Assembly: GCF_002115785.1 (NCBI RefSeq)
Contig: NZ_JFJY01000001.1
Span: 682,001 to 746,000 of the forward strand
DNA length: 64,000 nt
DNA from: Thalassospira sp. MCCC 1A03138
GTDB taxonomy: Bacteria > Pseudomonadota > Alphaproteobacteria > Rhodospirillales > Thalassospiraceae
Direction: 5' to 3'
Shown here: piece after piece, positions 1 through 64,000 of the stretch
Numbering within the stretch: position 1 is the first letter of the stretch
How the letters are laid out: every line of letters starts with the position of its first letter
Position numbers and translations under genes: made by a program
Notes under the pieces: model-generated
What the model saw: only the letters and a program-made list of their open reading frames with translations
What the model was told of the DNA's origin: nothing
Databases searched by the model: none

Positions 1-230
1 GCAAATGGGCCATTCATCCCAGCCAGATCACCCTTGCCAACGATGTCTATTCCCCGTCCGAGGCCGAGATCACCAAAGCCAAACGCATCCTTGAAGCCAT
101 GACCAAGGCGCAGGCCGAAGGTGCGGGTGCCGTCGCCCTTGATGGCCGACTGATCGATATCGCATCCATCAAGCAGGCCGAAGTCATGGTCCGACAAGCC
201 GAAGCCATTGCCGCACGCGACGCGGGATAA
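1..230 (+). CDS. CoA-ester lyase of the HpcH/HpaI (CitE-like) family, C-terminal part
   Basis: Open at the left edge and read in the third frame from base 3 to a TAA at 228-230, giving about 75 residues. The start of the visible protein, KWAIHPSQI, is the conserved segment near the C-terminus of citrate lyase beta-like and malyl-CoA/beta-methylmalyl-CoA lyase proteins. It is followed by the family-typical helix and a GAVALDGRLIDIAS stretch. The enzyme class cleaves or forms 3-hydroxyacyl-CoA esters with magnesium. The substrate cannot be chosen because the catalytic barrel lies outside the window. A terminator follows directly, so this is the last gene of its transcript. Confidence 0.8.
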   Translation, partial: KWAIHPSQITLANDVYSPSEAEITKAKRILEAMTKAQAEGAGAVALDGRLIDIASIKQAEVMVRQAEAIAARDAG

Positions 231-255
231 ATCATTACACTCTGCCAAACAAGAA

Positions 256-285
256 GGGGTGCCGCCCGGCACCCCTTTGTGTTTA
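256..285 (+). terminator. Intrinsic terminator after the CoA-ester lyase
   Basis: GGGGTGCC (256-263) pairs with GGCACCCC (268-275) around a four-base loop and is followed by TTTGTGTTT. It lies 25 bases after the lyase stop. It also sits just past the stop of the leftward dehydrogenase gene and may serve both. Confidence 0.75.
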
Positions 286-301
286 TGGCAACCGTAACAG
301 G

Positions 302-1324
302 TTAATCCGCGATGCCCTCAAAGGTGATCTTGCCAATGGCCTTGCCGGATTCCAGCAACGCATGCGCCTTGCGCAGGCTTTCGGGTGTTAAGGCCCCGAA
401 ACTTTCATTTGCGGTATTTTTCAGGGTTCCGGCATCGATCAGATCGGCCACAGTCGCCAGCAATTTGTGCTGTTCGATCATGTCCGGGGTCTGGAACATC
501 GAACGGGTAAACATGAATTCATAGGAAAAGCTGGCCGATTTCGCCTTCAGCAGATCGACATTGTGGTTTTCCTTGGCTTCGGTAATCGTCGCGATCCGGC
601 CTTGCGGGGTGATGATTTCGGCCATGACATCGAAATACTGATCGGTTTCCGACGTGCACAGAATGTAATCGACATGGGTAAAGCCAATTGCCTTCAGCTC
701 GTCATTCAACGGATTGCGATGATTGATAACCTGATCCGCACCAAGATCTTTAACCCAGTCGATGGTTTCCGGGCGCGATGCGGTCGCGATAACGGTCAAA
801 CCGGCCAGTTTGCCAAGCTGAATCGCGATCGAGCCAACCCCGCCTGCACCGCCAATCACCAGAAGTGTCTTGCCCGCATTGGCATCCTTGGCATTGCGAT
901 CTATCATCATACGGTCAAACAGGGCTTCCCATGCCGTAATCGCAGTCAATGGCAATGCCGCCGCATCTGCAAAGCCCAGCGACTTGGGTTTTGGCGCAAC
1001 GATGCGTTCATCGACAAGCTGGAACTGGGTATTACTGCCCGACCGGGCAACATCCCCGGCATACCAGACCTCATCACCCGGGCGAAACAGGGTGACATCC
1101 TCGCCAACAGCTTCAACGACACCGGCCGCGTCCCAGCCAAGGATTTTGAAATTGCCGTCATCCGCCTTGCCACGGCGGACCTTGAAATCAACCGGGTTGA
1201 CGGCAACACCCTTGACGCGAACCAGAATATCCCGGCCTTCGGCCTTTGGAGTTTCCATATCGATTTCACTGAACAACCCGTCCGTCTCGACGGGGGCGGC
1301 TTTATAAAGTCCGATTGCTTTCAT
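302..1324 (-). CDS. Zinc-type alcohol dehydrogenase-like / quinone oxidoreductase (MDR superfamily)
   Basis: A 340-residue medium-chain dehydrogenase/reductase. The N-terminal GroES-like half contains VKGVAVNPVDFKVRRG and GWDAAGVVEAVG; the Rossmann half has the nucleotide-binding GGAGGVGSIAIQLGK motif near residues 158-172. The Cys/His set of the structural zinc site is absent, so it resembles the NADPH-dependent quinone reductase/enone reductase branch that is often named zinc-type alcohol dehydrogenase-like. It is divergent from an HxlR regulator with a perfect palindrome between them, the usual arrangement for an HxlR-controlled reductase responding to electrophiles. The physiological substrate is unknown. 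Confidence 0.85.
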   Translation of the reverse strand: MKAIGLYKAAPVETDGLFSEIDMETPKAEGRDILVRVKGVAVNPVDFKVRRGKADDGNFKILGWDAAGVVEAVGEDVTLFRPGDEVWYAGDVARSGSNTQFQLVDERIVAPKPKSLGFADAAALPLTAITAWEALFDRMMIDRNAKDANAGKTLLVIGGAGGVGSIAIQLGKLAGLTVIATASRPETIDWVKDLGADQVINHRNPLNDELKAIGFTHVDYILCTSETDQYFDVMAEIITPQGRIATITEAKENHNVDLLKAKSASFSYEFMFTRSMFQTPDMIEQHKLLATVADLIDAGTLKNTANESFGALTPESLRKAHALLESGKAIGKITFEGIAD

Positions 1325-1412
1325 CGTGGCATCCTTTTGATCAAAGGTTTGAATTGCGAATGCACCAGACCTAGCGCATAATGCCCTTCACGGTAAGTAC
1401 GCACAATTTGGA

Positions 1413-1440
1413 CCAATAGTATCACTTTGTATACTATTGG
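1413..1440. promoter_or_regulatory. Candidate HxlR operator, perfect inverted repeat
   Basis: CCAATAGTAT (1413-1422) and ATACTATTGG (1431-1440) are exact reverse complements separated by 8 bases. The site lies between the divergent dehydrogenase and HxlR genes, about 30 bases before the HxlR start. Arm size and spacing suit a dimeric winged-helix regulator. Binding by the adjacent HxlR protein is inferred from position. Confidence 0.7.
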
Positions 1441-1469
1441 CGGTTTCCGTGGATTAAAGGAGCCATTTG

Positions 1470-1835
1470 ATGGCATCGACATTTGATTGCCCCCCGGATC
1501 GCAGCCCCGGTTGCCCGGTCGAAGGGGCGCTGGACGTGATTGGTGGCAAATGGAAAGGCGTCGTCCTGTTCCATCTGCTGGACGGGACAAAACGGTTCAA
1601 TGAATTGCGTCGTCTGATGCCCGGCGTGACACAGCGCATGCTGACCCGCCAACTGCGCGAGCTGGAGGCCGACGACCTGATCCACCGCGAAGTCTATGCC
1701 GAAGTCCCACCGCGCGTGGAATACAGCCTGACCGCAAAGGGCGAAACGCTTCGCCAGATCATCCTCGCGCTAAAAGACTGGGGAGAAAGCCACGTGCCTT
1801 ATTTCGCAGTCAGGCCCGAAGCAGACGTCGCCTGA
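1470..1835 (+). CDS. HxlR-family transcriptional regulator
   Basis: About 121 residues with the HxlR signature: CPVEGALDVIGGKWKGVVLFHLL, then FNELRRLMPGVTQRMLTRQLRELEADDLI (winged helix and recognition helix) and YSLTAKGETL in the wing. The ATG at 1470 is chosen over the TTG at 1467 because AGGAG at 1458-1462 is then seven bases upstream. Several HxlR proteins sense reactive aldehydes or quinones through an N-terminal cysteine, and two cysteines occur here in the first 20 residues. It probably controls the divergent dehydrogenase and itself through the palindrome at 1413-1440. Confidence 0.9.
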   Translation: MASTFDCPPDRSPGCPVEGALDVIGGKWKGVVLFHLLDGTKRFNELRRLMPGVTQRMLTRQLRELEADDLIHREVYAEVPPRVEYSLTAKGETLRQIILALKDWGESHVPYFAVRPEADVA

Positions 1836-1847
1836 CTGCCGGTTGGA

Positions 1848-2351
1848 TCAGGCCGATTTCGCCATCTGTAAAGGCCGCGCCATTTTCCAGAATGTCGTGC
1901 GATCATAACCATCGTGAACGCCTTCACCGGCGATTTCAAAGCCGCGCGACTTGAAAAAGGCAATATTGCCCGTCAGTTCAACCCGAACATGAAGCCGCAT
2001 GTTTTCCTTGCCCGCACTTTCAGCATGGGCGCAGGCCGCCTCGACCAGTGCCTTGCCAATGCCGCCGCCCTGAATGGATGGATCGACCGACAGTTTATAA
2101 AGATAGGCATCTTTGCCAACATCCTCGATCCAGACCTGGCCAATGACACGACCCGCTGAATCATGGGCCAGAAACAGCGTATCACGGGCAAACCGCCATT
2201 GAAGTTCGGCAATATTGACCGATTTTGCCGAACTTGGCGGATCGACGATATCGTCCTGAAAGGCAAAGGCGGCCAGCAGAATTTCAACAAGCCGGTCGAA
2301 CGGAACAAGGGCGGGATCGCTGGGCGATGTGATCTCGATACTGGACGTCAT
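1848..2351 (-). CDS. GNAT-family N-acetyltransferase
   Basis: A 167-residue single-domain GNAT protein. The acetyl-CoA binding motif A is visible as LYKLSVDPSIQGGGIGKALVEAA, containing the Q-x-x-G-x-G signature. It is followed by a long helix and the beta-alpha segment around VELTGNIAFFKSRGFEIAGEGVHDG, typical of motif B. The acceptor substrate cannot be deduced. The gene is convergent with HxlR (12-base gap) and divergent from accA, so it is probably a single-gene unit. Confidence 0.85.
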   Translation of the reverse strand: MTSSIEITSPSDPALVPFDRLVEILLAAFAFQDDIVDPPSSAKSVNIAELQWRFARDTLFLAHDSAGRVIGQVWIEDVGKDAYLYKLSVDPSIQGGGIGKALVEAACAHAESAGKENMRLHVRVELTGNIAFFKSRGFEIAGEGVHDGYDRTTFWKMARPLQMAKSA

Positions 2352-2445
2352 GGATTTCCGTGTGCAAAACTGTCACTGTGCAGCGCGAAATATACGATAT
2401 AATTCGTGCAAGGATGGAATTTATATGCGTATCGGACCTCAACCC

Positions 2446-2473
2446 TTGACGTGACGGGTTGATCAACTATGTT
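2446..2473 (+). promoter_or_regulatory. Probable sigma-70-type promoter of accA
   Basis: TTGACG (2446-2451) and TATGTT (2468-2473) are separated by 16 bases. Transcription would begin near 2480, upstream of the ATG at 2510 but downstream of an in-frame TTG at 2459, which supports the shorter protein start. Confidence 0.45.
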
Positions 2474-2509
2474 CCGCCTCATTGTTTCCCAGCCGGATAT
2501 GATGCCCTG

Positions 2510-3466
2510 ATGCATAACTTTCTGGATTTTGAAAAGCCGATCGCCGAACTCGAAGGCAAGATCGAAGAATTGCGCCACCTGACCGGCAATGATGAAGTCA
2601 ACATCGCCGACGAGGTCGCACGCCTGCAGGACAAGCTGACCAAGCTGCTGCAAAGCACCTATGGCAAGCTGACCGCATGGCAGAAAACGCAGGTTGCCCG
2701 TCATCCTGATCGCCCGCATTTCACCGATTACGTCGCCCACCTGTTCGAGGGTTTCACCCCGCTTGCCGGTGACCGCCTGTTTGGCGAAGACGAAGCCATC
2801 ATTGGTGGTCTGGCCCGCCTGCAGGGGCGCAGCGTCATGGTGATCGGTCATGAAAAGGGCCGCGATACCGAATCCCGCGTGAAACACAATTTCGGCATGG
2901 CCAAACCAGAAGGCTATCGCAAGGCGATCCGCCTGATGCGCATGGCCGAACGTTTTGGCATTCCGGTTATCACACTGGTTGATACCGCCGGTGCCTTCCC
3001 GGGTGCCGACGCCGAGGCGCGCGGACAGTCCGAAGCCATCGCACGGTCAATCGAAGCCTGCCTTGATATCAAGGTTCCGCTGATTTCGGTCATTATCGGC
3101 GAAGGCGGATCGGGCGGCGCCATCGCACTTGCGGTCGCAAACTCGGTCATGATGCTTGAAAACTCGATCTATTCCGTGATCTCGCCGGAAGGCTGCGCCT
3201 CGATCCTGTGGCGTTCGGGTGACGAGGCCAAAACGGCGGCCGAAGCCCTTCGCCTGACCGCACAGGACCTTCACCAGCTGGGTGTGATTGATGAAATCAT
3301 TACCGAACCGCTGGGTGGTGCACAACGTTCACCGGTCGATGCCTGCAAACGTGTTGGCACCGCAATCGTCAAAGCACTTGAAGCCATGGACAATGTCGAA
3401 GGCGGTGTGCTCAAGGCGCGTCGTCGTGACAAGTTCCTTGATATGGGCCGTCACGGTCTGAACTGA
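2510..3466 (+). CDS. accA: Acetyl-CoA carboxylase carboxyltransferase subunit alpha
   Basis: AccA forms the alpha2beta2 carboxyltransferase with AccD and moves the carboxyl group from carboxybiotin to acetyl-CoA, making malonyl-CoA for fatty acid synthesis. The 318-residue length matches the family. The N-terminus [20 protein letters not shown], the [21 protein letters not shown] segment and the [15 protein letters not shown] oxyanion/CoA region are diagnostic. The ATG at 2510 is preferred over an upstream TTG because homologues begin with [11 protein letters not shown] and the likely promoter lies between the two. No strong Shine-Dalgarno sequence precedes it. accD is not in the window. A terminator follows. 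Confidence 0.97.
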
Positions 3467-3471
3467 TTTCT

Positions 3472-3518
3472 CAGGGCGCAGTCGTCAGCAAGTCTGATCT
3501 GCGCCCTGTTCGTGTTTT
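3472..3518 (+). terminator. Intrinsic terminator after accA
   Basis: CAGGGCGCAG (3472-3481) pairs perfectly with CTGCGCCCTG (3499-3508) and is followed by TTCGTGTTTTCTTT. It starts six bases after the accA stop. Confidence 0.75.
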
Positions 3519-3596
3519 CTTTCCGGCGCTGTCCCGCCCGTCGGTGAAAACCCCGGCTGCCGCGCCTTTTGAACCGGTACCCACCGGGAGGGTTTA

Positions 3597-4412
3597 ATGG
3601 AAACGCTGCGCCGGATCGTCGAATCTTCAAAGTTCCAGAATTTCATCACTGCGGTCATTGCGATCAACGCGATCATTCTCGGACTTGAAACTTCCCAAAC
3701 CGTCATGAATGCCGCCGGATCGATCCTGCATCTGCTTGATCAGATCGCGGTCGCGATTTTCGTCATCGAACTTCTGATGAAACTGGCCGTGTATCGGCTG
3801 GGCTTTTTCCGGCGATCATGGAACATCTTTGATTTTACGATTGTCGCCATCACCCTGCTGCCGATGGGGCAGGGCGTATCGGTATTGCGTGCCCTTCGAA
3901 TCCTGCGTGCCTTCCGCCTGATCTCGACCGTACCCTCAATGCGCAAGGTCGTCGAAGCTCTGATGAAGGCCATTCCCGGTATGGTGTCGGTCCTGACCCT
4001 GCTGTTGCTGGTGTTTTATGTGTCTGCCGTCATGGCGACCAAGCTGTTCGGCTCGGGCTTCCCCGAATGGTTTGGCACCATCGGCGCGTCGCTTTATTCC
4101 CTGTTCCAGATCATGACGCTCGAAAGCTGGTCGATGGGAATCGTCCGCCCGGTTATGGAAATCTACCCGCTGGCGTGGCTGTTTTTCGTGCCTTTCATCC
4201 TGGTCACCACCTTTGCCGTTCTGAACCTGTTCATTGCAATCGTCGTCGATGCCATGGCCACCCATGTCGACGTCGAAGAAACGCAGACTCGCAATGAACT
4301 TGGCCTTGATCATCACGAAATCCTGCGGGAATTGCGGGAATTGCGTGCCGAAGTCACCCGTCTGGCCGACGGCAAAAAGGACATTGAAACGGTTCGCCAA
4401 CCCGGCGAATAG
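3597..4412 (+). CDS. Bacterial voltage-gated sodium channel (NaChBac/BacNav family)
   Basis: A 271-residue ion transport protein with six membrane segments. The S4 sensor VLRALRILRAFRLIS carries arginines at about residues 98, 101, 104 and 107, every third position. The pore has the selectivity filter TLESWSM (T at about 174), the same filter as in characterised NavAb-type sodium-selective channels. After S6 (NLFIAIVVDAM) comes a C-terminal heptad-like helix, residues about 240-262, as in the tetramer bundle of BacNav channels. It would act as a homotetramer in the inner membrane, admitting sodium on depolarisation. In marine bacteria such channels are linked to motility, pH and sodium balance. 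A GAGGG ribosome site precedes the ATG. Confidence 0.92.
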   Translation: METLRRIVESSKFQNFITAVIAINAIILGLETSQTVMNAAGSILHLLDQIAVAIFVIELLMKLAVYRLGFFRRSWNIFDFTIVAITLLPMGQGVSVLRALRILRAFRLISTVPSMRKVVEALMKAIPGMVSVLTLLLLVFYVSAVMATKLFGSGFPEWFGTIGASLYSLFQIMTLESWSMGIVRPVMEIYPLAWLFFVPFILVTTFAVLNLFIAIVVDAMATHVDVEETQTRNELGLDHHEILRELRELRAEVTRLADGKKDIETVRQPGE

Positions 4413-4433
4413 CGCGCTATGCCTTGCTGAACC

Positions 4434-4455
4434 GCGGGTCAGCCCGCTGCTTTTA
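4434..4455 (+). terminator. Weak hairpin terminator after the sodium channel gene
   Basis: GCGGG (4434-4438) pairs with CCCGC (4443-4447) around TCAG and is followed by TGCTTTTA. The stem is short, so termination may be partial. Confidence 0.4.
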
Positions 4456-4545
4456 TCCGGAAAATTAGCATTTCCCCATCAAAGGGGGTGGTTCTTTGCC
4501 CCAAACCTCGTCTAATCTTTCGACAAAATGTCGGGAGATCGGGGA

Positions 4546-5325
4546 ATGAAGCTTACGTTTGCGGGGACAGGTTCGGCATTCTGTATGGCGGCTGACAATT
4601 TCCAGAGCAATATGGTTCTGGAAGCAGTTCAGCCCGGCAGTGACCAACCGGCACGCATGTTGATTGACTGTGGTTCAGATGCACGGCACTCGCTGCGCAA
4701 TCTGGGCTATATGCCCAATGACTTTGATGCTGTTTATATCAGTCATCTGCATTCGGATCATATTGGCGGTCTGGAATGGATGGCACTGGCCAATTATTTC
4801 ATTTTCGAAGGTCATCAGGCCAAACTGTTTGCCGTTCACGACCTGCTTGAACCGCTTTGGGAACACAGCCTGCGCGGCGGACTTCAGATCAGCGATCAGG
4901 GCAATAACAGCCTGTCATCCTATTTCAAGGTCAATGAACTCAGCCCGGCCAAGGGGTTTGACTGGCAAGGCGTGCATTTTGATGTCATCCCGGTTGAACA
5001 TATCGTGACGTCCCAGGGGACGATGCTTTCCTACGCGCTGTTCGGGCATGGAAAAAAACAAAGCTTCTTCCTGACGACAGATGCGATTTTCAATCCTGAT
5101 GCCCATATGCCGCTGTACCAGAAAGCAGATATCATTTTTCAGGACTGCGAACTTGGTCCCCGCCATTCAGGCGTTCATGCCCATTACGAACAGCTTGTGA
5201 CTCTTCCCGACGATATCAAAGCCAAAATGTGGCTCTATCACTATCAGGCCTATCCAAAGCCCGATGCGGTTTCCGACGGCTTTTGCGGCTTTGTTGAACC
5301 GGGTCAAAGTTTCGAACTTGGCTAA
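4546..5325 (+). CDS. MBL-fold metallohydrolase (RNase Z / class II phosphodiesterase-like)
   Basis: About 259 residues. The beta-lactamase-fold start MKLTFAGTGSAF is followed by SHLHSDHIGGLEW, the HxHxDH zinc motif, then VEHI and FFLTTDAIF (metal-bridging aspartate region) and a late MWLYHY histidine. The ATG at 4546 is preferred to one at 4528 because GGGAGA at 4533-4538 is seven bases upstream and homologues start MKLTFxGTGS. The overall pattern resembles RNase Z-type and cyclic-nucleotide phosphodiesterase-type MBL proteins, but the substrate cannot be fixed. The next gene downstream encodes a transporter with a cyclic-nucleotide-binding domain, which makes a phosphodiesterase role worth testing. 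That link is inference only. Confidence 0.8.
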   Translation: MKLTFAGTGSAFCMAADNFQSNMVLEAVQPGSDQPARMLIDCGSDARHSLRNLGYMPNDFDAVYISHLHSDHIGGLEWMALANYFIFEGHQAKLFAVHDLLEPLWEHSLRGGLQISDQGNNSLSSYFKVNELSPAKGFDWQGVHFDVIPVEHIVTSQGTMLSYALFGHGKKQSFFLTTDAIFNPDAHMPLYQKADIIFQDCELGPRHSGVHAHYEQLVTLPDDIKAKMWLYHYQAYPKPDAVSDGFCGFVEPGQSFELG

Positions 5326-5411
5326 CGCCTTAAAGGCCGGGTACATTCTGCGTCAAAACGAGCAATAGGAACGGGCAAAAATCCGTTCCGACAAGAATAC
5401 GGGACCCGTGA

Positions 5412-8400
5412 ATGCCAAAGTCGGTTTTTGCCTATATCTGGCGCCACAGCAGCATACAGCAAATCATCCTGACCTTGGTCACGGTGATCTCCTTTCCATT
5501 TCTGTATTACTCGCTGGACCTGCCAAAGCTGATCGTCAACCAGGCAATCGGCGGCGCTGGCGAACCTTATGATGTTCTTGGCATCGAACTGAACCAGATC
5601 GAATATCTGTTCACCCTGTCTGGTATCTTTCTCGCACTGGTCTTCATCAATGGCGGGTTCAAATATTTCATCAACGTCTATGTCGGCGTGATGTCCGAAC
5701 GGCTTTTGCGCCGGTTGCGCTATACCCTGTTTGAGCGGGTTCTGCGTTTTCCGCTGCCGCATTTCCGTAAAACCAGCCAGGGCGAAATCGTTTCCATGAT
5801 CACCGCCGAAGCAGAACCGCTTGGCGGTTTCTTTGGCGAAGCGTTTTCGCTGCCGCTGTATCAGGGCGGTATTCTGGTCACGATCACGGCCTTTATCTTT
5901 ATTCAGGACCCGTTGATGGGGCTGGCCGCGATTTCGTTTTATCCACTGCAAGGCTACCTGATCCCGAAACTGCAACGCCGCGTGAACCAGCTTGGCAAAC
6001 AGCGCGTGCAGAACGTGCGCCGGATGTCTGAACATATCGGCGAAGTCGTTGCCGGTGCGACCGATATCCGCGCCCACGAAACGCAAGGTTTCGAGCTGAC
6101 CCATTTCACCCAGCGGATGGGCCGGATTTTTGAAATCCGCAAGGAAATCTATTTCCGCAAATTCTTTATCAAGTTCCTGAACAACTTCATCGCCCAGATC
6201 ACGCCGTTCTTCTTCTATTCGATTGGTGGCTATCTGGTGATCATGGGGGATCTCAGCTTCGGTGCGCTGGTCGCGGCCCTTGCCGCCTACAAGGATATGT
6301 CGGCCCCCTGGAAAGAGCTTCTGGCCTATTACCAGCGCCTTGCCGATGCCCGTATTAAATACGAACAGCTTCACGAACAGTTCGAACTGCCTGATCTTGG
6401 CCGTGAACACGAACTGATCGCGCCGAAATCCGAACGCCTGCCCGGACCGCTCGATGTCGCGGCCCTGTCATGGGTCGATGATGACGGCACCCGGGTTGTT
6501 GAAAATGTGTCGTTCAACATGTCTTTGCCGGGCTCGGCCCTTCTGACCGGCTCGGCTGACAGCGGAAAATCGCAACTGGCCCGCCTGATCGCGCGGTTAC
6601 TGACCCCGACCGGTGGCCGCATCCAGTTCAGCGACCGCAATGCTGAAGACCTTCCGGCATCCACATTCGGGCAACGTCTGGCCTATATCGGCAATGACGC
6701 CTATCTGTTTAACGGCACCATCGCCGACAACCTGTTTTATGGCCTGAAACACCGTCCGATCCTTGCTATCAAAACCGGCGATGAAAAAGACGGTGACGGT
6801 GACGGCGATGATGAAAACCTGAAACTGCCGCTGCCGAAATTTGTCGACCATATCGAACTGACCGATCCGACCGATCTGCCATGGCGTCTGACCGACGAGA
6901 TGTACGACGAAATCAAGCGGTCCGGGAATATCCCTTATGACCCGGCAGCAGAATGGATCGACTATATCGGTCCGGGCTTCAATTCAATTGATGAATTGAA
7001 GGCCGAACTGATGCGCCTGCTTGAAGTCGTGCAGCTTGATCGCGACATTTACCGCATCGGCCTGCAACGCCGCATTGATCCGAAAGAACGCCCGGATCTG
7101 GTCGAAGCCGTTCTGACGGCCCGCCCGAAACTCAAGGAAATCCTTGCCGAACGTGGCCTGTCCGATCTGGTCGAACCCTATGACATTGATCTTTACAACG
7201 ACAACGCACCGGTCGGCGTCAACATTCTGTTTGGTGCCCCGGCACGGTCCGATTTCGAACGCACGGCATTTCTGTCGCATCCCTATATGCAGGAAGCCCT
7301 GCGCGAAACCGGGCTTTACGACGTCATGATCAGCATGGGCCGCGACACGCTTGATCTGATGGTCGAACTGTTTACCGGCCTGCCGCCCGGACACGAATTC
7401 TTTGACCGTTACAGCTTTATCTCGGCCGACGAACTGCCCGAGGTCAAAAACATGCTGAAACGGACCGACGGGGTCGCGATCAAGGATATGCGCGCCGAGG
7501 ATAAGTTACGCCTCCTGGACGTCGCCATGAACCTGACCCCGGCACGCCATCGTTTGCGCGTCATCGATGATGAATTCCGCCAACTGGTCCTGAAAGCCCG
7601 GCCGAAATTCTATGGTAAACTGCCCGACGATCTGGCGGATATGATCGACTTCTTCAAGGTCGATGAATATGCCGCTGCGGCCCCGGTCATCGACAACCTT
7701 CTGTTCGGTCGTTTTGCCTATGGCCGTGCAAATTCCGAAGAACGTGTTGGCGAAGTGCTGTTTGAAATCGCCCATGAGGGCGGCCTTTACGAGGCGCTTG
7801 TCACACTTGGCCTTGATAGTCAGGTTGGTGTCGGCGGCAGCCGCGTTTCACAAAGCCTGCGTCAGAAAATCGCTCTGGTCCGTGCCCTGATCAAGAATCC
7901 CGATCTGATGGTTGTGGACGAAGCCCTTTCGGCATTGGACCGTGAAACACGCGAACAGGTCATTGACTGGCTGACCGGGCAATCCGAACATCGCAGTGTG
8001 ATCTGGGTTGACGGTGATGAAACCGACAGCCAGCGTTTCGGAACCTATCTGCATATGGCGAACGGCAAAATCGTTAAACGCCAAAGCCATGCAATCGACG
8101 GTGCCACCGCCGAACAGGCCGAAGACGAAGTCGCCGAAACCCCATCTGATACAAATGATGGCAGCATCGAACAGGAAGTCCGGCTGCTTCGGACCATTCC
8201 GCTGTTTGCCGGCCTTGACCCCAGCGTGATCAAGCTGCTTGCCTTTACCAGCCCGCGTCTGACCTTCAAACGCGGCGAGGTTCTGGTCAAACAGGGCGAC
8301 CCGGGGGATGCGGCCTTTATCGTGATTTCCGGGCGCGGTGAAATCTGGCTGACGACCGACGAAGCCCAGACGATTAAGCTTCGCGATGTCGAACCCAAGG

Positions 8401-8606
8401 AAGTCATTGGTGAAATCGCCCTTCTGGTCGATGCGCCGCGTTCCGCAACCATTCGCGCGGTCGAAGAAATGACGGTCCTGAAACTCGATAAAAACGAGTT
8501 CCTTGGCCTTGTCCGACAGGACCAGGCGGTTGCCGTTCAGCTGATCCGTGTTCTGGCACACCGTGTTGATGTCACCACCAAACAGCTTACCAGCCGCAGT
8601 GGCTGA
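5412..8606 (+). CDS. Large ABC transporter (fused permease and ATPase) with interrupted NBD and C-terminal cyclic-nucleotide-binding domain
   Basis: 1064 residues, much longer than a usual half-transporter (about 600). Residues 1-330 form an ABC exporter-like membrane domain. Walker A GSADSGKS is near 378-387 and the Q-loop region YIGNDAYLFNGTIADNL near 423. The NBD is then interrupted by about 320 extra residues before the signature region VSQSLRQKIALVRAL (about 811) and Walker B LMVVDEALSALD (about 831). The signature is degenerate compared with LSGGQ, and the switch histidine is missing (VIWVDGDETD). The segment that opens the NBD helical domain appears three times, as DNLFYG, NILFG and DNLLFG. 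Residues about 930-1060 are a cNMP-binding domain with the phosphate cassette IGEIALLVDAPRSATIRA. Substrate and direction of transport are unknown. Confidence 0.85.
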   Translation: MPKSVFAYIWRHSSIQQIILTLVTVISFPFLYYSLDLPKLIVNQAIGGAGEPYDVLGIELNQIEYLFTLSGIFLALVFINGGFKYFINVYVGVMSERLLRRLRYTLFERVLRFPLPHFRKTSQGEIVSMITAEAEPLGGFFGEAFSLPLYQGGILVTITAFIFIQDPLMGLAAISFYPLQGYLIPKLQRRVNQLGKQRVQNVRRMSEHIGEVVAGATDIRAHETQGFELTHFTQRMGRIFEIRKEIYFRKFFIKFLNNFIAQITPFFFYSIGGYLVIMGDLSFGALVAALAAYKDMSAPWKELLAYYQRLADARIKYEQLHEQFELPDLGREHELIAPKSERLPGPLDVAALSWVDDDGTRVVENVSFNMSLPGSALLTGSADSGKSQLARLIARLLTPTGGRIQFSDRNAEDLPASTFGQRLAYIGNDAYLFNGTIADNLFYGLKHRPILAIKTGDEKDGDGDGDDENLKLPLPKFVDHIELTDPTDLPWRLTDEMYDEIKRSGNIPYDPAAEWIDYIGPGFNSIDELKAELMRLLEVVQLDRDIYRIGLQRRIDPKERPDLVEAVLTARPKLKEILAERGLSDLVEPYDIDLYNDNAPVGVNILFGAPARSDFERTAFLSHPYMQEALRETGLYDVMISMGRDTLDLMVELFTGLPPGHEFFDRYSFISADELPEVKNMLKRTDGVAIKDMRAEDKLRLLDVAMNLTPARHRLRVIDDEFRQLVLKARPKFYGKLPDDLADMIDFFKVDEYAAAAPVIDNLLFGRFAYGRANSEERVGEVLFEIAHEGGLYEALVTLGLDSQVGVGGSRVSQSLRQKIALVRALIKNPDLMVVDEALSALDRETREQVIDWLTGQSEHRSVIWVDGDETDSQRFGTYLHMANGKIVKRQSHAIDGATAEQAEDEVAETPSDTNDGSIEQEVRLLRTIPLFAGLDPSVIKLLAFTSPRLTFKRGEVLVKQGDPGDAAFIVISGRGEIWLTTDEAQTIKLRDVEPKEVIGEIALLVDAPRSATIRAVEEMTVLKLDKNEFLGLVRQDQAVAVQLIRVLAHRVDVTTKQLTSRSG

Positions 8607-8632
8607 GTGAATTACACTCGACCGGACCTGTT

Positions 8633-8881
8633 ATGAACAAGCTTGCCTCCATCATCATCGCCGCTGTTTTCGCCATCGCCTTGCTTGGCGGAATGGCGGC
8701 AATGATCGGCGGCGGGCTTTTGGGTGCCATTGTCTTTATCATCGGCATCCCGGTCGCCTTTCCGATGTCCACCAGCATCGTTGTGCTGTTCTTTGCCGTG
8801 ATCATCATCCGCACCGTCATCGAGAAACGGCGCGAACGCCGCGAAATGCGGGCTTTTCTCAAAGATAACGCCGACGATTAA
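8633..8881 (+). CDS. Small two-helix membrane protein of unknown function
   Basis: 82 residues: a hydrophobic segment at about 4-24, a glycine-rich link (MIGGGLLG), a second hydrophobic stretch about 30-60, then a basic cytoplasmic-type tail EKRRERREMRAFLKDNADD. It begins 26 bases after the giant ABC transporter, so it is probably co-transcribed and may be an accessory subunit. No family was recognised. Confidence 0.65.
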   Translation: MNKLASIIIAAVFAIALLGGMAAMIGGGLLGAIVFIIGIPVAFPMSTSIVVLFFAVIIIRTVIEKRRERREMRAFLKDNADD

Positions 8882-8976
8882 CCCCCAGCACGGCAGGCCA
8901 GCAGAAAAAACGTCTGCTTTCGAGCACGGCTTGCCAAAAAAACCGCATCAAATCACATCGAGTTCGGAGACCTCCT

Positions 8977-9013
8977 CTGCCAGCTTGTTGATAGCCTGCT
9001 GGCAGTTCAACAA
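8977..9013 (+). promoter_or_regulatory. Interleaved hairpins in the leader of doeC
   Basis: CTGCCAGC (8977-8984) pairs with GCTGGCAG (8998-9005). TTGTTGA (8985-8991), in the loop of that hairpin, pairs with TCAACAA (9007-9013). The two helices are interleaved, so they are either alternatives or a pseudoknot-like fold. They end 46 bases before the doeC start. The rest of 8882-9059 shows no gene. Confidence 0.4.
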
Positions 9014-9059
9014 ACAGGGGCTGACGCCATAGGCGCGGCCTTGTTTCAAGGAGGTTTTC

Positions 9060-10547
9060 ATGACGGCACAACTCAAAGAACAGCGCTGCGTGTCGTTAAG
9101 CCAGCTGTCCGATCTTCGGCTTCTGCGCGAACATGCTTATATCGACGGGCGCTGGTGCTCGGCCGACAATCGCCAGGTTATCGAAGTCACCAATCCGTTC
9201 GACGGTGCGTTTCTTGGAACTGTGCCCAATATGGGCATTGCCGAAACCCGTAACGCGATTGCCGCGGCCCATGCGGCCTTTCCGACATGGGCCGCCCTTC
9301 TGCCGCAGGATCGCGCCGCACGTCTGCGCCGCTGGTTTGATCTTCTGATCGAAAACAAGGAAGACCTGGCACTTCTAATGACGCTTGAACAGGGCAAACC
9401 GATTTCGGAATCCCGTGGCGAAATCGACTACGCCGCAAGCTTCATCGAATTTTTCGCCGAAGAAGCCAAACGGGTGAATGTCGAAAACATTTCGTCTCAT
9501 CTTCCGGGCCGGAATATGAGTGTCAAACGCGAACCGGTTGGCGTCACCGCGGCAGTAACACCGTGGAACTTCCCGTGTGCGATGATCACGCGCAAGGCCG
9601 CGGCCGCACTGGCAGCCGGTTGCACCATGATTGTCCGCCCGGCGACCGAAACACCGTTTTCGGCCACCGCCCTTGCCGAACTGGCCGAACGGGCCGGTAT
9701 CCCGGCCGGTGTCTTTAACGTCGTGACCGGCGATCCCAATCCGGTTGTCGGCGAACTTTGCGGCAACCCGGTTGTGCGTGCGCTATCCTTCACCGGCTCG
9801 ACCGAAGTCGGCCGACTGCTTCTGTCGCAAGGTGCGCAGACCGTTAAAAAGATGTCGATGGAACTGGGCGGACATGCGCCGTTTATCCTGTTCCCCGATG
9901 TCGATCTGGATGAGGCTGTCAATCACGCGGTTGGGGCCAAATTCGCCACCAGCGGGCAGGATTGCCTTGCCGCCAACCGCATCTTTGTCCATCGTGATAT
10001 CTATGATGCGTTCCTTGACAAATATGCCAAGGCAATCGGCGAACTGCGCGTTGGCAACGGGCTTGATGAAACCACCGAAATCGGTCCGCTCATGCATGAT
10101 CGTGCAGTTGCCAAATGCGATGAACATGTTGCAGATGCCCGCGCCAAGGGTGCCCGTGTTCTGACCGGCGGCAAAAAGATGGGCGGGCTGTTCTATGCCC
10201 CGACCCTTCTGGCCGATGTGACCGAAGATATGAAAATCTATCACGAGGAAACCTTTGGCCCGGTTGCCCCTGTGATCCCGTTCGATACCGAAGAAGAAGT
10301 CATCAGCCGCGCCAATGATAGCGAATATGGTCTGGCAGCCTATGTCTATACCAGGGATCATGATCGCGCCGCGCGTGTTTCGAATGCACTTGAATACGGC
10401 ATGGTCGCACTGAACTGCGTGAAAATCACCGGCGCACCGGTCCCGTTTGGCGGGGTCAAGCAATCCGGCCTTGGCCGCGAAGGGTCGCGCCACGGCCTCG
10501 AAGAATTCACAGAACTCAAATATGTCTGCGCCGCGTTCAAACAGTAA
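9060..10547 (+). CDS. doeC: Aldehyde dehydrogenase, probable aspartate-semialdehyde dehydrogenase DoeC (Ssd) of ectoine catabolism
   Basis: A 495-residue NAD(P)-dependent aldehyde dehydrogenase close in style to succinate-semialdehyde dehydrogenase. PWNFPCAMITRKAAAALAAG marks the cofactor domain, FTGSTEVGR the nucleotide loop, MELGGH carries the general-base glutamate (about 268) and SGQDCLAANR the nucleophilic cysteine (about 302). AAGGAGG precedes the ATG. By sequence alone it could be GabD. The partner aminotransferase 39 bases downstream and the ectoine genes from 13.4 kb make DoeC more likely, oxidising L-aspartate semialdehyde to aspartate as the last catabolic step. In known clusters ssd and atf usually lie at the end of the operon; here they lie upstream and separately. 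Confidence 0.8.
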   Translation: MTAQLKEQRCVSLSQLSDLRLLREHAYIDGRWCSADNRQVIEVTNPFDGAFLGTVPNMGIAETRNAIAAAHAAFPTWAALLPQDRAARLRRWFDLLIENKEDLALLMTLEQGKPISESRGEIDYAASFIEFFAEEAKRVNVENISSHLPGRNMSVKREPVGVTAAVTPWNFPCAMITRKAAAALAAGCTMIVRPATETPFSATALAELAERAGIPAGVFNVVTGDPNPVVGELCGNPVVRALSFTGSTEVGRLLLSQGAQTVKKMSMELGGHAPFILFPDVDLDEAVNHAVGAKFATSGQDCLAANRIFVHRDIYDAFLDKYAKAIGELRVGNGLDETTEIGPLMHDRAVAKCDEHVADARAKGARVLTGGKKMGGLFYAPTLLADVTEDMKIYHEETFGPVAPVIPFDTEEEVISRANDSEYGLAAYVYTRDHDRAARVSNALEYGMVALNCVKITGAPVPFGGVKQSGLGREGSRHGLEEFTELKYVCAAFKQ

Positions 10548-10586
10548 CATGCGCAGCAGCCACCGCATTCACATGGGAGAAGCAAA

Positions 10587-11987
10587 ATGAATGTCATCAA
10601 AAACACCACCGCCGATCTGCAGGAAATGGATCGCGCCCATTTCATGCATCCCTCGACCCATATGCGCCAGCACGCGGCGGGCGAAACCCCCAACCGCATC
10701 ATCAATGGCGGCAAGGGGATTTACATCCATGATACCGAAGGCAAGGAATCGCTTGATGCCTTTGCCGGTCTTTACTGTGTGAATGTCGGTTATGGCCGCA
10801 CCGAAATCGCCGATGCGATTTACGCCCAGGCCAAGGAACTGGCCTATTACCATACCTATGTCGGGCATGGGAACGAGCCGGTCATCCGCCTGTCGGATCG
10901 TATCGTCAAATCGGCACCAGAAGGCATGCAGCGCGTCTATTACGGCATGTCGGGGTCGGATGCGAACGAAACCAACATCAAACTGATCTGGTATTACAAC
11001 AATATCCGCGGCCTGCCGCAGAAGAAGAAAATCATCTCGCGCTGGCGCGGTTACCACGGTTCGGGCATCATGACCGGCAGCCTTACGGGTCTGGCAGCCT
11101 TCCACAACGCGTTCGATCTGCCACGCGCGCCAATCCTGCACACCACCTGCCCGCATCACTACTGGAATGCCGACGCGGGCGAGACAGAGGCCGAATTTGC
11201 CAAACGCTGTGCCGATGATCTCGAAAAACTGATCCTGCGCGAAGGCCCGGAAACCGTTGCCGCCTTCATAGGCGAACCGGTCATGGGTACGGGCGGCATC
11301 ATCACCCCGCCCGAAGGATACTGGGACGCGATCCAGAAGGTGCTGAACAAATATGATATTCTTCTGGTCGCCGACGAGGTTGTCACCGCCTTTGGCCGTA
11401 CCGGGTCCTATTTCGGCTCGCACCATTACGGCATGAAGCCCGATCTGATCACGATTGCCAAGGGTGTTACATCTGGCTACCTGCCGCTTTCGGGGGTTAT
11501 CATTGGCGAACGCGTCTGGAAGGTTCTGGAACAGGGGTCGGATCAGATGGGGCCGATCGGTCATGGCTGGACCTATTCCGCCCATCCGGTCTGTGCGGCT
11601 GCCGCCAATGCCAACCTTGATATTGTCGATGGTGAAAACCTGACCGGCAATGCGGCCGATACCGGGGGCTATTTCCAGAAACGCCTGCGCGAAACCTTTA
11701 ACGAACATCCGCTGGTTGGCGAGGCGCGCGGTGTTGGCCTGATGGCGGCACTGGAATTTATCGCTGATAAAACCAAAAAGGAACGGTTCGATCCGAATGC
11801 GAAAATCGGCCCGCGCGTTTCGGCCGCCTGCCTTGAACGCGGCATGATTGCGCGCGCCATGCCGCATGGTGATATCCTGGGCTTCGCCCCACCGCTTTGC
11901 ATCACCAAGGCCGAAATCGATAAGGTCATCGACATCGCCAAACAGGCCGTCGATGCCGTTGCTAACGAGGTCGCAAGCGGCAAGTAA
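10587..11987 (+). CDS. doeD: Class III aminotransferase, probable L-2,4-diaminobutyrate transaminase DoeD (Atf)
   Basis: A 466-residue PLP-dependent omega-aminotransferase. DAFAGLYCVNVGYGR and YYGMSGSDANETNIKL (cofactor phosphate region), LLVADEVVTAFGRTG (aspartate that contacts the pyridine nitrogen) and ITIAKGVTSGYLPLSG with the Schiff-base lysine at about 292 are all present. It follows doeC by 39 bases with a GGGAG ribosome site. In ectoine breakdown DoeD removes the 4-amino group of L-2,4-diaminobutyrate to give aspartate semialdehyde. Putrescine-, taurine- or beta-alanine-pyruvate transaminases look similar, so the assignment rests on the doeC partner and the neighbouring doeA and doeB. 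Confidence 0.8.
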   Translation: MNVIKNTTADLQEMDRAHFMHPSTHMRQHAAGETPNRIINGGKGIYIHDTEGKESLDAFAGLYCVNVGYGRTEIADAIYAQAKELAYYHTYVGHGNEPVIRLSDRIVKSAPEGMQRVYYGMSGSDANETNIKLIWYYNNIRGLPQKKKIISRWRGYHGSGIMTGSLTGLAAFHNAFDLPRAPILHTTCPHHYWNADAGETEAEFAKRCADDLEKLILREGPETVAAFIGEPVMGTGGIITPPEGYWDAIQKVLNKYDILLVADEVVTAFGRTGSYFGSHHYGMKPDLITIAKGVTSGYLPLSGVIIGERVWKVLEQGSDQMGPIGHGWTYSAHPVCAAAANANLDIVDGENLTGNAADTGGYFQKRLRETFNEHPLVGEARGVGLMAALEFIADKTKKERFDPNAKIGPRVSAACLERGMIARAMPHGDILGFAPPLCITKAEIDKVIDIAKQAVDAVANEVASGK

Positions 11988-12047
11988 CCGGCATACCGAC
12001 AAAGGACGCTCCCATCCGGTTGGTGCATTCTCCCGACCGGATGCTTT

Positions 12048-12080
12048 CAGAGGCCGGACCCATGCCGGCCTCTGTTTTTT
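12048..12080 (+). terminator. Intrinsic terminator after doeCD
   Basis: CAGAGGCCGG (12048-12057) pairs with CCGGCCTCTG (12065-12074) around a seven-base loop and is followed by six T residues. It ends the doeC-doeD transcript. Confidence 0.9.
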
Positions 12081-12119
12081 GCGCTCAGCTATACGCTGGC
12101 ACCGATTTGAATGCTTAAA

Positions 12120-12731
12120 TCACGGCGGAAAACCGACCGCGTTTACCGCGTCCTCGATCCGTTTGGCCATGTCATCCTGTTCAAGCACAACCGGGCCTTT
12201 GCAGAAATAGCCAAGCTGAATGCTGCCGGTCAGCATGTTGATGAACAGTTCGGCAAACTGGCGCGGGGCAATCGCGCGCAGATTTGACGGCAAATGGATT
12301 TGCGTCATCAGCCTGGCCGCTTTTTCATAGGTTGCCTCCGGCCCGGCATTCCAGAAGATTTCCCCCAGCTCCGGGTGGGTCGGGGTGCGCGCAACAACAT
12401 AACGATGCAGATCCATCACCGGGGCACGTAAAATGCCATCCGCAAAGGCCGTAGCTATGGCGATCAGGGTCGCACGCGGATTGTATGGCCAGACGGTGAC
12501 CCCCTCCAAAGGATCGCGGGCACGTTCGCACAGCCACGCGACCATTGCACGTTCAAGCCCGATCTTGTCCCCGAAGTACCGATAGATGGTCGCCTTTGAC
12601 GTCCCGGCACGCGTCGCTATCCGATCCACCGCCGTGCTGTCATCACGCATATCAAGCAGTTCTGTTGCGGCCGCCTCAAGGATCCGGGTACGGCGTTCCT
12701 GCTGTTTTGGGGTCAGGCTTTCGGCAGACAT
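12120..12731 (-). CDS. TetR/AcrR-family transcriptional regulator
   Basis: 203 residues. The N-terminal helix-turn-helix reads RILEAAATELL ... VDRIATRAGTSKATIYRYFGDKIGLERAM, the standard TetR fold. The C-terminal ligand domain carries VMDLHRYVVARTPTHPELGEIFWNAGPE, seen in the TetR_C AefR-like group. It is divergent from the small membrane protein gene at 12985, with two related palindromes in between. The effector is unknown. Whether it touches the ectoine genes on either side is open; the operator-like sites point only to itself and the membrane protein. Confidence 0.88.
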   Translation of the reverse strand: MSAESLTPKQQERRTRILEAAATELLDMRDDSTAVDRIATRAGTSKATIYRYFGDKIGLERAMVAWLCERARDPLEGVTVWPYNPRATLIAIATAFADGILRAPVMDLHRYVVARTPTHPELGEIFWNAGPEATYEKAARLMTQIHLPSNLRAIAPRQFAELFINMLTGSIQLGYFCKGPVVLEQDDMAKRIEDAVNAVGFPP

Positions 12732-12835
12732 ATAACCGGGCTCCTTGTTGCTGGTTTCGTCATCGGCATCGTCACAGGCATCAAGCGGGCGGGCTCATTC
12801 CGGACCGGAAGTTCCCCCAAGCACGTCGAACCGCC

Positions 12836-12859
12836 AAACAGAACTGTACGGTTCCGTTT
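12836..12859. promoter_or_regulatory. Second, imperfect copy of the TetR-type palindrome
   Basis: AAACAGAACTGTAC followed by GGTTCCGTTT is an imperfect palindrome sharing the ACTGTAC core and flanking AAAC/GTTT with the perfect site at 12918-12948. It lies on the tetR side of the divergent intergenic region. Confidence 0.55.
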
Positions 12860-12917
12860 CATGGCAATCCGTTTTGTAAATCCTTGAACGCGATCAGACC
12901 ACATTTTTCATTTGTCA

Positions 12918-12948
12918 AAAACGAAACTGTACCGTACAGTTTCGTTTT
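12918..12948. promoter_or_regulatory. Perfect 31-bp palindrome, candidate TetR operator
   Basis: AAAACGAAACTGTAC (12918-12932) and GTACAGTTTCGTTTT (12934-12948) are exact reverse complements around a single C. The site lies 37 bases before the membrane protein start and in the divergent region of tetR. It is far longer than chance would give. Confidence 0.75.
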
Positions 12949-12984
12949 GAGGGATCATTCTCAACATATGTCGGGGAAACCGCG

Positions 12985-13356
12985 ATGAATAATTTGCCAC
13001 GCATTTGCTGGACAGTTTCCGCCTGTCTGGGGCTTGCAGGTATGGTTTGGGGCATGCAGATGGCCGGAAGCGGCGATCACAGCAATCTTGCCGCCCACGC
13101 CCATCTCAATCTTCTGGGCTGGGTCAGTCTGGCGCTTTATGGCACCTATTACCGTCTGATCGGGCTGACACGCTCTAGAATCGCCAGCATTCAGGCTGGC
13201 TGCGCAATTGTCGGATCGGTCGTTATGGGCATCGGTATTGCCATCGCCCATCAGGGTGGCACCGAAGCCATCGCCATCATCGGGTCGCTTCTGACACTGG
13301 CGGGCGGGCGCGCTATTTGCCGCCATCACCTTCCAGCGCCCGCTTCGGATCAATAG
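12985..13356 (+). CDS. Small polytopic membrane protein with HAH motif
   Basis: 123 residues with about four hydrophobic segments (roughly 8-28, 40-58, 70-90, 92-108). The second begins at AAHAHLNLLGWVSLALYGTYYRL. This histidine pair followed by NLxGW resembles the start of haem-ligating helices in haem-copper oxidase subunit I/NnrS-like proteins, so a haem or metal role is possible but unproven. The gene is divergent from tetR and directly downstream of the 31-bp palindrome, so it is probably the main target of that regulator. Confidence 0.7.
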   Translation: MNNLPRICWTVSACLGLAGMVWGMQMAGSGDHSNLAAHAHLNLLGWVSLALYGTYYRLIGLTRSRIASIQAGCAIVGSVVMGIGIAIAHQGGTEAIAIIGSLLTLAGGRAICRHHLPAPASDQ

Positions 13357-13396
13357 CGGCCTGTGACAGGCACCCTCACCAAAAGCAGACAAAAAG

Positions 13397-13426
13397 AAAC
13401 CCCTGCGGCCAACATTGCAGGGGTTT
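13397..13426. terminator. Bidirectional terminator between the membrane protein gene and uehA
   Basis: AAACCCCTGC (13397-13406) pairs perfectly with GCAGGGGTTT (13417-13426). Read leftwards it is followed by TCTTTTTG, so it terminates uehA. It also lies 40 bases after the rightward membrane protein gene. Confidence 0.85.
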
Positions 13427-13467
13427 CCGATATCATCCCGCGAACGGGGAATTGCAGTCAGAGATAA

Positions 13468-14487
13468 TTACATCTCGGTGCCGAATTCCTTGCGAAGCGC
13501 ATTCAGCACCTCTTCGGTGTCGCCACCGACTTCGCTGACAAGGCTGTCACCGATTCCAGCCGATGCCTTTTTAAATGCGGCACGCTGTTCGTCATCAAGC
13601 TTGATGACTTCGATGCCCGGCTTGGCTTTCTTGATGCGATCAAGTGCCTCGGCATTTGCCTTTTCCTGGGCTTCGTAGATGAAGTCATCCAGTTCGGCTT
13701 TGACTTCCTTTAGCATTTCCTTGCGCTCGTCAGACAGGCCGTCATAGAAGGCGGCATTCGACACCACGGTGGTGGTGTATTGCTGCTGACCGGCATAAAT
13801 CAGATAGTCGGTCACTTCATAGAATTTCGCACTTTCGATGAAGAAGATCGGGTTGACCTGTGCATCGATCACGCTGGTCTGGAGGCCGGAATAAACTTCA
13901 CCCCACGGCAATGCCACCGGATCAGCACCGAAGGACTCATAGCTTTCGATCAGGATCGGCGACGTCATGACACGGAATTTCACCCCATCAAATTCGGACG
14001 GCTGGGTCACCTTTTTCTTGGTGGTCCAGACCATCTCGCCTTCGGGATACATGGTATAAAGCTTAAGACCCTTGGACTCAAAATCCTTCGACAGGCCGTC
14101 ATAGATCGTCGGGCTGCCCGACAGGACTTCCTTGTTCACCTCGTTATCCTGCGACAGCAGGTAGGGAACGCCGAAAACCTGAATTTCCGGAACGAAGGTG
14201 CCCAGATGGCCCGGCGACGCGTTCGAGAACTGGACAGCCCCCGCCGTCGTCAGTTCGGTAATGTCGTTTTCCGTGCCCAACTGGCCATAGGTGTAGACGG
14301 TAACCGTCACATCACCGTTGGTTTTTTCCTCGACCAGGCGCTTGAATTCCTGTGCATACAGGTCCTGCACATCGCCCGGGCTTTCCTCATGCGCAAATTT
14401 CCATTCTTCGGCTTGGGCGGCTGTCCCGGCAACCGCAAAGATTGCGGCGGCAGACAAGGTCGCCTTGAAGAGCTTGTTCAAACTCAT
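13468..14487 (-). CDS. uehA: Ectoine/5-hydroxyectoine TRAP transporter binding protein UehA (TeaA-like)
   Basis: A 339-residue DctP-type periplasmic protein. Residues 1-26 are a Sec signal peptide ending AQA, and the mature start EEWKFAHEE ... GDVQD closely follows TeaA of Halomonas. Other segments conserved with that ectoine-binding protein are MYPEGEMVWT, FRVMTSPIL (arginine for the ligand carboxylate), LPWGEVYSGLQ (stacking tryptophan) and NPIFFIES (asparagine). GGGAGA precedes the start. The gene is divergent from the regulator at 14727 and is separated from its membrane subunits uehBC, which lie beyond that regulator on the other strand. In known clusters uehA, uehB and uehC are contiguous. 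Confidence 0.9.
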   Translation of the reverse strand: MSLNKLFKATLSAAAIFAVAGTAAQAEEWKFAHEESPGDVQDLYAQEFKRLVEEKTNGDVTVTVYTYGQLGTENDITELTTAGAVQFSNASPGHLGTFVPEIQVFGVPYLLSQDNEVNKEVLSGSPTIYDGLSKDFESKGLKLYTMYPEGEMVWTTKKKVTQPSEFDGVKFRVMTSPILIESYESFGADPVALPWGEVYSGLQTSVIDAQVNPIFFIESAKFYEVTDYLIYAGQQQYTTTVVSNAAFYDGLSDERKEMLKEVKAELDDFIYEAQEKANAEALDRIKKAKPGIEVIKLDDEQRAAFKKASAGIGDSLVSEVGGDTEEVLNALRKEFGTEM

Positions 14488-14601
14488 ATCGAAGTCTCCC
14501 TTATTGTGCCGCGACGACCGGGATTTAACCCTTTATCGGCGGCGATTAGTTGGCACATCAATGTTATGAACGCGCAAAGTGTTGAAATGTTCCTGCATCA
14601 G

Positions 14602-14640
14602 GTCAATGTTAGTTTTGTATCATGACAAAATAACATTGAC
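14602..14640. promoter_or_regulatory. Nested palindrome between uehA and enuR, candidate EnuR operator 1
   Basis: GTCAATGTTA (14602-14611) and TAACATTGAC (14631-14640) are exact reverse complements and enclose TTTTGT (14613-14618) and ACAAAA (14625-14630) around ATCATG. The core TTTTGTATCATGACAAAA matches the site upstream of uehB in 17 of 18 bases. Further ATGTTA half-sites occur at about 14570 and 14665. Confidence 0.7.
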
Positions 14641-14726
14641 GTCTACACATTAACCCTCAGGTCATGTTAGGGTTGGGAAAACCCCCCAAGGGGGCACAAG
14701 GGTAGAAAAGGCTGGAAATCAACAGG

Positions 14727-16124
14727 ATGTGGCTGCCAAATATTGACCTGAGCGGCGATACGGGACCGAAATACAAGGCCCTCGTCGAAGCGATCATCAC
14801 CGATATCGAGGCCGGACGCCTTCGCCATGATGTCCGCATGCCGACCCATCGTGAACTGGCCTATCGGCTGCATGTCAGCGTGCAAACCGTCAGTGCGGCC
14901 TATAAGGAAGTAGAACGGCAGGGTTATCTCAGGTCCGAACGACGGCGCGGCACATTCGTCCAGGCACGCCTGACCGATCGCGCATCGACCTTCATTCTGG
15001 ATAACCGCCAGCCCGACCTGATCGACCTGTCGATTGTGCGCACCGCCTATACCGATTTCCACAATGATCTGTCGCGCCAGATACACAGCAGACTGGCCGA
15101 GGAAACCCACCATAACTGGATGGAAAGCTGCCGCCCGGTCGCAGGGTTCGAATACCACCGCGAAATCGGCAGCAAATGGCTGGCATCGATGGGAATTTCA
15201 GCCGAGCTTCCCAATATCCTGATCACCAATGGCGCGGCACAGGGGGTCTTTACCGCCCTTGCCACCGTGGTTCAGCCCGATGATGTCGTGCTGACCGAAA
15301 GCCTGACCGATCATGGGGTTATCGGCACCGCCAGCATCCTGCGCTTCAAGCTGGGAGCATTGCCCACTGATGACGAGGGCATTCTGCCCGACGCGTTCGA
15401 ACGCGAATGCCGTGCGCGCCACATCCGCGCCCTTGTCGTCACGCCGATCTATACCAACCCTACCAACTGCCTGATGGGGCTTGAACGGCGCAAACGAATC
15501 GCCGAGATCGCCGAGCATTACGGTGTTTATGTCATCGAAGACGACGTCTATCGCCCTCTTCTTGAACAAAACCTGCCACCAATCACAAGCTTCCTTCCGC
15601 GTCTGGGCTTCCACGTTTCCAGCCTGACCAAGATCGTCATGCCGGGACTTCGCACCGGTTTTCTGGTCGTACCACAGCACCTGTCGATCCGTGCCAGCAG
15701 CGTTTTGCGAGTCACCGGATGGATGGGCACCCCATTAATGGCCGAGATCGGCGCACGCTGGATTGCCGATGGCACCGTCGAACAGGCGGTAACGGTCCAA
15801 CGCGCCCTGATGCGTGAAAGACAGGCCCTTGTTGCGGAAATACTGGGTGATGCCGTCGTCCGCCATCACCCCACATCGCTCAGTGCCTGGGTGCGTATCC
15901 CACATCACTGGCAGGAGGAATGGTTTGCCTCGGAACTGCGGAAAAACGGGGTTGCGGTAACGATTTCCGATCCCTTCATGACCGTCAAGATCCCCCGCCC
16001 GAATGCCATCCGGATTTGTGTCGGCGGGGCGGTGGATACCCCGTCCCTGCATCACGGCCTCATGCAGATCCGTCATACGATGGAACAGATGCCGGGTGTC
16101 CATGCCTTCGACGTTATGTATTGA
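14727..16124 (+). CDS. enuR: MocR/GntR-type regulator EnuR of ectoine catabolism
   Basis: A 465-residue chimera of a GntR winged helix and a type I aminotransferase fold. The DNA-binding part is MPTHRELAYRLHVSVQTVSAAYKEVERQGYL (about 37-67). The effector domain has ITNGAAQGVF, VTPIYTNPTNCLMG and SSLTKIVMPGLRTGF with the PLP lysine at about 302. In characterised relatives EnuR with PLP represses ectoine genes until N-alpha-acetyl-diaminobutyrate or diaminobutyrate binds. Position between uehA and uehBC with eut/doe genes downstream, plus a matching palindrome on each side of the gene, support the name. It probably regulates itself, uehA and the uehBC-eut-doe operon. Confidence 0.88.
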   Translation: MWLPNIDLSGDTGPKYKALVEAIITDIEAGRLRHDVRMPTHRELAYRLHVSVQTVSAAYKEVERQGYLRSERRRGTFVQARLTDRASTFILDNRQPDLIDLSIVRTAYTDFHNDLSRQIHSRLAEETHHNWMESCRPVAGFEYHREIGSKWLASMGISAELPNILITNGAAQGVFTALATVVQPDDVVLTESLTDHGVIGTASILRFKLGALPTDDEGILPDAFERECRARHIRALVVTPIYTNPTNCLMGLERRKRIAEIAEHYGVYVIEDDVYRPLLEQNLPPITSFLPRLGFHVSSLTKIVMPGLRTGFLVVPQHLSIRASSVLRVTGWMGTPLMAEIGARWIADGTVEQAVTVQRALMRERQALVAEILGDAVVRHHPTSLSAWVRIPHHWQEEWFASELRKNGVAVTISDPFMTVKIPRPNAIRICVGGAVDTPSLHHGLMQIRHTMEQMPGVHAFDVMY

Positions 16125-16146
16125 TTTTTGTGTCATGACAAAAATC
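16123..16146. promoter_or_regulatory. Palindrome upstream of uehB, candidate EnuR operator 2
   Basis: GATTTTTGT (16123-16131) and ACAAAAATC (16138-16146) are exact reverse complements around GTCATG. It overlaps the last two bases of the enuR stop codon and lies about 130 bases before uehB. The core TTTTGTGTCATGACAAAA differs from the site near uehA at one base. Confidence 0.7.
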
Positions 16147-16277
16147 TGATTGAACCGTCACAAACCGTTTTTATTCTGACTGTCTGGCGCGAAGCGAACA
16201 GGAAACGTGTGGGAGGGAACCAATAACCACACACAACGTTCAGCAAGAATGTCTCGCACGCGCATCATGGAGGTCGT

Positions 16278-16862
16278 ATGTCAGATTCTAACGGGGAGGC
16301 TCCCGCGCCGAAAGGCGGGGTGCTATCGGTGCTGAAACGACTTGATGACGGTTTATCCGTTGTCGAGCGTCAGTTACTGGGGTGGAGCATCGTGGTCATG
16401 GCCGTGAATACGGTCGCCAATGTGATCATGCGGCTGGGTTTCAGTTCGAGCATCTTCTTTTCCGAAGAGCTCAATCAATTTCTGATCATTCTTGTCACAT
16501 TCGTCGGCATCAGCGAAGCCGCCCGCATGGGGCGCCATATCCGCATGTCGGCCTTTACCGATATGCTGGGTCCGCAGGCCAGCAAGATCATGATGATCAT
16601 CATCACGCTGGGCACGGCGGCCCTTCTGTTTCTTCTGGCATGGTATTCTATCGGCTATGTTTCATCGCTGATCCAGTCCAACCGCCTGACGCCTGCCCTT
16701 CGCATTCCCTACTATCTGACCGTCCTCATCGTACCCTTTGGCTTAACCGTCACGGGGATCCAGTTCGTACTTGCCGCGGTAACGAATATCGTCAGACCCG
16801 GAACGCATCTGTCGTACCGGGTTGAAGATACGTTCTCCGAAGCTGACGACCATCATCTGTAG
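16278..16862 (+). CDS. uehB: TRAP transporter small permease (DctQ type) UehB
   Basis: 194 residues with four predicted membrane segments (about 37-55, 63-80, 100-125, 140-165), the DctQ topology. The segments FFSEELNQFLIILVTFVGISEAARMGRHIRM and LRIPYYLTVLIVPFGLTVTGIQF follow the usual DctQ pattern. GGAGG lies before the ATG. It pairs with UehC (13-base gap) to form the membrane part of the sodium-driven, binding-protein-dependent ectoine importer. The cytoplasmic N-terminus is longer than in many DctQ proteins. Confidence 0.88.
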   Translation: MSDSNGEAPAPKGGVLSVLKRLDDGLSVVERQLLGWSIVVMAVNTVANVIMRLGFSSSIFFSEELNQFLIILVTFVGISEAARMGRHIRMSAFTDMLGPQASKIMMIIITLGTAALLFLLAWYSIGYVSSLIQSNRLTPALRIPYYLTVLIVPFGLTVTGIQFVLAAVTNIVRPGTHLSYRVEDTFSEADDHHL

Positions 16863-16874
16863 GGGGACGGAAAA

Positions 16875-18158
16875 ATGGATCTTGGAACCACAATTCTCAT
16901 TGTGATGCTCGTCCTTCTGGTGCTGGGTTTCCCGATGATGGTGCCGCTGACCATGGCCAGCGTCGTCGCCTTTACCTTCTACATGCCGATTGATCCCAAA
17001 ATTCTGATCCAGCAAATGGTGACCGGGATTTCACCGGTGGCACTGATTGCCGTGCCGATGTTCATCTTTGCCGCCGATATCGTGACAAAGGGGCATACGG
17101 CCAACCGGCTGATTGATCTTGCCATGACCTTTGTCGGTCATGTGCGCGGCGGCCTTGCGGTTACCACTGCCCTTGGTTGTACGCTGTTTGGCGCGGTGTC
17201 GGGTTCGACACAGGCAACCGTGGTGGCGATGGGCGGACCATTGCGCCCGAAAATGCTTAAGGCAGGCTACAAAGACAGCTTTGCCATGGCCCTGATCATC
17301 AATGCCAGTGACATCGCGTTTCTGATCCCGCCCTCCATCGGCATGATCGTGTTTGGCGTCGTCGGCAAGGTATCCATCGGCGAACTGTTCCTCGCCGGGA
17401 TCGGCCCAGGCATTCTGATCCTGCTGATGTTTTCGGCCTATTGCGTGTACTACGCGAAAAGGAACAACATCCCGACCATCCCGCGCATGAGCTGGGCGGA
17501 ACGCGGCAAGGCGGTCGTCAATGCCGGTCCGGCCATCATGTTCCCGGTTCTGATTGTTGGCGGCATCTATCTCGGCTGGGTCAGCCCGACCGAAGTCGCC
17601 GCCGTTTCCGTGGTCTATGCCGTCATCCTTGAGGTTCTGATCTTCAAGTCGGTGAAATGGTCGGAAATGCTGGAAATCGCCCGTTCGACCGGCCTGATCA
17701 CCGCCGTGGTCTTCATCCTTGTCGGCGCGGGTACAACTTTCTCCTTCGTGATTTCCTTTGCCCAGATCCCACAGCACGTGATCGGTGCATTGGGCCTTGA
17801 AGGCGCGAACAGCTATCTGATCCTGGCTGCAATCTGCATCGCGTTCTTTATCGGTTGCATGTTCGTTGATCCGATTGTGGTCATTCTGGTTCTGACACCG
17901 ATCTTCATGCCGCTGGTGCGCGATGCCGGGCTTGATCCGGTGCTGGTCGGTACATTGGTGACCCTGCAGGTCGCCATCGGGTCGGCAACGCCACCATTTG
18001 GCTGCGATATTTTCACCGCCATCGCGATCTTCAGGCGACCTTATTACGAGGTCATCCGGGGCACGCCGCCCTTTATCTTCATGCTTCTGCTGGCCGCCGT
18101 GATTCTGGTTTTTGTTCCGCAGATCGCATTGTTCCTGCCGACCATGGCATTCCGTTAA
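16875..18158 (+). CDS. uehC: TRAP transporter large permease (DctM type) UehC
   Basis: 427 residues with about twelve hydrophobic segments. Family hallmarks are FGAVSGSTQATVVAMGG (first hairpin region), IPPSIGMIVFGVVGKVSIGELFLAGIGPG, WVSPTEVAAVSVVYA and PPFGCDIFTA near the end. It is the sodium-coupled channel subunit. It lies 13 bases after uehB and 97 bases before eutA in one rightward operon. Ectoine specificity is inferred from UehA and the neighbouring catabolic genes. Confidence 0.92.
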   Translation: MDLGTTILIVMLVLLVLGFPMMVPLTMASVVAFTFYMPIDPKILIQQMVTGISPVALIAVPMFIFAADIVTKGHTANRLIDLAMTFVGHVRGGLAVTTALGCTLFGAVSGSTQATVVAMGGPLRPKMLKAGYKDSFAMALIINASDIAFLIPPSIGMIVFGVVGKVSIGELFLAGIGPGILILLMFSAYCVYYAKRNNIPTIPRMSWAERGKAVVNAGPAIMFPVLIVGGIYLGWVSPTEVAAVSVVYAVILEVLIFKSVKWSEMLEIARSTGLITAVVFILVGAGTTFSFVISFAQIPQHVIGALGLEGANSYLILAAICIAFFIGCMFVDPIVVILVLTPIFMPLVRDAGLDPVLVGTLVTLQVAIGSATPPFGCDIFTAIAIFRRPYYEVIRGTPPFIFMLLLAAVILVFVPQIALFLPTMAFR

Positions 18159-18255
18159 CCGGCAGGGATCCGGGATCGTCCCGGAAAAGACGAACCACAA
18201 GATCAAACCGGGGTGCGGGCAATCATTGCCCCGCCCCATCAAGGAGTTCAGGACG

Positions 18256-19038
18256 ATGTCCGTTGCCCCCGCGGTCACGCCAGAGCCGGTAGACCTGTCC
18301 TATTTGCCTGATCCGGTTGCCCCGGCCGGGCGGATCGGGCTGATTACGCTCGCCACCGATTTCAACAGCGAGGATGACCTGCGCCGCATCATCCCCCACG
18401 ATGTCGGGCTGTTCACCACCCGCATTGAAAATGCCAATCCCATCACCGTCGACACCCTGCGCAGCATGGCCGACGATCTGCCACGTGCCGCACGCACACT
18501 GTTGCCGGGCTATGGGGTGGATGTTGCCATTTTCGGCTGCACGTCGGGCACGGCGGTCAATGGATCGGACCGGATCGAAGCCCTGATCAACAAGGGAATG
18601 CCGGGCACGGTGGTGACCAATCCGTTGCTGGCAACAGATGTCGCATTGCGAACAATCGGTGCGCAAAAAATCGCCGTGGTCGCCCCCTATGTTCTGGATG
18701 TCACCCGATCCGTTGCCGAACAACTGATCGCGCGCGGTTTCGATGTGACCCGGCTGCTGGGTTTCGGGCTTGAAAACGACATTGATATGACCGCAATCCC
18801 GCCCGATGCCCTGTTGGCTGCGGCATTACAGGCCAACAGCCCAGACGCCGATGCCGTGTTCATTTCCTGCACGGCCATCCGCTCGGCCGAGATTGCCGAA
18901 CGTGCGGAAAAGCTTCTGGGCAAGCCCGTGATCACCAGCAATCAGGCCATGATCTGGCATGCGCTGCATCTGATGAAATACGACAAACCGGTCACGGGGT
19001 TCGGAACCCTGTTTGACCACGCCCCACACAAATCGTAA
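18256..19038 (+). CDS. eutA: Hydroxyectoine utilisation protein EutA (Asp/Glu racemase superfamily)
   Basis: 260 residues from the ATG at 18256, which has AAGGAG at 18241-18246. Two cysteine motifs typical of the aspartate/glutamate racemase and maleate isomerase superfamily are present, FGCTSGTAVNG and ISCTAIRSAE, one in each half. EutA is thought to work with EutB and EutC in turning 5-hydroxyectoine into ectoine, perhaps by inverting a stereocentre; the chemistry is not fully settled. It is ten bases from eutB. Confidence 0.88.
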   Translation: MSVAPAVTPEPVDLSYLPDPVAPAGRIGLITLATDFNSEDDLRRIIPHDVGLFTTRIENANPITVDTLRSMADDLPRAARTLLPGYGVDVAIFGCTSGTAVNGSDRIEALINKGMPGTVVTNPLLATDVALRTIGAQKIAVVAPYVLDVTRSVAEQLIARGFDVTRLLGFGLENDIDMTAIPPDALLAAALQANSPDADAVFISCTAIRSAEIAERAEKLLGKPVITSNQAMIWHALHLMKYDKPVTGFGTLFDHAPHKS

Positions 19039-19048
19039 CGAGGTCGCC

Positions 19049-20038
19049 ATGAAGGAACCCATCACACTTGGTGATGTCCTTTCTGCCAGCAAGACCATCG
19101 CGGGCCATGTGATCCATACACCACTGCGCCCGTCTGCCAGCCTGTATGAGCGGATCGGATCGCCCGTGTGGCTGAAATGCGAACACCAGCAATATACCGG
19201 CAGCTTCAAACTGCGCGGGGCGGCAAACGCCGTTCTGAAACTGTCGCCCGAACAGAAGGAAAAGGGCGTTGTCGGCGTATCGACCGGCAATTATGGCCGC
19301 GCCCTTGCCAATGCGGCGCGCAATGCCGGGGTGCGCGCCGTCATCTGCATGTCCGAACTGGTCCCGAAAAACAAGGTCGAAGGCATCCGCGCCCAGGGTG
19401 CCGAAATTTGCATTTCCGGCACCTCGCAGGACGAAGCCCAAAAGGAAGTAGACCGTCTGGTTGCGGAAAAGGGCATGACCATGCTGCCCCCCTTTGACCA
19501 TGCCGACATCATCGCCGGGCAGGGAACCCTTGGCCTTGAAGTTCTGGAACAGCTTCCGGAAACGAACACGCTTCTGGTGCCGTTATCCGGCGGCGGGCTT
19601 CTGGCGGGTGTGGCACTGGCCGCAAAGTCAATCAATCCGGCGATCCGGGTTGTCGGCATTTCGATGGAACGCGGCTGTGCCATGATCACAAGCCTGCAGG
19701 AAGGCAAACCGACCGCGGTTCGGGAACTGCCGACACTGGCCGACAGCCTTGGCGGCGGCATCGGGCAAAACAACCAGTACACCTTCGATATGTGTGCCGA
19801 TCTGACCGATGACTTTGTTCTGGTGAACGAAGCCCAGATCGCCGACGGCATCCGGGCCGCCTATCACGATGACCAGCAGGTGATCGAAGGGGCGGCTGCC
19901 GTTGGCATCGCGGCCCTTCGCGCCGGGCTGATCGATAATCCCGGCACCACGGTCGTTCTGTCGACCGGCTGCAATATCGATATGGATTTGCATAAACGTA
20001 TTGTCGGCGGCGAAGACGTCGACCTGATGGCGGAGTAA
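19049..20038 (+). CDS. eutB: Hydroxyectoine utilisation dehydratase EutB (threonine dehydratase-like)
   Basis: 329 residues from the ATG at 19049, chosen over an in-frame start inside eutA because AACGAGG precedes it. It has the fold type II PLP motif YTGSFKLRGAANAV with the Schiff-base lysine, STGNYGRALANAAR and the glycine-rich phosphate loop LSGGGLLAGVALAAKS. It resembles threonine/serine dehydratase but sits between eutA and eutC, where EutB is proposed to remove the hydroxyl of hydroxyectoine. It ends five bases before eutC. Confidence 0.9.
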   Translation: MKEPITLGDVLSASKTIAGHVIHTPLRPSASLYERIGSPVWLKCEHQQYTGSFKLRGAANAVLKLSPEQKEKGVVGVSTGNYGRALANAARNAGVRAVICMSELVPKNKVEGIRAQGAEICISGTSQDEAQKEVDRLVAEKGMTMLPPFDHADIIAGQGTLGLEVLEQLPETNTLLVPLSGGGLLAGVALAAKSINPAIRVVGISMERGCAMITSLQEGKPTAVRELPTLADSLGGGIGQNNQYTFDMCADLTDDFVLVNEAQIADGIRAAYHDDQQVIEGAAAVGIAALRAGLIDNPGTTVVLSTGCNIDMDLHKRIVGGEDVDLMAE

Positions 20039-20043
20039 TCGAT

Positions 20044-21036
20044 ATGCCCAACATCAGAATTCTGACCGAAACCGACCTTCGCAACGTGATCACCCTTGAT
20101 ACCGATGCAATCGCCTGTATCGAAAACGCCTTTCTGGCCCTGGCGACCAAGGATGTGCGGATGCCGCCGATCCTTCGGCTTGATATCGACGACCACAATG
20201 GCGAGGTCGATGTCAAAACCGCCTATGTGCCGGGGCTCGACAGTTTCGCAATCAAGATCAGCCCCGGTTTCTTTGACAATCCGAAACTCGGCCTGCCGTC
20301 GGTCAACGGATTGATGAACCTTTTTTCGGCCAAAACCGGCCTGCTCGAAGCCGTGATGCTCGATAACGGTTATCTGACCGATGTGCGCACCGCCGCCGCC
20401 GGGGGTGTCGCCGCCAAACATTTGGCACGCAAGGATGCAAAACATGCCGCGATCTTCGGGGCCGGGGTGCAGGCGAAACTGCAGCTCAAGACGCTTAAAC
20501 TGGTACGCGGCATCACATCGGCCACCATCTGGGCACGCGACATGGCCAAGGCCGAACTCTGTGCCGCCGCCTGCGCCAGCGAGCTTGGCCTTTCCGTAAC
20601 CGCAACGCCCGATGGCCGGGCCGCGGCACAGGATGCCGACATTATTGTCACCACCACCCCCGCACGTGAACCGGTCCTTTTGTCGGACTGGGTCAAACCC
20701 GGCACCCATGTCACCGCGATGGGGTCGGATGCGGAACATAAAAACGAAATCGACCCGGCATTGATCGGCCGGGCAGACCTTTATGTGTGCGACAGCCTCT
20801 CGCAATGCCGGATTCTGGGCGAACTGCATCACGCCATTGATGCCCAGATCATCAAGGCCGACCACACATTTTCAGAACTGGGGCAGGTTATCGCCGGATC
20901 GGCATCTGGACGTAGGTCCGATGATGCGATCACGGTTGCCGATCTGACCGGTACGGGTGTCCAAGACACCGCAATCGCCACTCTCGCCCGTGCCCGCTGC
21001 GATGCAGCCAAGGCCGGGACCGAGATCACGTCGTAA
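20044..21036 (+). CDS. eutC: Hydroxyectoine utilisation protein EutC (ornithine cyclodeaminase/mu-crystallin family)
   Basis: 330 residues. The NAD-binding signature IFGAGVQAKLQLKTLKLVRG lies near residues 138-157 and is preceded by LTDVRTAAAGGVAAKHLAR, the family's substrate-side motif. The late GTHVTAMGSDAEHKNEIDP segment is also typical. Together with EutA and EutB it is proposed to convert 5-hydroxyectoine to ectoine; the reductive chemistry is inferred from family membership. Sixty bases separate it from the next gene. Confidence 0.9.
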   Translation: MPNIRILTETDLRNVITLDTDAIACIENAFLALATKDVRMPPILRLDIDDHNGEVDVKTAYVPGLDSFAIKISPGFFDNPKLGLPSVNGLMNLFSAKTGLLEAVMLDNGYLTDVRTAAAGGVAAKHLARKDAKHAAIFGAGVQAKLQLKTLKLVRGITSATIWARDMAKAELCAAACASELGLSVTATPDGRAAAQDADIIVTTTPAREPVLLSDWVKPGTHVTAMGSDAEHKNEIDPALIGRADLYVCDSLSQCRILGELHHAIDAQIIKADHTFSELGQVIAGSASGRRSDDAITVADLTGTGVQDTAIATLARARCDAAKAGTEITS

Positions 21037-21095
21037 TAACAAAGGGAAACAGGGTCAGGAAAAACTGAAACCCCGCCTTTTTTTGGAGGCCTGCA

Positions 21096-22277
21096 ATGAG
21101 CCAGGTTGAATTGAATTTCACGCGCGAGGAATATGCCGAGCGTCTGGAAAAAACAAAAAAAGCCATGGTGGAAAAGGGGCTCGATCTTTTGATCGTGACC
21201 GATCCATCAAACATGGCCTGGCTGACCGGCTATGACGGCTGGTCGTTTTATGTTCACCAATGCGTCCTCGTCCCGATCGAAGATGATCCGATCTGGTTCG
21301 GCCGGTCGCAGGACGCAAACGGGGCAAAGCGCACGGTCTATATGACCCATGACCGCATCATCCCCTATGCCGACTACTATGTGCAATCGACCACCCATCA
21401 CCCGATGGATTACCTGTCCGAGGTGATCGAACATCGCGGCTGGGGCACGCGCAATATCGGTGTTGAAATGGATAACTACTATTTCTCCGCCAGATGTTAC
21501 GCCCAATTGCAGGCCCATCTGCCCAATGCAAAGTTCCATGATGCCACGGCACTTGTGAACTGGCAGCGTGCCGTAAAATCCGAGACCGAGATTTTCTATA
21601 TGCGCCAGGCTGCCCGCATCGTCGAAAACATGCATGAACGCATTTTCGAAGTTGTCGAACCGGGCATGAAGAAAAACGAACTGGTTGCCGAAATCTATCG
21701 TTCCGGGATTGTCGGCATTGACGGGATCGGCGGGGATTATCCGGCGATTGTGCCGTTGCTGCCATCGGGTGCCGATGCCGGTGCACCGCATCTGACCTGG
21801 GATGACAAACCGATCCCCGGCGATGCCGGGACGTTTTTCGAGATTGCCGGTTGCTATAAACGCTATCATGCGCCGCTATCGCGCACGGTCTATCTGGGGC
21901 AGCCCGAACAGCGTTTCCTTGATGCCGAAAGTGCCCTGATCGAAGGCCTTCAGGCCGGGCTGGAAGCCGCCAAACCCGGCAATGTCTGCGAAGACATCGC
22001 CATTGCCTTCTTTGGCGTGCTGCAAAAATACGGCATCCACAAAGATAGCCGGTGCGGATACCCCATCGGGCTTTCCTATCCGCCCGACTGGGGCGAACGC
22101 ACCATGAGCCTGCGCCCCGGTGACCGCACGGTTCTTGAACCCGGCATGACATTCCATTTCATGCCCGGACTCTGGTTTGATGACTGGGGGATCGAGATCA
22201 CCGAAAGCATGATGATCACGGAAACCGGCAGCAAGACACTGACCAGTTATCCAAGGCAGCTATTCGTCAAAAACTGA
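21096..22277 (+). CDS. doeA: Ectoine hydrolase DoeA (EutD), M24 peptidase fold
   Basis: 393 residues with a creatinase/Xaa-Pro peptidase N-domain (MAWLTGYDGWSFYVHQCVLVP) and a pita-bread catalytic domain (about 165-390). DoeA opens the ectoine ring to N-acetyl-L-2,4-diaminobutyrate. The usual five metal ligands of true M24 peptidases are not all evident, in keeping with this family being hydrolases without the canonical dinuclear site; exact ligands need an alignment. GGAGG lies ahead of the ATG. In characterised bacteria this enzyme forms a complex with the deacetylase encoded next. Confidence 0.92.
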   Translation: MSQVELNFTREEYAERLEKTKKAMVEKGLDLLIVTDPSNMAWLTGYDGWSFYVHQCVLVPIEDDPIWFGRSQDANGAKRTVYMTHDRIIPYADYYVQSTTHHPMDYLSEVIEHRGWGTRNIGVEMDNYYFSARCYAQLQAHLPNAKFHDATALVNWQRAVKSETEIFYMRQAARIVENMHERIFEVVEPGMKKNELVAEIYRSGIVGIDGIGGDYPAIVPLLPSGADAGAPHLTWDDKPIPGDAGTFFEIAGCYKRYHAPLSRTVYLGQPEQRFLDAESALIEGLQAGLEAAKPGNVCEDIAIAFFGVLQKYGIHKDSRCGYPIGLSYPPDWGERTMSLRPGDRTVLEPGMTFHFMPGLWFDDWGIEITESMMITETGSKTLTSYPRQLFVKN

Positions 22278-22335
22278 CGCGAATACCGCCGATCACAATC
22301 GCATCGCAGATAAAATGCCGGTGCAAGACTGACAC

Positions 22336-22368
22336 GCAGGATACCGAAGGTCGCGGTATCCTGCCTTT
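22336..22368 (+). terminator. Intercistronic hairpin between doeA and doeB
   Basis: GCAGGATACCG (22336-22346) pairs perfectly with CGGTATCCTGC (22354-22364) around a seven-base loop and is followed by CTTTAT. It is a possible partial terminator or processing/stability site inside the operon. Confidence 0.55.
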
Positions 22369-22384
22369 ATGCAAGGAAACGGCC

Positions 22385-23389
22385 ATGACAAAGAAATCCC
22401 CGATTACGCCAACGATCCCGTTCGATCAGGATGGTGTTCATCACGGCTTTTTAAAGCTGCCCTATTCGCGTGATGATTCCGCGTGGGGGGCTGTGATGAT
22501 CCCGATCACGGTCATTCGCAACGGCAATGGCCCCACCGCCCTTCTGACCGGCGGCAATCACGGTGACGAATACGAAGGTCTGGTATCGCTGTTCAAACTG
22601 GCAGGGAAACTGTCACCCGCTGAAATCACCGGGCGGGTCATCATTTTACCGGCGATGAATTTCCCGGCTTTCCTGAATGCGTCGCGGACTTCCCCGATTG
22701 ACAAGGGCAACCTTAACCGCAGCTTCCCCGGCAAGGCCGACGGTACGGTGACACAGAAAATCGCCGATTACGTTCTGCGCCATCTGGTGCCCGAAGCCGA
22801 CATCGTCCTTGATCTGCATTCCGGCGGCAAGACGCTGGACTTCATCCCGTTTGCCGCCGTCCACGTCCTTGACGACAAGGAACAGGAAGCCCGCTGCGTA
22901 AACGCGATGAAAGCCTTTGCCGCCCCCTATTCAATGATGATGCTGGAACTTGATTCGGTTGGCATGTTCGACACGGTTGTTGAGGAAGCCGGCAAAACAT
23001 TCGTCACCACCGAACTGGGCGGCGGGGGGTCAACCACGGCTGAACGGGTGGCGATTGCCGATCGCGGGGTGCGCAACCTTCTGATCCATGCCGGTATTCT
23101 GACAGGTAAGCCCGACGTCCCCGACGATAGCGGCGTCATGCTCGATATGCCGGATGGCAACTGTTTCGTTGCGTCGGTTTCAGGCGGCCTGTTCGAACCT
23201 TGTGTCGATCTAGGGCAGATGGTCACGCGCGGTGATCTGATTGCGCGCGTTTACGATGCCAACCGGACCGGCTGGGTGCCGACCGAATACAAGGCACCGC
23301 GCGACGGCATCGTCGCCTGTCGCCATTTCCCCGGCCTGATCAAAACCGGCGACTGTCTTGCCGTCATTGCCGAGGTGGTCGGGAAATGA
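22385..23389 (+). CDS. doeB: N-alpha-acetyl-L-2,4-diaminobutyrate deacetylase DoeB (EutE)
   Basis: A 334-residue zinc hydrolase of the succinylglutamate desuccinylase/aspartoacylase group. GGNHGDEYEG supplies the HxxE zinc pair, DLHSGG the second histidine, and TTELGGGG the catalytic glutamate region. The C-terminal part (about 250-334) is the beta-rich domain of this family. It removes the acetyl group from the DoeA product, giving L-2,4-diaminobutyrate for DoeD. Its stop overlaps the start of the next gene by four bases (ATGA), so the regulator is translationally coupled. Confidence 0.92.
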   Translation: MTKKSPITPTIPFDQDGVHHGFLKLPYSRDDSAWGAVMIPITVIRNGNGPTALLTGGNHGDEYEGLVSLFKLAGKLSPAEITGRVIILPAMNFPAFLNASRTSPIDKGNLNRSFPGKADGTVTQKIADYVLRHLVPEADIVLDLHSGGKTLDFIPFAAVHVLDDKEQEARCVNAMKAFAAPYSMMMLELDSVGMFDTVVEEAGKTFVTTELGGGGSTTAERVAIADRGVRNLLIHAGILTGKPDVPDDSGVMLDMPDGNCFVASVSGGLFEPCVDLGQMVTRGDLIARVYDANRTGWVPTEYKAPRDGIVACRHFPGLIKTGDCLAVIAEVVGK

Positions 23390-23880
23390 TCAGGCTGGAT
23401 GATCAGGATCTGAAAATCCTGCTCACGCTGCAACGCGAGGGGCGCATCACCAAGGTCAAACTGGCCGAGGCGGTGAACCTTTCGCCAAGCCCGTGCTGGG
23501 AACGGCTCAAACGCCTTGAGGACCTTGGCGTCATTTCGGGCTATCACGCCCATATCAATCTGGAAATGCTGGTCAAACCGACGCTTGTGATGACCGAGGT
23601 AACATTGCGCCATCACCAGCACGAGGATTTCGCGATTTTCGAAAAGGCCGTTCAGGACATCCCGGAAATCGTCGAATGCTACGCCCTTGGCGGCGGGGTG
23701 GATTATATGCTCAAGGTGCTCTGCCGCGATGTCGATGCCTATCAGCGCCTGATCGACGGGCTTCTGATCGCGGGGATCGGCATTGACCGCTATTTCACCT
23801 ATATCGTCACCAAAAAGGTCAAGGTAACACCAGTCCCGCCGATTGACGCCCTTCTGGACCCGCCTGCCCGCACCCGATAA
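23386..23880 (+). CDS. doeX: Lrp/AsnC-family regulator of the ectoine cluster (DoeX/AsnC)
   Basis: 164 residues with the Lrp/AsnC helix-turn-helix (DDQDLKILLTLQREGRITKVKLAEAVNLSPSPCWERLKRLEDLGVI) and a RAM effector domain (YALGGGVDYMLKVLCRDVDAYQRLI). An AsnC regulator at the end of eut/doe operons is a known feature; DoeX binds upstream of doeA in Halomonas. Its ATGA overlap with doeB ensures co-production. It is a second layer of control beside EnuR. Confidence 0.9.
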   Translation: MIRLDDQDLKILLTLQREGRITKVKLAEAVNLSPSPCWERLKRLEDLGVISGYHAHINLEMLVKPTLVMTEVTLRHHQHEDFAIFEKAVQDIPEIVECYALGGGVDYMLKVLCRDVDAYQRLIDGLLIAGIGIDRYFTYIVTKKVKVTPVPPIDALLDPPARTR

Positions 23881-23897
23881 TCAAACGGCTTTGCACC

Positions 23898-23930
23898 GGA
23901 ATGCCATCCATGGCCATGCGATGGCATTCC
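23898..23930 (+). terminator. Hairpin at the end of the ectoine operon
   Basis: GGAATGCCATC (23898-23908) pairs perfectly with GATGGCATTCC (23920-23930) around an 11-base loop, 18 bases after doeX. No strong T run follows, so it may stop transcription or protect the 3' end. The rest of the gap to 24147 holds only a ribosome site (AAGGAGA, 24134-24140). Confidence 0.55.
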
Positions 23931-24147
23931 GCCTGCCTTCACCCGGTTGATCGGCGATGGATGATGTGGCGGAAAGCCGCCCACACCCACCGGAAGAAAG
24001 CCCCAAAAAACATCCCCACCAGCAATTAAACTCTTGGGCGAAACAAAGGCGAAAAGCGGCCAAACCGCCCCAATCCCCTTGATATTGGCCGTAAATTTGC
24101 CCGGAGGCCCGCGTAACCTTTTTGTCAGATGACAAGGAGATTATCGC

Positions 24148-25545
24148 GTGCCTGCACCTGAACAAACCAGTGAAACTGCGGAAAACAACCGCGGCGATAA
24201 AGTCTTTTTTGCTGCTTTCATGACCGGCATCGCCGCGATCAGCTTTGGTATCGGTGCGTTTGTCGTACTTGCCGAAGTACCACCCTACCAGTCGATGAAA
24301 AATGCTTGGCGTGCGGGCACCGCATTGTGGGAACAACGCACGAAATACAGCAGTGTTGAACGTCTTGATTTCTGGGCACCGGCACGGACCGAAGAAACCG
24401 GTGTGACGATCAATAAAACGGACAAGACCCAGAAAGGCCTGACGCTGTATTCATCGGGTGACGGGCCGCATGCGGTGCTGGTCGATATGGATGGCAACAT
24501 CGTCCATGAATGGCGCATGCCGTTCAGCGAAATCCACGATGAAACATCGCCGATCCCCAATCCGCAAAAAGACGATTTCATGCATTGGCATACCGCCAAA
24601 ATGGCGCCCGATGGTGATCTGATCGTGCAATATACCGCAGCGGGCGACACGCCATATGGCTATGGCATGGCCAAGATCGACCGGGATTCGAAACCGGTCT
24701 GGAAATATCTGGGGACCGCGCATCACGATTTTTCGATTGCGCCCGATGGCCGGGTTTATGCCCTGACCCAGGAATTCCGCTTTAACTCATATCCCAACCG
24801 CAAACAGCTGACCCCGCCACGTCTGGACGATTTCGCGGTGATCCTGTCCCCCGAAGGCAAGGAAATCAAACGCGTGTCGATCCTCGATGCGCTGATCAAT
24901 TCCAGCTACGCCAACATGGTCGATTTCACGCCCTATTTCTCGAACGAGGACGTGCTGCACACCAACACGATCCAGTTGATTACCGAAGAAACCGCAGAGA
25001 ACTTTGAACAGGGCAAGGCGGGCGATGTTGTTCTGTCCTTCCGTGATCTTGGCATCATTGCCGTGCTTGATATTGATGCGGAAAAAGTCGTCTGGGCAAC
25101 ACGTGGCCCCTGGCTGGGGCAGCATGACCCGGATGTCCTGCCAAACGGCGATATCCTGCTGTTTGACAATCAGGGGCAGCTTGCCGATCCGGAAGCCGGT
25201 CAATCGCGCATCCTGCAAATCGATCCCGCAACCAACGGCATCACCTGGGAATACAAGGGCACGGCCGAACACAGGTTCGACAGCAATATCCGTGCTGATC
25301 AGCAACGCCTTGAAAATGGCAATACCCTGATCACCGAATCATCGGGTGGCCGCCTTCTCGAAGTCACCCCCGAAGGCGAGATCGTCTGGGAATACCACAA
25401 CCCGATCCGCCGTGATGATCCCGATAACGCTGGCAAGAAACTGATCCCCGTCGTGTCGCAGGCCGAGCGCATCAGCGATGAACGCGCCGCCCTTTATAGC
25501 GACACCGACTTCACCCCGACCTCCACGAATGGAGACAACCAATGA
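24148..25545 (+). CDS. Membrane-anchored arylsulfotransferase-like beta-propeller protein
   Basis: 465 residues from a GTG start with AAGGAGA seven bases upstream. Residues about 20-42 form an N-terminal membrane anchor, so the rest is probably periplasmic. The body has repeated blade-like segments of an arylsulfotransferase propeller: HAVLVDMDGNIVHEWRMPF, FMHWHTAKMAPDGDL, HHDFSIAPDGRVYALTQEF, GQHDPDVLPNGDILLFDNQG and LEVTPEGEIVWEYHNP. PAPS-independent AssT enzymes move sulfate from a phenolic sulfate to a phenolic acceptor through a histidine. Several histidines are available here but the catalytic one cannot be named. It is the first of four coupled genes ending in a PAPS-type sulfotransferase. 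Confidence 0.8.
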   Translation: MPAPEQTSETAENNRGDKVFFAAFMTGIAAISFGIGAFVVLAEVPPYQSMKNAWRAGTALWEQRTKYSSVERLDFWAPARTEETGVTINKTDKTQKGLTLYSSGDGPHAVLVDMDGNIVHEWRMPFSEIHDETSPIPNPQKDDFMHWHTAKMAPDGDLIVQYTAAGDTPYGYGMAKIDRDSKPVWKYLGTAHHDFSIAPDGRVYALTQEFRFNSYPNRKQLTPPRLDDFAVILSPEGKEIKRVSILDALINSSYANMVDFTPYFSNEDVLHTNTIQLITEETAENFEQGKAGDVVLSFRDLGIIAVLDIDAEKVVWATRGPWLGQHDPDVLPNGDILLFDNQGQLADPEAGQSRILQIDPATNGITWEYKGTAEHRFDSNIRADQQRLENGNTLITESSGGRLLEVTPEGEIVWEYHNPIRRDDPDNAGKKLIPVVSQAERISDERAALYSDTDFTPTSTNGDNQ

Positions 25546-25826
25546 AACAGAACATGAAACTGCTTTCGATCAGCACCGCCACGATTGCCGCCGCAACCCT
25601 TCTGACCGCCCTTCCCGCACAGGCCTATGTCGGACCGGGTGCCGGGCTTAGCCTGCTGTCCGCCTTGTGGGCGGTTCTGGCGGCTGTATTTGTCGCCGTC
25701 GGTTTTGTCCTGCTGTGGCCAATTCGCAAAATGATGCGCAAACGCAAACGCGCGCAGCAGAACACCACCGGCACCAACACCGCCAGCACCACACATTCGG
25801 CACCGTCCGAACAGCCAAAAGCCTAA
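25542..25826 (+). CDS. Small secreted-then-anchored membrane protein in the sulfotransferase operon
   Basis: 94 residues. A signal-like N-terminus ends near LPAQA; it is followed by YVGPGAGLSLLSALW, a second hydrophobic helix (about 36-62) and a basic, then Thr/Ser/Asn-rich tail. It overlaps the stop of the preceding gene by ATGA. The YVGPGAGLS segment recurs in small proteins of this type, but no function is known to me. The tight coupling suggests a structural partner of the arylsulfotransferase-like protein or the next membrane protein. Confidence 0.7.
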   Translation: MKQNMKLLSISTATIAAATLLTALPAQAYVGPGAGLSLLSALWAVLAAVFVAVGFVLLWPIRKMMRKRKRAQQNTTGTNTASTTHSAPSEQPKA

Positions 25827-25856
25827 GCCGCAGACGATCAGCAGGAACGATAAAGC

Positions 25857-26600
25857 ATGGGAATACTCGATTGGCCCGCCCCCGCCTTTGGCGCATTTGA
25901 TACCCTGATGGCAGATGCCCTTGGGCCGTTTGGCCGTGTCCTGATCTGGGCGTTGATCTGTGCCGTGATATCGATGCTGCTCTATAAATGGCTGTCGCCG
26001 CAAACCCGCATCAAGGCGATCAAGGAACGGCTGAAAGAAGCCCGTCAGGCCATGGCCGAAGACGACGGCGAAGACTTTGCCGAAGGCATGAAGCTGGCCA
26101 AGGCGCAGTTGGCCCAATCGCTGAAACTGGTCGGATTTGTCATCGGCCCGGCGGTTCTCGCGTCCCTGCCTGCCCTTGCGATGATCGTCTGGCTGGACGG
26201 GCAGTACGGTTATAGCTGCCCGGCACCGGGGCAGCAGGTTTCCATCAGCGCCCAGCCGGAAAATGTCACCATCGAACAGGTCGGCATCAATCCGGCAGGC
26301 ATGGAAGACGGTGCCTGCCCCGTCGTTCAGGTGCCCGGTGCCAGTGACGGTGAAACCTATCTGGTGGCACCAGCCGCCGCCATTCCCGTGATCCATCAAA
26401 AACAGTGGTGGAACCTGATTATCGGCAACCCGGCGGGCTATCTGCCTGACGACAGCCCGGTAACACAGCTTCGTTTCGAATTGCCAACCCAACAAATCAT
26501 CAGCGCCGGCCCGGATTGGGCACGTGGCTGGGAACTGACTTTCTTCCTTGCCCTCGTATTGGGGTCGCTGGCGATCAAAAAAGGATTTCGCATCGAATGA
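25857..26600 (+). CDS. Membrane protein with EMC3/DUF106-like layout
   Basis: 247 residues. TM1 (about 27-46) is followed by a charged amphipathic stretch, LSPQTRIKAIKERLKEARQAM, then TM2 (about 95-115, with PAVLASLPALAMIVWL), a roughly 110-residue beta-rich periplasmic-type domain, and TM3 near the C-terminus (about 224-240). TM, coiled coil, TM with a late proline resembles DUF106/EMC3-TMCO1 proteins of the YidC-like superfamily. That comparison is by eye and weak, and the exported domain between TM2 and TM3 would be unusual. The gene lies 30 bases after the small protein and overlaps the sulfotransferase by ATGA. Confidence 0.6.
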   Translation: MGILDWPAPAFGAFDTLMADALGPFGRVLIWALICAVISMLLYKWLSPQTRIKAIKERLKEARQAMAEDDGEDFAEGMKLAKAQLAQSLKLVGFVIGPAVLASLPALAMIVWLDGQYGYSCPAPGQQVSISAQPENVTIEQVGINPAGMEDGACPVVQVPGASDGETYLVAPAAAIPVIHQKQWWNLIIGNPAGYLPDDSPVTQLRFELPTQQIISAGPDWARGWELTFFLALVLGSLAIKKGFRIE

Positions 26601-27784
26601 CTGGCCAAACGACATCCGAAAAATCAACCACACCCGCGTCTAATGGCGCAGCCTTCCATGTATCGGGCTGGGATAACTGGCTAAGCGGCCTGATTGCCCG
26701 CCACCCGATGCAATGGATCAGACTTGGCAATTTCGAAACGAAACTTGCCGGTGATGCGATTGAAGATGTCCAAATAGAAAAGCCGGTCTTTGTCGCGGGC
26801 CTCGCCCGATCGGGCAGCACGATCCTTCTGGAAACGCTGGCCCGTCATTCGGATGCGGCAACCCATCGTTACCGCGACTATCCGCCGGTTTTCACGCCCT
26901 ATCTGTGGAACAAGTTTGTCGACCTTGCCCCCAAGGGCAAGGAAGTCGCGGTTGAACGCACCCATGCGGATGGCATCAACATCACACCCGAAAGCCCCGA
27001 AGCGTTCGAGGAAATGATCTGGATGGCGTTCTTCCGCCACCTGCATGACGTGAATGAAAGCAACGTCCTTGATGGGCAGATCAGCAACCCAGCGTTCGAG
27101 AAGTTCTATCGCGATCACATCCGCAAACTGATCCATATTCGCGGCGGCAAACGCTATATCTCCAAGGCCAACTATCTGGTCACAAGGATGGAATATCTGC
27201 TCTCGATCTTCCCCGATGCCCGGTTCGTCCTGCCGGTGCGTGATCCGCTGTGGCATATCGCATCCCTTGCCAAGCAGCACGACCTGTTCTGCAAGGGCGA
27301 ACAGGGTAATCCGCGCGCGGTCGCTCATATGCAGCGCGTCGGCCATTACGAATTCGGCCTTGATCGTCGTCCGATCAATACCGGCGATCTGCACGCCACC
27401 CGCCAGATCATGAAACACTGGAAAGATGGCGAAGAAGTCGCCGGCTGGGCCCATTACTGGAGCGACCTGCACCATTACATCGCGGATCGCATGACCGTGA
27501 ACAAGGCGCTTGGCGCTGCGACGCTGGTGGTTCGGTACGAGGATTTCGTCGCCGACCCGGAAAATCAGTTACGCCGTCTGTTTGATCATGTTGAACTGCC
27601 CGATGCCGAACCGATCATCAATGAAGTCGCCCCGACCATCCACGCGCCGACCTATTACCGGCCGAAATTCAGCGACGAAGAAATTGATCTGATCCGCGAT
27701 GTCACGGCAATTGCAGCCTCCCGTTTCGGATATGACGGCAAACAGCAGGACGGCGCATCTATCGCAAAATCAAAACGCGCCTAG
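26597..27784 (+). CDS. PAPS-dependent sulfotransferase family protein
   Basis: 395 residues from the ATG at 26597, which overlaps the previous stop and is preferred to longer starts inside that gene. The 5'-phosphosulfate loop reads VFVAGLARSGSTILLETLARH (about 60-80), and the 3'-phosphate region is ARFVLPVRDPLWHIASLAKQH. The C-terminal portion with YEDFVADPENQLRRLFDHVEL is also typical of the Sulfotransfer_3 group. It should act in the cytoplasm, moving sulfate from PAPS to an unidentified acceptor. Pairing with a periplasmic arylsulfotransferase-like protein suggests a sulfated metabolite made inside and used outside; this is inference. Confidence 0.85.
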   Translation: MTGQTTSEKSTTPASNGAAFHVSGWDNWLSGLIARHPMQWIRLGNFETKLAGDAIEDVQIEKPVFVAGLARSGSTILLETLARHSDAATHRYRDYPPVFTPYLWNKFVDLAPKGKEVAVERTHADGINITPESPEAFEEMIWMAFFRHLHDVNESNVLDGQISNPAFEKFYRDHIRKLIHIRGGKRYISKANYLVTRMEYLLSIFPDARFVLPVRDPLWHIASLAKQHDLFCKGEQGNPRAVAHMQRVGHYEFGLDRRPINTGDLHATRQIMKHWKDGEEVAGWAHYWSDLHHYIADRMTVNKALGAATLVVRYEDFVADPENQLRRLFDHVELPDAEPIINEVAPTIHAPTYYRPKFSDEEIDLIRDVTAIAASRFGYDGKQQDGASIAKSKRA

Positions 27785-27834
27785 CGATTTTCAAATCCCC
27801 GGCGCGTCCTGAATTAATCGATATCCGATATCTG

Positions 27835-27864
27835 GCAAAAGCGATCAGTGATGGTCGCTTTTGC
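27835..27864. terminator. Hairpin terminating the amidase operon
   Basis: GCAAAAGCGA (27835-27844) pairs perfectly with TCGCTTTTGC (27855-27864). It straddles the stop codon of the leftward small membrane gene. On the minus strand the inner GC stem is followed by TTTTGCC. It also lies 50 bases after the rightward sulfotransferase gene. Confidence 0.6.
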
Positions 27865-28030
27865 GCCCTGTGCCCATATGCCAGAAATCCCAGCCACAAA
27901 GGGCCAGCGTGATCCCGACCATAATGCCGAGATCCCAGCGCGTGACATAGCCAAACAGAATGCCAAGAAAACCGGCAAACACGATAAAGGCCAGGATCGC
28001 CATTGCCTGATCAAGACGTGACGTGGTCAT
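27845..28030 (-). CDS. Small membrane protein coupled to the amidase gene
   Basis: 61 residues with two hydrophobic segments (about 8-29 and 33-48) and the C-terminal WDFWHMGTGRKSDHH. The start overlaps the amidase stop by ATGA (28027-28030), which supports real translation. A terminator follows at once. No family was recognised. Confidence 0.6.
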   Translation of the reverse strand: MTTSRLDQAMAILAFIVFAGFLGILFGYVTRWDLGIMVGITLALCGWDFWHMGTGRKSDHH

Positions 28031-29394
28031 GACGATGCTCCTTCATTTTCCGAATTCGACAAAAATTCAACAAGCCAGCGCGCCGTTCGAAGCAACCGCG
28101 CATCATCACCGCGCCGCCCGACAAGCTGCACGCCCATCGGCAATCCGTTTTCCGCCCAAAGCAACGGCAGCGTAATCGCAGGCGTCCCGCATAACGTCCA
28201 CAGACCGTTAAAAATGGCATTCCCGGTCGTATCAAGGTTTCCGGGTGCCGGTCCCGGGGCCGCCGGGGTAATGATCGCATCGCATCGCTGGAACACTTCA
28301 TCAAGCGCAACATTGTAAAGATCGCGCCAGTCCAGTGCGGCAAGATAATCCCGCGCCGTGACCCTGTTCCCGGCATCAAGCGCCTCTGTCATCTGCGGGG
28401 ATAATTGATCGCGTCCGCGCTTTTCATAGCTGTAATAACATTTCGCCATTTCGGCAAAATTGATCTTTGCGCGCAAATCCGCCGCATCATCAAATGCCTT
28501 GGGCAACGGGGCTTCGAAACAATGTTCGCCAAGCGCACTGGTCAATTCGCGAAAGGCCATCACGGTGTCATCGTCGGCCACGGCGTCAAATTGCGGCGGG
28601 CGAACAAAAGCCAGTGTCGGCGTCACCAGCGGGTCGGTCCGGGCCGTTTGAAGCAACCTTGGCACTGGCTGCGGCGTGGTCGCGGGGTCACGGGCATCAT
28701 GACCAAACAGGATTTCGGTAATCAATGCCGCCCCTTCAACCGACCGGGCAAAAACACCGATGGTATCAAGCGTCGGCGACTGGGCCAGAACCCCCGTGCG
28801 GGCAATCGCGCCAAAGGTCGGCTTTAACCCGACCACCCCGCAAAAGGATGCTGGCCGGATAACCGACCCGCCGGTTTGCGTCCCCACTGCCAACGGCACC
28901 ATCGCTGCGGCCACCGCCGCCGCCGATCCGGCCGATGATCCCCCCGGTGTATGGGATATGTTGTGCGGATTTCGGGTTTTCGACGGGCACATGAACGCCA
29001 TTTCGGTCGAAACCGTTTTCCCCATGATAATCGCGCCCGCCGCACGCAACTTTTCGACCAGCACCGCATCCTCGGTCGGCACCCGCCCGGCATCAAGCGG
29101 GGTACCGTTTTCGGTCGGCATCCGGGCGGTATCAATCACATCCTTCAACCCGACCGGCAGCCCATGCAACGGCCCGATCGGCATGCCCGACTGGCGGCGC
29201 GCATCAAGCGCACGGGCCTGCGCCATCACGTAATCGCCATCCAGATAGGCCCACGCCTGAATGTCGGGCTCAAGCGCGGCAATCCGCTCAAGACAGGCTT
29301 CGGCATATTCCACCGCGCGCACCGCCCCACTTGCCAAACGGTCGCGCAGTTCAACAACGTCAAGATTAAGCAAGGGATTAAGGGTCATGACCAC
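28027..29394 (-). CDS. Amidase-signature family hydrolase
   Basis: 455 residues. The Ser-cisSer-Lys triad is visible: lysine 84 in PVGLKDVID, cis-serine 153 in TPGGSSAGSAAA, nucleophile serine 177 in QTGGSVIRPAS. The spacing of 24 residues between the two serines matches the family. GatA is unlikely because no GatB or GatC is nearby and the gene is embedded in a TRAP transporter operon, six bases after dctM. It probably hydrolyses an amide taken up by that transporter. The substrate is unknown. Confidence 0.88.
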   Translation of the reverse strand: MVMTLNPLLNLDVVELRDRLASGAVRAVEYAEACLERIAALEPDIQAWAYLDGDYVMAQARALDARRQSGMPIGPLHGLPVGLKDVIDTARMPTENGTPLDAGRVPTEDAVLVEKLRAAGAIIMGKTVSTEMAFMCPSKTRNPHNISHTPGGSSAGSAAAVAAAMVPLAVGTQTGGSVIRPASFCGVVGLKPTFGAIARTGVLAQSPTLDTIGVFARSVEGAALITEILFGHDARDPATTPQPVPRLLQTARTDPLVTPTLAFVRPPQFDAVADDDTVMAFRELTSALGEHCFEAPLPKAFDDAADLRAKINFAEMAKCYYSYEKRGRDQLSPQMTEALDAGNRVTARDYLAALDWRDLYNVALDEVFQRCDAIITPAAPGPAPGNLDTTGNAIFNGLWTLCGTPAITLPLLWAENGLPMGVQLVGRRGDDARLLRTARWLVEFLSNSENEGASS

Positions 29395-29400
29395 ATCCTC

Positions 29401-30822
29401 CTATCGTGCACCATAGAACAGATCAGGCAGATGGAACACGATCTGGGGGAAGGTATACATCAGCACCATGCTGACAATCACCATGAACAGGAACGGCATG
29501 ATTCCCTTGAAAATATCCGTCAGCAAAACACCCGGAGGCGAAACGCCCTTAAGGTAATAGGCCGACATCGCCATCGGTGGCGTCAGGAAGGATGTCTGAA
29601 GGTTCAGCGCAACCAGAATGCCAAAGAACAGCGGATCAATATCAAACAGCGGCAGCAGCGGCAGGAAGATCGGCACGAAGATGATGATGATCTCCGACCA
29701 TTCCAGCGGCCAGCCCAGCAGGAAGATGATCAACTGCGCCAGCAGCAGAAACTGAAGCGGCGTCAGATCAAGCCCGCCAACGAATTCGGCAATGACATGC
29801 TCGCCCCCAAGATACGAGAACACCGACGAGAATGTGTAAGACCCGACAAACAGCCAGCACACCATCGCCGATGTCCGCACCGTCAGATAAACAGATTCCC
29901 GCAACCGGTCGAAGGTCAGCGCGCGATACGCCAGTGCCAGAATCATACCGCCCAGCGCCCCGATGGATGCCGCCTCGGTCGGGGTTGCCAGACCAAACAG
30001 GATCGATCCCAGAACCGCAAGAATAAGGAATGCCAGCGGGAAGAACGAGGTCGCCAGCAACCAGAGAACCTTGAGCAGCGGCACATCGGGAATTTCATCC
30101 GATGTCGGACGCGGCGCGGCTTTGGGCTGCAACACGGCCCGCCCGACCACATAAAGCAGATAAAGCCCGACCAGTGTCAGGCCCGGCAACAATGCGCCGG
30201 CATAAAGCCGCACGATCGATACCCCCGACGCCGCGGCATAAACAATCAGCATGATCGATGGCGGGATCAGAATACCCAGCGTCCCGCCAGCACAGATGAT
30301 ACCGGTGGCAAAGCTTTTGTCATAGCGCGCTTTCAGCATCGCGGGCAGTGCCAGCATCCCCATCAGGGTCACCACCGCACCGACAATCCCGGTCGCGGTT
30401 GCAAACAGCGCGCAGGTCACAAGGGCCGCAACCCCCAACGAACCGGGGACATTTTTGGCGGCGATATTAAGTGTCGAAAACAACCGATTGACGATATTGG
30501 CGCGTTCAACGATGTAGCCCATGAACAGGAACAGCGGAACCGCAGTCAGGACCTCGTTGGACATCACCGTATATGTCTGGTTGATGAACAGATCGAATAT
30601 CCGGTTATTCACCGCCCCTTCGACCCAGGTGATCGCCGATGTCAGACTATCGCTGTCCTCGGCCAGACGGTTAAAGGCACGCCACATGCGTCCTGCGTCA
30701 AAATAGGCGTAGTAACCAAAACCGATCCCCAGCGCCATCAGCGTAAACGCAACGGGAAAGCCAAGGAAAACAAGCATAATGAAGATGCCAAGCATCATCA
30801 GGGCGACATGTGCGTCAATCAC
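29401..30822 (-). CDS. TRAP transporter large permease, DctM type
   Basis: 473 residues with more than twelve hydrophobic segments. Key segments are GTLGILIPPSIMLIVYAAASGVSIVRLYAGALLPG, FGLATPTEAASIGALGG and TSFLTPPMAMSAYYLKGVSPPGV. It is larger than the classical DctM, as in the FcbT3-like group (mannitol/chloroaromatic-type TRAP systems). It begins 44 bases after dctQ and ends six bases before the amidase. Substrate unknown. Confidence 0.92.
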   Translation of the reverse strand: MIDAHVALMMLGIFIMLVFLGFPVAFTLMALGIGFGYYAYFDAGRMWRAFNRLAEDSDSLTSAITWVEGAVNNRIFDLFINQTYTVMSNEVLTAVPLFLFMGYIVERANIVNRLFSTLNIAAKNVPGSLGVAALVTCALFATATGIVGAVVTLMGMLALPAMLKARYDKSFATGIICAGGTLGILIPPSIMLIVYAAASGVSIVRLYAGALLPGLTLVGLYLLYVVGRAVLQPKAAPRPTSDEIPDVPLLKVLWLLATSFFPLAFLILAVLGSILFGLATPTEAASIGALGGMILALAYRALTFDRLRESVYLTVRTSAMVCWLFVGSYTFSSVFSYLGGEHVIAEFVGGLDLTPLQFLLLAQLIIFLLGWPLEWSEIIIIFVPIFLPLLPLFDIDPLFFGILVALNLQTSFLTPPMAMSAYYLKGVSPPGVLLTDIFKGIMPFLFMVIVSMVLMYTFPQIVFHLPDLFYGAR

Positions 30823-30866
30823 GTTTGCAGCTCCGTTCGGACCGGTTATCGCGGAATTCGATTTGG

Positions 30867-31439
30867 TTAATTGTCTTTTGCGACATGCTGCTTCATCAGC
30901 AATTCTTCGGTTTCTTGGACATCGTCATCAGCACCCCGCCAGTATCCTTCGCGGATACACATGATGCAGCGCATGACCTGTGCGATCCCCTGAATGAACA
31001 GAAGAATGCCTGCGGCCACCATGATCGACTTGAACTGGAAAATCGGAACACCCGCCGGGCTGTTCACGCTGACTTCCCCGTATCCCCACGACCGTGACGA
31101 ATATTTCCAGCCGGACAGGATCAGGGCGGTGATACCGGGAAAGAAAAAGAAGATGTAAAGCACAAGATCGACACTCGCCTGTGTCCTTGGCTTCCAGAGA
31201 CGATAAAGGAAATCACCCCGCACATGGCCGCCGCGTGAAAGCGTATAGGCCCCGCCCATCATGAATAACGAACCATACATGATGAAGGACACATCAAGTG
31301 ACCATGTCGTCGGCGCGTTGAAAACATAACGCGCCATCACTTCGTAACTCATTCCCAACGTCATCAGGATGATGAGCCACCCGAAAGCCTTGCCAAACCA
31401 GGCCGAAAGCTTGTCCGCGAATTCAATAAAACTGATCAT
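30867..31439 (-). CDS. TRAP transporter small permease, DctQ type (FcbT2-like)
   Basis: 190 residues with four membrane segments (about 15-35, 48-66, 90-112, 136-158). MARYVFNAPTTWSLDVSFIMYGSLFMMGGAYTLSRGGHVRGDF is the typical helix 1-2 region of this larger DctQ branch. It partners with the DctM encoded just downstream. It is separated from the binding-protein gene by a 360-base gap that holds the palindromic element at 31461-31723. Confidence 0.9.
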   Translation of the reverse strand: MISFIEFADKLSAWFGKAFGWLIILMTLGMSYEVMARYVFNAPTTWSLDVSFIMYGSLFMMGGAYTLSRGGHVRGDFLYRLWKPRTQASVDLVLYIFFFFPGITALILSGWKYSSRSWGYGEVSVNSPAGVPIFQFKSIMVAAGILLFIQGIAQVMRCIMCIREGYWRGADDDVQETEELLMKQHVAKDN

Positions 31440-31460
31440 GAAGTCTTTTCCGTTACCGTA

Positions 31461-31723
31461 GGGTCAGGACCCATTAATTTGTTTGAAATGGTCAATCAGA
31501 TTTGTGCGGATACGCGGAGCAAAACCGCAGGAAGATGTTTATCTTTCAAGGTTTTGCGACAAAGTAGCCCGTGCAAATCCGATTGATCCGAAGGACAGGC
31601 GTTATATTTGCGAACTCCGGCGTCAAATCCCTTGTCCGGGATGTCGACCCGCTCGGCGGGCTTTTCCTTGGATTTCGCAAATATAACGCCTGCCATTCCA
31701 ATCAAATTAATGGGTCATGACCC
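31461..31723. repeat. 263-bp branched palindromic element between dctP and dctQ
   Basis: The outer arms 31461-31491 and 31693-31723 are reverse complements in 28 of 31 positions. Inside them two further inverted repeats lie back to back: 31492-31503 with 31575-31586 (11 of 12) and 31596-31614 with 31674-31692 (19 of 19). Only nine bases are unpaired at the junction. Arm 1 ends in nested hairpins (31519-31526 with 31550-31557; 31532-31536 with 31541-31545), and arm 2 carries two small hairpins. The whole folds as a three-way junction. It encodes no convincing protein. The terminal GGGTCATGACCC is itself a palindrome, as in a miniature mobile element. Confidence 0.75.
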
Positions 31724-31780
31724 TTGCACCACCCCGGAAACCACTGGTCCCCGGGGTAGCCTTTGGGTCAGACAAACCGT

Positions 31781-31800
31781 ATGAAACCAGTCGGTTTCAT
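31781..31800 (-). terminator. Hairpin at the 3' end of the TRAP binding-protein gene
   Basis: ATGAAACC (31781-31788) pairs with GGTTTCAT (31793-31800) around AGTC, overlapping the first base of the dctP stop. A second stem, ACCCCGG/CCGGGGT (31731-31757), follows on the transcript. Neither is followed by a T run, so both look more like 3'-end stabilisers that would raise binding-protein levels over permease. Confidence 0.45.
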
Positions 31801-32963
31801 TACAATTTCAGTTTGCCCGGGAAGTAGTGGTCATAGGCCAGCTGATAATCCGGCGAGTTCATCAGTTCATAATAGGTCACGCGCTCAACCCAGGCACGCT
31901 GGCTATCAAGAACCTTTTTCATGAACGGATCTTCTTCAAGCTGCGGGATCAGCTTGTCCCAGGCTTCAAGCTGGGCAGCCAGAATTTCCTTCGATGTACG
32001 ATGGATGGTAACGCCGTCGTCCGCCAGTTTCTGAAGGTCGGACGAATAGTTATCCATCGCCAGTGCCGTGTTCGACGTCGAAGCAGCTTCTACGCCATAG
32101 CGCAGGATCGCCTGCAGATCAGGGTCGAGGTCTTCATAGAAATCACGGTTGAAGATGAACTCGAAGCTTTCGGACGCCTGATGATAGGACGACAGATAGT
32201 AGTTCTTCGCCACATCCTGCGCACCGAACCGCATATCCGATGACGGGTTGTTGAATTCGAACGCGTCAATAACGCCGCGCTCCATCGCCGGGACGATCTC
32301 ACCGCCCGGCAGCTGTGCAACCGACATACCCATCGATTGCAGCAGATCAGCAGCCAGACCCACGGTACGGTATTTGAAGCCCTGGATATCGGCGACAGAA
32401 TTGACCTGCCCCTTGAACCAGCCGAACGGCTGGGCCGGCATCGGGAAGCCAAGAAGACCAATCACGTTCAGCCCCATAACGTCCTGGGTCAGTTCGCGAT
32501 AGAATTCTTCACCGCCACCGGCATAGAACCAGCTCAGCATGGTGGTGGCCGAACCACCAAACACCGGACCGGTACCAAACAGCGACGCCGCCTTGTTCTT
32601 GCCGTACCAGTAAACCGGCACGGAATGGGCAATATCAATCACGCCATCATTGACGCCATCGAGAACCTGGAAAGCCCCGATAACGGCACCGGCTGGCAGA
32701 AGGTCAACCTTCAGGCGACCACCCGACATGGCTTCGACACGATCGGCATATTGCTTGGCAAACGTCATCCAGATATCGGATGACGGCCAGGACGTCTGCA
32801 TTTTGACGACCAAAGGTGCAGGTTGTGCATGAACTGCCGGGGCGGCGAACAGCCCCGAAGCAGCAGCGCCACCGGCAACAACACCGGTAGCACCCTTGGT
32901 AAGGAACGAACGGCGGGACACTTGCTTCGACTTCACGTCTTCAGGCGTAGGTATCTTTTTCAT
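31800..32963 (-). CDS. TRAP transporter binding protein with Tat-type signal (TakP/FcbT1 group)
   Basis: 387 residues. A twin-arginine signal SRRSFLTKGATG at about 17-28 is followed by a hydrophobic stretch and AVHAQ, suggesting folded export. The mature protein starts VVKMQTSWPSSDIWMTFAKQYADRVEAMSGGRL, the pattern of the TakP-like branch used for 2-oxo acids and aromatic acids. WFKGQVNSVADIQGFKYRTVGLAADLLQSMG and PGGEIVPAMERGVIDAFEFNNPSSD are the ligand-contact regions of that branch. GGGAGGAAG precedes the start. The amidase in the same operon hints that the ligand is an amide or its acid. Confidence 0.9.
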   Translation of the reverse strand: MKKIPTPEDVKSKQVSRRSFLTKGATGVVAGGAAASGLFAAPAVHAQPAPLVVKMQTSWPSSDIWMTFAKQYADRVEAMSGGRLKVDLLPAGAVIGAFQVLDGVNDGVIDIAHSVPVYWYGKNKAASLFGTGPVFGGSATTMLSWFYAGGGEEFYRELTQDVMGLNVIGLLGFPMPAQPFGWFKGQVNSVADIQGFKYRTVGLAADLLQSMGMSVAQLPGGEIVPAMERGVIDAFEFNNPSSDMRFGAQDVAKNYYLSSYHQASESFEFIFNRDFYEDLDPDLQAILRYGVEAASTSNTALAMDNYSSDLQKLADDGVTIHRTSKEILAAQLEAWDKLIPQLEEDPFMKKVLDSQRAWVERVTYYELMNSPDYQLAYDHYFPGKLKL

Positions 32964-33166
32964 TACTTCCTCCCAGAATTATCGCCGCGACCGACAACTA
33001 ATTGGCGGAAAACTGGCGATGATTTTAAGCCTTACATAGGGACAGACCCGATACAAGGAACATCGAATATTTGGCCTTCCACCATGTGGAAAACTTTCTT
33101 CGATTGTTATTTCCCGGACCCTGATGAATTCCGGGATGCAGCATGTTTTTGTTTTTGGCGACGCGA

Positions 33167-34132
33167 TCAGGCGACGCGATCCCGTGGTTGCCCACCGGAA
33201 AAGAAGGCATCAAGATTATCAAGTGCCCGAAACCCCATGGCATCACGCGTCTCTTCGGTCGCGGAGCCGATATGCGGCAACAGGAACACGTTTCTAAGGG
33301 CGGCCAATTCCGGATTGCCGCCCGGTTCGGTACGAAACACATCCAGCCCGGCGGCAAACAGTTTCCCGCTTTCAAGCGCCTTGACCAGTGCGGCCTCGTC
33401 AACAAGATTGCCGCGCGCCGTATTGATCAGGATCGCCCGATCGGGCAGCATTGCGATGGTCTTTTCATTGATGATGCCGGTGGTTTCCGGTGTTGCCGGG
33501 CAATGCAGTGACAAAACATCCGATACCGCCAGAAGTCCTTCGACCGTGTCGTGGAAAACAGCACCCTTTTCAAGGGGGTCGGGCAAACGGGACCGATTGT
33601 GGTAATGCACTTCCATGCCAAAGCCGCGCGCACGTTCGGCGGCAACCTGCCCGACACGGCCCATGCCCAGAACGCCAAACCGCTTGCCGGTCACCTGCCG
33701 CCCGACCATGAAGGCCGGCGACCAGAAATCCCACTTTCCGGCCCGCACCATCGCATCGCCTTCGGCACCACGCCGGGCCGCACCCAGCATGCACAGCATG
33801 GCGATCTCGGCTGTGGCATCGGAAAGCACATCGGGGGTATTGGTGACCGTGATCCCGGCCTTTTTCGCCGCCTGCAGATCAACATGGTCAACACCGACCG
33901 AATGGTTGGCAATGATGCGCAACCGATCGCCAAGATCGGCAATGACATCGGCGCTGAAATGTTCGGAATGGCAGGGAAGAACGGCGTCAACATCCTGACA
34001 GCGCGCAAGAAGCTCCTCACGTGAAAACACATGATCCGCGTCGTTCAGAATGACCTGATAATCACGCGCCGCACGCGCCTGCACCGCATCGGTCAAACGC
34101 CGGGTGATCAGTAGCACCGGCTTTTCCGCCAT
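33167..34132 (-). CDS. D-isomer-specific 2-hydroxyacid dehydrogenase (glyoxylate/hydroxypyruvate reductase-like)
   Basis: 321 residues. NAD-binding motif GVLGMGRVGQVAAERARGFGM (about 149-169), catalytic arginine in INTARGNLVDEAAL, glutamate in DVFRTEPGGNPEL and histidine in LLPHIGSATEETRDAMG are all present. This group reduces glyoxylate, hydroxypyruvate or related 2-oxo acids. It is on the same strand as the TRAP operon, 203 bases upstream of its binding-protein gene, so it may share its control. That gap (32964-33166) holds a short TCCCGG/CCGGGA hairpin (33112-33136) and no gene. Confidence 0.9.
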   Translation of the reverse strand: MAEKPVLLITRRLTDAVQARAARDYQVILNDADHVFSREELLARCQDVDAVLPCHSEHFSADVIADLGDRLRIIANHSVGVDHVDLQAAKKAGITVTNTPDVLSDATAEIAMLCMLGAARRGAEGDAMVRAGKWDFWSPAFMVGRQVTGKRFGVLGMGRVGQVAAERARGFGMEVHYHNRSRLPDPLEKGAVFHDTVEGLLAVSDVLSLHCPATPETTGIINEKTIAMLPDRAILINTARGNLVDEAALVKALESGKLFAAGLDVFRTEPGGNPELAALRNVFLLPHIGSATEETRDAMGFRALDNLDAFFSGGQPRDRVA

Positions 34133-34403
34133 CGTCTACTCCCTGATTTCTGCATGGATTGCAGTTTTATTTATAATGCAATGAAACACCTTTGCGACAA
34201 ACAGGGCAATAGACGATCAACTCATCGGGGTGTTTTTTCCACCAGATGGAATACCAGATAGTGATACGCTTCACGCCAAAGCCGTCCGAATCGCCCTTTC
34301 CGTAACGGCATAGCAAATCAGATAAAAAGCAGGCGGCCGATCACAAGGACCGCCCGTTTCTCCCCGGATGTTCCGATTTGCGTGCTGGTTCCGTTTCCTG
34401 AAC
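34133..34403. other. Intergenic stretch without a recognisable gene
   Basis: This stretch upstream of the 2-hydroxyacid dehydrogenase holds its presumed AT-rich promoter area (TTTTATTTATAATGCAATG near 34165-34185). No RNA gene, repeat or convincing small gene was seen. Confidence 0.4.
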
Positions 34404-34469
34404 CTAAAAGCTGCCCCACACAGCGCCACGCTGGCTGGAACGGACCACTGCCTCGACAAACTTCATGCC
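34404..34469 (-). pseudogene. Remnant of the 3' end of a Gfo/Idh/MocA oxidoreductase gene
   Basis: Read leftwards this encodes GMKFVEAVVRSSQRGAVWGSF and a stop. The intact oxidoreductase at 36274-37437 ends GMKFVEAVVRSAKSGAVWTKI. At DNA level 34438-34469 matches 36308-36339 in 31 of 32 bases. Homology stops abruptly before the GM. The two copies are direct repeats that bracket the lipoprotein gene. It is either a truncated duplicate or the displaced original 3' end. Confidence 0.75.
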
Positions 34470-34551
34470 GCTGCGTTTGCCTTTGCCTCTTTCCCAATTC
34501 ACGCTTCTATGCACAAATATTGATATGTTCGATCTGCGTTGGGGGGGATCT

Positions 34552-36147
34552 ATGCAGAAAGCTGTTTTCAAAGCACGCCGTCTGTCACATGCAGGCACCC
34601 TGCTTGTCGCACTCATTGCCCTTGTCGGCTGCCAGACGACCGACATCACCACCGCGACCAGCGACTTTTTCAGTACGCTCACCAATGCAAGCGAAACTTC
34701 AGGCACCACGCCTGCAACAAAGCAGGCGGCCTCTGCTGAAGCAAATACCGCGTCTGCAACGCCTGAAAGCACGATAAAAAAGTCGCCATACAAATGGGGA
34801 TTACTGACCCTCCTCGTTGGCGGGGGTGGACCAAGTGGGGACGATTGGTATCTTTTTGTCTATCCCACCGCCAACACCCAAAATTTTGTTGGCGTCAACG
34901 GGCCAATGCTGACCATCGCCAATACGCATAGCGTTCAACTATGGCCGGGCGATTATCGTGTCATCGTCCGACATAATACGGTCAATAAATTCGACAGGGT
35001 CGTTACGATTTCAGCCGGAGAAACGCTGCGCCTGACCGGGGAATACGGCTATTTCTCCAACTCCGTAAAGTCCGAACGCTTTCCGTTTTACAACGAATTC
35101 CAGCTCCAGTTGGCCACTGTACTCAACAGGACCGAAGAGATATTTCTGCCTGTCGTCGTTGCCCGGAATGGGAGCTGGAAGTTCGAGTTTTTCGGCCCGC
35201 AACTCAATGGTGAGGTCAACGGCCCCGGACCCGTTCGGATATCGAAGGATGGCAATGAAGAAGCCCGCATCATCGAGGCTGAAGTTACCCCCGAAAGCAT
35301 CACGGGCACGTTCGAACTGTCCGATGGCGGCAGGTTTGACGGACGCTTTGACCAGTCAGAATTCAGGCTGGACCCCAGCCCTATTGTAAAATGGAAGAAT
35401 GGGGAAACCTTCGAAGGCACATTTGATGTTGTTGTGCCCAAATCAGGAAAACTTACCCGCCGAAGCGGCTCGGTCTGGGAAGGCGAGATCGCCAGGGGCA
35501 ACCCGACAGGAAAAGGTCGCATGACCGCCCCCGATGGTCGCTGGGTTGAATACGACAATTATGAAATGAAAGAAAATTTCATCGGATTGCGCCCGTGTGG
35601 TTCGGTCTCGCAGCCTGATGGAACCTGTCCGTATTACAAGGGCAAGGAACTGGCATCAGAAGCCGAACTCAACGCAAAGATTGCCGAAGACGAACGCCTT
35701 GCCGACATTGAACGCCAGAAACGCGAAGAACAGCGCAAGGCTGAAATGGCCGCCGCCGCTGCGGCAGCAGAAGCACAACGCAAAGCCGCTGCTGAACAAG
35801 CCGCGCGCGAAGCCGCCATGCCCCAAAAGGCTGATGACTGCACCACCGCCACCGGCACCTTTAGCGCCGATGGCAACCTGACCACCTACACCATGAACGG
35901 ATCAGGCAGCGGCAGCGGGCATTTCCGGCAATTCACCTATGGCGGCGGGGCACAGTATCAGTTCGATATCGATTTTCAATTTGATACGACCCCGGACAGC
36001 ATCACCTTCCAATATGATCAGGGCATATATCGCGATGCATCAAGCGGTGCGGTTCTGCAACGCACCTCGATCCCCGGCGGCAGTGCACGATGCAGCTTCA
36101 ATGGCCGAATTCTGACCATTGATGGCAAGGAATTTGTGCAGAACTGA
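34552..36147 (+). CDS. MORN-containing lipoprotein with coiled-coil segment, unknown function
   Basis: 531 residues from the ATG at 34552, chosen because it gives a clean lipoprotein signal (MQKAVFKARRLSHAG then LLVALIALVGC, lipobox LVGC at about 24-27) with a G-rich ribosome site. Residues about 75-190 look like a carbohydrate-binding or PEGA-like beta domain (SVQLWPGDYRVIVRH). About 225-350 contain MORN-style repeats (GGRFDGRFDQSEF, GETFEGTFD, GSVWEGEIARGNPTGKGRM). About 365-425 are a highly charged, alanine-rich coiled coil. The C-terminal 100 residues form a separate beta-rich domain with two cysteines. Codon use is somewhat less GC-rich than in the neighbours. It is bracketed by near-identical 32-bp repeats. 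Confidence 0.75.
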   Translation: MQKAVFKARRLSHAGTLLVALIALVGCQTTDITTATSDFFSTLTNASETSGTTPATKQAASAEANTASATPESTIKKSPYKWGLLTLLVGGGGPSGDDWYLFVYPTANTQNFVGVNGPMLTIANTHSVQLWPGDYRVIVRHNTVNKFDRVVTISAGETLRLTGEYGYFSNSVKSERFPFYNEFQLQLATVLNRTEEIFLPVVVARNGSWKFEFFGPQLNGEVNGPGPVRISKDGNEEARIIEAEVTPESITGTFELSDGGRFDGRFDQSEFRLDPSPIVKWKNGETFEGTFDVVVPKSGKLTRRSGSVWEGEIARGNPTGKGRMTAPDGRWVEYDNYEMKENFIGLRPCGSVSQPDGTCPYYKGKELASEAELNAKIAEDERLADIERQKREEQRKAEMAAAAAAAEAQRKAAAEQAAREAAMPQKADDCTTATGTFSADGNLTTYTMNGSGSGSGHFRQFTYGGGAQYQFDIDFQFDTTPDSITFQYDQGIYRDASSGAVLQRTSIPGGSARCSFNGRILTIDGKEFVQN

Positions 36148-36273
36148 AAAATATGGGCCGCTACCATGCTGGCGGCGGCCCGATGGCCTGACACAGGATC
36201 AGACGGGAAGAACCCAAAAACGGGAACAGAATGTCTGGTTTATTTTCCCGGATAGTGCCCGGGCAATAACCGT

Positions 36274-37437
36274 TTAAATCTTGGTCCAGACCGCGCCGCT
36301 CTTTGCAGAACGGACCACTGCCTCGACAAATTTCATGCCTTTGACGCCTTCATTAATCCCCGGGATCAGCATCGATGCAGGATCGGCCTTGCCATTGGTG
36401 ATCCGCGCGATCAGCTGATCGGCGAAATCGGTGTAAAGATTGGCAAAACCTTCAAGATACCCTTCCGGGTGGCCCGGCGGCACACGCACGCCGCGCAATC
36501 CGGCCGATCCGATCCCCGCCCCGCCGCGTGTCATCAGTTCCGGGCGACCATCAAGCGGGCGGAAATGCAGATGGTTGGGATGTTCCTGCGCCCATTCAAT
36601 GCCGCCCTTGTCCCCATACACCCGAAGCCGCAACCCGTTTTCATGGCCAATCGCCACCTGGCTTGCCCAAAGCATCCCGCGCGCACCATTGTCGTAACGC
36701 AACAGGATCTGGACATTATCGTCAAGCTTGCGGCCCGGCACGATGGCGTCGATATCCGCGCACAATTCCGAAATCTCAAGCCCGGTGACAAAATCGGCAA
36801 GGTTATGGGCGTGCGTTCCGATATCGCCCAAGGCCCCGCCCATCCCGGCCTTGGCCGGATCGGCACGCCAATGGGCCTGCTTGTTGTCGGTATCCTCGAC
36901 ACGCGTTGCCATCCAGCCCTGCGGATATTCAACCTGCACCAGACGGATATCGCCAAGCTTGCCATCACGCACCATCTGGCGGGCTTCGCGCACCATCGGA
37001 TAGGCGGTGTAATTATGCGTCAATGCAAACAGCAGCCCGGTTTCGCGCACCTTCGCCGCCAGCAATTCGGCTTCTTCAACATTCAGGCAAAGCGGCTTGT
37101 CACAAATCACATGAATACCGGCATCCAGCATCGCCATGGCGGCCGGGAAATGCAGGTGGTTTGGCGTGACAATCGCACAGGCATCAATGCCATCCGCACG
37201 CGCGGCTTCCTGTTTGGCCATGTCGGCAAAACTGTCATAGGACCGGTCGGGTGCAATAAACAGTTCCGCCGCCGACGCGCGCGCAATATCGGGTTTGGAC
37301 GACAACGCCCCGGCAACCAGTTCATACCGGTCATCCAGACGGGCTGCAATGCGATGCACCGCGCCGATAAACGCCCCCTGCCCGCCGCCAACCATGCCAA
37401 GGCGGATGCGCCGCGCCGGATTTTTCGTCTCAGTCAT
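36274..37437 (-). CDS. Gfo/Idh/MocA-family oxidoreductase
   Basis: 387 residues. The Rossmann start IRLGMVGGGQGAFIGAVHRIA, then DACAIVTPNHLHFPAAMAMLDAGIHVICDKPL with the EKP-type catalytic lysine, and GGALGDIGTHAHNLADFVTG with the catalytic aspartate/histidine are typical. It probably oxidises a sugar or polyol with NAD. It sits 36 bases downstream of a TIM-barrel epimerase and belongs to the LacI-controlled sugar cassette. Anhydrosugar, inositol or keto-sugar dehydrogenases are candidates; the substrate cannot be chosen. The 3' end is duplicated at 34404-34469. Confidence 0.9.
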   Translation of the reverse strand: MTETKNPARRIRLGMVGGGQGAFIGAVHRIAARLDDRYELVAGALSSKPDIARASAAELFIAPDRSYDSFADMAKQEAARADGIDACAIVTPNHLHFPAAMAMLDAGIHVICDKPLCLNVEEAELLAAKVRETGLLFALTHNYTAYPMVREARQMVRDGKLGDIRLVQVEYPQGWMATRVEDTDNKQAHWRADPAKAGMGGALGDIGTHAHNLADFVTGLEISELCADIDAIVPGRKLDDNVQILLRYDNGARGMLWASQVAIGHENGLRLRVYGDKGGIEWAQEHPNHLHFRPLDGRPELMTRGGAGIGSAGLRGVRVPPGHPEGYLEGFANLYTDFADQLIARITNGKADPASMLIPGINEGVKGMKFVEAVVRSAKSGAVWTKI

Positions 37438-37473
37438 GTCAATCTCCGTCCTGAATGGTTTTCTGCCGCTAGC

Positions 37474-38529
37474 TTAATCAAGCCCCAGCAGACGCCGATT
37501 GGTGGCCTCGTCCGTGCCGCCATCAGCGAAATCGTCAAATGCCTTTTCGGTCACGCGGATAATGTGGTTGCGAATGAAATCGGCCCCTTCACGCGCGCCG
37601 TCTTCGGGATGTTTAAGCGCGCATTCCCATTCCAGCACGGCCCAGCCATCAAAATCAATCGCCGCAAGCTTCGAAAAGATCGCGCCAAAATCAACCTGCC
37701 CATCGCCAAGCGACCGGAACCGCCCCGCACGCCCGACCCAGCTTTGATAACCGGAATAAACGCCCTGTCGCCCGGTCGGATTAAATTCGGCATCCTTGAC
37801 GTGGAACATCTTGATCCGGTCGGCATAGATATCGATGAAATCAAGGTAATCCAACTGCTGCAAAACAAAGTGGCTCGGATCATAAAGGATGTTGCACCGT
37901 GCGTGGTTTTTGACGCGTTCAAGGAACATCTCGAACGTCACGCCATCAAACAGGTCTTCACCCGGATGGATTTCATAACAGACATTGACGCCATTTTCCT
38001 CGGCCACATCAAGGATCGGCAACCAGCGTTTCGCCAACTCATCAAACGCGGTTTCAATCAACCCGGCCGGGCGTTGCGGCCACGGATAGACATAGGGCCA
38101 TGCAAGGGCACCGGAAAATGTCGCATGATCGCCAATGCCCAGATGGCGCGATGCCCGGATCGCGGCCTTCACCTGATTGACCGCCCATTCCTGGCGCGCC
38201 TTGGGGTTGCCGCGCACTTCGGGGGCGGCAAAGCCATCAAACATCTCGTCATAGGCCGGATGAACCGCCACAAGCTGCCCCTGCAGATGGGTCGAAAGTT
38301 CGGTAATCTCGACACCATGCTCGGCCAGAATGCCCTTGGCCTCGTCACAGTAATCCTTGCTTTGGGCAGCCTTTTCGACATCGAACAGGCGCTTGTCCCA
38401 GCTTGGGATCTGCACCCCCTTATAGCCAAGCGACGCCGCCCAGCGTCCGATATTGGAAAGGCTGTCAAACGGGGCCTCGTCCCCGGCAAACTGGGCAAGG
38501 AAAATCGCCGGTCCCTTAAGCGTTTTCAT
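37474..38529 (-). CDS. Sugar phosphate isomerase/epimerase-type TIM-barrel protein
   Basis: 351 residues of the AP endonuclease family 2/xylose isomerase-like TIM barrel. Metal-ligand segments are VCYEIHPGEDLFDG (glutamate), NILYDPSHFVLQQLD (aspartate and histidine), IKMFHVKDAEF (histidine) and WAVLEWECAL (glutamate). The N-terminus LKGPAIFLAQFAGDEAPFDSL is shared by a group found beside Gfo/Idh/MocA oxidoreductases in sugar operons. It probably isomerises or epimerises the oxidised sugar made by the neighbour. GAGG precedes the ATG. Confidence 0.88.
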   Translation of the reverse strand: MKTLKGPAIFLAQFAGDEAPFDSLSNIGRWAASLGYKGVQIPSWDKRLFDVEKAAQSKDYCDEAKGILAEHGVEITELSTHLQGQLVAVHPAYDEMFDGFAAPEVRGNPKARQEWAVNQVKAAIRASRHLGIGDHATFSGALAWPYVYPWPQRPAGLIETAFDELAKRWLPILDVAEENGVNVCYEIHPGEDLFDGVTFEMFLERVKNHARCNILYDPSHFVLQQLDYLDFIDIYADRIKMFHVKDAEFNPTGRQGVYSGYQSWVGRAGRFRSLGDGQVDFGAIFSKLAAIDFDGWAVLEWECALKHPEDGAREGADFIRNHIIRVTEKAFDDFADGGTDEATNRRLLGLD

Positions 38530-38596
38530 ACTGACCTCGTGTGTTTTCTTCCGGGTGGCCCGGATGTCATCTGGTGACGAAAGTGATGTAAAATTC

Positions 38597-38632
38597 GAAC
38601 CCCGCCCGACCTGTCGTGACAGGGCGGGGTTC
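38597..38632 (-). terminator. Strong hairpin between the sugar-binding protein and epimerase genes
   Basis: GAACCCCGCCC (38597-38607) pairs perfectly with GGGCGGGGTTC (38622-38632), with a nested CTGTCGTGACAG. Read leftwards it is followed by GAATTTTAC. It probably attenuates transcription between the highly needed binding protein and the downstream enzymes. Confidence 0.65.
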
Positions 38633-38672
38633 CTTCTGCTTGCTCGCGTTTATGCGCTCATGCCATTACGGA

Positions 38673-39641
38673 TCAGAACGGGCTGTCCGGGAAATAGAAG
38701 TTCTCGGCATTTTCCTGGGTCACGACGGTCGCCCCCAGAATGTAACGGCCTTCGACCGCCGCATTGGAAACGAACTTCATCGCGGTGATGTCCATCGCGG
38801 TTGCGATCATCGATGGCGGATACAGAACGTCAATCGGGGTCAGTTCATCACCATCCATCACGCGTTTGATGATGTCCTTCATGCCAGCCCCGCCAACGAT
38901 GAACATTTCATCAGTCCGGTCGGCCTGCTTGATGGCTTCGATCACGCCAAGCGCGATATCATCATCCTGTGCCCAGACGGCATCGATTTCCGGGAAGCGC
39001 GACAGGAAGTCCTGCATGACTTCATACCCGTCATCGCGGTTCCAGTTGGCGTGCTTCATATCAAGGACCTCGATATCCGATCCTTCGATTTCGGTCATGA
39101 AACCTTCGACGCGTTCCTCGTCAACCACGGTTGGAATACCGCGCAGGATAACGATCTTGCCTTTGCCATCCAGACGATCCTTGATGTATTCGCCCGATAC
39201 ACGGCCGAGTTCCGGGTTGTTACCCGCAACATAAACATCCTCGATCCCCGGCAGGGAAAGACCACGGTCAACCACGGTAACAAACTTGCCCGCTTCCTTG
39301 ACCTGCTGGACCGGCACGGTCAGCGGATCGGATTCAAACGGCAGAACCACCAGCGCATCGATATTCTGAACCGATACCAGATCTTCAAGATCGTTGGCCT
39401 GTTCACCCGCACCATTGGCGGTAACAACGATGATATCAAGGTTCGGATAGGTCGCTTCAAGGCGCTTTTCGGCCTGTTCCGCGTGATAGTTCAGACCACC
39501 GGCCCAGCCATGGGTCGCCGCCGGAATTGAAACCCCGATCTTTACCTTTTCCTGTGCCAGTGCCGTGGTCGATGCCAAGGTCGATGCAAGACCAAGACCC
39601 ACAACGCAGGCCGCCCCAAGAAACTTTGTAATCGTTTTCAT
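38673..39641 (-). CDS. Sugar ABC transporter periplasmic binding protein (RbsB-like)
   Basis: 322 residues with a Sec signal ending TALAQ. The mature start KVKIGVSIPAATHGWAGGLNYHAEQ, ALVVLPFESDPLTVPVQQVKEAGKFVTVVDRGL and AVWAQDDDIALGVIEAIKQA are the standard periplasmic binding protein type I pattern for pentoses, hexoses and polyols. GGAGGAAG precedes the start. It is third in the leftward operon after the ATPase and permease. Ligand unknown. Confidence 0.92.
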   Translation of the reverse strand: MKTITKFLGAACVVGLGLASTLASTTALAQEKVKIGVSIPAATHGWAGGLNYHAEQAEKRLEATYPNLDIIVVTANGAGEQANDLEDLVSVQNIDALVVLPFESDPLTVPVQQVKEAGKFVTVVDRGLSLPGIEDVYVAGNNPELGRVSGEYIKDRLDGKGKIVILRGIPTVVDEERVEGFMTEIEGSDIEVLDMKHANWNRDDGYEVMQDFLSRFPEIDAVWAQDDDIALGVIEAIKQADRTDEMFIVGGAGMKDIIKRVMDGDELTPIDVLYPPSMIATAMDITAMKFVSNAAVEGRYILGATVVTQENAENFYFPDSPF

Positions 39642-39705
39642 TCAAGCTTCCTCCTGATCAAAAAATGATTCTGTACGTCATCTTGAACCGGACGTTGATC
39701 GCCGG

Positions 39706-40719
39706 TTATTTGCTTTTCTTGCGTCGCCAGTCCCCGCGTTGCAGGAACACGGCAACGATAATGATCAAGCCCTGAACAGCCCCGTTCAGGTAATTGCTGA
39801 TCGCGTCAGTAAGGTTAAGGATATTGCCAATCGTGGTCAGCATGATCGCACCAACCACCGTGCCCCAGATGCGGCCATAACCACCCTTAAGCATCGTGCC
39901 GCCGATGATCACGGCCGCAATCGCTTCAAGTTCCCAAAGAACACCGGTCGAACTGGATGCCGAACCAAGGCGCGGCACATAAATGATGGTCGCAATCGAC
40001 ACGCAAAGCCCCTGAATGACATAGGTCATCGTCTTGACCCGGTCGACATGGATCGCGGAATAACGCGCAACCTGCTCGTTCGAGCCGATGGCAAAACATT
40101 TGCGCCCGAACGGCGTCATGTTCAGCAACACATAACCCGCAATCGCCACTGCAAGGAACACCAGAACCGGCACCGGAATGCCCAGCAATTCGCCGTAATA
40201 AACCGGGCGATAGGTCCCGCGCACCTCGAAATCAAGCGACAGCGTGCCGCCATCGGCCATATAGGTCACAAGCGATCTGTAAATCCCCATCGTGCCAAGC
40301 GTCACGATAAAGGCCTCGATCTTGCCCTTGGTACTGACCAGCCCGTTGACCGCCCCGGCCCCGATGCCAAGGATGATGCTTACCACAATGCCGATCAGAA
40401 CGGTTTCAAGCCCCGGTCCGAGTGTCTCGACCAGCGTATTCATCACGACAATCATCGCACCGGATATGAACGCCGCCATCGAACCGACCGAAAGATCAAT
40501 CCCGCCCGCCGTGATCACAAAGGTCGCACCGACCGCGATAATGCCGATGAAGGCCGCACGGGTGAAAATATTCGAAAGGTTGCCGCCACTCAGGAAGGCG
40601 TCATTGATCGCCGTTCCCAGAACAAACAGCACCACAAGGGCCAAAAACGGGCCAAGTGCCTTGAAATCGATGGAAAAACGGGACGAGGCACTGGCCGCGC
40701 GGCGCTCAAGGCTACTCAT
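39706..40719 (-). CDS. Sugar ABC transporter permease (RbsC-like)
   Basis: 337 residues from the ATG at 40719. This start overlaps the ATPase stop by eight bases and is preferred to a longer start inside that gene. About eight to ten hydrophobic segments are seen, with the signatures [61 protein letters not shown] and [26 protein letters not shown]. It forms the homodimeric channel for the RbsB-like binding protein encoded next. Confidence 0.92.
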
Positions 40720-42265
40720 GAACAGACACTCCCTCCTGGCCTGATATTCCTGTCGCGTGCCGCATGATTTCATGTTCGTTGCGGTCGTTTCCTTCAAGAA
40801 TGCCGGTAATGCGTCCCGCCGCCATGACCGCAATGCGGTCCGACAGGCCAAGCATTTCGGGCATTTCCGACGACAGGAGAATGACGGATTTTCCGCGATC
40901 GGTCAGATCGCCGATAAAATGGTAAATCTGGCTTTTGGTGCCGATATCGATGCCGCGTGTCGGCTCGTCGATAATCACGATATCCGGATCGGTTTCCATG
41001 ACCTTCGCCAGCAACAGCTTTTGCTGATTGCCACCGGAAAAATCACCAACCTTTGCCTTGCGGTCGGCCGCCCGGATATCAAACGCCTCAATCGCCTTTT
41101 CAAGGGCGGCTTCTTCCGCCTTGCGATCAACGATCACACGCCCGAATTTTTCCAGCGCCAGCAAGGTCAGGTTGGGCCGCATATCCATATTCAGCAGCAA
41201 CCCGCTGCCTTTGCGATCCTTGGTCAGATAGGCAATGCCGCTGTTTTTGGCATCCTGCAAACTGGCGATGCGAACCGGCGCGCCATTACGCTCTATCGTG
41301 CCCGATGACCGCTCGCGAAGGCCGATAATCGCCTCCATCAGGGCGGTCCGCCCCGCGCCGACAATCCCGGCGAAACCAAGCACCTCGCCCTTATGCAGGT
41401 TGAAACTCGCATCGCGCACCTGTCCGGGCACCGAAAGATCACGCACCGACAAAACAATCGGCGCGCTGGTATCCGATACCCGATGCGGGAACATCTGTTT
41501 GATATCGCGCCCGACCATCAGACGCGCCATGTCATCCTTGCTCAGGTCAACAACCGGCTCGGTCACGATATGGCGGCCATCGCGCAGCACGGTAACGCGG
41601 TCGGCAATGGCTTTGATTTCATCAAGCTTGTGGGAAATATAAAGGATCGCGACACCCTGTTCGCGCAGACGCCGGATCTGATCAAACAGGATCTCGACCT
41701 CGCGCCCGGTCAGAACCGCGGTCGGTTCGTCAAGGATCAGGATATCGGCCTTTTTGCTCAGCGCCTTGGCAATTTCGACCATCTGGCGATCAGAAACCGA
41801 AAGATCACGAATACGGGTACGCGGATCGACATCGCATTGCAGCTGTTCCAGAAGCCGCTGGGCTTCCGCCCGCATCGCGGTTTTGTCAAGGAACCAGCCC
41901 CGTTTGATTTCGCGACCCAGGAAAATGTTTTCTTCAACGGTAAGCTGCTCGGCAAGGTTAAGCTCCTGATGGATCAGGATCACCCCATGCCCCTCGCCCG
42001 CCTCGCTATCGGCAAAGCTGACCTCCGCCCCGTCAAGGACAAGCCCGCCCTCGGTCGGTTCGTGATAGCCCGACAGGATTTTGACCAGTGTCGATTTGCC
42101 CGCACCGTTTTCGCCCAAAAGCGCGTGCACCTCGCCTGCATGCAGATCGATGGAAACATCGAAAAGCACCTGTGCCGGGCCAAATGATTTGCAAATCTTC
42201 CGGCCGGAAAGACGTACTTCGCCCCCGATACCGGGATTAACGGCATGAACAGCCGCATCCGTCAT
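40712..42265 (-). CDS. Sugar ABC transporter ATP-binding protein with two NBDs (RbsA-like)
   Basis: 517 residues with two ATPase halves. NBD1 has Walker [10 protein letters not shown], signature [15 protein letters not shown] and Walker [12 protein letters not shown]2 has a degenerate P-loop [14 protein letters not shown], signature [14 protein letters not shown] and [13 protein letters not shown], as usual for RbsA/MglA. GGGAGG precedes the start. It is the first gene of the leftward operon, divergent from a LacI regulator with two operator-like sites between. Confidence 0.94.
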
Positions 42266-42319
42266 TTATGTAGCCTCCCTAGCGTCGCATTGATGCGATC
42301 AACTTTTGATTGCCTCTTG

Positions 42320-42354
42320 TGTAAACGTTTTCATTATCTATGTAAACCTTTACA
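42320..42354. promoter_or_regulatory. Two LacI-type operators in tandem
   Basis: TGTAAACGTTTTCA (42320-42333) and TGTAAACCTTTACA (42341-42354) each match a TGTAAAC/GTTTACA palindrome with one deviation. Their centres are 21 bases apart, two helical turns, in the gap between the divergent ABC operon and lacI-type gene. Confidence 0.7.
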
Positions 42355-42450
42355 TTTGCCGTGTTGTGATGAAAATCACGTCGGAAATCCGGCCTTAGCA
42401 CGGGCATCAATGCCGCTGGACAGCCTATCAGCGGCAGAGTAGGAAGAAGA

Positions 42451-43482
42451 ATGATCGAAAAAATCGCGACGATTGAAGATGTTGCCGAACATGCCGGGGT
42501 ATCCATTGCCACCGTCAGCCGTGCGCTGCATAAACCCCATGTGGTTTCCGAAAGCACGCGCGAAAAAGTGCAAACCGCCATCGCCGCGACCGGTTATACC
42601 GCCAATGTCATGGCCCGAAACCTCCGCCTGAACCGGTCGGGCATGATCCTTTTGCTGGTACCCGATATCGGAAACCCTTTCTTTTCGGAAATTCTATCGG
42701 GAATCGAACAGGGCGCCAGCAAGGCCGGCTATAACGTCCTGATCGGCGATACCCAGAACGAACCCGAACGCGAAGCCACCTATGCCGCCTACCTGCGCAG
42801 CAATCAGGCCGATGCCATGATCCTGCTGAACGGCCGCCTTCCGGCACCGCTTGCCAATACGCCGCGCGGCATCATTCCGCCCGTCGTCATTGCCTGCGAA
42901 CGCATTCCGGGCTGCAACCTGCCGACCGTGATCATCGACAATGAAAAGGCCGCCCATAGCGCGACAAAACATCTGCTCGACCTCGGTCACAGCCGCATCG
43001 CCCATATCGCCGGCCCCGCCAGCAACATCCTGACGACCGACCGGGTTGCTGGCTATCGCCGCGCACTTTCCAGCAGCGGCATCGAAGCAAACCCGTCCCT
43101 GATCTATAGCGGCGATTTTTCAATTGAATCGGGTATTTCGGCGGCCCGTGCCCTGCTTAAAGACAGCAAAAACCGCCCGACGGCGTTCTTCTGTTCGTCG
43201 GACGGCATGGCAATCGGCGTCATTGTCGCGGCCAAGGAACTCGGCCTTCGCGTGCCCCACGATGTTTCGGTGGTCGGTTTCGATGATATCCATCTGGCCG
43301 CCAATTACGACCCGCCGCTCACAACCGTGCGTCAACCGCGCCGACGTCTGGGTGAACAGGCGATTTCGCTGCTCCTCGCACGGCTCGACAAAACCGGTAC
43401 TATCCCGGAACCGGCGGAAAATCCGGTCATTGTCCCGACCGAACTGATCATCCGCCAAAGCACCGGCCCCTGCCCAAATTAA
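42451..43482 (+). CDS. LacI-family transcriptional regulator of the sugar cassette
   Basis: 343 residues. The helix-turn-helix with hinge reads ATIEDVAEHAGVSIATVSRALHKPHVVSESTREKV ... GYTANVMARNL. The effector domain is a periplasmic-binding-protein-like fold: ILLLVPDIGNPFFSEILSGIEQGA and PTAFFCSSDGMAIGVIVAAKELGLRVPHDVSVVGFDDIHLA. It probably represses the divergent ABC/epimerase/oxidoreductase operon through the sites at 42320-42354, released by the transported sugar or an early product. Confidence 0.93.
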   Translation: MIEKIATIEDVAEHAGVSIATVSRALHKPHVVSESTREKVQTAIAATGYTANVMARNLRLNRSGMILLLVPDIGNPFFSEILSGIEQGASKAGYNVLIGDTQNEPEREATYAAYLRSNQADAMILLNGRLPAPLANTPRGIIPPVVIACERIPGCNLPTVIIDNEKAAHSATKHLLDLGHSRIAHIAGPASNILTTDRVAGYRRALSSSGIEANPSLIYSGDFSIESGISAARALLKDSKNRPTAFFCSSDGMAIGVIVAAKELGLRVPHDVSVVGFDDIHLAANYDPPLTTVRQPRRRLGEQAISLLLARLDKTGTIPEPAENPVIVPTELIIRQSTGPCPN

Positions 43483-43489
43483 TCAGCGA

Positions 43490-43975
43490 TCAGCGATTGG
43501 CGATCTTCTGCCATTCCTCGTAAACGGCCCGCGCCCGATCTTCGTGATCGTTGCTGTATTTCGGCTGATCGGCGGCAAAGATTTCAAACCGGATGCCGTT
43601 CGGATCACGGATGAACAACCGCCGCGATTTCCCGTCATCCTCGTTATGGTAAACCACCTTGTGCTGGAACAAATGGTTCTGCCAGGCAATCACATCGCGC
43701 GGCGCATCGCAGCGCAACCCGATATGAAACACATCATCTGGCATATCGGGATCATCGGGATACGGCCCCGTATCGGCTGGCCAGTCAAAGAATGACAGCC
43801 GCGTTCCATCGGGCAGCGCAAAGGTAATCAGCAGAAAATCGCTTTTCCATGACGGACTGTAACCGCTTTCGGCATGAACCAGCCGGGCCTTCAGAACACG
43901 GGAATAAAAATCATCCGTCGCCGCAAGATCGCGGGTCGGAAAGGCCAAGTGATCGACACTGACGGGTGCAGGCAT
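43490..43975 (-). CDS. VOC-superfamily (glyoxalase/dioxygenase-like) protein
   Basis: 161 residues forming one vicinal-oxygen-chelate module pair. VDHLAFPTRDLAATDDFYSRVL supplies the first metal histidine, DDVFHIGLRCD a second, and FIRDPNGIRFEIFA the glutamate. The sequence resembles single-domain VOC proteins annotated as catechol dioxygenase-like or lactoylglutathione lyase-like, and the substrate is not known. It converges with the LacI-family gene, seven bases away. Confidence 0.82.
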   Translation of the reverse strand: MPAPVSVDHLAFPTRDLAATDDFYSRVLKARLVHAESGYSPSWKSDFLLITFALPDGTRLSFFDWPADTGPYPDDPDMPDDVFHIGLRCDAPRDVIAWQNHLFQHKVVYHNEDDGKSRRLFIRDPNGIRFEIFAADQPKYSNDHEDRARAVYEEWQKIANR

Positions 43976-44103
43976 GGACGCCTCCTCATTTGTCGCTTGG
44001 GTGATTTAAATCATTATAAAACTTAGTCATCGCATCCCGATGATCAAGGGCCGCACGGTCGGCAATTTGTCATTTTTTGATACCGTGATGGTCTCACACC
44101 CCG

Positions 44104-44694
44104 TCAGGATCCCGTGTGCCCGTTTCCCTGATCCGGCCCCGCCAGCAACCCGGTTTCAACCCGCGCCATGGCGCGCTCAAACACCGCCGCATCGTCCAGC
44201 GCGCGCGATAAAACCAGCGCCCCCTGGATCGATAAAATCGCATCTTCGGCAATGTCCGATGCCCGGTCCGCATCATGCCCGATCCGGACAAGCGCCTGCT
44301 GCAACGACCGCTGCCAGACCGCAAAATAATCGCGGATTGCGTCTGAAAAACGGTCGCGCACATTATCAAGCGCAAAGGCCCCGATCAGGCACACCCGCTT
44401 GCCCGACCAGAAATAGGTCGCAACCGAACGACACATTTCCAAAATCGCCGCCCGCGGGTCGTCTGCGTCACGCAGCGGCTTGTAAACCGCGTCCTCGAAC
44501 CAGCCATCGATCTCGCGAAGCACTTCGGATGCCATCTGCTCTTTACCGCCGGGAAAGAAATGATAAAGGCTGCCCTTTCCCAGCCCCGTCCGGCTGGCAA
44601 TCAGTGAAAGGCTCGCCCCTTCATAGCCATACTCGCGGAAAATCTCCGCAAGGACGGGAATAACATCGGAACGCTCCGCGATAATCTTTGGCAT
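44104..44694 (-). CDS. TetR/AcrR-family transcriptional regulator
   Basis: 196 residues with the HTH VIPVLAEIFREYGYEGASLSLIASRTGLGKGSLYHFFPGGKEQMASEVL and a C-terminal domain containing FSDAIRDYFAVWQRSLQQALVRIG, as in YxaF/LmrA-like TetR proteins. It lies seven bases downstream of the DUF1348 gene on the same strand. The pair is probably one autoregulated unit controlled from the repeated sites at 45199-45230. Confidence 0.9.
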   Translation of the reverse strand: MPKIIAERSDVIPVLAEIFREYGYEGASLSLIASRTGLGKGSLYHFFPGGKEQMASEVLREIDGWFEDAVYKPLRDADDPRAAILEMCRSVATYFWSGKRVCLIGAFALDNVRDRFSDAIRDYFAVWQRSLQQALVRIGHDADRASDIAEDAILSIQGALVLSRALDDAAVFERAMARVETGLLAGPDQGNGHTGS

Positions 44695-44701
44695 GGCTTA
44701 C

Positions 44702-45175
44702 TTATAATCCCAGATCAGACAGGCCCGGATGATCGGCCGGGCGCGGCCCCGAACGGTCCCAGAAGAATTTGCGGTCTTCTTCGCGGATCGGCATGTCATT
44801 GATGCAGGCAAACCGGCGATGCATCTGGCCATTTTCGGCAAATTCCCAATTCTCGTTGCCATAGGCCCGATACCAGTTCCCCGAATCATCGCGATACTCA
44901 TAGGCAAAACGCACCGCGATCCGGTTGCCGTCATGCGCCCACAGCTCTTTGATCAATCGATATTCCAGTTCCTTGTTCCATTTGCGGGTCAGAAAGGCAA
45001 TGACCTCCTCACGGCCATTGGCAAATTCTGCACGGTTCCGCCAGATCGTATCAGACGTGTAAGCCAGCGACACCCGCGCCGGATCACGGCTGTTCCAGCC
45101 ATCTTCGGCCATGCGGACTTTCTGGATTGCGGTTTCCCTCGTAAAGGGCGGCAGGGGTTGGCGTAGCTCACTCAT
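44702..45175 (-). CDS. NTF2-like DUF1348 family protein
   Basis: 157 residues from the ATG at 45175, the position where homologues start ([17 protein letters not shown]). The sequence [44 protein letters not shown] ... [29 protein letters not shown] is the conserved core of DUF1348, a SnoaL/NTF2-like fold found across bacteria and fungi. The function is not established. It is co-transcribed with a downstream tetR gene. Confidence 0.88.
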
Positions 45176-45198
45176 CGTCGGCTCCATCAATTTTATTG

Positions 45199-45230
45199 TA
45201 CCAATCGGTAAACAATTATCCATTCGGTAC
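45199..45230. promoter_or_regulatory. Paired TetR-type sites before the DUF1348-tetR unit
   Basis: TACCAATCGGTA (45199-45210) is a palindrome with half-site TACC/GGTA. ACCAATCGGTA (45200-45210) is repeated as TCCATTCGGTA (45219-45229), nine of 11 identical. They start 24 bases before the DUF1348 ATG and probably serve for autoregulation. Confidence 0.5.
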
Positions 45231-45696
45231 AAAAAAGCAATAGCGCAGATGCCATCGCGGGCTTTTTGCCCCGCCACCATGCAAAATCCGCGATTTGGTG
45301 ATACTGTTGGAAATCGGACATGCGCAAAGCCCCGCCGGGGAGGCCCAAGTTTCACGAAACGGAAACCTGCATCTGATCACGGCCTGTTTTCCTATGGAAT
45401 CAAACTGTTAATGCCGCAAACCCTGCTTTAAACGCCCCGCCAACCGCGCCGATCAACGGGCCATGCGATCATCGGATGCGGTCATACTGTTGACCCATGT
45501 GCGCGCCGCTGCTATTGGGTCGCGGCGCATGCGATACAGGCACAAAGAGCCTTCGCATCGATGGTATGAAATTCGTTGGCGCAAACCGGGCTTGAATGCC
45601 GAACCTTGCGGGGAATGTTTGCCGGTCGACGGACGTTTTCCGTGTTGTCTTTTCGGTCCCTGAAAACAGGGCCTTCGGTCGAGGAACCAGAATACG
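45231..45696. other. Intergenic region upstream of the carboxynorspermidine genes
   Basis: No convincing gene is seen. A small hairpin CCCTG/CAGGG (45658-45671) lies just ahead of the ribosome site (GAGGA, 45681-45685) of the decarboxylase gene. The long untranslated leader could carry polyamine-responsive control, but no known riboswitch was recognised. Confidence 0.4.
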
Positions 45697-46794
45697 ATGC
45701 CGCATACGCCTTATTATCTGATCGATAAATCGAAACTGCTGCGCAACATGGAAAAGATCGCCTATGTGCGCGAACATTCCGGCGCAAAGGCGTTGCTGGC
45801 ATTGAAATGCTTTGCAACCTGGTCGGTCTTCGATTTCATGTCGGACTATATGGATGGCACGACATCCTCGTCGCTGCACGAAGTCAAACTGGGCCGCAAG
45901 AAATTCGGCAAAGAAACCCATGCCTATAGCGTGGCCTATGCCGATTCCGAAATCGATGAAGTCATCGAAAACGCCGACAAGATCATCTTCAATTCCATCA
46001 GCCAGCTTAACCGCTTTGCCGATGCCGCATCGGGCATTGTGCGCGGCCTTCGCCTGAACCCGCAGGTTTCAAGTTCCAGCTTCGATCTAGCCGATCCGGC
46101 CCGCCCGTTTTCGCGTCTGGGCGAATGGGACGTCACCAAGGTCGAGGCCGTCATGGACCGCATTTCCGGCTTCATGATCCACAATAACTGCGAAAACGCC
46201 GATTTCGATCTGTTCGACAAAATGCTGGGCGATATCGAAACCAAATTTGGCTCGCTTCTGTCGCGCGTTGAATGGGTAAGCCTCGGCGGCGGCATCCACT
46301 TCACCGGTGACAATTACCCGCTCGATAAATTCTGCGCCCGGCTCAAGGCCTTCTCGGAAAAATACGGCGTTCAGGTTTATCTCGAACCGGGCGAAGCCTC
46401 GATCACCAAAAGCACGACCCTTGAGGTCACCGTGCTTGATACGCTGTTCAATGGCAAAAACCTTGCGATTGTCGATAGCTCTATCGAGGCCCACATGCTC
46501 GATCTTCTGATCTATCGCGAAACCGCCAAGATTGAGCCGAACAAAGGCGATCATGCCTATATGATCTGCGGCAAATCCTGCCTTGCCGGTGACGTTTTTG
46601 GCGAATTCAATTTCGAAAACGAGATCAAGGTCGGCGACCGCATTTCCATTCAGGATGCCGCCGGTTACACCATGGTCAAAAAGAACTGGTTCAACGGTGT
46701 CGGCATGCCGTCCATCGTGATCAAGGAACTCGACGGCAGCGAGCGCGTTGTACGTGAGTTCACCTTCGATGATTATGTTTCGAGCCTTTCGTAA
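45697..46794 (+). CDS. nspC: Carboxynorspermidine/carboxyspermidine decarboxylase
   Basis: 365 residues of the alanine racemase-fold PLP decarboxylases. The PLP lysine is in LLALKCFATW, VSLGGGIHFTGDNYP binds the cofactor phosphate, YLEPGEAS carries the conserved glutamate, and CGKSCLAGDVFGEF the active-site cysteine from the partner subunit. It decarboxylates carboxynorspermidine or carboxyspermidine to the triamine, a route common where the aminopropyltransferase pathway is absent. The dehydrogenase gene follows 51 bases later. Confidence 0.92.
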   Translation: MPHTPYYLIDKSKLLRNMEKIAYVREHSGAKALLALKCFATWSVFDFMSDYMDGTTSSSLHEVKLGRKKFGKETHAYSVAYADSEIDEVIENADKIIFNSISQLNRFADAASGIVRGLRLNPQVSSSSFDLADPARPFSRLGEWDVTKVEAVMDRISGFMIHNNCENADFDLFDKMLGDIETKFGSLLSRVEWVSLGGGIHFTGDNYPLDKFCARLKAFSEKYGVQVYLEPGEASITKSTTLEVTVLDTLFNGKNLAIVDSSIEAHMLDLLIYRETAKIEPNKGDHAYMICGKSCLAGDVFGEFNFENEIKVGDRISIQDAAGYTMVKKNWFNGVGMPSIVIKELDGSERVVREFTFDDYVSSLS

Positions 46795-46845
46795 AGAGGC
46801 GCTTTGGGTTTCATCTATTCGTAAAAAGGGAGTTTTTGGCCCGAA

Positions 46846-48087
46846 ATGAAGAAGAATGTTCTGATTATCGGCGCAGGTGGCGTCGCACAGGTGGTCGCGC
46901 ATAAATGTGCACAGCATAATGATGTGCTTGGCGATATCCATATTGCGTCACGCACGGCGGAAAAATGCCAGAAAATCATCGACAGCATTCATGAAAAGAA
47001 AAACCTGAAGAATGCCGGCGTCCTCGAAGGTCATGCGCTTGACGCAACCGATATCGATGCCACCGTCGCACTGATCAAGAAAACCGGCTGCGAAATCGTC
47101 ATCAATGTTGGCTCCGCCTTCATCAACATGCCGGTCATGTCGGCCTGCATCAAGGCGGGCGTTGCCTATCTCGATACCGCCATCCATGAAGAACAGGACA
47201 AAATCTGCGAAACCCCACCCTGGTACGCAAATTACGAGTGGAAACGCCGTGAAGAATGCGAAAAGGCCGGTGTCACCGCAATTTTGGGCGTCGGTTTTGA
47301 TCCGGGCGTGGTCAATGCCTATGCCAAACTGGCGGTCGAGGATTACTTCGACAAGATTGACTCGATTGACATCATCGACATCAATGCCGGCAGCCATGGC
47401 AAATATTTTGCCACCAACTTCGACCCGGAAATCAATTTCCGCGAATTTACCGGCACGGTTTATTCCTGGCAGAACAACGCCTGGCAGGAAAACAAGATGT
47501 TCGAGGTCAAGAAAATCTGGGACATGCCGGTTGTCGGCGAAAGCCAGACCTTCATGACCGGCCATGACGAGGTTCATTCCCTGTCACAGAACCTCGACGT
47601 CCCCAATGTCCGTTTCTGGATGGGCTTTGGCGATCATTACGTCAATGTCTTCACGGTCCTGAACAATATCGGCCTGCTGTCGGAAAAACCGGTAACGACG
47701 GCCGAGGGCCTCGAAGTCGTGCCGCTCAAGGTCGTCAAGGCCTGCCTGCCGGACCCAAGCTCGCTCGCACCCGATTATACCGGCAAAACCTGCATCGGTG
47801 ATCTGGTGAAGGGCAGCAAGGATGGCAAGGAAACCGAAGTCCTGATCTATAACGTCGCCGACCACAAGGACGCGTACGAGGAAGTCGGAAGCCAAGGCAT
47901 TTCCTATACCGCTGGCGTTCCGCCGGTCGCGGCCGCCATGCTGATCGCCACCGGCGAATGGGATGTGAAAAAGATGGCCAATGTCGAAGAACTGCCGTCC
48001 AAACCGTTCCTGAACCTTCTGAACGGCATGGGTCTTCCGACCCGCATCAAGGATGCCAACGGCGACCGGGCGCTTGATTTCGCCTAA
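46846..48087 (+). CDS. Carboxynorspermidine/carboxyspermidine dehydrogenase (saccharopine dehydrogenase-like)
   Basis: 413 residues. The N-terminal NADP-binding VLIIGAGGVAQVVAHKCAQ, DATDIDATVALIKKTGCEIVINVG and GVGFDPGVVNAYAKLA segments match the LYS1-like synthases that join aspartate semialdehyde to putrescine or diaminopropane by reductive amination. With the decarboxylase upstream this makes spermidine or norspermidine without S-adenosylmethionine. Aspartate semialdehyde is also the product of DoeD in this window, though any link is speculative. A terminator follows. Confidence 0.92.
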   Translation: MKKNVLIIGAGGVAQVVAHKCAQHNDVLGDIHIASRTAEKCQKIIDSIHEKKNLKNAGVLEGHALDATDIDATVALIKKTGCEIVINVGSAFINMPVMSACIKAGVAYLDTAIHEEQDKICETPPWYANYEWKRREECEKAGVTAILGVGFDPGVVNAYAKLAVEDYFDKIDSIDIIDINAGSHGKYFATNFDPEINFREFTGTVYSWQNNAWQENKMFEVKKIWDMPVVGESQTFMTGHDEVHSLSQNLDVPNVRFWMGFGDHYVNVFTVLNNIGLLSEKPVTTAEGLEVVPLKVVKACLPDPSSLAPDYTGKTCIGDLVKGSKDGKETEVLIYNVADHKDAYEEVGSQGISYTAGVPPVAAAMLIATGEWDVKKMANVEELPSKPFLNLLNGMGLPTRIKDANGDRALDFA

Positions 48088-48114
48088 GCCATAATCCTGA
48101 TGATCCAAAATGCG

Positions 48115-48146
48115 AACGGCGGGCTTTGATGCCCGCCGTTTTTATT
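48115..48146 (+). terminator. Intrinsic terminator after the carboxynorspermidine genes
   Basis: AACGGCGGGC (48115-48124) pairs with GCCCGCCGTT (48131-48140) around TTTGAT and is followed by TTTATT. It slightly overlaps the stop of the convergent AsnC gene. Confidence 0.88.
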
Positions 48147-48579
48147 TAAGCGACCCCAGAACCGCGAGGCTCTCATAGCGCTTGATATAGGGTTCATGAA
48201 AAACCCGATCCACGAACGCGCTATATTCATCCATGTCGGCGACCTGGATGCGCAGGACAAAATCATGCGCCCCGGTCACGTGATGGCATTGCACGACTTC
48301 GGGCATTTTGCCGAATTCCTCGCGCATCAGCATATAACGATCCGGCCGGTCACGATCCATGGTCAGCAAAACAATGATCATCATCCGTTTGCCAAACACC
48401 TTGGGCGACACAATCGCAACGTCGCGTTCGATCACACCGGTTTCGCGCAAACGCTGCACCCGGCGAAGACACGCCGCCGATGACAGCCCCACCTGTGCCG
48501 ATAATTCGGTTCCGGTCAGACGACTGTTCTGCTGCAACAGTTCCAGCAGGCGATAGTCGAATTTATCAAGTTCAGTCAA
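48142..48579 (-). CDS. Lrp/AsnC-family transcriptional regulator
   Basis: 145 residues with the HTH LDKFDYRLLELLQQNSRLTGTELSAQVGLSSAACLRRVQRLRETGVI and a RAM domain (HHVTGAHDFVLRIQVADMDEYSAFV). It is convergent with the polyamine genes and separated from them by a terminator. Whether it regulates them is unknown. It is one of three Lrp/AsnC genes in the window. Confidence 0.9.
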   Translation of the reverse strand: MTELDKFDYRLLELLQQNSRLTGTELSAQVGLSSAACLRRVQRLRETGVIERDVAIVSPKVFGKRMMIIVLLTMDRDRPDRYMLMREEFGKMPEVVQCHHVTGAHDFVLRIQVADMDEYSAFVDRVFHEPYIKRYESLAVLGSLK

Positions 48580-48739
48580 AATGCCCCTGCCCCAAACGCA
48601 TGGTCGTCAATACGCCCGAAACAATGACCGAACCGGGCCGATAAGAAAAATCGTTTTTACGAAAAATTTGCGGAAATTTCGCACGCTTTTGCGATCTTTG
48701 CGCACCGAAGTCGTCAAAGGCGGGCTAGTTTTTACCTGT

Positions 48740-48759
48740 GTTCGAAACCGATTTCGAAC
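48740..48759. promoter_or_regulatory. Palindrome upstream of the DUF1127 gene
   Basis: GTTCGAAA (48740-48747) and TTTCGAAC (48752-48759) are exact reverse complements around CCGA, 34 bases before the DUF1127 start and also upstream of the divergent asnC gene. The binding protein is unknown. Confidence 0.5.
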
Positions 48760-48792
48760 CTCATTAGCAAAGCAAACTAGCGAGCCAGCATC

Positions 48793-49047
48793 ATGCAAGC
48801 ACAGATCACGACCAACTCCCTCGCCGCCACCGCCCCCCATGCCGGGTCGACCGCGAATGCGTCGTTCGGCAATGCTGTCTGGCGCTGGCTCGTCCTTTCC
48901 GTTCAGACGGTTGCGCACCGCCGCAAGATCGCCCGGGATGCCGCATTGCTGCGCGACTATCCCGATTTCATGCTGCGCGATATCGGACTTGACCGCAGCA
49001 CCATTGCGCAGGCCTGCCAGACCGGCAAACCGGCCAGCAGCAACTAA
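48793..49047 (+). CDS. DUF1127 domain small protein
   Basis: 84 residues. The C-terminal half HRRKIARDAALLRDYPDFMLRDIGLDRSTI is the DUF1127 domain, an arginine-rich small domain common in alpha- and gammaproteobacteria. Members in Rhodobacter and Agrobacterium bind RNA or influence RNA turnover and stress responses, so an RNA-binding role is plausible. Its stop overlaps that of the convergent maiA gene by four bases. Confidence 0.88.
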   Translation: MQAQITTNSLAATAPHAGSTANASFGNAVWRWLVLSVQTVAHRRKIARDAALLRDYPDFMLRDIGLDRSTIAQACQTGKPASSN

Positions 49048-49694
49048 CGCGGACAAAGATCAGGATGGGCGCGTGCAAACGCGTCCATCGCAAGGCACCG
49101 TTCAGCAATCTGGTTGATCATCGGAAGGTGGCTTAAATCGACCTCCCACCGCCGGGCATTATAAATCTGCGGGATCAGACAGATATCGGCCATTGATGGC
49201 CGATCACCGTGGCAAAAGCTGCCCGTGCCCGGATGGTCCAGAAGCCGTTCAAACGCCTCAAGCCCCTCGCCAATATATTTCCCCATCCAGTCCAGCCGCA
49301 CCTTCGCCGGGTCTTCCCCGTGGGCCTCGGCCTGCTTCATGACATTGCCGACAACACCCAGATTACAGACCGGGTGAATATCCATGGCAATCGCATGCGA
49401 AAGTGCCCGCACGCGCTGCCGCCCTACCGCATCCTTGGGCAGGAAACCCGCATGGCTGCGGGTCTCATCCAGATATTCGATGATTGCGAGGGACTGGGTC
49501 AGAACAAGCCCGTCAATCTCAAGCGCCGGTACCAACCCCTGCGGATTGCGCTTGCGGAAATCGGGCGATTTATGCGCCCCCGCCAGAAGGTCAACCGCAA
49601 CGGTCTGATACGCCATATCCATCAGCGAAAGCGCAATCCTGACCCGATAGCTGGCCGAAGACCGCCAATAATCATACAGGATGACGTCGCTCAT
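49044..49694 (-). CDS. maiA: Maleylacetoacetate isomerase
   Basis: 216 residues of the zeta-class glutathione S-transferase type. The glutathione site SSASYRVRIALSLMD near the N-terminus, NPQGLVPALEIDG and QSLAIIEYLDE are characteristic. It converts maleylacetoacetate to fumarylacetoacetate with glutathione in phenylalanine/tyrosine breakdown. The usual second residue of the SSCS motif is alanine here. Its start overlaps the fahA stop by ATGA. Confidence 0.93.
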   Translation of the reverse strand: MSDVILYDYWRSSASYRVRIALSLMDMAYQTVAVDLLAGAHKSPDFRKRNPQGLVPALEIDGLVLTQSLAIIEYLDETRSHAGFLPKDAVGRQRVRALSHAIAMDIHPVCNLGVVGNVMKQAEAHGEDPAKVRLDWMGKYIGEGLEAFERLLDHPGTGSFCHGDRPSMADICLIPQIYNARRWEVDLSHLPMINQIAERCLAMDAFARAHPDLCPR

Positions 49695-50710
49695 GCTTCG
49701 TACTTCACAACACTCTGGTCAATCGCACCAAAGATCGACTGACCATTGGCATCAAGCATCTCGATCCTGACCCGGTCGCCAAACTGCATGAACGGGGTTT
49801 CCGGTTTGCCGTTTTCAATGGTTTCGATCATGCGGATTTCGGCAATGCAGGAATAACCCGCCCCGCCCTGCGCCACCGGCTTGCCCGGACCACCGTCAAG
49901 CTTGTTGGAAACCGTGCCCGACCCGATGATCGATCCGGCACAAAGCGGGCGGGTTTTCGCTGCATGCGCGATCAGTTGGGCAAAATCAAAGGTCATATCG
50001 ACCCCGGCATTGGCGCGCCCAAATGGCTTCCCGTTCAGATCAACACAAAGCGGCAGGTGCACCTTGCCACCATCCCACGCATCGCCAAGCTCGTCCGGCG
50101 TCACCGCCACCGGCGAAAAGGCCGAGGACGGCTTGGACTGGAAGAAACCAAACCCCTTGGCAAGCTCCCCGGGGATGAGGCCACGCAACGAAACATCATT
50201 GACCAGCATGATCAAACGGATCGCATCACGCGCCTGGTCAATCGATGCGCCCATCGGCACATCGCCGGTCACAACGGCAATCTCGCCTTCCATATCAATG
50301 CCCCATGCCGTATCGGCCATGCGGATATCATCACGCGGCCCCAGGAAACTGTCCGAACCACCCTGATACATCAGCGGATCGGTCCAGAATGTTTCGGGCA
50401 TTTCCGCCCCGCGCGCCTTGCGCACCAGTTCGACATGATTGACATAGGCCGACCCATCCGCCCACTGAAACGCCCGCGGCAGGGGTGAATGCAGCTTGGT
50501 TTCATCAAGCGTAAAACGTTTGGCAATCGTTGATCCGGCGGCGATTTCATCGGCCAGTTCGCTCAGGCGCGGCGCAACTTTATCCCAGTTATCAAGCGCT
50601 GCCTGCAATGTCGGCGCAATCGCACTGGCATCGACATATTCCTTAAGGTCTTTGGTCACCAGAACAAGCTGGCCGTCACGGATGCCGTTTTTAAGGGTTG
50701 CAAGTTTCAT
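49691..50710 (-). CDS. fahA: Fumarylacetoacetate hydrolase
   Basis: 339 residues of the bacterial fumarylacetoacetase type. WGIDMEGEIAVVTGDVPMG supplies metal-binding acidic residues, and VLVNDVSLRGLIPGELAKGFGFFQSKPSSAFSPVAVTPDELG and AGSIIGSGTVSNK are conserved. It splits fumarylacetoacetate into fumarate and acetoacetate, the last step of homogentisate catabolism. It sits between hmgA (64-base gap) and maiA (overlap), all leftward. Confidence 0.93.
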   Translation of the reverse strand: MKLATLKNGIRDGQLVLVTKDLKEYVDASAIAPTLQAALDNWDKVAPRLSELADEIAAGSTIAKRFTLDETKLHSPLPRAFQWADGSAYVNHVELVRKARGAEMPETFWTDPLMYQGGSDSFLGPRDDIRMADTAWGIDMEGEIAVVTGDVPMGASIDQARDAIRLIMLVNDVSLRGLIPGELAKGFGFFQSKPSSAFSPVAVTPDELGDAWDGGKVHLPLCVDLNGKPFGRANAGVDMTFDFAQLIAHAAKTRPLCAGSIIGSGTVSNKLDGGPGKPVAQGGAGYSCIAEIRMIETIENGKPETPFMQFGDRVRIEMLDANGQSIFGAIDQSVVKYEA

Positions 50711-50774
50711 CGGTTTTTATGCCTCCGGCATTCCTGTCGTTAAGTCCTGTGATGTTCTTTTTACCGGTCGCCGT

Positions 50775-52154
50775 TTACGGGCGACCTTCGGGCGTGCCAT
50801 CAAATTTGCGTTCCAGCCCGTCCCAGCAATCAAGATAATCATCCTGAAGCGTTTCAAGTTCGGCGGCAAATTTCGTCAATTGCTGCGGAAAACGGGTTTC
50901 AAACATGAAGGCCATCGTCCCCTCAAGCTTCTGCGGGCCAAGCTCCCCGTTCGATGCCTTTTCAAACCCGAACGCATCCGGGCCATGGGGCAGCATCATG
51001 TTATGCAGGCTCATGCCGCCGGGAACAAATCCCTTTTCCTTGGCGTCATATTGCCCGCAAATCAGCCCCATGAATTCCGACATGATATTGCGGTGATACC
51101 ATGGCGGGCGGAAGGTATGTTCCGCCACCATCCAGCGCGGCGGAAAGATGACAAAATCGATATTTGCCGTTCCGGCCTCGCCCGACGGGGCGGTCAGCAC
51201 GGTAAAGATCGACGGATCGGGATGATCAAACAGGATCGCGCCGACCGGCGAAAATGTCCGAAGATCATATTTGAACGGCGTGTAATTGCCATGCCACGCC
51301 ACCACATCAAGCGGCGAATGCCCGATCCCGGTTTCGTGGAACTGCCCGCACCATTTGATCAGGATCCGGCATGGCGTTTCCTTGTCCTCATAGGCCGCAA
51401 CGGGTGTCTTGAAATCACGCGGATTGGCAAGGCAGTTGGCGCCAATCGGCCCACGTTCCGGCAGGGTGAATTTCGCACCGTAATTTTCGCAGACATAACC
51501 CCGCGCACCGCCCTCGATCACGGGTGTTACGATCGAAACCTTGAACATCATGCCACGCGGGATCAATGCGATTTCAAGCGGCGCGACATCCATGATGCCA
51601 AGTTCGGTAAAAATCCGAAGCGTGCCGCTTTCGGGCACCACCAACAATTCGCCATCCGCATTGAAAAAATAGTCATCCACCATATCGGTGTTGCACACAT
51701 ATACGTGGCTTGCCATGCCGGTCTGGGTCATGGCGTCCCCGGCCGTGGTCACCGTGCGCATACCGGAAATGAAATCGGTTGGTTCGGTTGGCATCGGCAC
51801 CGGGTCCCAGCGCAACTGACCCAGTGCAAGGCTATGGTCATTCACACAAGGGGCTGTTTTCCATTCCGGAAGGGCAAAGGATTTGAACCGCCCGTTATGG
51901 CGCACACTGGGCCGCATGCGATACAGCCACGACCGTTCATTGGTGCCGCGCGGCGCGGTAAAGGGTGACCCCGAAAGCTGTTCGGCATAAAGGCCATAGG
52001 CGCATTTCTGCGGGCTGTTCTGCCCCTGCGGCAAGGCACCGGGAAGGCTTTCGGTTTCAAAATCATTGCCAAAACCGGGCATGTAACGCAGATCGTTCGC
52101 AACGCCGTTTGCAGCATTTCCGGCGGTTCCAGTTGTAACCTTGTGATCCGTCAT
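50775..52154 (-). CDS. hmgA: Homogentisate 1,2-dioxygenase
   Basis: 459 residues from the ATG at 52154 ([10 protein letters not shown]), chosen over a longer frame that would run through the operator region. [25 protein letters not shown] opens the family pattern, and the iron ligands fall in the [13 protein letters not shown] and [16 protein letters not shown] regions. It cleaves the ring of homogentisate to maleylacetoacetate. It is first in the leftward hmgA-fahA-maiA operon and is divergent from a MarR regulator. Confidence 0.95.
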
Positions 52155-52179
52155 TGCCTTTTTCCTACCAATCTTCGAT

Positions 52180-52214
52180 ATAGTTACAGCCGTAACTGTA
52201 ATTTTTGTAACTAT
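52180..52214. promoter_or_regulatory. Candidate MarR operators between hmgA and marR
   Basis: AGTTAC (52182-52187) and GTAACT (52192-52197) form a palindrome around AGCC, and a third half-site GTAACT lies at 52207-52212. ATAGTTAC (52180-52187) and GTAACTAT (52207-52214) are also exact reverse complements. They fill the short divergent gap. Confidence 0.65.
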
Positions 52215-52233
52215 CAAACAGCCTTTTAAAGCC

Positions 52234-52671
52234 ATGAAATCCGAGAAATCCGAATTCGATCTGCACCGCTTTCTGCCGTTTCTGATGCACCACGCCAGCG
52301 AAAAGGTCAGTCTTGGCTTCCGCGACATCTATCGCGACCGATACCGGATGACGCGATCCGAATGGCGGGTTCTGGCAACCCTTGGGCAATATGGCGCGCT
52401 TACCGCGACCGAAATCGTCACCCATACGGGCTTGCACAAAACCAAGGTCTCGCGTGCCGTTTTTTCCATCGAACAACGCCGCTGGCTCCGACGCGTCCAG
52501 AACGAAAATGATCGTCGCGTTCATCGCCTTGAACTGACCTCGCAGGGCCAATCGGCCTTTCAGTCACTGTGCGAGGCAGGCATTGCCTATGACAAAAAGG
52601 TCCGCGATTTTCTGGGCGATGCGGATTTCAAACGTCTTTCCGACCTCCTGACAAAGCTGAATGATCTTTGA
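52234..52671 (+). CDS. MarR-family regulator, probably of the homogentisate operon
   Basis: 145 residues with the winged-helix core [47 protein letters not shown] and the wing [16 protein letters not shown]. It is divergent from hmgA with GTAACT repeats between them. This suggests a repressor released by homogentisate or a related aromatic acid; the effector is inferred from location only. Its last 44 bases overlap, tail to tail, with the iclR gene. Confidence 0.88.
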
Positions 52672-53524
52672 TAATTGCTGTTTGAATGTCCTCGGCCTCA
52701 TCGCGCGGCTTCCCGCCCCAGCTTTGGGTGAAATCGGCAATCGCGCGCAAAAACACGTCAAAGGCCGGTTGCCCCGGCTGGAAATAATTGGCCTTCGGGT
52801 TCATCAGCGTCACGCAACATGCCACCGCTCCGTCCAGATTATAGACCGGCGCACTGATCGCCGATAAACCCGGCACGATATCGCCCTCGATCACCGCCGC
52901 ACCGCGTTCGCCCGTTTCGATAATCAACCGATCCACCGTCGCATCATCCCAGTGCAGGATATCCTGCTCGGCCCGGATCACATGCTCAATCGCCCCGCGC
53001 GGCATGGTCGATAAAAACGCCTGCCCGGTGGCCGACCGCAATAACGGCATCACCGTGCCAAGCCCCATGGTCGATATGATCGGCGGCCCGCCATGTTCGG
53101 TCCGGATCAGGACCGGCCCCCGTTCGCCCCAGATCGCCAGATGCCCGGACGACCGCAAATCAATCGCCAGATTGCGCAAAAGCCGACCGGCGCGCATCAC
53201 CACATCATTGCGTTCAATCGCCGAAATGCCCATCCGCAATGCCATCGGCCCAAGGCCATAAAGCCCGGTCAGATCATCCTGCCAGGCAAGACCGATCCGC
53301 ACCAGACTGGCAAGATAGCGATGAACCTTGGCCGGTGGCATATCAACCGCCGCCGCCAGATCCTTTAACGGCACCGGGAATTTGAAATCGCACAATGCCG
53401 CAATGATCACGCCGCTGACCTCGACCGACTGAATGCCCTTGCGCGTATCCGCCGCATCAACCGCGTCCGAAATATCGATGTCGCTATCCGCAACCGGGAT
53501 GTTTTTCGATGGGGCTTTGGTCAA
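52628..53524 (-). CDS. IclR-family transcriptional regulator
   Basis: 298 residues. The N-terminal winged helix spans about 30-90 (VSGVIIAALCDFKFPVPLKDLAAAVDMPPAKVHRYLASLVRIGLAWQ). The effector domain (about 105-285) has the GAF-like IclR pattern (GHLAIWGERGPVLIRTE, LRSATGQAFLSTMPR). An unusually acidic 28-residue leader precedes the HTH. It is divergent from the TRAP operon at 53712 and probably controls it. The 3' end overlaps the marR gene. Confidence 0.88.
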   Translation of the reverse strand: MTKAPSKNIPVADSDIDISDAVDAADTRKGIQSVEVSGVIIAALCDFKFPVPLKDLAAAVDMPPAKVHRYLASLVRIGLAWQDDLTGLYGLGPMALRMGISAIERNDVVMRAGRLLRNLAIDLRSSGHLAIWGERGPVLIRTEHGGPPIISTMGLGTVMPLLRSATGQAFLSTMPRGAIEHVIRAEQDILHWDDATVDRLIIETGERGAAVIEGDIVPGLSAISAPVYNLDGAVACCVTLMNPKANYFQPGQPAFDVFLRAIADFTQSWGGKPRDEAEDIQTAIIKDHSALSGGRKDV

Positions 53525-53556
53525 AATTTACCTGCATAAATTTCATATTGCGTAAT

Positions 53557-53571
53557 TGATTATATATATCA
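53557..53571. promoter_or_regulatory. AT-rich palindrome in the iclR/TRAP divergent region
   Basis: TGAT (53557-53560) and ATCA (53568-53571) flank TATATAT, giving a 15-bp palindrome 33 bases ahead of iclR. The stretch 53535-53580 is far richer in AT than its surroundings and probably carries the promoters. Confidence 0.4.
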
Positions 53572-53711
53572 TAATTCCAATTCAAAGAAAAAACAGCACT
53601 CCACACCGATGATCAGAACGTGGAAAGCCCATCAGCGGCCGTGATGCGCCCTTGGCACCGGACCGATCAAAAGCACGATCAAACACATGATCAGAAAACA
53701 GGGAGAGGAAC

Positions 53712-54770
53712 ATGAAACCGATGAAACTTCGCAACACACTGCTTGGGCTTCTGGCCGGGGCAACCATTCTGGCCGGTGCGGGCATGGCCCATGCCGCCGA
53801 CATCACGCTAAAGGTCAGCCACTATCTGCCGCCAAGCCACGGCTTCCAGAAAGACTTCCTCGAAAGCTGGGGCAAGGAACTGTCGGAAAAAACCAACGGC
53901 AAGGTCGAAGTCGAAATTTATGACGCGACATCGGCCTTTGGCAAAATCGACCGTCAGGCCGATCAGGTCCGCGCGGGCGTGATGGATATGGCTGTTGGCC
54001 TGAACGGCATCCCGCGTGACCGCTATCCGGCCGCCTCGATCATTGAACTGCCGTTTCTGGTGAAATATGCCGATTCCGGGTCTGAAACCCTTTGGACGCT
54101 TTACAAGGAAGGCCTGCTTGGCAGCGACTATAAAGACTTCAAGCTCCTTGCCCTGTTCACCCACCCGGGCGGCCTGATCCACACCCTTGATAACCCGGTT
54201 CGATCCCTTGACGATCTCAAGGGCCTGCGCCTCAGAACGCCAAGCCCGGCGATTTCGGCCATGCTGGAATCCTTTGGCGCATCCCCGGTCGGCCTGCCGC
54301 CCTCGGCGATTTACGAAAACCTGCAAAAGGGCAATATCGAAGGTCTGGTTGCCACCTGGGATCTGGTCAACGCGGTCAAGGCCAACGAACTTCTGAAATA
54401 TCACACCGATGCCGCGGCCTATACCGCCGGCTTCTATTTCGTGATGAACCAGAAAAAATATGACAGCCTGCCCGATGATGTCCGTGCCGCGATTGACGAG
54501 ATTTCAGGCGACGTCCTTGTCGGAAAATTTGGCGACTGGTGGACCAAATGGGAAGCCGTTGGCAAGGCCAATGCGCAGCAGCACGGCAATGAAATCATCA
54601 CGATCGATGACGCCACCCGTGCCAAATGGCAGGAAGCATCCCAGCCGATGATCCAGGAATATCTGGCCGGGCTGAAGGAAAAGGGCGTCTCCGACCCCGA
54701 CGCCATCTATAAACGCGCACAGGAACTGATCTCGGAATTTGATGCCAAATATCACGCTGGCGACAAATGA
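53712..54770 (+). CDS. TRAP transporter binding protein, DctP type
   Basis: 352 residues with a Sec signal ending AHAAD at about 28. The mature start ITLKVSHYLPPSHGFQKDFLESWGKELSEKTNGKVEVEIYD, the LRLRTPSPAISAMLESFGASPVGLPPSAIYENLQKGNIEG ligand region with its carboxylate-binding arginine, and WDLVNAVKANELLKYHTDA are typical. GGAG lies ahead of the ATG. It is first in a tightly coupled dctPQM operon divergent from iclR. Neighbouring homogentisate genes suggest an aromatic or phenylpyruvate-type acid, but this is not shown. Confidence 0.9.
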   Translation: MKPMKLRNTLLGLLAGATILAGAGMAHAADITLKVSHYLPPSHGFQKDFLESWGKELSEKTNGKVEVEIYDATSAFGKIDRQADQVRAGVMDMAVGLNGIPRDRYPAASIIELPFLVKYADSGSETLWTLYKEGLLGSDYKDFKLLALFTHPGGLIHTLDNPVRSLDDLKGLRLRTPSPAISAMLESFGASPVGLPPSAIYENLQKGNIEGLVATWDLVNAVKANELLKYHTDAAAYTAGFYFVMNQKKYDSLPDDVRAAIDEISGDVLVGKFGDWWTKWEAVGKANAQQHGNEIITIDDATRAKWQEASQPMIQEYLAGLKEKGVSDPDAIYKRAQELISEFDAKYHAGDK

Positions 54771-55303
54771 CGCATCGCGCTGAAAAATCCGGTGGATCGC
54801 GGCTTTATGCCGCGGTTCACCAAATGGATCACTTGATGAACCGACTGACCGACATTCTGGCCTTTGTCGGCATGGCGGCCCTGATCGGGGCGATTGCCAT
54901 TGTGGTTGTCGATATCATCTGGCGGCGCATTGGCGGGCAATCGCTGGTGGGGGCAGTCGACCTGACCCAGTTTTGCGTTATGGCCGCCGCCTCATGGGCG
55001 ATCCCCTATGCCTTTAGCGCCCATGCCCATGTCACGGTTGACCTGATCGGCAAGAACCGCCTTCGCATCCTGTTTAAAACCATTGATCGATTGATCCCGC
55101 TTTTATGCGCCGGGCTGATGGCCTTCCTGCTTTATCTGTCGTGGGGCCGTGCGATGGAACAATGGACCTATGGCGATGTGTCGCAGAACCTTGCGATCCC
55201 GATGATCCTGTTCTGGGCCTTCCTTCTGACCGGCATGGCGATCTCGACACTGGTGTGTCTTGTGCAATTTCTAAAACTGCTTTTAACGGACGAGAATAAC
55301 TGA
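54767..55303 (+). CDS. TRAP transporter small permease, DctQ type
   Basis: 178 residues with four membrane segments (about 28-50, 62-82, 102-125, 145-165). RIGGQSLVGAVDLTQFCVMAAASWAIPYAFSAHAHVTVDLI is the conserved helix 2 region. The start overlaps the dctP stop by ATGA, which supports the longer N-terminus; an alternative ATG lies at 54836. The stop overlaps the dctM start (TGATG). Confidence 0.88.
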   Translation: MTHRAEKSGGSRLYAAVHQMDHLMNRLTDILAFVGMAALIGAIAIVVVDIIWRRIGGQSLVGAVDLTQFCVMAAASWAIPYAFSAHAHVTVDLIGKNRLRILFKTIDRLIPLLCAGLMAFLLYLSWGRAMEQWTYGDVSQNLAIPMILFWAFLLTGMAISTLVCLVQFLKLLLTDENN

Positions 55304-56616
55304 TGGCGACGGAATGGGCGGGATTGATCGGGTTTGTGGCGGCTCTCGCACTGGCCCTTTTGCGGGTGCCGGTCGCGGTCGCAATGGCGGTTGTCGGCAT
55401 CATCGGCACCCTGCTTCTGACCGACTGGATGTCGGCAAGCTACGTCATGGCAAGCCTCCCGTTCGAGGCGATATTCCCCTATGGCCTTTCGGTGGTGCCG
55501 CTCTTCATTTTCATGGGCGTGTTTGCCTCTCATTCCGGGCTATCGGGCAATCTGTTTCGCGGTATCACCGCATTTTCCGGCCATCGTCCGGGCGGCCTGG
55601 CCGCATCCAGCATCGGGGCCAGCGCGGTATTTGGCGCGATTTGCGGATCATCGCTTGCGACCTGTGCGACCATGGGTCGGGTCGCCCTTCCTGAAATGCG
55701 CCAACGTGGCTATGCCAAAAGTCTTGCCGGGGCATCGATTGCCGCGGGCGGCACGCTTGGCGTTCTGATCCCGCCCTCAATTCTGCTGGTGATCTATGCC
55801 CTGATGACCGAACAATCCATCGGCGCGCTGTTTGCCGGTGCGATGATCCCGGGCCTTCTGGCAACCGTGCTTTACATCGCCTCCATCCGCATTCAGGTCA
55901 TGCGAAATCCTTCATTGGCCCCGGTCAGCGACTATGTCCCCTGGTCGCAGCGTTGGGGCGCATTGCTGCGCATGTGGGATGCCATCGTCTTGATCGTTCT
56001 GGTGATCGGCGGGATTTATGCTGGCCTGTTTTCCCCCACAGAAGCCGCGGCTGTTGGTGCCGGTGGCGCATTGCTGTTTGCGTTCCTGCGCAAACGGCTG
56101 AACTGGACGGTTTTACGCACCGGCATTCGCGAAACCGCTGGCATGACCGGGATGATCTTCCTGATCCTGATCGGGGCGGCCCTTTTCAATTTCTTCATCG
56201 AAACCAGCGGCCTGACCCAGACTCTCGTGGACTGGATCACCACGCAAGGGTACTCGCCGCTAGTCGTTCTGATCGCGCTTCTGGTGTTTTACGTCGTACT
56301 CGGCTGCTTCATGGACAGCCTTTCCATGATCCTTCTGACGGTGGTTCCGGCATATGGCGTGATTACCGGCGTCGGCTATGATCCGGTCTGGTTCGGGGTT
56401 GTTCTGGTATCGGTTGTTGAAATCGGCCTGATCACGCCCCCGATTGGCATGAACCTGTTCATCATTCAGGGCGTGTCGTCCGACATGACCATCACCACCC
56501 TGTCACGCGGCATCCTGCCCTTCCTCGCCGCCGATTTCATCCGCGTCATCCTGATGGTCGCTATCCCCGGTCTGGTCCTGTGGCTGCCCCATCTTCTGGG
56601 GTTTGGTGCCTACTAG
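55303..56616 (+). CDS. TRAP transporter large permease, DctM type
   Basis: 437 residues with about twelve hydrophobic segments. FGAICGSSLATCATMGRVALPEMRQRGY, GGTLGVLIPPSILLVIYALMTEQSIGALFAGAMIPG, GLFSPTEAAAVGAGGALLFA and LITPPIGMNLFIIQGV are the usual DctM markers. It is translationally coupled to dctQ. A palindromic repeat element, rather than a clear terminator, follows about 85 bases later. Confidence 0.93.
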   Translation: MATEWAGLIGFVAALALALLRVPVAVAMAVVGIIGTLLLTDWMSASYVMASLPFEAIFPYGLSVVPLFIFMGVFASHSGLSGNLFRGITAFSGHRPGGLAASSIGASAVFGAICGSSLATCATMGRVALPEMRQRGYAKSLAGASIAAGGTLGVLIPPSILLVIYALMTEQSIGALFAGAMIPGLLATVLYIASIRIQVMRNPSLAPVSDYVPWSQRWGALLRMWDAIVLIVLVIGGIYAGLFSPTEAAAVGAGGALLFAFLRKRLNWTVLRTGIRETAGMTGMIFLILIGAALFNFFIETSGLTQTLVDWITTQGYSPLVVLIALLVFYVVLGCFMDSLSMILLTVVPAYGVITGVGYDPVWFGVVLVSVVEIGLITPPIGMNLFIIQGVSSDMTITTLSRGILPFLAADFIRVILMVAIPGLVLWLPHLLGFGAY

Positions 56617-56700
56617 CGATCAGGCCCCGGCTTGGCCGCTTTCGGTCCAAGTTGGAAACGCAGCCCAACCCCAGACCGCTGACAAAGCATTCCCAACCTG

Positions 56701-56788
56701 ATCGTCATTCCCGCGAAAGCGGGAATCCAGCCTCTTTCAATGGCGCACAGATTCCGGGTCTACGCTTCGCTGCGCCCGGAATGACGAT
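56701..56788. repeat. REP-like nested palindrome (ATTCCCGC-GAAA-GCGGGAAT type)
   Basis: ATCGTCATTCC (56701-56711) pairs with GGAATGACGAT (56778-56788). Inside are two hairpins, ATTCCCGC/GCGGGAAT (56707-56726, GAAA loop) and ATTCCGGG/CCCGGAAT (56751-56782). This twin-hairpin layout with GTCATTCC ends is a widespread extragenic repeat in proteobacteria. It may also end the TRAP transcript. Confidence 0.8.
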
Positions 56789-57599
56789 TTGATCAATCAC
56801 CAAGCCAATCCAGCCACCCCACAGCCCCGGCATCGCCAAACGCCACCGACCAGACGGACCACGCCGCTCCGAAAAAAACACCCGTCGCTCTCGGTTGACC
56901 CAAAACGCACCTCGCCCCAAAGGGCAGCAGCGTTGCTGCATGGCAGACACAAATCCCGCCATCGATCACCAACCTTTCGGCATCTCCGAACGATCCACCA
57001 GCCCGCTGGCAAGCGATACTGTCTGCCACCCCGGCAACCCGGCCAAACGATCCCGTGCCGCCCCAATCCGGGCGCAATTCGGGCCCGCTGATTCTCGGCA
57101 TTGTCACGCTTCACCGACCGGACTGAACTGGACCGGACCAACTTCGCCCCGACTATCCCTGCCCCGAACCAAAACCCTTGCCCCAAAGGCACATCTCTCC
57201 CGTCATGATAAACCACAGTTTTTTGTAAATTTCCGACGGCCTCACGGCCCGGATGCACCACCGCCGTAATGACTTTTCCATGCGCCATTGACGTCCCTTT
57301 GGCGACGCCGTCCCCGCCATGTCATCCTGTCAGGTCGCTGCCCCATCATCCCATTCCTGTTTTTGCCGCCCGAAACGCAAAAAACCCGCAAAAGCGGATC
57401 ACGCTTTGCGGGTTTTGTCTCCGGACCCATTTGTCCTGTTGACTTTATCTTTATGACACAATAAAAAGAACAAATCAAGAACTTTTTACAAAAATCCGGA
57501 AAAAAAATTCCCCCCCCCAAAGCTCAGCACGGCGAGAATGTTATTTTTTTCAATAACTTGGGCAGGCGCAATTTAATCCGCCTACCCTGCTCAACTGCC
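56789..57599. other. Long intergenic region without a convincing gene
   Basis: Several open frames cross this stretch on both strands, but their compositions (proline/arginine/histidine or tryptophan rich) and lack of ribosome sites argue against coding. It contains a terminator at 57381-57416 and a homopolymer pair, eight A at 57500-57507 and nine C at 57510-57518. No RNA gene was recognised. Confidence 0.45.
57381..57416. terminator. Bidirectional intrinsic terminator downstream of hppD
   Basis: AAAACCCGCAAA (57381-57392) pairs with TTTGCGGGTTTT (57405-57416), with A and T runs on both sides. It lies about 180 bases after the leftward hppD stop. Confidence 0.7.
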
Positions 57600-58712
57600 C
57601 TATTCCGCCGCATCGACTTTCAGAACGCCGCGACGGATCTGGTCTTCTTCGATGCTTTCAAACAGGGCGCGGAAATTGCCCTCGCCAAAGCCTTCATCGC
57701 CCTTGCGCTGGATGAATTCAAAGAAGATCGGACCGATCACGGTTTTCGAGAAAATCTGCAACAGGATTTTGGTCATGCCGCCATCCACAACGCCCTCGCC
57801 ATCGATCAGGATGCCATGTTTTTTCATGCGCTCGATCGGCTCGTCATGCCCCTGCACGCGGTCATGGGACTTTTCGTAATAGGTATCGGGCGGACCGGGC
57901 ATGAATTTAAGGTCATTGGCCGCAAGCCTGTCGGTCGCGTCATAAATGCCATCCGTACCAACCGCGATATGCTGAATACCTTCGCCTTTGTATTTTTTGA
58001 GGTATTCCTCGATCTGGCTTTTATCATCGGTTGATTCGTTTAGCGGAATACGGATTTTGCCGCACGGCGATGTAATCGCGCGGCTGACCAGACCGGTAAT
58101 TTTACCAGCAATATCAAAGAAGTGAATCTGCTTGAAATTGAACAGGTCGCGATAGAAATCCCACCATTTATCCATATTGCCACGATAGACATTATGCGTC
58201 AGATGGTCGAGATAATAGAAACCGACCCCTTCGGGTTTCGGGTCGCGTTCGCCCAGCCAGTCAAATTCCGCGTCATAGGCCGAACCGGTTTCACCATACG
58301 CATCGACGAAATACAGAAGCGACCCGCCGATGCCGACAATTGCCGGGACATCAAGGGTTTTGTCATCGCCAAGATATGGCTCCGCCCCCTTGGAAACCGC
58401 GTGATCAAAGGCATGTTTGGCATCCACCACACGCCACGCCATCGACGGCGCGCAGGGGCCGTGCTTTTCAACGAACTTCATCCCGTGCGAACCGGGCTCG
58501 GCATTCAGGATGTAATTGATGTCACCCTGACGCCAGACAGTGATGTTCTTTGATTTGTGCTTGGCAACCGGCGTATAGCCCATGCGCGTAAACAGGGTTT
58601 CAAGCTTTTCGGCCTCTTCATGGGCGAATTCGACGAACTCAAAGCCATCCGTTCCGGCCGGGTTATCGGCAGTGATCGTTGCGCGGGGGGCATCATGTGG
58701 AAACGGTCCCAT
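57600..58712 (-). CDS. hppD: 4-Hydroxyphenylpyruvate dioxygenase
   Basis: 370 residues with two VOC domains. Iron ligands are the histidine in YLDHLTHNV, the histidine in GIQHIAVGTDG and the glutamate in FFEFIQRKGDEGFGEGNF. The C-terminal GFGEGNFRALFESIEEDQIRRG is diagnostic. It turns 4-hydroxyphenylpyruvate into homogentisate, feeding HmgA, MaiA and FahA encoded 5-9 kb away. It is divergent from an Lrp-family gene. Confidence 0.96.
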   Translation of the reverse strand: MGPFPHDAPRATITADNPAGTDGFEFVEFAHEEAEKLETLFTRMGYTPVAKHKSKNITVWRQGDINYILNAEPGSHGMKFVEKHGPCAPSMAWRVVDAKHAFDHAVSKGAEPYLGDDKTLDVPAIVGIGGSLLYFVDAYGETGSAYDAEFDWLGERDPKPEGVGFYYLDHLTHNVYRGNMDKWWDFYRDLFNFKQIHFFDIAGKITGLVSRAITSPCGKIRIPLNESTDDKSQIEEYLKKYKGEGIQHIAVGTDGIYDATDRLAANDLKFMPGPPDTYYEKSHDRVQGHDEPIERMKKHGILIDGEGVVDGGMTKILLQIFSKTVIGPIFFEFIQRKGDEGFGEGNFRALFESIEEDQIRRGVLKVDAAE

Positions 58713-58854
58713 CGAAGGCTCCTTGATCTGGAATTAGAAAGGTTCTTGTTATGGACCTATCTTGCGCCAGATCGCCCGCAATGTGCGTGCATTCACGGTT
58801 GATTTTCGGTATTTCATACACATATCATGCGCAGATTATCAAAATGGTGCATGA

Positions 58855-59325
58855 ATGACGCAACTTGATAAACTTGATCTGAAACTGCTTGCCGAATTGC
58901 AACGCGACGGGCGTCTGACCAACAATGACCTGTCAGAACGGATCGCATTATCGCCGTCGCAATGTTCGCGCCGCCGCGCCCGGCTCGAGGCCGAAGGTTT
59001 CATTCGCGGATACCGCGCCGACATTGACCGGCAAAAAATGGGCCTTGGCCTGATGGTGGTAATTTCCGTGACCCTGGCCACCCACAATCGCGACAATGCC
59101 AAACGGTTTTCCGAACTGCTGGCCAACCTTCCCGAAGTGCTGGAAGCCTATTCCCTGACCGGGGAAATGGATTATCACCTGAAGGTCGTGACCAGGGACC
59201 TTGCCGCCCTTTCGCATTTCGTGAACGAGGTTTTGCTGCCTCACGATTCCGTGCAGCATGTCAAAACCTCGATTGTGCTTAACGTGCTCAAGGACTTCGA
59301 GGGACTGGCTCTGGAGGCGCAATAA
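58855..59325 (+). CDS. Lrp/AsnC-family regulator divergent from hppD
   Basis: 156 residues with the HTH LDKLDLKLLAELQRDGRLTNNDLSERIALSPSQCSRRRARLEAEGFI and the RAM domain YSLTGEMDYHLKVVTRDLAALSHFV. Lrp-family genes divergent from hppD are common and often act on tyrosine or phenylalanine catabolism. The 142-base gap probably holds its binding sites, but no clear repeat was picked out. A terminator follows 30 bases later. Confidence 0.92.
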   Translation: MTQLDKLDLKLLAELQRDGRLTNNDLSERIALSPSQCSRRRARLEAEGFIRGYRADIDRQKMGLGLMVVISVTLATHNRDNAKRFSELLANLPEVLEAYSLTGEMDYHLKVVTRDLAALSHFVNEVLLPHDSVQHVKTSIVLNVLKDFEGLALEAQ

Positions 59326-59354
59326 CAGCGCCCGCGTGACACGCCCCGAACACG

Positions 59355-59384
59355 AAAAGACCGCGCCATCGGGCGCGGTCTTTT
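59355..59384. terminator. Bidirectional terminator between the lrp and liv operons
   Basis: AAAAGACCGCGCC (59355-59367) pairs perfectly with GGCGCGGTCTTTT (59372-59384) around ATCG. It serves the rightward lrp gene and the leftward liv operon. Confidence 0.92.
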
Positions 59385-59444
59385 GACATCCCGACATACC
59401 CTTACCCAAAGATGCCGGGAGCCTCCCCCTGTAAGCTCACAAGA

Positions 59445-60197
59445 TCAGATCGCAAGATACTGGTCGCGCAGTTCCTCGTTATCGAGAACCGCCTGTGCCG
59501 AGCCATCAAACACGATCTGCCCGCTATCCATGATGATCGCGCGATCCGCAAGTTTAAGCGCTGCAATGGCGTTCTGTTCAACAATGATCGTCGTGATGCC
59601 GAGTTTCTTGACACTTTCCAGTGTCTTTTCAATCTCCTGCACGATGACCGGTGCAAGACCCTCATAAGGTTCATCAAGCAACAGCAGCTTGATATCACGC
59701 GCCAATGCACGGCCGATTGCCAGCATCTGCTGCTCCCCACCCGAAAGGGTGATGGCTTCCTGCTCGGCACGTTCACCAAGACGGGGGAACAGCTCGTAAA
59801 TGCGCTGGATCGACCAGCCGATTGGTTCGGCAATCTGCGCCAGTTCCAGATTCTGCTCAACCGTCATGCCCGGAATGATCCGGCGATCTTCGGGCACGAG
59901 CTGCAGACCAAGCCTCGCGGCCTGCCATGCCTTCATCTTGTGAAGCGGCTGATGATCAAGCCAGATTTCACCATGTTTGAGCTCCGGATCATCCATGCGC
60001 GCCAGCGCACGCAGGGTTGATGTTTTGCCCGCACCATTGCGACCAAGCAGCGCCAGGATTTCGCCCTCGCGGATATCGAAGCTGACACCCTGAACGATAT
60101 AGCTTTCGCCATAATAGGCATGCAGATCATAGACCGAGAAAAAGGCCGGATCACCGCCCTGTTTGGTGACGGGTTTTGTTGTCGGGACCGCGTTCAT
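59445..60197 (-). CDS. livF: Branched-chain amino acid-type ABC transporter ATP-binding protein LivF
   Basis: 250 residues. Walker A LLGRNGAGKTSTLRAL, the signature LSGGEQQMLAIGRAL and Walker B LLLLDEPYEGLAPVI are all typical of LivF. A 15-residue N-terminal extension precedes the core. The start overlaps livG by ATGA. It is the last gene of the leftward operon. Substrates of this family also include amides, urea and aromatic acids. Confidence 0.92.
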   Translation of the reverse strand: MNAVPTTKPVTKQGGDPAFFSVYDLHAYYGESYIVQGVSFDIREGEILALLGRNGAGKTSTLRALARMDDPELKHGEIWLDHQPLHKMKAWQAARLGLQLVPEDRRIIPGMTVEQNLELAQIAEPIGWSIQRIYELFPRLGERAEQEAITLSGGEQQMLAIGRALARDIKLLLLDEPYEGLAPVIVQEIEKTLESVKKLGITTIIVEQNAIAALKLADRAIIMDSGQIVFDGSAQAVLDNEELRDQYLAI

Positions 60198-60955
60198 ACC
60201 GTTTCCCCTCCGAGATAGGCTTCCTTGACCTTGGGATTGTTGCGCACCTCTTCCGGGGTGCCTTCGGCGATGATCGCGCCTTGCGCCAGAACACTGATGC
60301 GGTCCGCCAGGCTGAACACCACATGCATGTCATGTTCGATAATCACCTTGGTCATCCCGCGCTCCTTGATCCGTTTCAGCAGATCAATCGTGCGGTTGGT
60401 ATCATGTCGCGACATGCCAGCGGTCGGTTCATCCAGAAGGAAAAGTTTCGGCCGCTGGCTCAGGCACATGGCAAGCTCAAGACGGCGCTTGTCACCACGC
60501 GACATGGAACCGGCCAGATGTTCCTTATGCTCGATCAATCCGACATCTTCGAGCATATGTTCCGCCTCGGCGCGAATTTCGCGTTCCGAAAACAGGCTTT
60601 TTAGGAAGCTCATATTGAACTCGCCATCCCGCTTGGCCAAGGCAGGCACCATCACATTTTGCAGCAATGACAGATCCGGGAAGATTTCCGGGGTCTGAAA
60701 AACACGCGCCACGCCAAGCTGATTGATCTCGTAGGGATGCTTGCCGGTCAGCACTTCATCACCCAGTAAAACCCGCCCGCGATTTGGTGCAAGACGACCG
60801 ACAATCACGTTAAGCAACGTCGATTTTCCCGCACCGTTCGGGCCAATGATGGCATGAACCGTTCCTTCCTTGACCCGAAGGTTGATGTCGGACAGGGCAC
60901 GAAGGCCGCCGAAATTCTTGTCGACATCGGTAACATCAAGAATGTAGTCGGACAT
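60194..60955 (-). CDS. livG: Branched-chain amino acid-type ABC transporter ATP-binding protein LivG
   Basis: 253 residues. Walker [19 protein letters not shown], signature MSRGDKRRLELAMCL (a variant of LSGGQ with MSRGD) and Walker B LFLLDEPTAGMSRHD are present. The MSRGDKRRLE and GMSRHD forms recur in LivG-like proteins outside the classical leucine transporter, in urea/amide and aromatic-type systems. It lies three bases downstream of livM. Confidence 0.9.
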   Translation of the reverse strand: MSDYILDVTDVDKNFGGLRALSDINLRVKEGTVHAIIGPNGAGKSTLLNVIVGRLAPNRGRVLLGDEVLTGKHPYEINQLGVARVFQTPEIFPDLSLLQNVMVPALAKRDGEFNMSFLKSLFSEREIRAEAEHMLEDVGLIEHKEHLAGSMSRGDKRRLELAMCLSQRPKLFLLDEPTAGMSRHDTNRTIDLLKRIKERGMTKVIIEHDMHVVFSLADRISVLAQGAIIAEGTPEEVRNNPKVKEAYLGGETV

Positions 60956-60958
60956 CGA

Positions 60959-62122
60959 TCAGACCTCCCTCGTCGAAGGTTGTTGTTCTTTTTCGTGATT
61001 CTCGAAGGATGTTGAACGGTTCCGGATCAGACGCCACAGGCGATTGATCCCTTCCATCACCCCGCCGGGCAGGAAGATCACGATCAGCATGAAGACAAGA
61101 CCAAGGGTCAGATGCCAGCCATCACCAACGAACAGACCTGCAACCGATGCCACCGCATGGCCAAGCCAGTCCGGCAGGAACGAAAACGCATTCTGCAGAA
61201 CCTGATCATTAAAGGCCGAAAAGATGTTTTCGAAATACTTGATGATCCCGGCACCAAGCAACGGACCAATCAGTGTTCCCGCACCGCCAAGAATGGTGAT
61301 CAGAACAACCTCGCCCGATGCCGTCCACTGCATGCGCTCCGCCCCGGCCAGCGGATCGGTCACCGCCAGAAGCGACCCGGCCAGACCGGCATACATGCCC
61401 GAAATGACAAAGGCGGTCATAAGATACGGGCGGGTGTTATAGCCGGTATACCCCATCCGGTTCTGGTTCGACTTGATCGCACGCAACTTCAACCCGAAAG
61501 GTGAACGGAAGATGCGCAGATAGATAAAGAACGAAATGATCAGAAGAACCGCGCAGATGTAAAAGCCGGAATATCCGATGCCCTCTATGCCAAACAGGTT
61601 GGGCGACGGAAGACCGGCAGTTGCTTCAATCCCGGCCATTCGGTCCAGAACACGGGCATCACCCTGTGTCAGTTGCAGCCCGGTTTCCCCGTTGGTGATC
61701 GGCGTCAGAACCGAATAAGCCAGATTGTAGGACATCTGCGCAAAGGCCAGCGTCAGGATCGAGAAATAAATCCCCGAACGACGCAACGAGACATAGCCGA
61801 TCAGAAGCGCAAACAATCCCGAAAGCGCCACGGCAAAGATCATCGCCGGAAGGACATTCATCGACAGCAATTTGAACGACCAGACCGCGGTATAGGACCC
61901 GACACCAAGGAAGGCTGCGTGACCGAATGAAAGATACCCGGTCAGGCCAAACAGAATGTTGTAACCAATGGCAAAGATGCCAAAGATCATGAATTTCTGC
62001 ATCAGGTCGGGATAGGCCGCGCCGAATGGTTTGAGCCAGATCGGCATGGTCAGGACCACGACCGACAGAACCAGCATATAAATCAGGTCCTGCTTGGGCG
62101 AGACGATTTGAGTATTTGACAT
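60959..62122 (-). CDS. livM: Branched-chain amino acid-type ABC transporter permease LivM
   Basis: 387 residues with about ten hydrophobic segments. [31 protein letters not shown] near the N-terminus and [22 protein letters not shown] near the C-terminus are LivM hallmarks, with [16 protein letters not shown] as the cytoplasmic EAA-like loop. A charged C-terminal tail extends about 30 residues past the last helix. It is separated from livH by one base. Confidence 0.93.
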
Positions 62123-62123
62123 G

Positions 62124-63140
62124 TCAGCTCTCCATCACGCCCCGTCGACCCATCAGACCACGCGGACGGGTCAGCAGAATCACGACGGCAACAAGGTAGA
62201 TGATGATCTGGTCGATACCGGGAAAGATGTCTTTCACTTCGGTCATCGACGAGAAGGATTGCAGGATACCAAGCAGGAAACCTGCCAGAACCGCCCCCGG
62301 GAGCGATCCCATGCCACCAACAACAACGACGACAAAGGACAGGACAAGGAAGTCCATCCCCAGGTGATAATCGGGCGGCAAGACAGGCGTATACATCACA
62401 CCCGCCAACCCTGCGACCACCGCAGCCATGCCAAACACGATGGTAAAGCGACGTTCGATATTGATGCCAAGCAGTTCGACCGTTGCACGGTCGGCCATGC
62501 CGGCACGCACTACCATTCCATAGGTCGTGAAATGCAGGAACGAGAAAACAAGACCGATAATAATTGTCGAAAACAGCAGATAAATCAGACGCCACCATGG
62601 ATAAACCACGGATTCCCCAAGGCCGATCCACGCCCCGATATTGGCGGAACCGGCAACAATTTCCGGCGCACCCTGCGGGATCGGGTTCGCCCCGAAGAAA
62701 GATTTGATCAGTTCCTGCAACACGATCGCCAGACCGAATGTCACAAGGATCTGCTCGGCATGGGACCGTTTATAAAAATGCCGGATCAGTGCGCGTTCCA
62801 TAATCACGCCAATCGCCAGCATGACCGGAATGGCAAGGATGATTGATAACGGCACAGACCAATCAATAATCGCCGTGCCGGTATCGCCAAACCAGACTTC
62901 AAGATAAGGCGTTTCCTTGTAGGCATCAAAGAAGGTGACTGACTCGTCCTTGACCCGGACGGAAAGTGTCAGGATTTTTTCCAGCGTCACCGCACAAAAG
63001 GCGCCGATCATGAAGATGGCACCATGGGCAAAGTTCACCACGCCAAGCGTGCCGAACACCAGGGTCAGACCAAGGGCAATCAGCGCATAAGCGCCCCCCT
63101 TGTCCAGACCGTTCAGGATTTGAAGAAATATAGCGTCCAT
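62124..63140 (-). CDS. livH: Branched-chain amino acid-type ABC transporter permease LivH
   Basis: 338 residues, longer than the usual 290-310. [40 protein letters not shown] is the LivH start; [29 protein letters not shown] and [22 protein letters not shown] are the conserved later regions. About 35 extra, partly charged residues ([26 protein letters not shown]) are inserted between the second and third helices, probably exposed to the periplasm. Such an insertion is seen in subfamilies beyond the leucine transporter. Confidence 0.92.
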
Positions 63141-63190
63141 TGATTATCCGCCGCATGTTCAAAAGGACTTAACGAACAGAAAGCCAAAGC

Positions 63191-63252
63191 GACTGCCAAA
63201 GACAGCGCCCGTCGGGGCAGTCGGGCCGACCATCAAATGACAGTCGGCCCGG
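63191..63252 (-). terminator. Twin hairpins between the binding-protein gene and livH
   Basis: CGGGCCGAC (63223-63231) pairs with GTCGGCCCG (63244-63252), and CGACTGCC (63191-63198) with GGCAGTCG (63217-63224). They lie in the 133-base gap after the binding-protein gene. They probably protect its mRNA and limit read-through into the permeases. Confidence 0.6.
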
Positions 63253-63273
63253 CCTGTTGCGTTAGAAAGGGGA

Positions 63274-64000
63274 TCAGACCTTGTACGGGCCGAGTTCCCC
63301 GCCGAACATATCGGCCGGATATTCGACCTGCGCGCGCGGAACCTCTTTGACCACTTCAAGAAGGTCAAAGTTGGACTGCGGCTCCTGCTTGCCACGCACG
63401 ACCAGAACGTCTTTGAAGCACTGGTGATCTTCTGCGCGATACAGGGTCGGACCATTGCCCGCACCATCGAACTCGAAACCTTCAAGCTGCTTGATGACTT
63501 CCCAAGGCGCGAAAGTACCGGCCATTTCGCAGGCATTTGCATAAAGCAGTGCCTGGACATAGCAGGTGTGAGCGGCCTGTGACGGCGGGAAGCCGTATTC
63601 CTGACCGAACGATTTCACAAACGCCTGCGAACCGGCATCCTGCAATGACCAGTGCCAGTTGGTGGTCCCCAGAATGCCTTTTGCAGCATCACCGGCACCC
63701 TGTGCCATCAGACGGGAATACAGCGGAACGACGATTTCGAAGTTCTTGCCATTTACCTGCTTGTCGCGCAGACCGAACTGAACCGCCTGTGTTAGCGAGT
63801 TGACCATGTCCTTGCCATAGTGGTTCAGGATCAGGACATCCGCGCCAGAGTTCAGAACCGGCGTGATATATTGCGAGAAGTCACCCGCACCAACCGGTGT
63901 GCGAACGGTGTTCACGGTTTCCCAGCCGATATTTTCGGTTGCGGCCTTGATCGATTCTTCCTGGGTCCAGCCCCAGGTGTAATCCGCCGTCAGGTGATAG
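63274..64000 (-). CDS. Branched-chain amino acid-type ABC transporter binding protein, C-terminal part
   Basis: The frame stays open to the right edge; about 242 C-terminal residues are visible. YHLTADYTWGWTQEESIKAATENIGWETV, then SGADVLILNHYGKDMVNSLTQAVQFGL and the closing FGGELGPYKV fit the periplasmic binding protein type I fold of LivK-like proteins. The visible YxLTADYxWG motif is typical of the urea/amide/aromatic-acid branch rather than classical LivJ. The N-terminus and signal lie outside the window. Confidence 0.85.
   Translation of the reverse strand, partial: YHLTADYTWGWTQEESIKAATENIGWETVNTVRTPVGAGDFSQYITPVLNSGADVLILNHYGKDMVNSLTQAVQFGLRDKQVNGKNFEIVVPLYSRLMAQGAGDAAKGILGTTNWHWSLQDAGSQAFVKSFGQEYGFPPSQAAHTCYVQALLYANACEMAGTFAPWEVIKQLEGFEFDGAGNGPTLYRAEDHQCFKDVLVVRGKQEPQSNFDLLEVVKEVPRAQVEYPADMFGGELGPYKV

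Follow-up and report, generated by a model that had tools for sequence, protein, structure and literature searches.

The near-saturated 263-bp palindrome at positions 31461-31723 of the window (the whole 64,000-nucleotide stretch of Thalassospira sp. MCCC 1A03138 that was analysed) is best explained, with good probability, as a miniature transposon (MITE) with IS5-type ends that carries an inverted pair of conserved, strand-specific hairpins. The original prediction had offered two alternatives, a miniature mobile element or a structured RNA tuning the dctP to dctQM ratio. Since mobility and covariation were both supported, these alternatives do not exclude each other.

Folding of the palindrome gave a three-way junction. 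The minimum free energy of the plus-strand RNA was -134.4 kcal/mol as compared to a shuffle mean of -73.9 (z -12.4), and none of 200 shuffled sequences folded as well, which agrees with the proposal that the pairing is saturated beyond chance. The same junction was obtained for the minus strand (z -12.1) and with DNA parameters (z -12.4). Three abutting inverted repeats were present where they had been predicted: the outer arms (31460-31491 and 31693-31724) are 32 nt long and 91% complementary, and arm 2, which lies within a 36-nt inverted pair (31583-31618 and 31670-31705, 86% complementary), has a perfect 19-bp basal stem, by direct reading CAGGCGTTATATTTGCGAA / TTCGCAAATATAACGCCTG. Arm 1, taken earlier for a 12-bp stem, is actually a long bulged hairpin, separated from arm 2 by a 9-nt mini-hairpin (Table 1). 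The count of nine unpaired bases holds for the junction but not for the whole element, as each arm has internal loops, and the end sequence that had been named, GGGTCATGACCC, is that of the right end, whereas the left end reads GGGTCAGGACCC. The element codes for no transposase, and its longest internal open reading frames are 67 and 69 amino acids.

Table 1. Features of the element and its surroundings, in window positions.
Feature	Position	Strand	Evidence
Whole miniature element, three-way junction, 263 bp	31461..31723	+	Inverted repeats, folding, full-length homologues
Left terminal inverted repeat, GGGTCAGGACCCATTAATTTG...	31461..31491	+	Same end on IS5/IS427-like element in L197
Right terminal inverted repeat, minus strand reads GGGTCATGACCCATTAATTTG...	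31693..31723	-	Inverted-repeat detection, extracted copies
Arm 1, bulged hairpin	31492..31586	+	Folding, double changes
Mini-hairpin TCCGAAGGA between the arms	31587..31595	+	CCCGAAGGG or CCCTTCGGG in many remote relatives
Arm 2, hairpin with perfect 19-bp basal stem	31596..31692	+	Folding, inverted repeats
Conserved hairpin motif, copy 1	31498..31580	+	94.4 bits with R2; own sequence in R2 training set
Conserved hairpin motif, copy 2	31604..31684	-	R2 24.8 bits, E 6e-7 in 263 bp (filters off)
Terminator-like stem CCCGC-TCG-GCGGG, then CTTTTCC, at arm 2 tip	31648..31660	+	Consensus scan alone
Left TA target copy	31459..31460	.	Single TA in relatives' empty sites; TA left of 81/100 copies
Right target copy, now TT, TA expected	31724..31725	.	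TA right of 60/100 copies; T first in nearly all others
dctQ, TRAP small permease subunit, start 22 bp from element	30867..31439	-	PF04290, E 1.3e-21
dctP, TRAP solute-binding protein, upstream in operon	31800..32963	-	PF03480, E 1.4e-37

The search for further copies returned a single full copy in the source Thalassospira genome and many in related ones. Among 100 relatives, matches were found in nearly all other Thalassospira genomes (up to 18 per genome), and most of 28 other Thalassospira genomes hold full-length 263-bp homologues with 81-95% identity. Rather than a lone copy with no relatives and no empty counterpart, the element thus represents a family that is abundant in relatives, and an empty site exists. 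When 100 copies were extracted, TA was seen at the left end in 81, at the right end in 60 and on both sides in 52, and in most of them a pyrimidine precedes and a purine follows the TA (a YTAR-like context). In the window, dctQ, dctM and dctP of a TRAP transporter adjoin the element, all on the minus strand. The orthologous dctP-dctQ gap is clean and without element in five relatives (G010, G005, G028, G016 and G025), with flanks 85-99% identical; in G005 and G028 the empty site reads CCGTTACCGTAGCAACC, as compared to CCGTTACCGTA-element-TTGCACC in the window. As close relatives have one TA at the empty site, insertion was at this single TA and the right copy later mutated to TT, so that the TA...TT flanks here add to the target duplication seen in other copies. 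Together with an IS5/IS427-like element that has the same ends, the copies, the empty site and the TA flanks clearly point to a non-autonomous miniature transposon, inserted at a TA between dctP and dctQ.

A conserved regulator of the dct operon, setting the dctP to dctQM ratio, would fit the location between dctP and dctQ, where a stable structure so close to dctQ could alter expression. However, the same gap is empty in the five relatives, and other copies adjoin many different genes. The element is therefore very improbable as such a regulator, and judged from the empty sites the present insertion is too recent for that role.

Not all related sequences are intact or of this length. Degenerate solo ends (L116 and L117) were set aside as partial copies with no gene within, and self-splicing or intron-like behaviour found no support, as copies are mostly intergenic. 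Elements of other lengths occur at L252 and L318 (G292) and at L251 (G316), and in the G316 element arm 2 has shrunk to a short stem, giving about 170-190 bp overall. At the left flank of L124 an end fragment, GGGTCCTGACCCTA, directly adjoins the copy of another subfamily, which suggests that one element inserted next to or into another. On a Nitratireductor plasmid (L246) the element has a toxin-antitoxin-like gene pair on either side, one of PemK/MazF type and the other of RES/Xre type.

The likely mobilising partner was found by an exact scan for one end, which gave matches in Thalassospira, Labrenzia/Roseibium, Pelagibacterium and Mesorhizobium. The end in Mesorhizobium marks the borders of an entire insertion sequence (L197, 2851-3689; about 0.84 kb), TA-GGGTCAGGACCCATTAATTTGG ... 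GATCAATGAGTCCTGACCC-TA, which has two overlapping reading frames matching DUF4096 (PF13340), DDE_Tnp_1 and NCBIfam IS5_3; from this two-frame layout and the TA target we take it to be IS427-like. As the element shares its ends and TA flanks with this insertion sequence, its outer arms are transposon ends. What the IS427-like group of the IS5 family and the element have in common is the ends (GGGTCAGGACCCATT...) and the TA flanks. In contrast to the L197 insertion sequence, whose two frames hold DUF4096 and the DDE transposase, the element is without transposase, and unlike the element the insertion sequence has no hairpin core beside its ends. An IS5-family (IS427-like) transposase would accordingly be expected to move the element in trans. 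No transposase of the L197 kind was detected in the source genome at E 1e-10, so the copy there may be immobile. Matching insertion sequences were sought in 14 other genomes, mostly with none found, and the IS5-family ends there gave weak or no match. IS630 was also considered as parent on account of its TA target; the ends of the PF13358 loci in Thalassospira did not match. Other Thalassospira insertion sequences have ends that match other subfamilies of the element, namely L231 (GGCTCAGGGCCTATTAATTT), L232 (GGGTCAGGACTC / GGGTCAGGACCCATTG) and L229 (GGCTCAGGACTCATTGATT), and L234, L235 and L238 have ends such as GGGTCTGAACCCAATTG, as in copies L118-L124. Changes in the outer stem between subfamilies thus track insertion sequence ends at least partly, and on this comparison part of the outer-stem change is explained by those ends and not by selection on RNA.

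The interior behaves differently from the ends. Divergent copies retain it while their stems differ in sequence, and in arm 1 a double change was seen in 21 of 38 predicted pairs. With arm 1 as the model, multi-copy relatives were found in other alphaproteobacterial families, several of them TA-flanked and about 170-264 bp long. We then used R2, a covariance model of the hairpin with 84 positions, at a threshold of E 1e-4. It matched 17 of 385 genomes in the class and 41 of 398 Pseudomonadota genomes across the phylum, often in multiple copies, although the short calibration of R2 means that weak matches may include chance ones. The three-way junction recurs, at about 265-275 bp, in many of the inspected R2 loci. 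Hosts found by BLAST include Comamonas, Variovorax, Cupriavidus and Mitsuaria in the Betaproteobacteria and Pseudoalteromonas in the Gammaproteobacteria. In Thalassospira the core occurs within two kinds of ends, GGGTCAGGACCC-like and GGGTCTGAACCC-like; it lies within GGTTGTATCGACAG ends in L319, with comparable insertion sequence ends in L237 and L341, and within further ends such as AGGGCCTGTT and GAGCGTGTTCAC. The G615 core has ends (GGGAAGGTACGAATAAGTC / GGACTTGTTCACACCTTCCC) that resemble those of E. coli IS5; the IS5 end, GGAAGGTGCGAACAAGTC, was verified immediately upstream of an annotated IS5 transposase. In G828, G548 and G801 the ends differ among copies of one genome. These comparisons show a predicted hairpin that is conserved across Pseudomonadota (alpha-, beta- and gammaproteobacteria) within transposon ends that vary. 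A decayed IS5-like transposase was also seen in G615 (L380), accompanied by an end similar to those of the local miniature elements (4 mismatches in 18). The hairpin copy at L297 (1723-1819) has a gene for bacterial small SRP RNA (RF00169, 60.4 bits) about 140 bp away.

The second hairpin lies in arm 2, and it is inverted. On the plus strand of arm 2 R2 scored 2.6 bits with filters off, as compared to the minus-strand match in Table 1, and outside elements the best R2 score was at most 14.3 bits in 85 kb. A second R2 match, in some cases weak, was found in 18 of 26 other elements, where it occupies the opposite strand of the other arm, and both hairpin copies were detected with default filters in five elements. 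By model score and folding, the correctly oriented hairpin is thus on the plus strand in arm 1 and on the minus strand in arm 2, and the interior reads as two inverted copies of one predicted hairpin around a mini-hairpin, with no remnant of the insertion sequence. In two minus-strand elements (L106 and L114) the tip of arm 2 is turned round relative to other copies, so that the motif has one and the same sense in the two arms, which suggests internal flipping of the palindrome.

Covariation was analysed in a sequence-based alignment of 17 sequences (A2) and in 72 sequences fitted to the model (A3). In A2 93.8% of cells pair, with double changes in 20 of 25 pairs, and the covariation score was 0.553 as compared to 0.155 for shuffled and at most 0.136 for slid controls; in A3 93.0% pair, with double changes in 24 of 25 pairs, and the score was 0.797 (0.198 shuffled, at most 0.126 slid). 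Scores above both kinds of control support, in general, the proposal of a structured nucleic acid. The two strands are not equivalent. With helices defined strand-symmetrically, 20 representatives had G.T at 56 and A.C at 25 positions, and A3 contained G.U in 107 and A.C in 21 cells (60 vs. 21 without the one strongly conserved wobble, a G.U pair retained in 47 of 72 sequences). Columns 24/87 covary in a non-canonical manner (A.G in 45, C.A in 23 and other in 4 of the 72), and two unpaired positions are near-invariant, A at column 78 (72/72) and G at column 34 (70/72). From this retention of G.U, avoidance of A.C and A.G/C.A covariation we conclude that the predicted hairpin is strand-specific, with one strand that folds. 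As groups, paired and unpaired columns did not differ significantly in entropy (p 0.12, 72 sequences), since the apical loop and the outer unpaired columns vary; the claim of fixed loops rests on the specific internal-loop positions.

An ordinary decayed MITE, with stems kept matching by template switching (quasi-palindrome correction) and a fold without selection, would account for some of these observations. Pairs such as 12-252 and 33-125 are either TA or CG, and none of 78 copies has an intermediate, as expected of one-step copying; moreover, within the main Thalassospira family sporadic mismatches have no G.U excess, G.U and A.C being about equal. The latter counts against RNA selection on every copy, and this fits neutral decay of single copies within a recent family. 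On the other hand, copying would turn mismatches into Watson-Crick pairs, so the kept G.U and the A.G/C.A covariation oppose template switching, which also leaves the phylum-wide fixed internal loops and the G.U to A.C ratio unexplained. We therefore regard this explanation as improbable.

With a selected hairpin as the preferred reading, the fold would act as RNA and in cis, on the transcript that contains it; it might serve as a docking site for a host protein or ribonuclease, for instance, or shield or attenuate that transcript, and such cis action may help the element persist next to genes. Transcription through the element from either strand would yield one correctly folded hairpin. RNA is favoured on two grounds: one strand retains wobble pairs and non-canonical covariation, and the inverted pair ensures a correct copy whichever strand is transcribed. 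Nevertheless, the RNA-level, cis-acting step is the least certain part of the proposal, and we put it forward tentatively, at somewhat below an even chance. The fold could instead act as single-stranded DNA, recognised by a protein during replication, transposition or transfer as REPs are by RAYT transposases, although we consider this unlikely. G.T and tandem G.A pairs also form in DNA, which counts in favour of such a role. So do the identical junction predicted with DNA parameters, a consensus scan in which no promoter-like site was found in the element, and the resemblance of the opposite-sense inverted hairpins to the REPIN arrangement (PMC3116915). However, the ends and the TA duplication are those of IS5-type double-strand transposition and not of the IS200/IS605-type single-strand process. 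In addition, the replacement of A.G by C.A at columns 24/87 presumably fits the isostericity of non-canonical RNA pairs, which we count against a DNA role.

The genomic context was analysed at 103 independent sites, with genes called by a simple codon model. The element lies between divergent genes at 35 sites and between convergent genes at 11, and in tandem gene pairs the antisense orientation of arm 1 relative to transcription (35 sites) outnumbers the sense orientation (17 sites; p 0.018). This antisense bias in operons counts against the preferred reading. A portable terminator, selected to end or insulate transcription, might be proposed from the rarity of plus-sense insertions, given the terminator-like stem with CTTTTCC on the plus strand. 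Yet the U-run lies outside the phylum-wide conserved motif, and convergent sites, where a terminator would be most useful, are the rarest, so there is little to recommend this explanation. Several genes end exactly at the element (e.g. L071, L072 and L112), as the target TA and the first G of the element form a TAG stop codon for abutting genes.

Overall, we lean slightly towards an undescribed structured RNA motif that travels through Pseudomonadota as an inverted pair in unrelated IS5-family ends, and whose fold would aid its spread or tolerance. Rfam 15, searched at permissive thresholds with 17 loci and the window stretch, returned nothing on the element above gathering score, and no matching description was found by sequence or description in the open-licence literature. 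A pattern scan of viral contigs gave 17 matches, roughly the number estimated for chance. A phylum-wide core with exchangeable ends appears to be new, whereas the IS-mobilised structured repeat is already known as a kind (PMC10969869, PMC3049150, PMC3116915). Like MITEs as described in the part of PMC10969869 available to us, the element is short, non-coding and intergenic, has IS-like terminal inverted repeats and a target duplication, and has a very stable predicted transcript fold; unlike the element, the MITEs in that part of the account are not described with a covarying, strand-specific, phylum-wide hairpin-pair core in various ends. The pneumococcal BOX and RUP repeats are likewise IS-mobilised, extensively structured and near genes, and BOX repeats also give genes stop codons; they are reported from S. 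pneumoniae and S. suis with no mention of covariation, and BOX, unlike the element, is modular (boxA, boxB, boxC) (PMC3049150). REPINs share two inverted opposite-sense hairpin units and are extragenic and non-autonomous, but they are tied to RAYT tyrosine transposases, without IS5-type ends or TA duplication, and their unit is a short REP (PMC3116915) as compared to the 80-nt bulged hairpin of the element. The Correia elements of Neisseria are MITEs whose inverted repeats fold in mRNA, with reported RNase III cleavage; as far as they are covered in that part of PMC10969869, where they are cited, processing is at the terminal repeats, whereas the conserved structure of the element is the inner hairpin.

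MITEs are usually viewed as dead remnants of insertion sequences with information-free interiors. Here it is the interior that is conserved, across three proteobacterial classes, and the ends that change. If the fold acts as RNA, the element would be a portable structured RNA placed beside many different genes, and thereby a route for new regulatory RNAs to arise. The contribution of the hairpin to a non-coding parasite thus becomes testable.
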